DNA of 32,939 bases from assembly GCA_021300155.1 (NCBI GenBank), contig JAJTID010000176.1, positions 1-32,939 of the forward strand. Direction: 5' to 3'. A program made the position numbers and the translations under genes. Shown in pieces: positions 1 through 32,939 of this stretch; the stretch's first letter is position 1, and each line of letters begins with the position of its first letter. This stretch comes from Pirellula sp. (GTDB lineage Bacteria > Planctomycetota > Planctomycetia > Pirellulales > Pirellulaceae). The notes beneath the pieces were generated by a model. That model was not told where the DNA came from, searched no databases, and saw only the letters and a list, made by a program, of their open reading frames with translations.

Positions 1-1492
1 AAGTCAATGGCTCTTGCGTCCGTAGTTGAGCAGCGAGGACTTCTAGCGTTGCATCGGAAGCATCATTGCGGTTCAACCTGCGTTGAGTGATTCTCTGTTG
101 AAGCATCGCTTCATCGGCCTGAAAATCGAGGATACGGAACTCGGCACCCTCCGACTCCGCCAATCGACGAAAGCGTGCGCGATCCGAATGTCTCAAGAAT
201 GTCGCATCGACGATGACGTCAAAACCCGATTGAAGTACGCATGAAGCAATCTCCGACAGTCGCTCGTAGGTTACTTCCGAAGCACTTGGTGAGTACATTC
301 CACTACCAACCTCACTACCGAATTGATCTGCTTTGGACGTCTTGAACAATCTTTTACGTTCGATGTCCGAACGAACTCGGATCGCCCCTTGTTGTTCGAC
401 AATCTGCTGGCTACCGGTTGTCTTTCCGCTGCCGCTCGCTCCGTGCGTAATCCACATTCTTCGCTTCATCGGTTGCATCAGTTGAGCAGCCAACCGAATA
501 TAGGCATGGACCGGTTCTAATTGCCTGGTATCGAGAGGCTGTTCATGATTCAATTGTCGCGCTCGGAACAACGCGACTTTGGAACGGACCATTGCCCGGT
601 AGACCAAATACCATCTCAGTACCACGAGCCCTCGATAGTCTCCTGTTTGTTCCAGATAGGCATTCAGAAAAGCGGAAGAAAGTTCCGGATGCCGCAATTC
701 TTGCAAATCCATGACGAGAAATGCGACATCACTAATGACGTCAATCCAAGCGAACTCGGTATTGAACTCGATACCGTCAAAGGGGACGAAATGATCTTTC
801 CAGTATACGACATTGCCACAATGAAGATCACCGTGACACTCTCGGATGAATCCGCATTTGGCACGAGTCTGAAATTGTTCTCGATGTGACGCAAAGTAAG
901 CATCTGTCCAGTTCTCGAGCAATCGAATCGTCGTGTCGTCTCGAAGGCTCGGTTCGCCAAGTAGGACCTGAAAATTTTGCTTGGCCTGCTCGAAAATCCT
1001 GGGTACTAGTTCATCGATTCCACGATCCAATCGCATCGAATTACCATGAATACTCGCAATGTTAGCTGCGAGCTGCACGACCTGAGCGACCGTCACAAGA
1101 TTCTTTGCCAGCCGGTCGCTCAACATCGCATCTGCATCAAATCGACGCATTCGCACGGCAAATTCGATCGGTTGCGCATCACCATCCACACAACAACGAC
1201 CATCCTCGAAAGTGATCGGAACCACATCGAGATACAATCCGTCTGCGTATCGGCTCCCCAGCCGAAGCTCTTCGCAACACGCATGATGACGCTTCGACAG
1301 CGTGCTGTAGTCTAGAAAATCCGTTTGGAGCGGCTTCTTGATTTTGTAAGCAAAGCCCCCGGCGAGAAGTATCCAGGAAATATGAGTTTCGTGAAGAACG
1401 ACTTGCCCGTCCACAGAATGGACATAGGATGCCGGATTCAAAAGCGATTGAATACCTTCGTTGTCCATCTCCAATGGCCCTCCTACGGCCAT
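1..1492 (-). CDS. Bifunctional aminoglycoside-phosphotransferase-like / P-loop ATPase protein (3' end outside window)
   Basis: Reading the minus strand from ATG at 1492 gives an open frame of 497 codons that runs off the left edge, so the C-terminus is missing. The N-terminal half is kinase-like: HGDLHCGN begins at residue 220 (near 835) as the Brenner-type catalytic loop, followed by FDGIEF in the metal-binding position. The second half has a Walker A motif, GASGSGKT, at residues 351-358 (around 420-442), followed by a nucleoside-kinase-like segment with VIVDATFLR. This order matches the bacterial family annotated as bifunctional aminoglycoside phosphotransferase/ATP-binding protein (COG2187 plus COG0645). 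Its substrate is unknown, and antibiotic resistance should not be assumed. An in-frame GTG lies two codons upstream of the chosen ATG. The gene diverges from the thioredoxin-protease gene across about 276 bp. Confidence 0.8.
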   Translation of the reverse strand, partial: MAVGGPLEMDNEGIQSLLNPASYVHSVDGQVVLHETHISWILLAGGFAYKIKKPLQTDFLDYSTLSKRHHACCEELRLGSRYADGLYLDVVPITFEDGRCCVDGDAQPIEFAVRMRRFDADAMLSDRLAKNLVTVAQVVQLAANIASIHGNSMRLDRGIDELVPRIFEQAKQNFQVLLGEPSLRDDTTIRLLENWTDAYFASHREQFQTRAKCGFIRECHGDLHCGNVVYWKDHFVPFDGIEFNTEFAWIDVISDVAFLVMDLQELRHPELSSAFLNAYLEQTGDYRGLVVLRWYLVYRAMVRSKVALFRARQLNHEQPLDTRQLEPVHAYIRLAAQLMQPMKRRMWITHGASGSGKTTGSQQIVEQQGAIRVRSDIERKRLFKTSKADQFGSEVGSGMYSPSASEVTYERLSEIASCVLQSGFDVIVDATFLRHSDRARFRRLAESEGAEFRILDFQADEAMLQQRITQRRLNRNDASDATLEVLAAQLRTQEPLT

Positions 1493-1768
1493 GGTCACCC
1501 GCCTGCTGCCTTTAGCTAGCGTTAGGCTCGAGGCCGCTCTAATCTCTCACGTGAAATTATCTTACCAGAAGTTTCGATCTTATTGCCAGGCAACCGAACG
1601 TTTCGGTTCTGAGTTACCCTGAAAACCAAGGAGCGAATCTCATGCCAATCAAGGAATAAGAACTTGTATTTAGCATTTGGTAGTGGCGAATTGCGCTATT
1701 GCGAAAGTTTCGCAAATTCAAGAGACTGCGCATCTTCTCGTCATGAAAAGGATTTCGTGAGGACCAAC

Positions 1769-3055
1769 ATGAACCGACTTTGCCATTCTCTGCTTGTTAT
1801 TGCTTTTACATTCATTTGTGCACCGAGCTCGGTTTTCGCATCGAGTGTCGGTGACTGTGTTGCCATGTATTTCTATAAACAGGGCTGTCCACAATGCCAC
1901 GCCATGCAGCGTCCGATCGAGCAACTAATCGAAGCGGGTTGGGCCGTACGTGCTATCGATACGGGTCGTGAGCCGGAACTTGCCATGCGGTGGCATGTTC
2001 TGCGTTACCCAACCCTCGTCCTAGTACGCAATAGCCGAGAAGTCGATCGAATCATCGCTCCATCGACTGCCCAAGAAATCCAACAAAGACTACTGGCCGG
2101 GTCGTCACCCGATAGTATTCGCGAACGAGGTTCTACAGCAATCCAATCAGGAATGACCGTTCGCGGACAATCTGTGCCAGCGATCATTCCGATGGCTACC
2201 GCACTCGTGTCATCTACCGCCGTGAAGAGCGATTTCTCTATTCCCGCACCTGCCCCGAGTACTCGCTATGTGGATCCATCCATGGCAACCGTTCGAATTC
2301 GGGTTGATGAACCATCGCACGAAGCTGTCGGAACAGGCACCATTATCGATACATTCCAAGGGGAAGCCCTCGTGCTGACTTGCGGCCATCTCTTCCGCGA
2401 TACTCAAGGTCGAACACCGATCATTGTAGAGACTTTTGTAAATGGAGTTCCAAGACAACACCAAGCAACATTGATCGATTTCCGGGCCGATACCGCAGAT
2501 ATCGGATTGGTTTCCTTTCGCACCGATCAAGAAGTCGGAGCTGTTCGATTAGTGGATCATCTTGAAAAATTACGCGAAGGGGATTCGGTCTATAGCTGGG
2601 GATGCGATCAAGGTGCGATACCTTCTCGACGCGACTCGCGCATCACTAAACTGAATCGCTATCAAGGAGAGCCTAACGTAGAAGTCCTGGGAGCACCGGT
2701 TCAAGGTCGAAGCGGTGGCGGGCTTTTCAATGCAAAGGGTGAACTGATCGGCGTTTGTTACGCGGCAGATACCGAACGGCACAACGAAGGCCTGTACAAC
2801 GCACCTGAAGTCGTATATCAACAGCTCAATCGATTAGGGCTCCAGCGTCTCTACAGCTCCAATAGTAGCACTAGCAATATTGCAGCAACGAATCGAACAC
2901 AATCTCCAGAACAACCTATGCAATCGATGCCTGCCCAATCTCGTGTAACGGTCATGGTCGAACAAAATGGAACGACTCAGCAATGGCAGATCGATAACCC
3001 AACGCCCGAGTTGATAAGCTCACTTCAACAGCAATCCGCTACCAATCGCCGTTAA
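1769..3055 (+). CDS. Exported thioredoxin-fold / trypsin-like serine protease fusion
   Basis: The open frame extends back to a TTG at 1664, but ATG 1769 is preferred because it begins a clean signal peptide (hydrophobic stretch about residues 7-25, then VFASS) and has GAGGA upstream. The mature protein of about 400 residues has a thioredoxin-like domain with CPQC at 40-43 and a YPT segment (Pro81) in the cis-proline position. A linker of about 60 residues follows, then a chymotrypsin-fold domain with His207 (TCGHLF), Asp244 (DIGLVSF) and Ser315 (GRSGGGLF). The triad is intact, so an active periplasmic or surface protease with a redox partner domain is plausible. The last 70 residues are Gln/Ser-rich. 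Substrate and role are unknown. Its stop codon overlaps the stop of the convergent uvrA gene. Confidence 0.82.
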   Translation: MNRLCHSLLVIAFTFICAPSSVFASSVGDCVAMYFYKQGCPQCHAMQRPIEQLIEAGWAVRAIDTGREPELAMRWHVLRYPTLVLVRNSREVDRIIAPSTAQEIQQRLLAGSSPDSIRERGSTAIQSGMTVRGQSVPAIIPMATALVSSTAVKSDFSIPAPAPSTRYVDPSMATVRIRVDEPSHEAVGTGTIIDTFQGEALVLTCGHLFRDTQGRTPIIVETFVNGVPRQHQATLIDFRADTADIGLVSFRTDQEVGAVRLVDHLEKLREGDSVYSWGCDQGAIPSRRDSRITKLNRYQGEPNVEVLGAPVQGRSGGGLFNAKGELIGVCYAADTERHNEGLYNAPEVVYQQLNRLGLQRLYSSNSSTSNIAATNRTQSPEQPMQSMPAQSRVTVMVEQNGTTQQWQIDNPTPELISSLQQQSATNRR

Positions 3056-5604
3056 GAATCGGCACGAAGAGCCATTCCTGTCGAGGTATTTTCTTTGGCG
3101 ATTGTTTCTGGTGGTCCTTGACCTACGATGTAACCACCATCGACGCCAGCACCGGGCCCTACATCAATGACCCAATCACAACAACGAATGACATCCATAT
3201 GATGTTCAATGACTAGGACGCTGTTTCCCCGTTCTACGAACCCTTGTAAAACGTCGATCAATCGGAACACGTCGGACGAATGCAGTCCTGTTGTTGGTTC
3301 GTCGAGAACGTAGAGAGTATTTCCAGTGTTGGTCCGTGCCAATTCGCTCGCTAATTTGATACGCTGTGCCTCGCCACCGCTGATGGTTGTGGCGGGCTGC
3401 CCCATAGGCATATAGCCAAGCCCCACGGATACTAAGCAGTCGAGTGGTTGCTTTAGTTTGGGTATCTCGCTAAAAAAATCGGCCGCTTCCGCAATCGACA
3501 TTTCTAGAATCTGCGCGATTGACTTTCCTTTGAAGCGTACCGCCAATGTCGATCGCTGGAATCGTGTTCCTCGACACTGCGGACACAGTACATAAACATC
3601 TGCCAGAAAGTTCATTTCCAGTTTCTGGCGCCCTTGCCCGGAGCACGTTTCGCATCGCCCGGCGCCTGCGTTGAAACTGAAGTGTGCTGCTGTAAAGCCT
3701 CGCTGTTTCGAGTCCCGTGTCGATGCGTAGAGTTTGCGAATCTCATCCCAAAAACCGCAATAGGTTGCCGGAGTGCTTCGAGGAGAACGACCGATAGGAG
3801 ATTGATCGATCGCAATCAATTTATCAATCTTTTCAAAGCCATCGATTCGCTTGAAATGCGATGGCATGGACCTTTTGTCGCTCGATAAGCTGGATACGAC
3901 GGCTGGAACCAACGTGTCTTGGATCAACGTGCTCTTGCCACTACCGCTCACACCTGACACTCCAACCAGTCGTCGCAAAGGTATTGAAAGAGAGACACCT
4001 CGTACGTTGTGATGCGTGATATTGATGAGTTCTAGGTAGTCTTCTGACTTTCCGATCGGACGATTCCGGCTAGTCGGTTTCTGGATCGCATCGCAGAGAG
4101 TCTTTGCCGTGACCGATTCAGGATACGTGATGATCGACTGTCGGTTGAAGAACGACTCCGAAGGACCTTCAGCAACAATTCGGCCACCTTCCCAACCCGC
4201 ACCAGGTCCGCAATCGATAATCCAATCGCACGCTCGCATGATCTCGTGGTCATGCTCCACCACCAGGATCGAATTCCCTTTGCGTTGCAGTTGACGCAAT
4301 GATTCTATGAGAGTCTGGGTATCTCGTGGGTGTAGACCGACCGACGGTTCATCGAGGACATAACAAACGCCAGTCAATCCGGTCCCGATGCTGGTCGCCA
4401 ATCGTACTCTTTGCAACTCGCCACCGCTGAGTGTCTCCGCACCGCGTCCCAGTGTGAGATACTCCAGTCCGACACTGCAAAGAAATTGAATCCGCGATTT
4501 GATTTCCTTCAAAATCGGTTCGCCGATGATCTGGCGATTTGCATTCAACCTGAGTTTGTTAAACCAATCGAGAGCCTCAACAAGAGTCAACGACGCAATA
4601 TCTGCAATATTCAGTCCGCTCAGTTTGATCGCGAGTGTCTCTTTTCTTAAGCGAGCGCCATTGCACTCCGTACAAACCTTTGTCCCCTCTGCCAACGTAC
4701 CGAAGCCTTCACAGGTCGGGCAAGCGCCGTATTGACTATTGAAGCTGAATGTCCTGGGCTCTATCTCCATGAGATTGATTCCACACTGTATGCAACTGTA
4801 TCGCGTCGAAAAAACTTTGTTCGATTCGATGGAATCGGCTGATTTCTCGACGGTGCTGACTTCGGCCAAGCCGTTGGACAATCGAACTGCGGTCTCAATC
4901 GATTCTTTGATTCGGTCTCGGTTTTCCTCTTTGAGAATCATGCGATCCACGACGGCGGAGATACTATGTTCTTTACGAATGGCCAACGTTGGAATCGCTT
5001 CCATTTCGTAAACGACACCGTCAACTTTCGCTCGGACTAACCCGGCTTTCGCAATACGGTCAAAGATTTCAGAGTGGGCCCCTTTTCGGCCGATCACCAT
5101 CGGAGCCAGAACCGTGAGCCTCGACTCTTCTTTCTGGAGAAACACAGAATCGACTATTTCGTTCACCGACTGTCGATCGATGGCAGCCCCACACTGGTAG
5201 CACGCAGGGATAGCAACGCGCGCCATAAGTAGCCGAAGATAGTCGTAGACTTCGGTAACGGTTCCAACAGTACTTCGAGGACTAAGCGAGCCTTGTTGCT
5301 GATCGATGCACAACGATGGTTGCAGTCCATGAATAGAATCCACATCCGGGCGATCGACTTGGTGCACAAACTGCCTTGCGTAACTCGATAGGCTCTCGAG
5401 GTATTGGCGCTGCCCCTCTGCGAAGATGGTGTCGATAGCTAACGAACTTTTCCCGCTGCCACTAACGCCGGTAATCACGACAAACTGGCCGCGAGGCACA
5501 TCCAAATCGACATTTCGAAGATTGTGGGTCCGAGCTCCACGTACTTGAATCGATCGAATGGGATCGGAGGTCGCGACGCCAACCTTGGCTATTGCACTCT
5601 TCAT
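3052..5604 (-). CDS. uvrA: UvrA-family excinuclease ABC subunit A lacking the insertion domain
   Basis: This 850-residue tandem ABC ATPase is the damage-sensing subunit of nucleotide excision repair. Seen: Walker A GVSGSGKS at 46-53; the PRSTVGT and YDYLRLL signatures; a UvrB-binding-like region about 155-225; the first zinc module with CxxC at 271/274 and 295/298; the ETLSGGELQR signature; a second Walker A; the CETC and CPQC zinc module; the TTISGGEAQR signature; and DEPTTGLH. The family norm is about 940 residues. The deficit is local: only about 8 residues separate CPTCEGFG (ends 302) from CTECNGARL (starts 311), where canonical UvrA has an insertion domain of more than 100 residues. The ATG start overlaps the upstream aminopropyltransferase stop (ATGA), implying translational coupling. 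It could be a specialised paralogue rather than the housekeeping UvrA. Confidence 0.93.
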   Translation of the reverse strand: MKSAIAKVGVATSDPIRSIQVRGARTHNLRNVDLDVPRGQFVVITGVSGSGKSSLAIDTIFAEGQRQYLESLSSYARQFVHQVDRPDVDSIHGLQPSLCIDQQQGSLSPRSTVGTVTEVYDYLRLLMARVAIPACYQCGAAIDRQSVNEIVDSVFLQKEESRLTVLAPMVIGRKGAHSEIFDRIAKAGLVRAKVDGVVYEMEAIPTLAIRKEHSISAVVDRMILKEENRDRIKESIETAVRLSNGLAEVSTVEKSADSIESNKVFSTRYSCIQCGINLMEIEPRTFSFNSQYGACPTCEGFGTLAEGTKVCTECNGARLRKETLAIKLSGLNIADIASLTLVEALDWFNKLRLNANRQIIGEPILKEIKSRIQFLCSVGLEYLTLGRGAETLSGGELQRVRLATSIGTGLTGVCYVLDEPSVGLHPRDTQTLIESLRQLQRKGNSILVVEHDHEIMRACDWIIDCGPGAGWEGGRIVAEGPSESFFNRQSIITYPESVTAKTLCDAIQKPTSRNRPIGKSEDYLELINITHHNVRGVSLSIPLRRLVGVSGVSGSGKSTLIQDTLVPAVVSSLSSDKRSMPSHFKRIDGFEKIDKLIAIDQSPIGRSPRSTPATYCGFWDEIRKLYASTRDSKQRGFTAAHFSFNAGAGRCETCSGQGRQKLEMNFLADVYVLCPQCRGTRFQRSTLAVRFKGKSIAQILEMSIAEAADFFSEIPKLKQPLDCLVSVGLGYMPMGQPATTISGGEAQRIKLASELARTNTGNTLYVLDEPTTGLHSSDVFRLIDVLQGFVERGNSVLVIEHHMDVIRCCDWVIDVGPGAGVDGGYIVGQGPPETIAKENTSTGMALRADS

Positions 5605-7178
5605 CGTTGAAGGCCTGCCTCGTAGATCATGTATAGCTTTGGATCAAACAGTGTATTGATAGGCACATCGAGCGGTCCGTCATCGAGTGCAAACTGCTGA
5701 CTCGTCTGAAAAACTTCGTCAGTCAGATAACGCAATGCAATCGGTGGTAGTTTGATATCTGCAAACTCGAACTCGCGTCCTTTCTTGACCGCAAGATTGA
5801 ATCCCCATTCACCAAACGAGTTGAGGTAGGTTCGGTAGGGAAGCACTTGGAATCCGGCCGCATCGATTGTACGGTGAATGGACCAAAACGCTTCACGCGT
5901 GATGATGGGCGAAGCGCTTTGGGTGCAAATAGCACCATTGGGCGACAGAATACGAGCGATCAACTCGTAAAATTCGCGAGTGTAAAGTTTGTTCAATACT
6001 TCGCTGTGAGGATCCGGTAGATCGATCAAGATACAGTCGTAGAGCGGCGAGTTTGATTCTTGAATGGTTCGATAAGCGTTTAGAACAAAATTGAAAGCGT
6101 CTTCATGGAAGAGCTTAACTTTCGGATTAAGCAAACTATCTTCATTGAGCCGGCGAACGGGCGAAAACGTTTTGCCCAACTCTGTCATCCGCAGATCGAT
6201 ATCGACGAGATCGATCGACTCCACGCTTATGTGTTTCAGTATCTCACGAATCGCCAGTCCGTCTCCGCCACCGAGCACCAGTACTTTGCGAGGTGTTGAC
6301 GCACAGCTCATCGCCGGGTGTACCAACGATTCGTGGTATCGATGTTCGTCGGAACCCGCAAACTGCAAGTGACCATCGAGATAGAGTCGGATCTCCCCAT
6401 TCCTCGGATGCTTGGTGACTACGATTCTTTGATACGGAGTCTGCTCACGGTAGAGCATTTCATCCGCAAACAACTGCCCCTCAGCATACTTCGAGATAGC
6501 CGAGGTGAATACCAAACCGCCGATGAGCATCAGAATGGTGAGTAGGACGGGTATCGCATAGTACGTGAGATTAGGATACGGTTTTCGCAAAACAATGATC
6601 GCAAGTCCCGCGACCATGATATTGAGCAATCCGATAGCAAAAGACGAACGAAACAACCCCAAGCTAGGTAGGAGCAACAGCGGGAAACTTACGGAACCAA
6701 TCAATGCGCCTATGTAGTCTAAGCTCAAGACATGAGCAATCGATTCTGAGATGCTTTTCGATTGAGTAAGGATTCGCGTGAGGATTGGGATTTCTAACCC
6801 AACGAGTGTTCCGATGACCAGGATGAGACTGTACATCGTCGGCTTGTACAACGCATAGTACGGAAATACAAAAAAGAGGATCGCGGCACAGATTCCGCCT
6901 ACGAAAGCAACCGCGATCTCGATCTGAACGAATCGCACTACGAGATTGGTATGGATAAATTTTGTCAGATAAGATCCGATCCCCATCGAGAACATAAAGA
7001 GCCCGATCGTAATCGAAAACTGCGCGACACTATTTCCGAGCAAATAGCTGGAAACCGCAGCGATGATCAATTCGTAGGCGATCCCGCACCACGCGACGAC
7101 CAGTACGGAAACCAATAGCCATGAAGTTTGCCGAGAGGTTAACTGAATCGCTTCGTCTTGGGGATCGCTATTGGACAC
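5601..7178 (-). CDS. speE: Membrane-anchored polyamine aminopropyltransferase (spermidine synthase-like)
   Basis: This 525-residue protein fuses about seven hydrophobic membrane segments (residues about 18-230) to a spermidine-synthase-like catalytic domain. The soluble half shows YQRIVVT at 249-255, LYLDGHLQF, DEHRYHE, the AdoMet-binding GGGDG at 303-307 and DLPDP at 386-390 in the position of the usual catalytic DSTDP. The family transfers an aminopropyl group from decarboxylated S-adenosylmethionine to putrescine or a related amine. Membrane-fused versions are common but poorly characterised, so the acceptor is uncertain. The start is GTG at 7178 with only a weak upstream ribosome site. 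The gene is first of a pair with uvrA (ATGA overlap). A functional link to aguB-aguA, which make putrescine about 6 kb away, is plausible but inferred. Confidence 0.85.
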   Translation of the reverse strand: MSNSDPQDEAIQLTSRQTSWLLVSVLVVAWCGIAYELIIAAVSSYLLGNSVAQFSITIGLFMFSMGIGSYLTKFIHTNLVVRFVQIEIAVAFVGGICAAILFFVFPYYALYKPTMYSLILVIGTLVGLEIPILTRILTQSKSISESIAHVLSLDYIGALIGSVSFPLLLLPSLGLFRSSFAIGLLNIMVAGLAIIVLRKPYPNLTYYAIPVLLTILMLIGGLVFTSAISKYAEGQLFADEMLYREQTPYQRIVVTKHPRNGEIRLYLDGHLQFAGSDEHRYHESLVHPAMSCASTPRKVLVLGGGDGLAIREILKHISVESIDLVDIDLRMTELGKTFSPVRRLNEDSLLNPKVKLFHEDAFNFVLNAYRTIQESNSPLYDCILIDLPDPHSEVLNKLYTREFYELIARILSPNGAICTQSASPIITREAFWSIHRTIDAAGFQVLPYRTYLNSFGEWGFNLAVKKGREFEFADIKLPPIALRYLTDEVFQTSQQFALDDGPLDVPINTLFDPKLYMIYEAGLQR

Positions 7179-7292
7179 AGGACTTCGAGGGTTGGTGGAG
7201 GTGCCGCATGAGGTCGCCTTGCCTTTATGTCAGGAAAAGCTTCCAATCAGCAAGAAGTATACTCGCAATCGAGAAAATCCCACAAACGGTAG

Positions 7293-7529
7293 ATGGTTCC
7301 CGCGATGGAAAAGAGAGAAGATACGGCAATTCGAATCGAAAAGTTAGAGTTCTTGGTAGCGCATCTTCAGAAGTCGTTTGATGAACTGAACATGGTGGTA
7401 TTCACTCAGCAGCGTGAGATAGATCAGTTGCGACGTGCCGCCAATCGCATGGAAGAAGGCTATCGAGGCTTGCTGGAAGCGGATCGCGCACCACGTAGTC
7501 TAACCGACGACCGCCCACCGCATTACTGA
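7293..7529 (+). CDS. slyX: SlyX-family small coiled-coil protein
   Basis: This 78-residue acidic, helix-rich protein has the SlyX pattern: an N-terminal heptad region (RIEKLEFLVAHLQKSFDEL), then VVFTQQREIDQLRR, a short C-terminal tail with DDRPPHY and the family's typical length. SlyX is widespread and its function is not established. ATG 7293 is used here; ATG 7305, four codons later, is an equally plausible start because neither has a strong Shine-Dalgarno. It diverges from the aminopropyltransferase gene and converges with the porin gene, with 39 bp between the ends. Confidence 0.78.
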   Translation: MVPAMEKREDTAIRIEKLEFLVAHLQKSFDELNMVVFTQQREIDQLRRAANRMEEGYRGLLEADRAPRSLTDDRPPHY

Positions 7530-7568
7530 GTTCGGGCCATGCAGCGCGATCTGTGGTCTTCCTTCGAA

Positions 7569-9164
7569 TTAATAGTTGAACTGCAGTTGAGCTCGCAGCA
7601 TGTCGCCATCAAATTGCTGATAGGAGGTTGTGCCGGCCGTATTGATGGCGCTGGTATTGGTGCGGTCGGTCATGGTATATTGTGTGACTAACTCTACTTG
7701 TTTGTTAAACTGCCACTCAATACCAACCTCCCATTCATCGATCCTACTAAATGGTGCATTACGTTCTGATTTGTAGCCACCCTTGAAATAGTTCCATCGA
7801 AGAAATGGAATCAAGGTCCCATGACAATTGGTTTTATATTGATACATCGTCATGGCGTATCCGCCGTACAATGCGCGCTCACCGACGATCGTCTGCGTTT
7901 CGTCGAGTGAGGGGCCACGCCCAACCGTCCATTCCGTCTGAAATCCGAGTGGTTGCGGATACCAAACGCCGGTCCATGCCAGTCTCTCATCTTGGATTCC
8001 TCGACGATCACCACGATCGAGAGTACCGAGCGGAATGGATGAAGCGCCAACACCGAGTGGTCGAATGTTCGAACCGGCCACAACATATCGCCCCGTATAT
8101 CCCTGAATGCCTACTTCCGTACATTGTCCATTGCTAAACTCCATGGGCAATGTAAAGCGAGAGACGATGTGCACATTGTCGTTTTGCTCTGATAGCGAAC
8201 CTCCTTGGCCAGAGTACGCGCCAAAACCGAACACACCGTAGTTGCCAGAGCCCTTGAGCCCTTTGTCGATCACGCTTGTAAAGAAGTCTTGAGCCGCTAC
8301 GGGGGTCCAGTAGTAAATTGCACCGAAGTCGCGTTCGTTTCGTACAGCACTATTCAATGCGTCGTTTCGGTCGAGAACCAATCGGTTAGAACTACTTTGC
8401 ATATTCTCCCATCCGTAGGGGATCTTGGACTGCCCCACTCGGACTCGGTGCTCCTTGGTCTTTTCCAAATAGATGTCACCATACCAATCGCGAAGTTGCG
8501 CAAAGTGAATGCCGCTCGTACTGCCATCGGGTGTCGAGGCAAAGTCTGGTTGCAAGTAGATTCCCAAATGCTCCGAAACATCCCCGGAGAGAATCAAACG
8601 AGCACGTCGCAAGAAGAAGGTTTGGTTATCGCTTACCGATCGATCGCCAACATATTGCGGAGGGGCTGAAAGATCGTCTGTCGACAAAACTTCGTTGTAA
8701 CGTACTTGGGCATATCCTCGGATCGTATACTTTTCAAACCACTTTTTATCTTTCTTCGCATCGGCTGCTTTTTTCGCAGCCTCTTCTTCTTTTTTTTTGG
8801 CTGCTGCGTCCCTGTCCTTCTTGTAAGACTTTTCTAATTCCTCCAGGCGTTCTTCAAGGGTTTTCTCCTCCGCACCCTTTGTATCGCCAACTTCGTTTGC
8901 GGCATTCGATTCATCTGGATCTAGCGTGTAAGCAACCGTTGCAGTTGAAGGGTTGCTAAACACAAGCGAAGAGGATTCAGGAAGTGCTTGCACACCAAAG
9001 TCATTCACCCGTGAAGATGGAATGACCTGTCCCGACGCAGCAGTGGATAGTATTGAAAAGCTAAATACAATGACGAGAAGCAGCAGAACAACTCTTCTGT
9101 GGTTATATTCTTTGGTATTCAAGCTATCTGCCGCTTCGATAGGATAAGAAGAGTTTTGCTCCAC
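7569..9164 (-). CDS. Outer-membrane porin, phosphate-selective porin O/P type
   Basis: This 531-residue protein starts at GTG 9164. A positively charged N-terminus precedes a hydrophobic signal segment (about residues 25-43) ending near SGQ. A Lys/Glu/Ala-rich coiled-coil stretch (about 98-142) leads into a beta-strand-rich domain beginning YTIRGYAQVRYNEV, with FFLRRARLILSGDVSEHLG, YLQPDFAS and a final strand ending QLQFNY with the terminal aromatic expected of outer-membrane barrels. This matches the OprO/OprP-like porin family (Porin_O_P), which in planctomycetes is often preceded by a coiled coil. Phosphate selectivity cannot be inferred from sequence alone. The long N-terminal leader before the hydrophobic core leaves the exact start uncertain. 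Confidence 0.85.
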   Translation of the reverse strand: MEQNSSYPIEAADSLNTKEYNHRRVVLLLLVIVFSFSILSTAASGQVIPSSRVNDFGVQALPESSSLVFSNPSTATVAYTLDPDESNAANEVGDTKGAEEKTLEERLEELEKSYKKDRDAAAKKKEEEAAKKAADAKKDKKWFEKYTIRGYAQVRYNEVLSTDDLSAPPQYVGDRSVSDNQTFFLRRARLILSGDVSEHLGIYLQPDFASTPDGSTSGIHFAQLRDWYGDIYLEKTKEHRVRVGQSKIPYGWENMQSSSNRLVLDRNDALNSAVRNERDFGAIYYWTPVAAQDFFTSVIDKGLKGSGNYGVFGFGAYSGQGGSLSEQNDNVHIVSRFTLPMEFSNGQCTEVGIQGYTGRYVVAGSNIRPLGVGASSIPLGTLDRGDRRGIQDERLAWTGVWYPQPLGFQTEWTVGRGPSLDETQTIVGERALYGGYAMTMYQYKTNCHGTLIPFLRWNYFKGGYKSERNAPFSRIDEWEVGIEWQFNKQVELVTQYTMTDRTNTSAINTAGTTSYQQFDGDMLRAQLQFNY

Positions 9165-9220
9165 GCAACAATCGGGAGAATCGCTAGTTTGCTATGAATA
9201 ATTAACCAAAGCTCCACGAA

Positions 9221-11767
9221 ATGTTTACACTCTCTACAGTAAAGTCTTCCCAGATTTCCCAGTTCAGCCTTTCGACGCAATTAAACAATGCTATCGTTCG
9301 GAACGATGTCCTAAGACAGGAAAGCAACAGAGAACGACACAAGGGCAACTGTTCAATCGGTTGCGTAAAAGCCTGGTTTAGACGATGTCGATTCGTCGGG
9401 TTTGCTATCCTGTTTTTGCTTCAACGTGATGTTGTTGCACAAGTCGTCGTAGTTCAAAAAGACGTCGTGATTTATGGTGCAACCCCAGCCGGTATCGCGG
9501 CTGCGTTAGGTGCCGCCGAGGATGGTTGTAGCGTTGCACTTGTCGAACAGACGCATCGCATTGGTGGGCTTCTCACGAGCGGACTATCGCACACGGACTT
9601 TCACTCTCGAGAAAGTTTGACTGGCTTGTATTTGAAATTTGCAACGCGGGTTAAGTCTTATTACTCCAATCGATACGGACCGAACTCCCAACAGGTTACC
9701 GATTGTTTTGACGGCACGTTTGCAGAACCCAAGGTGAATTTGTTGGTGCTCACGCAGATGCTCTCGGAACAGTCGCGAATCGATGTTGTTCGAAACTCGA
9801 CGTTGGTACGCCTTGATGTTTCTAAAGATGATTCAGAGGCAAAAACGATTCGCAGTGTCACGATCACGGACATTCGCAACAATGAGACGCAAATCGAATG
9901 TCGAGTGGCAATCGATGCGACCTACGAAGGGGATCTGATGGCGATGGCTGGCGTGGCTTGGCGCGTCGGTCGCGAAGGTCAATCCGAGTACGGTGAGTCA
10001 CTAGCGCCGAAAACGGCAGATATCCAACTCCAAGCCTACAACTTTCGATTCATGATGACTAGAGATCCCGTCAATCGAGTCAAACCAAGTGCGCCGAGAG
10101 GATATCGGCGCGAGGATTTTCTCGGGGTGCTGGAAGCGCTTCGCTCGAATCAAATCCGAAAGATCTTTGGTTATCCGAAGCAGTGTGTCTTCAAGGCACA
10201 AGAACCACCACTTCCAAACGGCAAGTACGATATCAACGACGTTTCTCAGAATTTGGTAAGGCTATCTTTGCCCGGCAAGAATCTTGGTTGGCCCACGGGC
10301 GATCCGAACGCTCGCAGGGCCATATTCGAGGAGCATCTTCGGGACCAAGCTGGATTATTGTACTTTTTGCAGAACGACGACTCGGTACCAGAGGTCTATC
10401 GCAAAGAAGCCCAGGAGTGGGGATGGTGCCAAGATGAGTTTGAAGACACCGAGCATTTACCGCCGCAGTTATACGTACGCGAAGCGCGTCGGATGATAGG
10501 AGAGTACGTTTACGTCCAGCGAGACAGTGAACATGCCCCCGCAGATGCCAGAGCCGTTTATCATCCTGATGCGATTGCAATGGCCGATTACGGAAACAAT
10601 TGCCATGGAACCGATCACGAAGGACCTCGTTTCGGAGGAAAGCACACGGGCGAGTTCTATCATCCCGTTCCGCCTTACCAAATTCCTTTCGGAGTCCTAT
10701 TGCCGCGCGATTTTGACAATCTGCTAGTACCCACAGCGGTCAGCTCATCCCATGTTGGTTTTTGCGCATTGCGATTGGAGCCTGTTTGGATGTCGTTGGG
10801 ACAAGCTGCAGGACATGCTACAGCACAAGCGGTCCGAAAGAGTATTTCTGTCAAGAAGATCGCTATTCGCGAATTGCAACATCGCCTTCATCAATCTGGA
10901 GCTGCCACGATCTATGTAAGCGACGTATTGCCTGACCATCCAGAGTTCGCCGCCGTTCAATGGTGGGGAATGCAAGGAGGTTTGCATGGTCTTTTTCCGA
11001 TGCCCGAGAAACCTGGCCAGCGTGGTCGCAATATCCATGGACAATACTTTGAAGCCAATCCAGGACACACGGCGGATCTCGACATGGCCATCGACGATAA
11101 GCTCATGCGACGTTGGAAAGGGATTGCAATCTTAATCGGCTTGGACGCAAACCAAATAGAAGGTATCAAGAGTGACGCAACACGCGGTGAATTCATTCGC
11201 AAGGTCTACGCGATTGCGCAAACAAAGGGATTAGTTGCGTCGCAATCCCCCATTCCAAAGCTCCATGTCGCGGCCATGCCAAATCTTCATCCCCCCGGCG
11301 AAGTCGATAATATCGAACTTTTGTCACGAGTGATAACCAATGCCCGAGAATTACCGGGGATTGTTGTAGACGATGATGAAGCGACTTTGGTAGGAGCGTG
11401 GGAGTATTCCACGCACACTCCACCCTATGTCGGTCGAGGGTACTTGCATGACAGGAAGGAAGACAAAGGATCTAAATCTGCAACCTACACACCATCAATC
11501 CCTCGCGAAGGCAGGTACGAAGTTAGGATTTCTCATTGCTACAACATCCGCCGTGCGACAAACACCGTTTTCATTGTCAAACACGCAGATGGTGAGACCA
11601 GGCACACTATCGATCAGCAGCAAAAGCCCGAACATGCCGATTTGTTTCGAACTTTAGGAACATATCGATTCGAGAAAGGCACTAGCGGAAGCGTGCAAAT
11701 TCTCAATGAAGGATCGCCGGGAAAGGTCGCCATTGCAGATGCCGTCCAATTCCTGCCTGTAGAATAG
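9221..11767 (+). CDS. Secreted FAD-dependent oxidoreductase with golvesin-like C-terminal domain
   Basis: This 848-residue protein has a long basic leader with a hydrophobic segment at about 57-75, acting as signal or anchor. A Rossmann FAD-binding domain follows: VVIYGATPAGIAAALGAAEDG, with the glycine motif at 86-91, then the FAD_oxidored-type IGGLLTSGLSHTDF and YEGDLMA segments and a second cofactor-contact region near LLPRDFDNLLVP. The last 140 residues (from GIVVDDDEATLVGAWEYS) look like the golvesin or xanthan-lyase C-terminal beta-sandwich found on extracellular planctomycete enzymes. The substrate is unknown; polysaccharide or sugar oxidation is a guess. ATG 9221 is the only ATG before the core. 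The gene diverges from the porin by 56 bp and is followed after 76 bp by another exported protein. Confidence 0.8.
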   Translation: MFTLSTVKSSQISQFSLSTQLNNAIVRNDVLRQESNRERHKGNCSIGCVKAWFRRCRFVGFAILFLLQRDVVAQVVVVQKDVVIYGATPAGIAAALGAAEDGCSVALVEQTHRIGGLLTSGLSHTDFHSRESLTGLYLKFATRVKSYYSNRYGPNSQQVTDCFDGTFAEPKVNLLVLTQMLSEQSRIDVVRNSTLVRLDVSKDDSEAKTIRSVTITDIRNNETQIECRVAIDATYEGDLMAMAGVAWRVGREGQSEYGESLAPKTADIQLQAYNFRFMMTRDPVNRVKPSAPRGYRREDFLGVLEALRSNQIRKIFGYPKQCVFKAQEPPLPNGKYDINDVSQNLVRLSLPGKNLGWPTGDPNARRAIFEEHLRDQAGLLYFLQNDDSVPEVYRKEAQEWGWCQDEFEDTEHLPPQLYVREARRMIGEYVYVQRDSEHAPADARAVYHPDAIAMADYGNNCHGTDHEGPRFGGKHTGEFYHPVPPYQIPFGVLLPRDFDNLLVPTAVSSSHVGFCALRLEPVWMSLGQAAGHATAQAVRKSISVKKIAIRELQHRLHQSGAATIYVSDVLPDHPEFAAVQWWGMQGGLHGLFPMPEKPGQRGRNIHGQYFEANPGHTADLDMAIDDKLMRRWKGIAILIGLDANQIEGIKSDATRGEFIRKVYAIAQTKGLVASQSPIPKLHVAAMPNLHPPGEVDNIELLSRVITNARELPGIVVDDDEATLVGAWEYSTHTPPYVGRGYLHDRKEDKGSKSATYTPSIPREGRYEVRISHCYNIRRATNTVFIVKHADGETRHTIDQQQKPEHADLFRTLGTYRFEKGTSGSVQILNEGSPGKVAIADAVQFLPVE

Positions 11768-11843
11768 CCAACGATGGCGATAGTCCCTCGGAGCATATTC
11801 CTTTGGTTACAATGAAGCATGCGGTGGGTAAGAGTTTCCAATA

Positions 11844-13004
11844 ATGAGGTTTGCTACAATGCACAGTCGCTTAGCTTCGGGTTGCTTGGCAGTTGTCAGT
11901 CTGCTGACATTGGCCGCAAAGGGATTTGCTCAGCCCAAGTTCCAATATGAATCGGAGGGGATCTCGGTCAGCATACCTGCCTCCGACGAACCCAAAGCTA
12001 TGGAGTTCGGCCCCCAGTCCCTTTCGGCGGCTGCAAAATACGTAGAAGCGGGAGCTTTATCGTGGGCTCGTGATCGAGGCTGCGTCAACTGTCACACGAC
12101 AGGCCCCTATTTAGTCGAACGATCCGCTTGGTCCAGGCAATGGGGGGCACCGAGTGAAGAGGTGCTGGAGAGCTTTCGTAAAGCGGTACCCAGTAAGATT
12201 TCCGTCGTGAAGGAAACCGAGAAGGACGGTCATCGTTTCTATCCAGGCGCGTTTTCTAGCGTTTGGCGGAGTCTTGGTTTGGCAGAGTGGGATCGGCATA
12301 TCACGAAGTCGACTTCGGAATGGACCGATCGTTCGTTGCAAGATATGTTCGAGCGACAATCGAGTAATGGCTCATTTGTTAGTCATGGTGAAGTGGAGAT
12401 TCCTTACATCACCACCGACTTTGAACTTTCACTTCAGGCTGCTCGCGCCATTACTTCTGCTCCAGGTTGGTTGCAGTCGTTGAACGACCCCGTGCTCATT
12501 GCGAAAGTCGATAAACTCAAGCAATGGCTAAAAACATCTCAGCCCAAGAATGACTTTGATCGGGTTCTGCGATTGCGTTTGCACCACATTATGCCAGAAC
12601 TGGTTTCTGATAAAGATCGCGAACAAGCCATCCAACTGCTAACTTCCAAACAACACACCGACGGAGGTTGGAGCACTCGCGATATGTCGGCGGTGGACCA
12701 TTGGCATTTTGAGATCAGCGAACAAGTGCGCAAGCTGATCGATGGTTTGCCGGACGCTTCGAATCCTCAAAGTGATGCATATATGACGGCCTTGGCGATC
12801 GTATTGCTCCGTCAAGCGGGCGTTCCAGCCAACGACTCTCGGATTCAGTCTGGACTAACGTGGCTAAAGCAAGAGCAGCGAGTAAGTGGCCGCTGGTGGA
12901 TGCACTCGCTTTATCGCGGAAACTACCATTACATAACGTACATCGCAACAATCGAAGCAATCAAGGCGTTGGATCTGTGCGGTGAACTCCCCCCCATTTT
13001 ATAA
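11844..13004 (+). CDS. Exported CxxCH protein with prenyltransferase/squalene-cyclase-like repeats
   Basis: This 386-residue protein has a signal peptide (hydrophobic core about 11-28, then GFAQ). A single haem-c type motif, CVNCH, lies at 80-84 inside an N-terminal helical region. The rest looks like an alpha/alpha toroid: TDGGWSTRDM resembles a QW/DGGW repeat and QSGLTWLKQEQRVSGRWW a further repeat. Proteins with this combination occur in planctomycetes next to secreted oxidoreductases; their function is unknown. Covalent haem attachment is inferred from the motif, and no distal Met ligand was assigned. It follows the FAD oxidoreductase on the same strand, so an electron-transfer partnership is possible. 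Confidence 0.7.
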   Translation: MRFATMHSRLASGCLAVVSLLTLAAKGFAQPKFQYESEGISVSIPASDEPKAMEFGPQSLSAAAKYVEAGALSWARDRGCVNCHTTGPYLVERSAWSRQWGAPSEEVLESFRKAVPSKISVVKETEKDGHRFYPGAFSSVWRSLGLAEWDRHITKSTSEWTDRSLQDMFERQSSNGSFVSHGEVEIPYITTDFELSLQAARAITSAPGWLQSLNDPVLIAKVDKLKQWLKTSQPKNDFDRVLRLRLHHIMPELVSDKDREQAIQLLTSKQHTDGGWSTRDMSAVDHWHFEISEQVRKLIDGLPDASNPQSDAYMTALAIVLLRQAGVPANDSRIQSGLTWLKQEQRVSGRWWMHSLYRGNYHYITYIATIEAIKALDLCGELPPIL

Positions 13005-13151
13005 TTGCATCGCGTGTTGAAGTTTCGTCGCTCTTCGCCAGTTCGCCTTTATCGAAATGAGATCACGGTCTGGTATCTCTAGAACAAGTCCCAAGATTAA
13101 GGTACCCTTTATTCCCGACAATCTCAAAATCCAGAACGCCGAGTGAAGAGC

Positions 13152-14033
13152 ATGACGAGTAAGCCAAGAATCGTTCAGTTAGCTATGGTGCAAATGACTT
13201 GTACCAAAAGTCAGAAAGAGAACACCGACAAAGCGATCGCCAAAGTTGAACAAGCGGCCTCGATGGGGGCAAACATCGTGTGCTTGCAAGAGCTATTCAA
13301 TGCTCCCTACCCATGCCAGAGCGAAGATTACGAACGATTCGCATGGGCCGAAACGATCCCTGGCCCAACCAGTATCGCGATGTCCGATGTTGCAAAAAAG
13401 CTTGGTGTCGTAGTTACTGGGTCTATCTTCGAACGACGGGCTCACGGACTCTACCACAACACGGCAGTCGTTTACGACGCAGACGGTGCCCTTTGCGGGT
13501 TCTATCGCAAAATGCATATTCCAGACGACCCGCTTTACTATGAAAAGTTTTATTTCACCCCTGGAGATACCGGCTTCTCTATTGCAGAAACAAAGTTCGG
13601 AAAGATTGGTGTTGGAGTATGTTGGGATCAATGGTATCCCGAAGCTGCTAGACTTTTTGCGTTGAAAGGTGCCGAAATACTTCTTTACCCGACAGCCATC
13701 GGGTGGTTCGGCCCGGATAAACCGACATTTGGCAAGAGTCAACACGAGGCATGGGAAACGATGATGCGATCGCATGCGATTGCTAATGGCTTGTTCGTTG
13801 GTGCGGCGAATCGAGTCGGAATCGAGGACGAACTTGAGTTCTGGGGTGCATCTTTTGTGTTTGATCCTGCTGGAAACTTGTTGCACCGGGCCAAACACGA
13901 TTCAGAAGAAATCGTTTTGACAGAATGCAATCTTGATGCGATCGATACGCAGCGCACTCATTGGCCGTTCCTCCGCGATCGTCGAATCGATGCTTACCAT
14001 GATCTCACCAAGAGATGGATTGACGCAACATGA
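13152..14033 (+). CDS. aguB: N-carbamoylputrescine amidase
   Basis: A nitrilase-superfamily enzyme of about 293 residues. It hydrolyses N-carbamoylputrescine to putrescine, CO2 and ammonia in the agmatine route. The Glu-Lys-Cys triad is visible: Glu in CLQELFNAPYPCQ (residue 47), Lys in YRKMHIPDDP (120) and Cys in GVCWDQWYPEAAR (157). These flanking sequences, with YEKFYFTPGDTGF, are diagnostic of AguB within the superfamily. ATG 13152 is chosen; an in-frame GTG at 13143 adds three residues and neither has a strong ribosome site. The stop overlaps the aguA start (ATGA at 14030-14033), so the two are translationally coupled. Transcription probably starts in the 147 bp after the preceding gene. 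Confidence 0.93.
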   Translation: MTSKPRIVQLAMVQMTCTKSQKENTDKAIAKVEQAASMGANIVCLQELFNAPYPCQSEDYERFAWAETIPGPTSIAMSDVAKKLGVVVTGSIFERRAHGLYHNTAVVYDADGALCGFYRKMHIPDDPLYYEKFYFTPGDTGFSIAETKFGKIGVGVCWDQWYPEAARLFALKGAEILLYPTAIGWFGPDKPTFGKSQHEAWETMMRSHAIANGLFVGAANRVGIEDELEFWGASFVFDPAGNLLHRAKHDSEEIVLTECNLDAIDTQRTHWPFLRDRRIDAYHDLTKRWIDAT

Positions 14034-15133
14034 TTGAACCTCAAGTGGCAGGATCGGCAATGGAGGCTGGATATCGGTGGATCGCAGAATGGGAACCTCA
14101 CGAGGCAACGTGGATCGCCTGGCCTCACAATCCCAACACCTGGCCCGGATTGCTGCATGCCATCCCGCCCATCACGGAAAAGATGATACGAACGCTGGCC
14201 GAGGTCGAAAAGGTCCACGTTTTGGGTGGGCCTCCGTCGATCCTCGAGCAAGCAACGATGCAACTAGGCGACGCCAAGAATGTCTATGTCCACGACATAC
14301 CCACCAATGACTGTTGGATTCGCGACTATGGCCCAACATTTCTTCTGAACCAAAATGGAACTGGACTCGGGGCTGTTCTTTGGAGATTTAATGCATGGGG
14401 CGAAAAGTACCACCCACATGATGATGATACAAATGCAGCAGCCCTGATCTGCAAGTCAAGTGTCTTGCAATCTGAGACAATTCAATGTCGCACGTTTGTT
14501 TCGAACTTGATAGCCGAAGGCGGAGGACTAGAAACCGACGGCGAAGGAACGCTTCTGACGACTAGCAGTTGTTTACTTGCTTCGACTCGCAATCCGAATT
14601 GGACGCGGCAACTCGTCGAAGCAGAGCTGCAACGTATGTTGGCAGTTCGCAAGGTTTTATGGATTGACGGTGGCGAACTGGCTGGGGACGACACGGACAG
14701 TCATATCGATCAGCTTGTACGATTTGTGAAACCTGGTCTCGTTGTAGCTGCTGTTTCTTACAACCTGCAAGACAGCAATGCGCCGAAGCTTGCAAAACAA
14801 TTCGAAGTGCTCAAGAAGTCTACGGATGCGAACGATCGGCCCCTAGAGATCGTCCCCTTAGTAACTCCACCACCGAGATACATCCAAGGGAAAAGGGTGC
14901 CCGAGAGTTATTGCAATTTTTATATAGCGAATGAGATTGTGATCGTCCCCATGTTTGGTTTTCGAGAGACGGATGAATCAGCACTCAAGACGCTGCAAGG
15001 GTTGTTTCCTGATCGCACCATGGTAGGTATCGACGCATCGGAGTTTATTTTTGGACTAGGTGCTTTTCATTGTGCAACTCAGCAACAGCCTCGACTTAAA
15101 GCATCGCCCACAGAGCTTTCCACTCCTGCGTAG
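14030..15133 (+). CDS. aguA: Agmatine deiminase
   Basis: This 367-residue protein of the peptidyl-arginine-deiminase fold converts agmatine to N-carbamoylputrescine and ammonia, supplying AguB. Seen: WIAWPHNP near the N-terminus, NDCWIRDYGPTF, the GGGLETDGEGTLLTT segment, the DGGELAGDDTDSHIDQ active-site block with its His, and the nucleophilic Cys348 in GAFHCATQQQPR near the C-terminus. Length and motif order match AguA. It overlaps aguB by 4 bp. Its last 38 bp overlap the 3' end of the convergent gene at 15096-15566. No arginine decarboxylase, the usual agmatine source, is in the window. Confidence 0.94.
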   Translation: MIEPQVAGSAMEAGYRWIAEWEPHEATWIAWPHNPNTWPGLLHAIPPITEKMIRTLAEVEKVHVLGGPPSILEQATMQLGDAKNVYVHDIPTNDCWIRDYGPTFLLNQNGTGLGAVLWRFNAWGEKYHPHDDDTNAAALICKSSVLQSETIQCRTFVSNLIAEGGGLETDGEGTLLTTSSCLLASTRNPNWTRQLVEAELQRMLAVRKVLWIDGGELAGDDTDSHIDQLVRFVKPGLVVAAVSYNLQDSNAPKLAKQFEVLKKSTDANDRPLEIVPLVTPPPRYIQGKRVPESYCNFYIANEIVIVPMFGFRETDESALKTLQGLFPDRTMVGIDASEFIFGLGAFHCATQQQPRLKASPTELSTPA

Positions 15134-15566
15134 CGATTCGTCGAAGTTCAGCCGACTTGGCCGAATCTTTCGTACTATTCCAAGTTTCAACTTGATTGGT
15201 GAAATCCGCGGGATCGAACGAGTCGACAGTGCTATTTTGAGAAATAGCGGAAGCAATGTCCTGTATCAACTCGGAGTTACCGACGCGGCGGAACCAGTAG
15301 TTGGCATTCCAATAGTCTCCTTCGAGTCGATGGACGACACCGTGGATGTAGGCAGGGATTCCCTTTGTCGCGGATTGTACGATATCGTGGGGGCGCTCAA
15401 TCAAACCGATTCGCAGCCAAAGCATCGCCTCGCGATTGGATCCCAAAAGATCCTTCTGAGTCGCGAGTAATTCTTTCAACGATTCGCTTTGACTCGACTC
15501 GTTCCGAGCACAAATCGGCATAAGTTCCGATTGCCGTTCGATCCATTGATTTGCAGCAACTTCCAT
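15096..15566 (-). CDS. Hypothetical protein, alpha-helical
   Basis: A 156-residue protein with no signal peptide or membrane segment and no domain I can name. It is predicted to be helical, with a conserved-looking central block rich in aromatic residues (GVVHRLEGDYWNANYWFRRVG) preceded by LWLRIGLIERPHDIVQS. Such patterned aromatic residues argue for a real protein rather than a shadow frame. The ATG at 15566 lies downstream of a spacer of about 244 bp shared with the divergent methyltransferase gene. Its 3' end overlaps aguA by 38 bp, tail to tail. Function unknown. Confidence 0.6.
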   Translation of the reverse strand: MEVAANQWIERQSELMPICARNESSQSESLKELLATQKDLLGSNREAMLWLRIGLIERPHDIVQSATKGIPAYIHGVVHRLEGDYWNANYWFRRVGNSELIQDIASAISQNSTVDSFDPADFTNQVETWNSTKDSAKSAELRRIATQEWKALWAML

Positions 15567-15810
15567 GGTGTGAGCATCCGAAACGAGAATAGAAAGTTTG
15601 GCGTGACTTACCTTGCCGAAAACCGCACATGAGAACTGAAACTTTCAGTCCATGCAATTGGAAGCATTTCACAGAACAACTTCGCCGAATGCAATGAACA
15701 GGGCCAATTCTTCGCGCGATTCGGCTAGAATAGGGCGAGGAATTCAGTAAGAACGTTCGTATAGCTTTGTTAAACTAGGAGAGCGACGGCGAAGTGGGAA
15801 GGGATGTATT

Positions 15811-16689
15811 GTGAAGTGCTTGGAGCTTTTTGCAGGGATTGGTGGATTTTCAGCCGCTTTCCGAAATCAAACCAATGTTACGGCGGTCGATATTAATGAA
15901 CAAGCGGCCAGAGTTTATCGATGCAACTTTAGTCACCCCTATTTGATTGCAGAGATTTCTGCGCTTCCTGAGGAGTGGTTTCACAAGCAGTCGGCTGACC
16001 TTTGGTGGATAAGCCCTCCGTGCACACCTTTTACCAGACGAGGTAAATCGGCTGGTTTGGAGGATCCGCGTAGTGTGGCGTTGAAACACTTGATCGAGAT
16101 CGTTCCCAAAGTACTCCCGTCCCTAATTTGTATCGAGAATGTAGTAGGCTTTGAGAGATCGGATGCGTTCTTTCGAATTTGTCGAGAATGGGGAAAAGGT
16201 GGATACCATGTGGATTGGACAATCACGTGTCCCACGCAACTGGGCTGGCCAAATTTTCGTCCTCGTTTTTATGCGATCGCTAGCCTGGAAAGAAAACGGA
16301 GGTTGAGTCGAACCTATGAAAACGTAGCCCCTGTCCGTCTCTCCGATTTTCTTGATGCATCGAACGATGAAATCGAATCGCTTCGATTGGCAAATCGTAT
16401 GGCCAATCAGTATGAGAAGGCCATCGATCGTGTGCATCCGAAAAACGTAGATTCGATTGCAGCCTGCTTTACTGCCGCCTACGGAAAATCTGTCATTCGA
16501 TCCGGTTCCTACTTAGTCACAGAAACGGGGTATCGAAGATTTTCTCCTCGCGAGGTTTGTCGATTGCTTGGATTTAGCGACGACTTCGTTTTTCCGGACG
16601 AGCTTTCGCAACGACAATTATGGCACTTGCTCGGGAATTCATTGAGCATCCCGGTCATTCGAGCCGTTTTTGGGGGAGTGTTGGGTTAG
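15811..16689 (+). CDS. Dnmt2-like cytosine-5 methyltransferase (probable tRNA m5C methyltransferase)
   Basis: This 292-residue AdoMet-dependent C5 methyltransferase starts at GTG 15811 with AAGGGA about 8 nt upstream. Motif I is LELFAGIGGFSAAF, motif IV SPPCTPFTRRGK (catalytic Cys71), motif VI IENVVGFE (109-111 is ENV), motif VIII LGWPNFRPRF and motif X LLGNSLSI. Several features point to Dnmt2/TRDMT1 rather than a restriction-type DNA enzyme: SPPCxPFTRxG, ENVxGFE, the CFT motif at 219-221 in CFTAAYGKS, and RRFSPREVCRLLGF followed by FxFP. The variable region is too short for a typical sequence-specific DNA target-recognition domain. No restriction endonuclease gene is adjacent. Dnmt2 methylates C38 of tRNA; that activity is inferred here. 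A solitary DNA methyltransferase is the alternative. Confidence 0.8.
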   Translation: MKCLELFAGIGGFSAAFRNQTNVTAVDINEQAARVYRCNFSHPYLIAEISALPEEWFHKQSADLWWISPPCTPFTRRGKSAGLEDPRSVALKHLIEIVPKVLPSLICIENVVGFERSDAFFRICREWGKGGYHVDWTITCPTQLGWPNFRPRFYAIASLERKRRLSRTYENVAPVRLSDFLDASNDEIESLRLANRMANQYEKAIDRVHPKNVDSIAACFTAAYGKSVIRSGSYLVTETGYRRFSPREVCRLLGFSDDFVFPDELSQRQLWHLLGNSLSIPVIRAVFGGVLG

Positions 16690-16726
16690 GTATCTTTACC
16701 GCTTGCTAGAATTGAGTGCTTCGAAA

Positions 16727-18451
16727 ATGAGACTCCATCCAACGGTTTGTTCTATGCGTTCCGAATCTGTCGGCGGAATTGTCCACATCTACCAAAAGTT
16801 CAATCCGAGTGAGTTTCCTAGCCCGACGGCCGAGGCACCGGATCTCGTGTCCGGCGCTTTCGAGCATGCGCTTGCGTACGGAAAGTATCGTGAACTCAGT
16901 CAGGAGGAACTTGCTCGCGCGATCCGTTTGGACCCGAGTCAAATCTCTGGTCTAGGTCCGAGCATTGACTCCTTACGGCAGATGCTGGAAGAACGAAAAC
17001 GGAAGATCCTTGAAACGTACCAAGTCCAGGGTTTGGACAAAAAAGCGGCCAATCGCTTTGAGAAGATCACTAAACGTATTCAACCTCCTGGCAAGTTTAA
17101 ATCCGACTTCCACAAAGCAGTTCACTCAAGGCAGATCTATCTCTTTGAACAATTGTGGTACCGGTCCGATCGAGAGTCAGCAGAATTTTCTGGCCAAGTA
17201 CTTCACGCGATGGAATCACTCTCCGAGCTTTATCAGATCGACGAACTGCTAAGCAAGTATTTGTTTACCGGGAGCGAGAAAGTAGATATTCCAGAAGCGA
17301 TTGAACTCAAGAAGACACTTGAGCAAATCGACGAGTTGCTGAAACAACTTGAGGAAGCGGCCAAGACAGCTCAAATTGGGCTCATTGACATGGAAGCGCT
17401 GTCTCAATTCGCGCCAGAATCAAACTTAAACGAATTGAACGAGTTGCGCGAGCAAATCAACAATTACGTACGAGAAATGGCTGAGCGACAGGGATTGGAC
17501 CAGAACGAAAAGGGAAATTTTGAACTTACGCCGAAAGCGTACAAAGCCTTTCAAAGTCGATTGCTAGAGCGAATATTTTCGGACCTCAAAGCCTCTCGCT
17601 CTGGGCGTCATCAAGGGCGAATTGTTGGCGATGGTAGCGTGGAGTTGCCATCCACCAAGGCTTACGAATTCGGAGACTCCGTCAGCAATCTGGATGCCAC
17701 ACAATCGATTATCAATGCCCTTCTCAAACGCCCTGGCGAACGTCCCATACGGCTACGGACAGAGGACATGGAAGTCTTCCGCACTCGCAATAACCCGAAA
17801 TGCGGCACGGTCGTCATTATGGACATGAGCGGTTCCATGCGCTATGACGGCCAGTATATGAATGTCAAACGAATGGCCTTGGCACTCCAAGGGTTGATAT
17901 CGAGTGAATATCCAGGCGATTTCTTGCGTTTCGTCGAGATGTATTCTTTTGCGAAACTAGCCAAGCCTGGCGAAATCATAGACTTAATGCCAAAGCCAGT
18001 CACGATACACAATCCGGTTGTTAGGCTGAAAGCAGACATGAGCGATCCTCGCGTAAGTGAGTCTGAGGTGCCTCCTCACTTTACCAATATCCAACACTCC
18101 TTGCGGATCGCCAGGCAGAATCTGGCAACGATCGATACGCCTAACAAACAGATCGTACTCATAACCGATGGGCTGCCAACCGCGCACTTCGAGGGAGAGA
18201 TGCTCTATCTCCTTTACCCTCCTGATCCGAGAACGGAGTTGGAAACCATGCGAGAGGCCATGCTCTGCACACGCGATGGAATCACAATCAATTTATTCTT
18301 GGTCCCTAGCTGGTCGCAGTCAGAAGAAGACATCCGCTTCGCGCACCGATTGGCCGAGCAATCGAAGGGGCGAGTGTTCTTCACATCAGGAAACGACTTA
18401 GATCGATTCGTGCTTTGGGATTATGTGAGTCGAAAACGCGAGATACTCTAA
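16727..18451 (+). CDS. VWA-domain protein (MIDAS-containing, probably cytoplasmic)
   Basis: A protein of about 574 residues. The N-terminal half is charged and helical, with a Gln/Glu/Leu-rich coiled-coil-like stretch around residues 170-265. The C-terminal half is a von Willebrand factor A domain whose metal-ion-dependent adhesion site is intact: DMSGSM with Asp366, Ser368 and Ser370, and TDG at 480-482. There is no signal peptide or transmembrane segment. Cytoplasmic VWA proteins of this shape often work with MoxR-type AAA+ ATPases, but none is in the window. The frame is open from a TTG at 16670; ATG 16727 (37 bp after the methyltransferase stop) or ATG 16754 are likelier starts. It may be co-transcribed with the Dnmt2-like gene. 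Confidence 0.75.
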   Translation: MRLHPTVCSMRSESVGGIVHIYQKFNPSEFPSPTAEAPDLVSGAFEHALAYGKYRELSQEELARAIRLDPSQISGLGPSIDSLRQMLEERKRKILETYQVQGLDKKAANRFEKITKRIQPPGKFKSDFHKAVHSRQIYLFEQLWYRSDRESAEFSGQVLHAMESLSELYQIDELLSKYLFTGSEKVDIPEAIELKKTLEQIDELLKQLEEAAKTAQIGLIDMEALSQFAPESNLNELNELREQINNYVREMAERQGLDQNEKGNFELTPKAYKAFQSRLLERIFSDLKASRSGRHQGRIVGDGSVELPSTKAYEFGDSVSNLDATQSIINALLKRPGERPIRLRTEDMEVFRTRNNPKCGTVVIMDMSGSMRYDGQYMNVKRMALALQGLISSEYPGDFLRFVEMYSFAKLAKPGEIIDLMPKPVTIHNPVVRLKADMSDPRVSESEVPPHFTNIQHSLRIARQNLATIDTPNKQIVLITDGLPTAHFEGEMLYLLYPPDPRTELETMREAMLCTRDGITINLFLVPSWSQSEEDIRFAHRLAEQSKGRVFFTSGNDLDRFVLWDYVSRKREIL

Positions 18452-18452
18452 A

Positions 18453-18496
18453 ATCATGCACGCTTTGCCATGGTCTACCATGACTTTTCGCATGAT
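18453..18496. terminator. Nested inverted repeat between convergent genes, possible bidirectional terminator
   Basis: Two bases after the VWA stop, ATCATGC (18453-18459) is matched by GCATGAT (18490-18496). Inside it, CATGG/CCATG (18469-18482) forms a second small hairpin, followed by a short T run. The position between two convergent genes suits a terminator, but the U-tract is only four bases, so this is tentative. Confidence 0.4.
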
Positions 18497-18603
18497 CCGA
18501 CGCATCAATATAGGCCTGCGCGTCAGATATAGACTCTTGCATCGCGATCAGCCAAGATCATCCGTGTGTCATACTCTGCCAATCGAATGACCTCGAAAGA
18601 AAC

Positions 18604-19761
18604 CTATCGCTGCATTGCCAAAACAGGTACATCGTCACCGAGAGTCCACTCTTTAAAGTTGTCCGGATTTCGGTGAACTCGGCGATAAACGGTGTCACGT
18701 TCGACTGGATCCCTGCCGGCCTCGACGATCAGATTCTTAATTTGTTCAATCGTCAACATCTCAGGAGTAGTTGCTCCCGCGTCGTGGTATATTAGCTCGT
18801 GCCGAACCGTACCATCGATATCATCGGCACCATAAGCGAGGGCGGTCTGTGCGGTACCTATCCCAAGCATAATCCAATATGCCTTGATGTGCGGAACATT
18901 ATCAAGCATCAGTCGAGAGATTGCCATCGTCCTCAAATCCATCAATGCGGACGGCTTTTTCAAATTGGACAGTTTGGTGTTCTCCGGATGAAACGCTAAT
19001 GGAATAAACGTCTGAAAACCACCGGTCTTGTCTTGTAGATCGCGCAGCTTAAGCAAGTGATCGATTCGATGGTAAGGCTGCTCGACATGTCCGTACAACA
19101 TAGTGCAGTTGGTCTTCAAACCGATCTCGTGAGCCGCTTGGTGAATCTCGATCCATTTGTGAGCATTCGCTTTGTGCTCGCACAGTTGATCACGCACTTC
19201 AGGATGAAATATCTCAGCCCCTCCGCCCGGCATACTGCCGAGCCCCGCTTCGCGAAGATCGGTTAGAATTTCTTTCGACGATTTCTTGGTCAAGAATTCG
19301 AACCAGTTGATTTCTACGGCGGTCCAGCCCTTCAAGTGAATTTGAGGATACGCATTATGGAGTGTCTCTAGAATACCGCGATACCAATCATATCCGAGTT
19401 TGTGATGCAACCCTCCTACAATATGCATCTCGGTACAGCCATTGTCTTCGGCCTCTTTACCGCGAGCCAAAATCTGTTCTTCGCTCATGGCGTACCCTTT
19501 CGGATCCCGAAGGTCGGCGCGAAACGCACAAAAGCGGCATCGGTAGACACACACGTTCGTAGGATTGAGATGGGTATTGATGTTGTAGTAACCAACGTTT
19601 CCATTGATCCTCTCGCGAACGTAATTCGCTAACTCACCAACCTCATGCAGAGGCACCTCTGGTGAATAGAGGAAAATCCCATCTTCCATTCCGAGTCGTC
19701 CACCATTCTCTACAGTTTCGCGAATGGAACGCATGCGATCTTGAATTTTCGGTGCAATCAT
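18604..19761 (-). CDS. mqnE: Aminofutalosine synthase (radical SAM)
   Basis: This 385-residue radical SAM enzyme of the futalosine menaquinone pathway joins a chorismate-derived enolpyruvyl benzoate to adenosyl radical, giving aminofutalosine. The [4Fe-4S] ligands are CVYRCRFC (Cys71, Cys75, Cys78). MqnE-type features include HIVGGLHHKLGYDWY, KGWTAVEINWF, SMPGGGAEIFHPEVR and CTMLYGHVEQ; the PGGGAEIF block separates MqnE from the paralogue MqnC. It is the last gene of a minus-strand operon, 4 bp after mqnP. The other early futalosine genes (mqnA, B, C, D) are not in this window. Confidence 0.93.
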   Translation of the reverse strand: MIAPKIQDRMRSIRETVENGGRLGMEDGIFLYSPEVPLHEVGELANYVRERINGNVGYYNINTHLNPTNVCVYRCRFCAFRADLRDPKGYAMSEEQILARGKEAEDNGCTEMHIVGGLHHKLGYDWYRGILETLHNAYPQIHLKGWTAVEINWFEFLTKKSSKEILTDLREAGLGSMPGGGAEIFHPEVRDQLCEHKANAHKWIEIHQAAHEIGLKTNCTMLYGHVEQPYHRIDHLLKLRDLQDKTGGFQTFIPLAFHPENTKLSNLKKPSALMDLRTMAISRLMLDNVPHIKAYWIMLGIGTAQTALAYGADDIDGTVRHELIYHDAGATTPEMLTIEQIKNLIVEAGRDPVERDTVYRRVHRNPDNFKEWTLGDDVPVLAMQR

Positions 19762-19765
19762 TTTG

Positions 19766-20854
19766 TTATCTCAACCAAGCATCGAGGCTTCCAGCAAAAA
19801 GGAACACCAAGCTTACAACAGAGTTTAATTGAAAAAATGCAAAGTTTACGCGTTCCAGAGACTTCTCCGATACAACGCTGTGCTCCCAAGCCAGAAGAAG
19901 CCCCACCGCCACGAGCGCGGTCCAAAACAACCAGCCTAAACTCAGCTGTGGAACCGCAAAAGTCATAGCAAAAGCAACTATCCACATCAACAAGTGACAC
20001 GACTTGGCAACTCGCAGAGCATTTAACACTCCAATTTTAGCGGGTATGCTAAACAATTCCGCTTGTGCATCGTATTCCTGATCTTGGCATGCATAGATGA
20101 TGTCGAATCCGGAAACCCAGAACAACACAACCATTGCCAACCAAACCGCAGGAGCAAGATCGGATGGATGATTGATCAGTAGGCTACCGCGCAGTGCAAT
20201 CCAGGCACATATCGGAGCAAGCATCAGGGCAGCTCCGAGCCAGAAATGTGCGAACCGAGTGAAGCGTTTCGTCAGGCTATAACCCGCGAGAAAGCAAAGT
20301 ACGGGCAGGCACAGGATGAGTGGCCAGTAATTCGGGAGGAACAAGGCACACCCGGCAACAAACAATACAGCACACCCAACGATAAACAAGGTTACACTCG
20401 TGCGAGTCAGTTCGCCGGCAGGTAGATGCCGTTTGGCAGTTCGAGGATTCTCGGCATCGACATCGTGATCGAACAAACGATTGACTGCCATGGCAAAGCT
20501 TCTGGCTGCAACCATGCAAATCAAAATACCAGCGAGGTCTTGCCATCGGAAACGCAAGTAACTTTCAGTCATGACTGCCTCCGTAGCCGGGAGCGGCACC
20601 AAATAGGCCCATACCGTTGCCAGCAATGCAAACGGCAAAGCAAAAATAGTATGACTGAACCGAATCAATTCAAAAAACTTTCGCATTCCGCCAAGCATCC
20701 GGTTCCCATCGATGCTGTTTGGTGCTTTGCTCGGAGGCCTGCTTGTCGACGATTTACCATCGGCAATCTCGGGCGCAGCGACTTGTTTACTCTCTAGTCG
20801 CTTCTTTGCCAATTTCTTTTCCAGCGACTGTTTGTCCAACGAGTGCTCTTTCAT
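19766..20854 (-). CDS. mqnP: UbiA-family prenyltransferase, menaquinone type
   Basis: This protein of about 362 residues has roughly eight to nine membrane segments and prenylates an aromatic menaquinone precursor. First Asp-rich motif: NRLFDHDVD (Asn125, Asp129, Asp133); second: YACQDQEYD. ATG 20854 is clearly the start: it has AAGGAGGGCTT directly upstream and its ATGA overlaps the ubiX stop. A longer frame back to 20893 would run into ubiX and should not be used. A hydrophilic Lys/Ser-rich extension of about 55 residues precedes the first membrane segment, which is longer than in most UbiA proteins. In the futalosine pathway the corresponding enzyme is called MqnP; a 4-hydroxybenzoate specificity is the alternative but is disfavoured by the neighbours. 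Confidence 0.88.
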   Translation of the reverse strand: MKEHSLDKQSLEKKLAKKRLESKQVAAPEIADGKSSTSRPPSKAPNSIDGNRMLGGMRKFFELIRFSHTIFALPFALLATVWAYLVPLPATEAVMTESYLRFRWQDLAGILICMVAARSFAMAVNRLFDHDVDAENPRTAKRHLPAGELTRTSVTLFIVGCAVLFVAGCALFLPNYWPLILCLPVLCFLAGYSLTKRFTRFAHFWLGAALMLAPICAWIALRGSLLINHPSDLAPAVWLAMVVLFWVSGFDIIYACQDQEYDAQAELFSIPAKIGVLNALRVAKSCHLLMWIVAFAMTFAVPQLSLGWLFWTALVAVGLLLAWEHSVVSEKSLERVNFAFFQLNSVVSLVFLFAGSLDAWLR

Positions 20855-21537
20855 AAGCCCTCCTTTGACATAGCCACTGGCGGTGCCCCCCATCGTTGCA
20901 TCAAAGTGTGAGGTATCTTTAGATGATCTAGAATCCTAGCAACAATAAAGTCCACTAAGTCCACAATAGATTCTACTTGGTGGTACCACCCCGGGGAGGC
21001 TGGCATAACCACGGCCCCCGCTTCGGACGCACGCTGCATATTCTGAATATAGAACGACGACAGCGGTGTTTCACGTGGGACCAAGATCAACTTGCGATGC
21101 TCTTTGATATGCACGTCTGCAGCTCGGACTATCAGGTTGTTAGATGCTGCATGAACGATCCCGGAAAGAGTGGAACCACTGCATGGGCAAATTACCATAC
21201 CGCGTGTTAGAAACGATCCGCTGGCGATCGGTGTCAGGTAGTCAGAATACTCATGGACTCGAATCTGACTTGCATACTCAGCGCATTGCTTCCGTTCGAG
21301 TGCTGGCCATCGGGATGAGTTCGGCCAACAGTACTGAAGTAATGGTGTTATGTCTTTTCGATTCATGCCGAGCTGTAGCCCGAGCTCTTGTCGAACAACT
21401 TCGGCTCCGGAAGGGCTAACAACGACATGCATGGGTACTTGGGAAGTGGCCAAACATTGAATCAACCTAGCGGCATACACAGCGCCGCTCGCTCCGGTGA
21501 TACCAACGACCAGCGGGAGATTTGAATCATCGCTCAT
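20851..21537 (-). CDS. ubiX: UbiX-family flavin prenyltransferase
   Basis: A 228-residue protein that prenylates FMN to make prFMN, the cofactor of UbiD-type decarboxylases. Seen: [15 protein letters not shown] at the N-terminus (FMN phosphate site), [44 protein letters not shown] and a C-terminal PASPGWY segment, all UbiX signatures. It is about 30 residues longer than E. coli UbiX (189), partly through an insert around residues 60-100. The start overlaps the menG/ubiE stop (ATGA) and the stop overlaps mqnP. In futalosine-pathway organisms a UbiX homologue (MqnM) with a UbiD homologue (MqnL) is required for menaquinone; no ubiD is in this window. Confidence 0.93.
20854..20870 (-). promoter_or_regulatory. 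Strong ribosome binding site that fixes the mqnP start
   Basis: On the minus strand, AAGGAGG followed by GCTT precedes ATG at 20854. This near-perfect Shine-Dalgarno sits inside the 3' end of ubiX and decides the start against the longer upstream frame. Most other genes in the window have weak sites. Confidence 0.8.
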
Positions 21538-22298
21538 GATGCCCTCTTCGTGCCAACGTATAGCGTCACAACACCCAGAGTCATCGGAAGCATGGTGACG
21601 TCGGCTAAACCCGCAGACCGCATCGTTGCAACCAATTCTTCACCGCAAGGAAACTGCTGAACGCTCTGCGGCAAGTATTCATACGCAGACCTATCGTTCC
21701 TTGCCATCGCTTGTCCGATGCGTGGCAAGACATGCAAGAAATATGCATTGTAGAGCTGTCGCAGTCCGAACATTCTCGGCTTCGAGAACTCCAAAACAGC
21801 GATTTTCCCGTTCGGCTGTGCCACGCGAATCATCTCACCTAGGCCGACCATGGTGTCTGCCACGTTGCGGAGCCCAAATGCAACGGAAACGCATTGGAAA
21901 TGGTTGTCGGGGAAAGGAAGATCTTGAGTATCCGCTTCGATAAACTGTAGATTGTCGAATCCTGGCAGTGTCTTTGCCTGTTTCGTCCTTGCAATGTCCA
22001 GCATCGGGGCGCAAAAATCGGTACCGACAACTTCAACCGTTGGTCCGAGCTCGCGCGCGATCGCGAGGGCTAGGTCGCCAGTCCCCGTGCAAACATCAAG
22101 CACCGGAACTCCGGGTGTCAGGTCGAGAAGTTTGAGAGTTTTCGATCTCCAACGCTTGTCGATATTTAGGGACAAAACATGGTTCATCAGATCGTATCGT
22201 GGAGCGATCTGCGCGAACATATCTCGAACCCGATCCCCGGATTTGTCTAAGGTTTTTGTAGTTGCCACAAGATTCTTTTCGCGGAGCGTTGCATTCAT
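21534..22298 (-). CDS. menG: Demethylmenaquinone methyltransferase (UbiE/MenG)
   Basis: This 254-residue AdoMet-dependent methyltransferase performs the C-methylation that completes menaquinone. Diagnostic segments: [33 protein letters not shown] (AdoMet motif I), GTDFCAPML and [12 protein letters not shown]. It is the first gene of the four-gene menaquinone unit, and its stop overlaps ubiX by ATGA. The promoter probably lies in the 109 bp between it and the S1-domain gene, although read-through from that gene is possible. Confidence 0.94.
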
Positions 22299-22407
22299 GG
22301 TCGAAAATTGCAGATTTCAAGAGTTGCCCACTGCTGAAAGTAGATTCGATAGAACCGCAACACGTTTCTTGGATTAACACTCCGTCGTGCTAAGAACACT
22401 CGCTTCC

Positions 22408-24024
22408 CTAGAGTTTGAGCCCGAAGAGCTCGCCACCATTGTTGTTCCCGGTTCCCCCTTTGAGTGCACCTTGGAATTTCTTGACAGCGGGAGCGCGTTT
22501 TTCTTCAATTTCAGGTTCCGCAGGCTTCGCTTTGCTTTCGGATTCCGGTTTTGCTTGAGTCGCTCGCAATGAGAGTCCTATACGTTGAGAGTCGGGCTCC
22601 ACGGTCAATACCTTGACTTCGACCTCCTGACCTTCTTGGAGAACTTGCGAAACCGAGGAAACGCGTCGATGCGCTAATTCCGAAATGTGAACCAAACCTT
22701 CCACTCCGGTCGAGAGTTTGACAAAAGCGCCGAAGTTAGCCAATCGCGAAACAGTTCCACTCACTACAGCTCCGACTGGGAATCGAGATTCAACGTCGCT
22801 CCATGGATTATCTTGTGCTGATCGGTACGACAACCCAATCTTCCCTGTGACCGCATCGATCTTTTCGATACGAACTTGAACCGTGTCACCTTCCTTGATC
22901 ACTTCGCTCGGATGTTTGATTTTCTCCCAAGAGAGTTGTGAAACGTGTATTAGGCCGTCAAGACCACCGATATCCACAAAGGCGCCGAAATCCATGACTT
23001 TGCGAACAGTTCCCTCGCATTGGTCACCAACTTGGATGGAAGCCATTCTCTCTTTCCGCTTGGCTTCCTTGTCTCGTTCTAGAACAGCGCGATGACTAAG
23101 AACAAGATTTCCACGTCGCGGGTTAGCTTCGGTGATGACGCAGAGTAACTTTTGACCAATGAAATCAGCCGCGGTTTCAATTCGATATTCAGCAAGCTGG
23201 CTCATCGGAATGAATCCGCGAATATTCCCCACTTTGCATTCGACGCCACCAGTGTTTGCACTCTCGATCTTGGCTTCAACGACTGCGCCTTCGTTTAGGT
23301 CATCCCAATCGTTAACCGCGATCGTTTCGCCTGGAATAGCAAGTTCATATAGTCCTTCTTCGGCATTGAACGAGCGGATGAGTACATCGACCGCTTGGCC
23401 ATCGGTCGGCAGCTCATCAAATTGCAATACGGAAACGACTCCTTCGTCTGGACCACCAAGACTAACGAATACGTTCGCGTTATGAACCTTGATGACTTTA
23501 CCAGGATGTCGCGATCCATCTTCAAGTCGTCGTCCGACCTTCAAAGACCGGTCACCGATCATGAGTCCGTCAAGATTCGAGCCGGACAACGCGTTTTCTA
23601 GCTCGTCGTCTTCTTGTTGATCGCGAAGCCGAGTACTGGGTACAGGAACTTTAGGAGCAATCGTCGGTGCCGAATCTTTATTGGACTTATATCGAGGCGC
23701 TAAGGCTTCTGCATCAATCTTTTCCGGTTCAGAAGACCCCGACTCCCCGGCAGAACCAGCAGGCGAGTCCGATTGCGCTTTTTGAGGTCGATTCGGGGCA
23801 CGATCTCGCTTTGGAGGCCTAGGAGGTTCAGATTGTAGCTGTTGTTCACGCAGTTTTCGGATTGCCTCCAGATTGATTGGCCCGTTGACCGCAAGACCGA
23901 CTGGGCCGCTAGGGAGAACTCCGGAATTGCCAGATACCAAGCCAGGAGACTCTGTTGAGGAAACTCCAGATGCTGGAGTGGAGGAATCCTGAACGGAGTC
24001 TGAAAAAGGGGTTGGGTCGGTCAT
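22408..24024 (-). CDS. rpsA: S1 RNA-binding-domain protein, ribosomal protein S1-like
   Basis: A protein of about 538 residues. The first 130 residues are Pro/Ser-rich and look disordered. Four S1 OB-fold repeats follow, the last two best preserved (GTVRKVMDFGAFVDIGGLDG and GTVSRLANFGAFVKLSTGVEG, each ending in an IGLS block). The tail is Lys/Glu-rich and ends in a Gly/Asn-rich segment. It is probably a ribosomal S1-type protein aiding mRNA binding, although the low-complexity N-terminus is atypical and a separate paralogue is possible. The ATG at 24024 is preferred over the in-frame TTG two codons upstream. Confidence 0.82.
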   Translation of the reverse strand: MTDPTPFSDSVQDSSTPASGVSSTESPGLVSGNSGVLPSGPVGLAVNGPINLEAIRKLREQQLQSEPPRPPKRDRAPNRPQKAQSDSPAGSAGESGSSEPEKIDAEALAPRYKSNKDSAPTIAPKVPVPSTRLRDQQEDDELENALSGSNLDGLMIGDRSLKVGRRLEDGSRHPGKVIKVHNANVFVSLGGPDEGVVSVLQFDELPTDGQAVDVLIRSFNAEEGLYELAIPGETIAVNDWDDLNEGAVVEAKIESANTGGVECKVGNIRGFIPMSQLAEYRIETAADFIGQKLLCVITEANPRRGNLVLSHRAVLERDKEAKRKERMASIQVGDQCEGTVRKVMDFGAFVDIGGLDGLIHVSQLSWEKIKHPSEVIKEGDTVQVRIEKIDAVTGKIGLSYRSAQDNPWSDVESRFPVGAVVSGTVSRLANFGAFVKLSTGVEGLVHISELAHRRVSSVSQVLQEGQEVEVKVLTVEPDSQRIGLSLRATQAKPESESKAKPAEPEIEEKRAPAVKKFQGALKGGTGNNNGGELFGLKL

Positions 24025-24263
24025 ATTCAATCAAGTCAGCCGAAAAAATGCACAATGTGTAGGGGCGGTGCATCACGCACACGCGAAAGCCCAATCTAGT
24101 TTAGCATCGCTCATAGAAATTCCCAGGGATGGATGATTTGTCGCTGCGCCTAGTTTTTTGGGGAAGTTTGGCCTTCTGTGGCTGTTCCCTGCCGCTTAGT
24201 ACGATATTCTTTTCGAACGCTGTGTCTTTGTTGGTCCCGTTTTAATACTGATATCGGTTTCCT

Positions 24264-25349
24264 ATGTTCGATCTTCCGATCGCTGTCACCATTCTCGGAC
24301 AAAATATCGTTCCGGCTGATCTGGCAACTATTGGACTCTTGATAGTTTTGGAAGGTCTGCTCTCCATCGATAATGCGCTCGTATTGGGAATGCTGGCGAA
24401 GCGACTCCCCAAGCACATGAGGGCACGGGCACTTTCATACGGATTGATCGGCGCTTTTGTCGCTCGTGTCATTGCCATTGTTTTCGCTAGCTACCTGCTC
24501 CAGTATACGTTTGTCAAACTGCTGGGAGGTGCCTATCTCGTTTTCATCGCTCTCAAACACCTTTTGCTCGAACACCAGGAAGAAGGCAACGAAAAGCTCG
24601 TGCTCGACGAGTTAGGAAATCCAAAGTTAGTGGATGCCGATACGGGTGAAAGCCTCGATATCAATCGAGAGAACATCGAGATCGAACAACGCGTACCGAT
24701 CGCAGCATCTTTGGTAACGCAGGATGGTGAAGATGTACCAGGTACGACCTATCCAGATAATGCCTCGTGCAATGTTGAAAAACACTCGATGGGACTTTTT
24801 TGGAAGACCGTCTTTGTAATCGAAGTGACCGACATTGCTTTCGCCGTCGACTCTATCCTGGCAGCTATGGCTGTCGCTGGATCGCAAAAGGAAAAACTTT
24901 GGGTCGTCATAACCGGTGGAATTCTCGGTGTTGTTCTCATGCGATATGCCGCTTCGATTTTTGTGAAGTTGCTTGAGAGATTCCCAAGATTTGAGATTTC
25001 TGCTTATTTGCTAGTCAGTGTTATCGGTTTCAAACTCTTGGCAGATTGGGCATTCAATAGCGACTGGAGCTTCCAAGGGGCTTCGTGGCTGGGAACTTGG
25101 CAACCATGGTTTGCCGGAATAGAAAATATGCGGAACGGCTGGGTAACAGCTTATGAAAATTGGCTAACCAATTCGTGGCCGCTCGGCATGGGCGAACACC
25201 ACGACGGGGGCCCGATCAAGGTCGCAGCCAAACTGTTGGACTTTCATGATTTCCGACGACCGGAATGCTCTGGGTTTTGGTTGATCATGCTCGGTTGTTT
25301 CTTTTTTGGATTCTTGCCAAAGAAGTCTGCGAATACAGCACACAGCTAG
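24264..25349 (+). CDS. TerC-family integral membrane protein
   Basis: This 361-residue protein has about seven to nine membrane segments and both TerC acidic signatures, EGLLSIDNALVLG near residue 30 and EVTDIAFAVDSILAAMA around 190. A long hydrophilic loop (about 92-165) separates the first segments from the second half. TerC proteins are linked to tellurite resistance, to Alx/YkoY-type manganese export and to metalation of exported enzymes; which applies here cannot be told. I found no yybP-ykoY-like manganese riboswitch in the 233 bp upstream. It is divergent from the S1 gene. Confidence 0.87.
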   Translation: MFDLPIAVTILGQNIVPADLATIGLLIVLEGLLSIDNALVLGMLAKRLPKHMRARALSYGLIGAFVARVIAIVFASYLLQYTFVKLLGGAYLVFIALKHLLLEHQEEGNEKLVLDELGNPKLVDADTGESLDINRENIEIEQRVPIAASLVTQDGEDVPGTTYPDNASCNVEKHSMGLFWKTVFVIEVTDIAFAVDSILAAMAVAGSQKEKLWVVITGGILGVVLMRYAASIFVKLLERFPRFEISAYLLVSVIGFKLLADWAFNSDWSFQGASWLGTWQPWFAGIENMRNGWVTAYENWLTNSWPLGMGEHHDGGPIKVAAKLLDFHDFRRPECSGFWLIMLGCFFFGFLPKKSANTAHS

Positions 25350-25419
25350 AGCATAGCGGCATACTTAGAGCGTTGTGGGATATTCGAAGATAGGTCCAAT
25401 CCAGTGATGGAGGGTTCTG

Positions 25420-25953
25420 GTGAAGATACTGTTAGATGAGTCTGAAATTCGCAAAGGCATTCATCGGCTTGCGGCTCAACTCAACGGACGTTATGAACAT
25501 CAAACATTAACGATCGTGTCGATCATGACGGGCAGTCTTGTTATGCTTGCCGATCTGATCCGTTGCTTGGAGATGCCAGTACGAATCAGTCTGATTCAAG
25601 CTAGTTCGTATCGCGGAACCATGACCTCAGGCGAATTGCGAATCCAAGACCAAATGATGCTGGACATTTCCGGACGAGATGTTTTGCTGATCGACGATAT
25701 CTTCGATACGGGCAAGACACTGGAACAAGTTTCCGCGCGGCTGCTAGAGCTTCAACCTCGATCGCTTCAAACGGCAGTATTCCTTAACAAATCAGGCCAA
25801 AGCGTCGTCGCTACAAGACCAGATTATGTCGTGTTCGAGATCCCAAATGCATTCGTGGTTGGATATGGACTGGACTACGAGGATCTCTATCGCAACTTAC
25901 CACACGTGGCGATCCTCGAACCTTCCGATATTGAAAAGCATCCTCCGATCTGA
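25420..25953 (+). CDS. hpt: Hypoxanthine phosphoribosyltransferase
   Basis: A 177-residue purine-salvage enzyme that converts hypoxanthine or guanine plus PRPP to IMP or GMP. The PRPP loop is VLLIDDIFDTGKTL; the SIMTGSLVMLADL and SSYRGTMTSGELRI segments and the C-terminal VGYGLDYEDLYRNLPHVAIL are typical. The start is GTG 25420, supported by GGAGG six bases upstream. The stop TGA shares one base with the next gene's ATG (TGATG). Confidence 0.93.
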   Translation: MKILLDESEIRKGIHRLAAQLNGRYEHQTLTIVSIMTGSLVMLADLIRCLEMPVRISLIQASSYRGTMTSGELRIQDQMMLDISGRDVLLIDDIFDTGKTLEQVSARLLELQPRSLQTAVFLNKSGQSVVATRPDYVVFEIPNAFVVGYGLDYEDLYRNLPHVAILEPSDIEKHPPI

Positions 25954-27128
25954 TGGTTGGCATGTCTCAACTTCGACCACTTCGATTGCTGGTTGTCGCC
26001 AGGCGTTTCTGGCCATTGAGCGAAGATAGCTGCCAACGTCTACTCCAATGGACATCTTCGTTGCATCAGATATCGGTCGAGCCAACAGTTCTCACTGCAC
26101 GTTGGCACCAGGATTGGACAGACCAATTCAGAATTCGCAACGTGTCGGTGTTTCGAATCTTGCCGTCCCCACACACCAACTGGAACGAGACCCATTTCCA
26201 GAGAAACCTGGTTCAGTGGGTTCAGTCTCGGTTGGAAGATTTCGATGCAATCTACGTGGACAGAGCTGACTCCCTGTTACAAGTCTTGCTTTCAAAGCAA
26301 GGACGCTGGCCCATTCCAATCATCGCCCGTTTCGCGCCCGATGAGTTCCTCGCGGAAGGAGCACCCAATATCCGCCTACAACTCTCCGCCAAAGTGGAAG
26401 CAATACGGAGATGCCGATGGATCGTCACCCCCTTGCCGAACAGCCATCGCATGCTGATCGCCAGCGGAATCCATGAATCCCATGTCCATCGAATCGGCTT
26501 CTCCTCTTTTTCCAGAATACAGAGGAGTCCAGAAAGAAGAAAATCGGCAAGCGACTGCTTGGCAAAGCTCAGTGGGGATTTCGTCGTGCCAAACAATACT
26601 CCGTTGATGGTGCATTTGGGCAATACCTCCTGGAACGAACTTCGGAACGTATTGCTGGCAGTATGCGACCTTTTGGACGCGGGGGCGTCTGTGCGCATGT
26701 GGATAGTTGATTCTGGTATTTCAAACGATACCATCTACGATTTTCTGAAAGACAGAGGGTGGCACCGTGAAATCCTCATCTTTGATTGCTTCGATGACTT
26801 GGAGGAGATTCTCCACGTTGCAGACTTGGCCTGGGTGACATCGCCGGGGGAATCGCTTCAGTTCACCCTTCCGTTAATCATCGCCGCTGGTCTACCAGTC
26901 CTGGTACGAGAAATGGCAGATTTGCAAAATGGTGTCGTTCCTGGAATTCAGGAGTCGATGTACTGCTCCCCAACAGACTTGGCACTAAAGCTTCATCGAT
27001 GGTACGCTAACGCAACGGTTTTCCGTCAAAATGCATTACAGTTAAAAAATGCTTATCAACAAAGTAATCCCGCGTCGCGAGAACTCGAATCGTGGCGACG
27101 ACTTTTGGAACAAGCGACGGGGAACTGA
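25953..27128 (+). CDS. GT-B glycosyltransferase, group 4-like
   Basis: A 391-residue protein with a Rossmann-like N-terminal domain (RPLRLLVVARRFWPLSEDSCQR) and a second half resembling the GT4 nucleotide-sugar domain: MVHLGNTSWNELRNVL, then WVTSPGESLQFTLPLIIAAGLPVLV, a weak form of the E-x7-E acceptor region. The weak motif makes donor and acceptor unpredictable. It overlaps hpt by one base and is followed by a second glycosyltransferase 6 bp after its stop, suggesting a shared surface-polysaccharide or glycolipid role (inference). Confidence 0.7.
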   Translation: MVGMSQLRPLRLLVVARRFWPLSEDSCQRLLQWTSSLHQISVEPTVLTARWHQDWTDQFRIRNVSVFRILPSPHTNWNETHFQRNLVQWVQSRLEDFDAIYVDRADSLLQVLLSKQGRWPIPIIARFAPDEFLAEGAPNIRLQLSAKVEAIRRCRWIVTPLPNSHRMLIASGIHESHVHRIGFSSFSRIQRSPERRKSASDCLAKLSGDFVVPNNTPLMVHLGNTSWNELRNVLLAVCDLLDAGASVRMWIVDSGISNDTIYDFLKDRGWHREILIFDCFDDLEEILHVADLAWVTSPGESLQFTLPLIIAAGLPVLVREMADLQNGVVPGIQESMYCSPTDLALKLHRWYANATVFRQNALQLKNAYQQSNPASRELESWRRLLEQATGN

Positions 27129-27133
27129 TCAAA

Positions 27134-28243
27134 ATGAAGTGTAAAGTCGCATTAGTCATCCCAACCCTTGATCAGGGCGGCGCTGAAAAGCAATTGTGCC
27201 TCCTCGCGGATGGTCTGCCTCGCGAACTTTTTGAAACAGAAGTTGTTTCCATCACGCGGAGTGGGCCACGGGAAGTGTGGCTAAGGGAACGCGACATTCC
27301 GATTTATTTCGCCGAGAAACGAGGTAAGATAGATCCATTCGCTTGGCAACGTCTTCGACAACACTTCTTGAAAACGAAACCGGATATAGTCCACACTTGG
27401 TTGTTCGCGGCAAATGCTTACGGGCGAAGTGCTGCAATCTCAGCCCATGTTCCCATCGTCGTTGGGTCCGAACGATCCGTTGATCCATGGAAAAAATCAA
27501 GTCAGTTTTGGATCGATCGTTTTCTCGCACACCGTACAAAAAAAATAACAACCAACAGCACCGGTGTCATTGATTTCTATGTGAAGCACGGAATACCAAA
27601 CGACTACTTCTCGTTGATTCCAAATGCAGTGACCGAATCAGCGGTGACCGCCATCACCCGCGAAGAAGCCGCAAAGCGTTTAGGGGTTTCTCCTGAACGA
27701 AAGTGGATTATGTCGGTCGGAAGATTATGGCAACAAAAAGGCTACAAAGACCTGATCTGGACAGCAGAAACACTACGAGTGTTTCACGAGAACACGAGCT
27801 ACATCGTCATTGGTGAAGGTCCCGAACGGGCGCGATTGGAACAATACAGCGATAATGTTCGAGCATCCTCCCAAGTGTTTATGGTGGGCGAACGAATGGA
27901 TGTCGCGCAGCTACTGCCACATGCATCAGTACTTTGGAATGGCAGCCTTTACGAGGGGCAATCGAATGTCATCCTCGAGGCTATGCAAATAGGCGTGCCA
28001 GTCATTGCGTCCGACATTCCTGGCAATCGAGATCTAGTACACCATCGCAAAACGGGGCTGTTGTTCCCTCTTGGTGACGTCGATTCATTAGCACGACAAA
28101 CAAATGAGTTATTTCGCGACGATTCTCTCCGTGCGGCCCTCATCACTCAGGCGCAACAATTTGTGAAAGAGAACCACTCTTTGGAGAACATGGTATCTTC
28201 GCACGTTAAACTATACCAACAATGGATGAAGGAACGGCGATGA
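27134..28243 (+). CDS. GT-B glycosyltransferase, family 4-like
   Basis: A 369-residue protein with the N-terminal signature KVALVIPTLDQGGAEKQLCLLA and the C-terminal donor site SVGRLWQQKGYKDLIWTAE, then YEGQSNVILEAMQIGVPVIAS with the Glu-x7-Glu pair, typical of group 1/4 retaining glycosyltransferases. ATG 27134 is preferred because MKCKVALVIP is the expected family N-terminus; a GTG 14 codons upstream lies inside the preceding gene. The stop overlaps the next start (ATGA at 28240-28243). Confidence 0.87.
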   Translation: MKCKVALVIPTLDQGGAEKQLCLLADGLPRELFETEVVSITRSGPREVWLRERDIPIYFAEKRGKIDPFAWQRLRQHFLKTKPDIVHTWLFAANAYGRSAAISAHVPIVVGSERSVDPWKKSSQFWIDRFLAHRTKKITTNSTGVIDFYVKHGIPNDYFSLIPNAVTESAVTAITREEAAKRLGVSPERKWIMSVGRLWQQKGYKDLIWTAETLRVFHENTSYIVIGEGPERARLEQYSDNVRASSQVFMVGERMDVAQLLPHASVLWNGSLYEGQSNVILEAMQIGVPVIASDIPGNRDLVHHRKTGLLFPLGDVDSLARQTNELFRDDSLRAALITQAQQFVKENHSLENMVSSHVKLYQQWMKERR

Positions 28244-29421
28244 CCAACCATACACTCGCTACGATGATTGGCAGTATCCGCATTCAACTCAAGTTGACGG
28301 ACGAAACAGTGGTTGTCGCGCATGGAAGGAAAGACACACGCGACGATTATGACGCCATGATCTCGCAGCAGTTAGATTCCCCTCTGGATTACCCACCACT
28401 CGTTCAAGGGATCTTGGAAGATGACCGCGTTACGATTGCGGTGGAAGATGGTATCCCAGAGGGTGAACACATCGTAGTCGCTGTTGTGCAGTACATGGTG
28501 GCACGTGGGATAGAACCGTCTCGACTAACACTCGTGTTAGGTACGGCAGTGGACGCCCGAATCCAACACATTCGACAACGACTTGCGGATCTTTCTTTGT
28601 CCGAGATTTCACTAGTCCTCCACGATCCAAAAAATATCGACTCGCACGCTTACGTCGCCGCAAGCGAGACGGCGGATGCGATTTACGTGCAGAGAGAGCT
28701 TATCGATGCAGATGTTACCATTCCAATCTATTGTGCCCGCACGGTGGCGTGTCCACTCTCTTCGGATCTTTATGGTATTGCCCCTAGCTTTATGGACGCG
28801 GCATCGCAGCTCCGCTGGAGCATCGCATGGCTTGAAGACAATGTGACTCAATTGCATCAACATGAAAACCTAAGCCAAGAAGCAGGCTGGTTGGTTGGCA
28901 TTCACTTTGCGATTGCTGTCGTACCATCTCTAGATGGTCATGTTGCAGAAATACTGGCGGGTAAACCTGACAAAGTGTTTCGACAAGCGACAGAGTTGCT
29001 AACATCGGTCGACCCGAATGCGTTCGATTTGGTGATAGCGATGGTCGATGGCAAAGAGGACCAGCAGAACTGGCTTTCCATCGCTCGGGCTGCATCGCAA
29101 GCGGAATCATTATGCAAAACAGATGGACGGATCGTGGTTTGTTGTGATGTCAAGAAAGCCACCAAAGGGATCCGTGACTTAGCTTCCGACGCGCCGAGCG
29201 AAGAGGCGAATCGTCGTTTACTTAAAGCTCATGTCGAAGATGCATTTCCCGCCGCTGTATTGCGCTCCATTCGTGAACAACGAAGCCTATACCTCTTTTC
29301 GTCGATGAAACCGAATGAGGTCGAGTCCCTTGGGTTCGCATTCATCGATTCAGTACTATCCCTTGAACACTTGATGGAGCAAGCATCGAAGATCTGCATC
29401 GTACGAGGATCGCAATACTAA
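28240..29421 (+). CDS. LarA-like (DUF2088) protein
   Basis: A protein of about 393 residues. Its N-terminal domain resembles lactate racemase LarA: VTIAVEDGIPEGEH in place of the VxxDxTRP loop, then ARGIEPSRLTLVLGTAVDAR. LarA family members normally show a GTHR-type motif here, whose His contacts the nickel-pincer cofactor; this protein has GTAVDAR instead, so racemase activity is doubtful. ATG 28240 is chosen over an upstream ATG because it overlaps the preceding stop and has GAAGGAAC upstream. Placement after two glycosyltransferases may reflect only a shared transcript. Confidence 0.62.
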   Translation: MTNHTLATMIGSIRIQLKLTDETVVVAHGRKDTRDDYDAMISQQLDSPLDYPPLVQGILEDDRVTIAVEDGIPEGEHIVVAVVQYMVARGIEPSRLTLVLGTAVDARIQHIRQRLADLSLSEISLVLHDPKNIDSHAYVAASETADAIYVQRELIDADVTIPIYCARTVACPLSSDLYGIAPSFMDAASQLRWSIAWLEDNVTQLHQHENLSQEAGWLVGIHFAIAVVPSLDGHVAEILAGKPDKVFRQATELLTSVDPNAFDLVIAMVDGKEDQQNWLSIARAASQAESLCKTDGRIVVCCDVKKATKGIRDLASDAPSEEANRRLLKAHVEDAFPAAVLRSIREQRSLYLFSSMKPNEVESLGFAFIDSVLSLEHLMEQASKICIVRGSQY

Positions 29422-29425
29422 GAAC

Positions 29426-29953
29426 ATGCAAACGTACACTACATCCGCCATTATGCCTCGTCCGAGTGAAGAAACGCTCCAAGCGGCACTCGCTATCTTG
29501 ACCAACAATGGATTTACAATCGTCAACCGCAACGAACGGACTGCAAGCTTGATTGGGCCAGGTTTGAATAGTACCAAGCAGAATGCATTACTCGGAGCGT
29601 CCAAAATCTGCCTGACGTTAGAAGGCAATCAATTGGGCCTCGAAGCAGAACTGGGTGGCGTCGAATCTATGCAACGATTCCTAAACCGATTTCCCTTGCT
29701 ACTGGGCCTGGTTCTCGGAATCCTGTTCTGCTTAATAGGTGGTTTCGTGATCGGGCAACAATTCGGTGTCGGCTTCGGAGCACCTTGGGCACAAGGCTGG
29801 AAATGGATGCTGGTCACTTTCGGTTTCTCAATGCTTCCAGTGACGCCGTGGATCTTTCTGTCTCCCTGGATCGGCAAGATGCTTCGCACTCGAACGCAAC
29901 TCGCCTTGAACGCTCTCGTGACAAACGCCGTCCAAATGACAAAGCATGCGTAA
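29426..29953 (+). CDS. Hypothetical two-TM membrane protein
   Basis: A 175-residue protein of no recognised family. The first 85 residues are soluble (LQAALAILTNNGFTIVNRNERTAS and LEAELGGVESMQRFL). Two hydrophobic segments follow at about 90-112 and 127-147, with a short basic tail. It begins 4 bp after the LarA-like stop and is probably the end of that operon. Function unknown. Confidence 0.6.
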   Translation: MQTYTTSAIMPRPSEETLQAALAILTNNGFTIVNRNERTASLIGPGLNSTKQNALLGASKICLTLEGNQLGLEAELGGVESMQRFLNRFPLLLGLVLGILFCLIGGFVIGQQFGVGFGAPWAQGWKWMLVTFGFSMLPVTPWIFLSPWIGKMLRTRTQLALNALVTNAVQMTKHA

Positions 29954-30357
29954 AAGATGTTAGCTTGCAAGGGCCGGGATAATGGTCATCCGTACTACCT
30001 CCCTACCGGCTACTCCTGGCCCAACAATCTTCCTCGAGGACATCCCGGTCACCAAGTTCCAAAACCAACAAAACCTATTCAGGCTTGAGCGCTATACCTA
30101 CGAGTGCAATTTATCAATCAACCGGGGATAACACGTATCGCCCGGTCGCTCCAAACCGGGATAATAGCTTCGCAAACCGGGATAACTGAATTGACTCATC
30201 AGGGATTACAGACCAAAATTCTGGGAGCTCGCCCTTGAACCTGGGGATAATAGCAAGTTTGTCCATGGGAAGTTTGATCGCAATTTGATCACTACGTTGC
30301 TGAACTTATGGATCGCGATACTCTCGCAATTATTCGCGCGAGCATGTAATCGCACGG
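29954..30357. repeat. Non-coding interval with five CCGGGATAA-type repeats
   Basis: This gap of about 400 bp has no convincing gene. It carries short degenerate direct repeats of (AA)CCGGG(G)ATAA at 29974-29982, 30122-30131, 30156-30164, 30177-30185 and 30241-30250. The third and fourth share the 12-mer AAACCGGGATAA and are spaced exactly 21 bp apart; the third and fifth both continue into ATAATAGC. CCCGGT (30141-30146) also forms an inverted repeat with ACCGGG (30155-30160). They may be regulator sites for the downstream gene or remnants of a dispersed intergenic repeat. Confidence 0.7.
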
Positions 30358-31191
30358 TTGGGCGCACAATTCATTTACCTCCTCGTTTGGCTATTCGGTG
30401 TTCGAACGTCATTCGAGTTAGACCCTTGGCTTCGCGGTCCGCTCGGTAGTGACTACATCGGCGATCAACCTTATGAAGAATGCGCTCGAGATGAAGGGTT
30501 GATTGTTTATCGTAACGTCGTATCGGGAGGCTTGATCGACAATTTTGACCGAATGAAAAGCGATTCGTTTGAACCGGAATCGATCAACGGAAAAATCCGA
30601 AGGTTTTACGAAAACACTGCCGGTTATCGAATGGATGTTCAGGCCCAAAGCTATTTTCCGGCAAATATTGCATTGTGGCTTTTAGTTAGCACGATTAGCC
30701 GAAAGGTGAATCAGCTGAATTTTCCTATTCAGGCATTGGACACGGCAAAGGGAATGACGAGCGAGATCATTCTACTTAATACACCAGACGGTCGCCGGAA
30801 GTACACTGGCTGGCTGCGAAAAATCAATGGGACTGACCGTGTCATTTATACCGGTTTCTACATGATTGAACGCACTCCGATAAATGACACCAACTGCATC
30901 AAGGTTGTCTTTCCAATGCCCGATGGAAACGCTACCGTCATCTTAAAACCAGTCGCCGGACGGAATGGGGAGCTAATGCTCTCGTCAAACGGCACGGAAT
31001 ATGGTGATGCTGGATTCTATCGCGTTCAGAAACTGAATAACGTACTCCGAGTATGGCGCATCAACTCGCTTCAAGAATCGTTTCGGGTATACATTGACGA
31101 ACACGAGGTATTGCGATGTGATCATCACGTCAGATTTCTGGGACTTCCCGTGATCAGTATGCGCTACCGAATGGAGGATAATAAACTATAA
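30358..31191 (+). CDS. Conserved hypothetical protein
   Basis: A protein of about 277 residues with one possible N-terminal membrane-associated stretch (FIYLLVWLFGV), a region with GGLIDNFDRM and RRFYENTAGYRMDV, and a C-terminal half of likely beta strands (MTSEIILLNTPDGRRKYTGW, KVVFPMPDGNATVILKP, then LGLPVISMRYRM). From memory these blocks recur in an uncharacterised bacterial family I cannot name. The assigned start is TTG 30358; there is no ATG upstream before the in-frame stop near 30310, so the N-terminus may be mis-set or damaged. It lies just downstream of the repeat cluster. Confidence 0.55.
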   Translation: MGAQFIYLLVWLFGVRTSFELDPWLRGPLGSDYIGDQPYEECARDEGLIVYRNVVSGGLIDNFDRMKSDSFEPESINGKIRRFYENTAGYRMDVQAQSYFPANIALWLLVSTISRKVNQLNFPIQALDTAKGMTSEIILLNTPDGRRKYTGWLRKINGTDRVIYTGFYMIERTPINDTNCIKVVFPMPDGNATVILKPVAGRNGELMLSSNGTEYGDAGFYRVQKLNNVLRVWRINSLQESFRVYIDEHEVLRCDHHVRFLGLPVISMRYRMEDNKL

Positions 31192-31479
31192 CAGAGGGAA
31201 CCGTGCATCAGCTTTAAAACTATGGATAACATATACTGGGTTATAATCTGCTTGTTCTTGTGACGGTCGTGGGCTGGACTACGGGATGATTTCCCGATCA
31301 ACGATAGGCGGCCGAAGAGTTAGCCAGAATCTATTTCGCTTGGAATTGTTGCCCCTTCCAATGTCAAAATCCTCCGCGGTGAGTTAACCGAACAGCAAGC
31401 CAAGGCGCAAATTGTGGAACTAGTTGTTGAAGATGGATTATTGGTGGCCTGCTAGACTCATAAGTGGTTTGAGTCGAGG

Positions 31480-31665
31480 CTATCCACGACCACCTTCGCA
31501 GCAAGTCTCGCAAATTCTGTGACACTTGGAACATTGCAACTTCGCGCGGATGTCGATCAACGATCCGCCGCAAGCAGGGCAAGCCGGTTGGCACGTCTTT
31601 TCGCTCTTCTTAACATTCGCTGCTACGGTGTTTCCGCTTGGGTTCTGTTCTTGTTGGGACTTCAT
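31480..31665 (-). CDS. Small zinc-ribbon-like protein
   Basis: A 61-residue protein with a Lys/Gln-rich N-terminus and eight cysteines: Cys25, Cys29, Cys32, Cys45, Cys48, Cys52, Cys55 and Cys56. CPAC followed by CSKC forms a probable zinc ribbon, and the tail CETCCEGGRG is unusual. AGAGG lies upstream of the ATG at 31665. It starts 12 bp after the CoA-binding-domain gene stop and is probably co-transcribed. Function unknown. Confidence 0.62.
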   Translation of the reverse strand: MKSQQEQNPSGNTVAANVKKSEKTCQPACPACGGSLIDIRAKLQCSKCHRICETCCEGGRG

Positions 31666-31677
31666 GAGATTAGACCT

Positions 31678-32079
31678 CTACTTCGATGATCGCTCGATGG
31701 AAAGAAGGACAAGTATACAACTTCCATCGTCGATGACATTGAGTTCAGCTTCCCTGGCGGCTTGGCTTCCTTTGGAATCTTCTGCTCCAGGTTGCATCCA
31801 AATATTCTTGACGCCCGCGGCGATTGCTTGTTGGATGACTTCGCGTGTGATGTGAGGCGGAGTGACAATCGATAGAGACTCTGGGACAACGGGTAGACTA
31901 GCAATCGAGGCGAACGCGGGATCGCCTTCTACTTCAGTCGCCTTCGGATTGAGTGGGTAAACAGTTCGACCTGATGCGACGATCGCACGGAAGACTTTGT
32001 TGCCGTACTTGGATCGGTCTTGCGATGCTCCGGCCACAGCGAACGTACTTGCTTTCAAAAATACTTCGATATTATTCAT
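31678..32079 (-). CDS. CoA-binding domain protein (YccU-like)
   Basis: A protein of about 133 residues forming one Rossmann-type CoA_binding_2 domain: FAVAGASQDRSKYGNKVFRAI at the N-terminus, VYPLNPKATEVEGDPAFASIASLP, and VKNIWMQPGAEDSKGSQAAREA. This matches the small YccU family of unknown physiological role. The frame is open to 32259, but ATG 32079 is chosen because the domain begins within ten residues and the upstream extension looks non-coding. No strong Shine-Dalgarno is seen. Confidence 0.8.
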   Translation of the reverse strand: MNNIEVFLKASTFAVAGASQDRSKYGNKVFRAIVASGRTVYPLNPKATEVEGDPAFASIASLPVVPESLSIVTPPHITREVIQQAIAAGVKNIWMQPGAEDSKGSQAAREAELNVIDDGSCILVLLSIERSSK

Positions 32080-32290
32080 CGAGGATGGAGACTTTCGCTG
32101 GGTATCTGCGTTCATACATATGTCGGGATGTTGGCTTGTTGCAAGAATTCTTGCGAACCGAAAAAATTCAGCGAACCAATTCATCTTAGCGACGTCTATC
32201 TTCCTGTACACGCTACACAGTACATTCGAACTGGGCGTGGTAAGGAATCTGAAAAGCAATCAATCACTGGATACGAGATCATGTCTTCAA

Positions 32291-32426
32291 TACGGCCCAG
32301 TTACCTAAAGTCAACACTGACCGAACGATTTAATGGATATGAGGGTTGTATCGTGTCGCAAGACGCGAATACGCTACCCTTGCATCCACATCGGAGGTAA
32401 CACTGAGTCTGACTCAATGGGCCGTA
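32291..32426 (+). ncRNA. Candidate structured RNA, unassigned class
   Basis: Nested complementarity spans 136 nt. TACGGCCCA (32291-32299) pairs with TGGGCCGTA (32418-32426). Directly inside, GTTACCT (32300-32306) pairs with AGGTAAC (32395-32401). Within that sits a hairpin of 53 nt (32335-32387): GGAT/ATCC, AGGGT/ACCCT, GTAT/ATAC and CGTGTC/GACGCG, capped by a GCAA (GNRA) tetraloop. TGAGT/ACTCA makes a further small hairpin on the 3' side. An intrinsic terminator follows 21 nt downstream. I could not match it to 6S, SRP, RNase P, tmRNA or a known riboswitch. Strand is inferred from the terminator. Confidence 0.5.
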
Positions 32427-32447
32427 CTAACGAAGCGAACGTTGGCG

Positions 32448-32483
32448 AACCCGGTGTTACCCCAAAGTGACACCGGGTTTTTT
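32448..32483 (+). terminator. Strong Rho-independent terminator
   Basis: AACCCGGTGT (32448-32457) pairs perfectly with ACACCGGGTT (32470-32479) around a 12-base loop, and a T run follows directly (32478-32483). No protein gene on this strand ends nearby, so it most likely ends the transcript of the structured RNA candidate and insulates the tRNA cluster. Confidence 0.85.
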
Positions 32484-32514
32484 CGTGCCTATTTCCAACG
32501 TTTTATATGCAGAT

Positions 32515-32586
32515 GGACTGGTAGCTGAGACGGTATAGCGCTGGCCTGAAGAGCCGGAGAGGAGGGTTCGAGCACCTCCCAGTCCA
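32515..32586 (+). tRNA. tRNA-Phe(GAA), slightly irregular
   Basis: The 72-nt cloverleaf has acceptor GGACTGG/CCAGTCC (perfect), D stem GCTG/TAGC with GG in the loop, anticodon stem CTGGC/GCCGG and loop CTGAAGA (anticodon GAA), a 4-base variable region and T loop TTCGAGC. The normally invariant 53-61 pair is G-A rather than G-C. Discriminator A is followed by CTGA; CCA is not encoded. Confidence 0.8.
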
Positions 32587-32657
32587 CTGAATGCGTTGCT
32601 TGCAAAAAACACTTTGAGAATAACTGCGCTAGAGGTGCGCACCTACATAACCAATAT

Positions 32658-32730
32658 GGCTCGTTCAACTTCTGGTGAGGTTGCTGGTCTTTCAAGCCAG
32701 CTAGGTCGGGTTCGAATCCCACACGAGTCA
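32658..32730 (+). tRNA. tRNA-Glu(TTC), irregular T stem
   Basis: The 73-nt cloverleaf has acceptor GGCTCGT/ACGAGTC (one G-U), D stem AACT/GGTT, anticodon stem CTGGT/GCCAG, loop CTTTCAA (anticodon TTC) and T loop TTCGAAT. The outer two T-stem pairs are mismatched (TCGGG against CCCAC). Discriminator A is followed by CTGA, with no encoded CCA. Confidence 0.75.
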
Positions 32731-32744
32731 CTGACATAACTAAT

Positions 32745-32812
32745 GGGCTTGCCGACGGGTCGGCGCTTTGACTTGCAATCAAGGCTACAGGGTTCAACTC
32801 CCTGCAGGTCCA
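32745..32812 (+). tRNA. tRNA-Ala(TGC), shortened D arm
   Basis: A 68-nt gene with acceptor GGGCTTG/CAGGTCC carrying G3-U70, the main alanine identity element. The anticodon stem is TTTGA/TCAAG with loop CTTGCAA (anticodon TGC), and the T arm CAGGG/CCCTG is perfect. Only 15 nt lie between acceptor and anticodon stems, and they fold as a tight GC hairpin (GCCGA/TCGGC) without the usual D-loop GG. No encoded CCA; CTGA follows the discriminator. Confidence 0.68.
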
Positions 32813-32828
32813 CTGACACAACAACTAT

Positions 32829-32901
32829 CGGGCAGAGGTGCAGATGGGAGCACGCCTGCTTTGGGAGCAGGAGGATCTCGGTTCGACTCCGAGGTGCCCG
32901 A
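32829..32901 (+). tRNA. tRNA-Pro(TGG)
   Basis: The 73-nt cloverleaf has acceptor CGGGCAG/GTGCCCG, including C1-G72 as expected for bacterial tRNA-Pro and a 7-66 G-G mismatch. D stem GTGC/GCAC, anticodon stem CCTGC/GCAGG with loop TTTGGGA (anticodon TGG), T arm CTCGG/CCGAG. Position 8 is A instead of the near-universal T. Discriminator A is followed by CTGA, with no encoded CCA. Confidence 0.82.
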
Positions 32902-32910
32902 CTGAAGAGG

Positions 32911-32939
32911 CTTTAGGCTTTAGACCTTAGGCTTTAGGA
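32911..32939. repeat. Short TTTAGG-type direct repeat
   Basis: TTAGGCTTTAG occurs at 32913-32923 and again at 32927-32937, giving a run of 29 bases made of CTTTAGG/CTTAGG units that reaches the window edge. It may be the start of a longer tandem tract. Confidence 0.6.

Follow-up and report, generated by a model that had tools for sequence, protein, structure and literature searches.

A probable Dnmt2-type tRNA (cytosine-38-C5) methyltransferase gene in a Pirellula-like planctomycete

Dnmt2, best known from animals, is a puzzle enzyme: it marks tRNA, which is modified by a DNA-methylase fold. An open reading frame (ORF) in a contig of Pirellula sp. (JAJTID010000176.1, positions 1 to 32,939; this whole stretch of 32,939 nucleotides is referred to as the window) raises the question of whether a planctomycete carries such an enzyme or a DNA methylase that resembles it. 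The gene likely encodes a bacterial Dnmt2 (TRDMT1-type) tRNA (cytosine-38-C5) methyltransferase, and the enzyme probably marks tRNA rather than being part of a DNA restriction system. The gene and the motifs placed by alignment were as follows.

15811..16689, + strand: dnmt2-like gene, 292 aa, GTG start; no second PF00145 gene (C5-cytosine methylase) found in the genome's contigs
16006..16044, + strand: motif IV region WISPPCTPFTRRG, with the catalytic Cys at aa 71 (alignment)
16135..16143, + strand: motif VI ENV, aa 109-111 (alignment)
16249..16266, + strand: PNFRPR, aa 147-152, at the motif VIII position, with Asn148 (alignment)
16465..16473, + strand: CFT, aa 219-221, the Dnmt2 signature (alignment; signature as given in the accessible text of PMC3227630)
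16534..16575, + strand: RRFSPREVCRLLGF, aa 242-255, motif IX region (alignment)

The gene and its catalytic motifs

PF00145 was the only Pfam family matched by the 292-aa protein (E 8.3e-38), with an alignment spanning aa 1-287 of 292 and no companion domains. Orthologues without stops were present in 13 of 59 other relatives searched, at 43-81% identity to the window protein, two of them partial (G013 at a contig end and G011 as one frame in two pieces). Because of the PF00145 match and the stop-free orthologues, the ORF is read as a genuine gene and not a chance frame. Its G+C (0.484) was close to that of the window (0.499), so composition gives no sign of a fresh import.

The four blocks quoted in an earlier note on this DNA, made without database searches, were all located in the protein (SPPCTPFTRRGK at aa 68-79, IENVVGFE at 108-115, CFTAAYG at 219-225 and RRFSPREVCRLLGF at 242-255), which carries the C5-methyltransferase catalytic motifs PPC, ENV and Arg-x-Arg. 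SPPC, ENV, R150 and R152 were invariant across 44 aligned rows; in the larger set of bacterial rows (n = 82) the catalytic Cys was kept in 80, and the Glu of ENV and both motif VIII Arg residues in all 82. A CFT signature beside motif IX has been described for Dnmt2 (accessible text of PMC3227630). The suggestion that CFT is a Dnmt2 hallmark stood in part: it occurs in the window protein and in four of four eukaryotic Dnmt2 chains, but it was not invariant in the bacterial clade (63/82 CFT, 10 CFA, 4 CFG, 3 TFT, 1 CFM, 1 VFT), and many genus members carry CFA or CFG instead. The DNA-methylase rows were trimmed in this alignment, so that CFT absence there carries no weight. Asn at aa 148 was shared by the window protein, 55/82 bacterial rows and 4/4 eukaryotic chains; in the sampled DNA methyltransferases the position held Gln in 22/23 and a gap in 1/23.

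Placement among cytosine-5 methyltransferases

When the window protein was compared with PDB chains, human DNMT2 (1g55) matched at E 7e-39 and M.HhaI at 2e-13. Other Dnmt2 chains matched at 5e-32 (6fdf, presumably S. pombe Pmt1), 5e-27 (4h0n, presumably Spodoptera) and 2e-26 (3qv2, presumably Entamoeba). Against a profile built from nine relatives, human DNMT2 scored 224 bits and M.HhaI about 103. For an ordinary m5C methylase of a genus relative (L020), used as a control, the top PDB match was a bacterial cytosine methyltransferase, followed by Dnmt1, HaeIII and HhaI, and no chain named Dnmt2 was among its 41 PDB matches at E <= 1e-10.

Scores against the Dnmt2 profile were bimodal: no bacterial Dnmt2 ORF fell below 257 bits, and none of the planctomycete DNA methylases in hand rose above 97. 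Mobile carriers of Dnmt2 were considered and rejected, the highest score among 84 viral, phage and plasmid loci (the best 80 of 282 related viral loci plus four phage or plasmid genes) being 124.8 bits versus at least 257 for the bacterial clade. Related phage records numbered 344 and plasmid records 205, at <60% identity (the 16 matches listed lay at 26-30%); the profile scores cover part of these records.

Annotation libraries gave the window protein other names: the NCBIfam dcm model scored 119.8 bits, above its cut-off, and PADLOC MTase_II scored 120.7 bits. Models that name a Dnmt2-type enzyme a type II or dcm DNA methylase are a likely source of wrong annotation, and the labelling of such genes as DNA or restriction methylases is a warning to users of these libraries.

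Three trees were built, and each kept the bacterial and four eukaryotic Dnmt2 sequences together, separate from every DNA m5C methyltransferase sampled. Tree 1 (82 bacterial, 4 eukaryotic and 23 DNA-methylase rows) omitted duplicates and one truncated protein present twice, had its outgroup rows trimmed to the matched part, and separated Dnmt2 from the DNA methylases with an SH-aLRT of 100. Trees 2 and 3 used subsets chosen by us, with whole ORFs as outgroup rows; the split was supported at 100/96 in tree 2 (47 bacterial, 4 eukaryotic, 14 DNA-methylase rows) and at 99/93 in tree 3 (32 bacterial, 4 eukaryotic, 27 DNA-methylase rows including phage, plasmid and viral ones). The DNA methylases nearest to Dnmt2 in tree 3 (L438, L024 and L028) were all long-branched. 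The earlier note had held that the protein resembles Dnmt2/TRDMT1 more than restriction-type enzymes and had named placement inside a DNA-methyltransferase clade as evidence to the contrary; the likeness was upheld by the PDB ranking, the control methylase and the three trees, and no such placement occurred. The window protein is accordingly described here as a Dnmt2 homologue, with its fold assigned from sequence, and as a bacterial Dnmt2 from a Pirellula-like planctomycete it adds a member to a known kind of enzyme.

Monophyly of bacterial Dnmt2 was weak in tree 1 (62) and tree 2 (68/78) and strong in tree 3 (99/97), where the bacterial sequences formed a sister clade and were not nested among the four eukaryotes. 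Geobacteraceae homologues fell inside the same bacterial clade as the window protein in all three trees. Constraining two Geobacteraceae rows and the four eukaryotes to one clade was rejected (p-AU 0.0022), which speaks against the transfer from eukaryotes to Geobacter suggested in 2011 (accessible text of PMC3227630), within the limits of four eukaryotic chains and deep branches. The Dnmt2 of two metagenome-assembled genomes, titled Klebsiella pneumoniae (L172, probably a mislabel) and Acidimicrobiia (L152), branched amid deltaproteobacterial and planctomycete rows.

Distribution, genomic context and candidate tRNA substrates

A dnmt2 orthologue was found in 12 of 26 other genomes of the genus, 1 of 10 from the family's other genera and 0 of 23 from the rest of the order; two further genus matches at about 1e-7 were ordinary methylases, and some genomes were incomplete. 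In an evenly drawn set of Planctomycetota (148 genomes including its own), 2 of the 147 others carried dnmt2 at E <= 1e-30, and the gene is thus uncommon within the phylum. A scan of GTDB genomes at E <= 1e-3 gave 221 loci with a relative, and the best 80 of these scored 268-486 bits, all at what is read as Dnmt2 level. By record titles, with 'Deltaproteobacteria'-type titles mapped roughly and nearly all records being metagenome-assembled genomes, these best 80 comprised 37 Planctomycetota, 16 Thermodesulfobacteriota (including Geobacter, Desulfuromonas and Syntrophales), 9 Myxococcota, 8 Acidobacteriota, 4 Pseudomonadota, 1 Actinomycetota and 5 without a phylum. Geobacter had been named as the known bacterial case in the earlier note, and the accessible text of a 2011 study likewise places bacterial Dnmt2 only in Geobacter (PMC3227630). 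That view gives way here, bacterial Dnmt2 as assigned by profile score spanning multiple phyla among the best 80 of 221 loci. In a search run largely without subscription journals and preprints, no paper dealing with Dnmt2 in either Planctomycetes or Acidobacteria was found; accessible parts of PMC12344493, PMC4893491 and PMC9051087 were also drawn on.

In the 260 contigs of the genome, dnmt2 was the only PF00145 gene found, and PADLOC recognised no family, and no restriction-modification partner, in the three neighbouring proteins scanned. A VWA-domain gene lies directly downstream of dnmt2 in the window. Of 13 loci compared, including four on contigs <5 kb, two had this VWA gene near dnmt2, namely L109 (G024) and L110 (G006). 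Searches of 18 other genus genomes found the VWA gene in 17. With limits of E <= 0.01 and about 1.5 kb, dnmt2 was found alongside it in L328 (G006) alone among VWA loci L328-L354. The VWA gene is widespread in the genus and rarely near dnmt2, and the position of dnmt2 therefore varies among genus members. Across the bacterial clade no conserved operon was seen around dnmt2. A flanking gene with a glycoside-hydrolase-like representative was common to seven loci (L113-L118 and L120), and a neighbour cluster with a sulfatase representative occurred in six of these and in L109, L121 and L154. The largest common neighbour cluster (45 loci) was discarded, as by position it consisted of opposite-strand ORFs overlying dnmt2 itself.

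Elsewhere in the window, a carbon-nitrogen hydrolase gene adjoins a PAD_porph (agmatine-deiminase-type) gene by Pfam (13143-15133), probably a putrescine-making pair. On the minus strand at 18604-22298, a Radical-SAM/CofH_C gene (Pfam) is followed by UbiA-, UbiX- and UbiE-like ORFs recognised by eye, likely futalosine-type menaquinone genes.

At least 59 tRNAs were found in the genome with Infernal (150 of 309 first-look candidates scored), and ARAGORN gave 65 distinct tRNA sequences on the Infernal-scored stretches. The canonical tRNA-Glu(UUC) has the anticodon loop CUUUCAC, with C38, and the tRNA-Asp that was found has the loop CUGUCGA, with A38. C38 was also present in tRNA-His(GUG) and, in extra arrays, in one Leu(UAA) and two Val(GAC); the array tRNA-Val(GAC) has the loop AUGACAC, and the canonical tRNA-Val(GAC) has U38. 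The main eukaryotic Dnmt2 substrate is tRNA-Asp, and that listed for Geobacter is tRNA-Glu (accessible text of PMC5372726). With C38 on tRNA-Glu and A38 on tRNA-Asp, the main eukaryotic substrate is therefore unavailable in this genome and the substrate listed for Geobacter is available, and tRNA-Glu(UUC) would be the expected target. The four tRNAs at the window end had been described as lacking C38 and as not being the expected substrates; all four have A38, and the expected substrate, tRNA-Glu with C38, lies elsewhere in the genome.

The extra tRNA arrays (32515-32902 of the window, and C156 30385-33400, C219 7919-9697 and C103 4809-5174 of the same genome, G000) hold mostly low-scoring, divergent tRNAs and look like mobile tRNA arrays. 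The stretch from anticodon to T-arm of the array tRNA-Glu has close copies in G060:C751 and G074:C83. In this genome the array tRNA-Glu carries A38, and C38 is frequent on the array-type tRNA-Asp of other genomes, the reverse of the canonical tRNAs here.

Position 38 was then read in the genomes of 35 loci picked from the best 80, the window's genus relatives being excluded. In this tally, made by hand, in part from pattern matches and with array-type copies set aside, C38 was present on tRNA-Glu, tRNA-Asp or both in 33/35 other Dnmt2-bearing genomes; in each of the remaining two (G062 and G065) only one of these tRNAs was found, and it lacked C38. The 28 genomes with both tRNAs read (G067 counted via tRNA-Glu(CUC)) divided into 9 with C38 on tRNA-Glu and not tRNA-Asp, 9 with the opposite, 9 with both and 1 with C on tRNA-Asp and a mixed tRNA-Glu. 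For Planctomycetota lacking Dnmt2 and with both tRNAs read, C38 occurred in 7/22 among the matches listed (patterns alone, hand tally), in a comparison uncorrected for kinship between sets of differing make-up and search effort. Within the genus, tRNA-Glu C38 was found in 23/26 relatives, 12 of the 23 without dnmt2, and it was present as well in six more distant Dnmt2-less relatives (L103-L108). Strict coupling of C38 to dnmt2 is ruled out by these Dnmt2-less relatives; C38 is kept without the gene and is therefore at best a precondition, independent of the enzyme.

Sister pairs of enzymes were found in hosts of opposite C38 type (L154/L156 at 98/86 and L149/L193 at 99/88 in tree 2); in tree 3 the former pair was unresolved and the latter held (99/91). 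We tentatively consider it possible, rather than probable, that the bacterial Dnmt2 clade, spanning several phyla, is old and stands as sister to its eukaryotic counterpart rather than being a recent eukaryotic gift, and that it spread across lineages differing in which tRNA bears C38 and switched substrate between tRNA-Glu (planctomycetes such as this one) and tRNA-Asp (Acidobacteriota) as set by the host tRNAs. The interest of the finding lies in how broad the clade is and in how the available substrates divide. With hosts offering C38 on tRNA-Glu, tRNA-Asp or both, origin and tRNA choice become testable, and a comparison of natural enzyme-tRNA pairs is a route to the basis of that choice.

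Alternative readings and comparison with known enzymes

The probable tRNA-marking role is proposed because the Dnmt2 gene stands alone and the genome's own tRNA-Glu carries the target base C38. The enzyme would bind the anticodon loop of tRNA-Glu with C38 flipped out, and C5 of this base would be methylated via Cys71 and S-adenosylmethionine by DNA-methyltransferase-like chemistry, as follows from the known chemistry of the family. The mark may tune or protect tRNA-Glu. C38 methylation reportedly affects tRNA charging in mouse (accessible text of PMC4860778), and a charging effect in this organism would be a guess.

That the gene instead encodes a solo or restriction-associated M.HhaI/Dcm-type DNA (cytosine-5) methyltransferase merely resembling Dnmt2 is improbable. 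The PF00145, dcm superfamily and PADLOC MTase_II (120.7 bits) matches would fit such an enzyme, as would the patchy presence of dnmt2 and its changing neighbourhoods, since mobile solo DNA methylases may likewise change surroundings. Against this, the window protein is placed apart from the DNA methylases sampled in each tree (23, 14 and 27), Dnmt2 chains match it far better than M.HhaI does, and none of the three neighbours scanned is recognised by PADLOC; Asn148 versus Gln in 22/23 DNA methylases points the same way, though Asn is found in only 55/82 of the bacterial clade. It is similarly improbable that the protein is a Dnmt2 with another main RNA target, such as the array tRNA-Val(GAC), with its loop AUGACAC, or tRNA-His(GUG), both of which have C38. 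Although tRNA-Val is also used by mouse and fly Dnmt2, the Geobacter precedent is tRNA-Glu (both in the accessible text of PMC5372726), the arrays look accessory and the canonical tRNA-Val(GAC) has U38. That the protein is in decay or moonlights, and so has little activity, is highly improbable: the many genus members with CFA or CFG and the failure to find dnmt2 in 14/26 other genus genomes, some incomplete, would suit this, but in the window protein CFT, the ENV motif, the catalytic Cys and the two Arg residues of motif VIII are intact, and the dnmt2 frames are open in relatives. The preferred reading thus stays that of a Dnmt2-type enzyme with tRNA-Glu as its expected target.

Among known systems, M.HhaI/Dcm-type enzymes share the methylase motifs, PF00145 and the dcm superfamily model with the window protein; they form a separate clade and have Gln in motif VIII where the window protein has Asn, and no restriction partner of this kind was recognised among the three neighbours of the gene. 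Eukaryotic Dnmt2/TRDMT1 has the catalytic motifs and CFT in common with the window protein and is its best sequence match among solved structures. Full human Dnmt2 is 391 aa, longer than the window protein by about 100 residues. The earlier note's description of a short, minimal version holds relative to the human enzyme, but the length is usual in the bacterial clade (median 296 aa over the matched domain). The eukaryotic enzyme further differs in its main substrate, tRNA-Asp, which lacks C38 in the window's genome. The Dnmt2 of Geobacter sulfurreducens is GSU0227 (accessible text of PMC5456315) and is, like the window protein, a bacterial Dnmt2. Over the best segment, the seven Geobacter or Geobacteraceae homologues shared 35-39% identity with the window protein; G. 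sulfurreducens itself was absent from the loci compared. C38 was present on tRNA-Glu in 3/3 Geobacteraceae genomes checked, as in the Pirellula-like genome; the same three also have C38 on tRNA-Asp, whereas tRNA-Asp here has A38.
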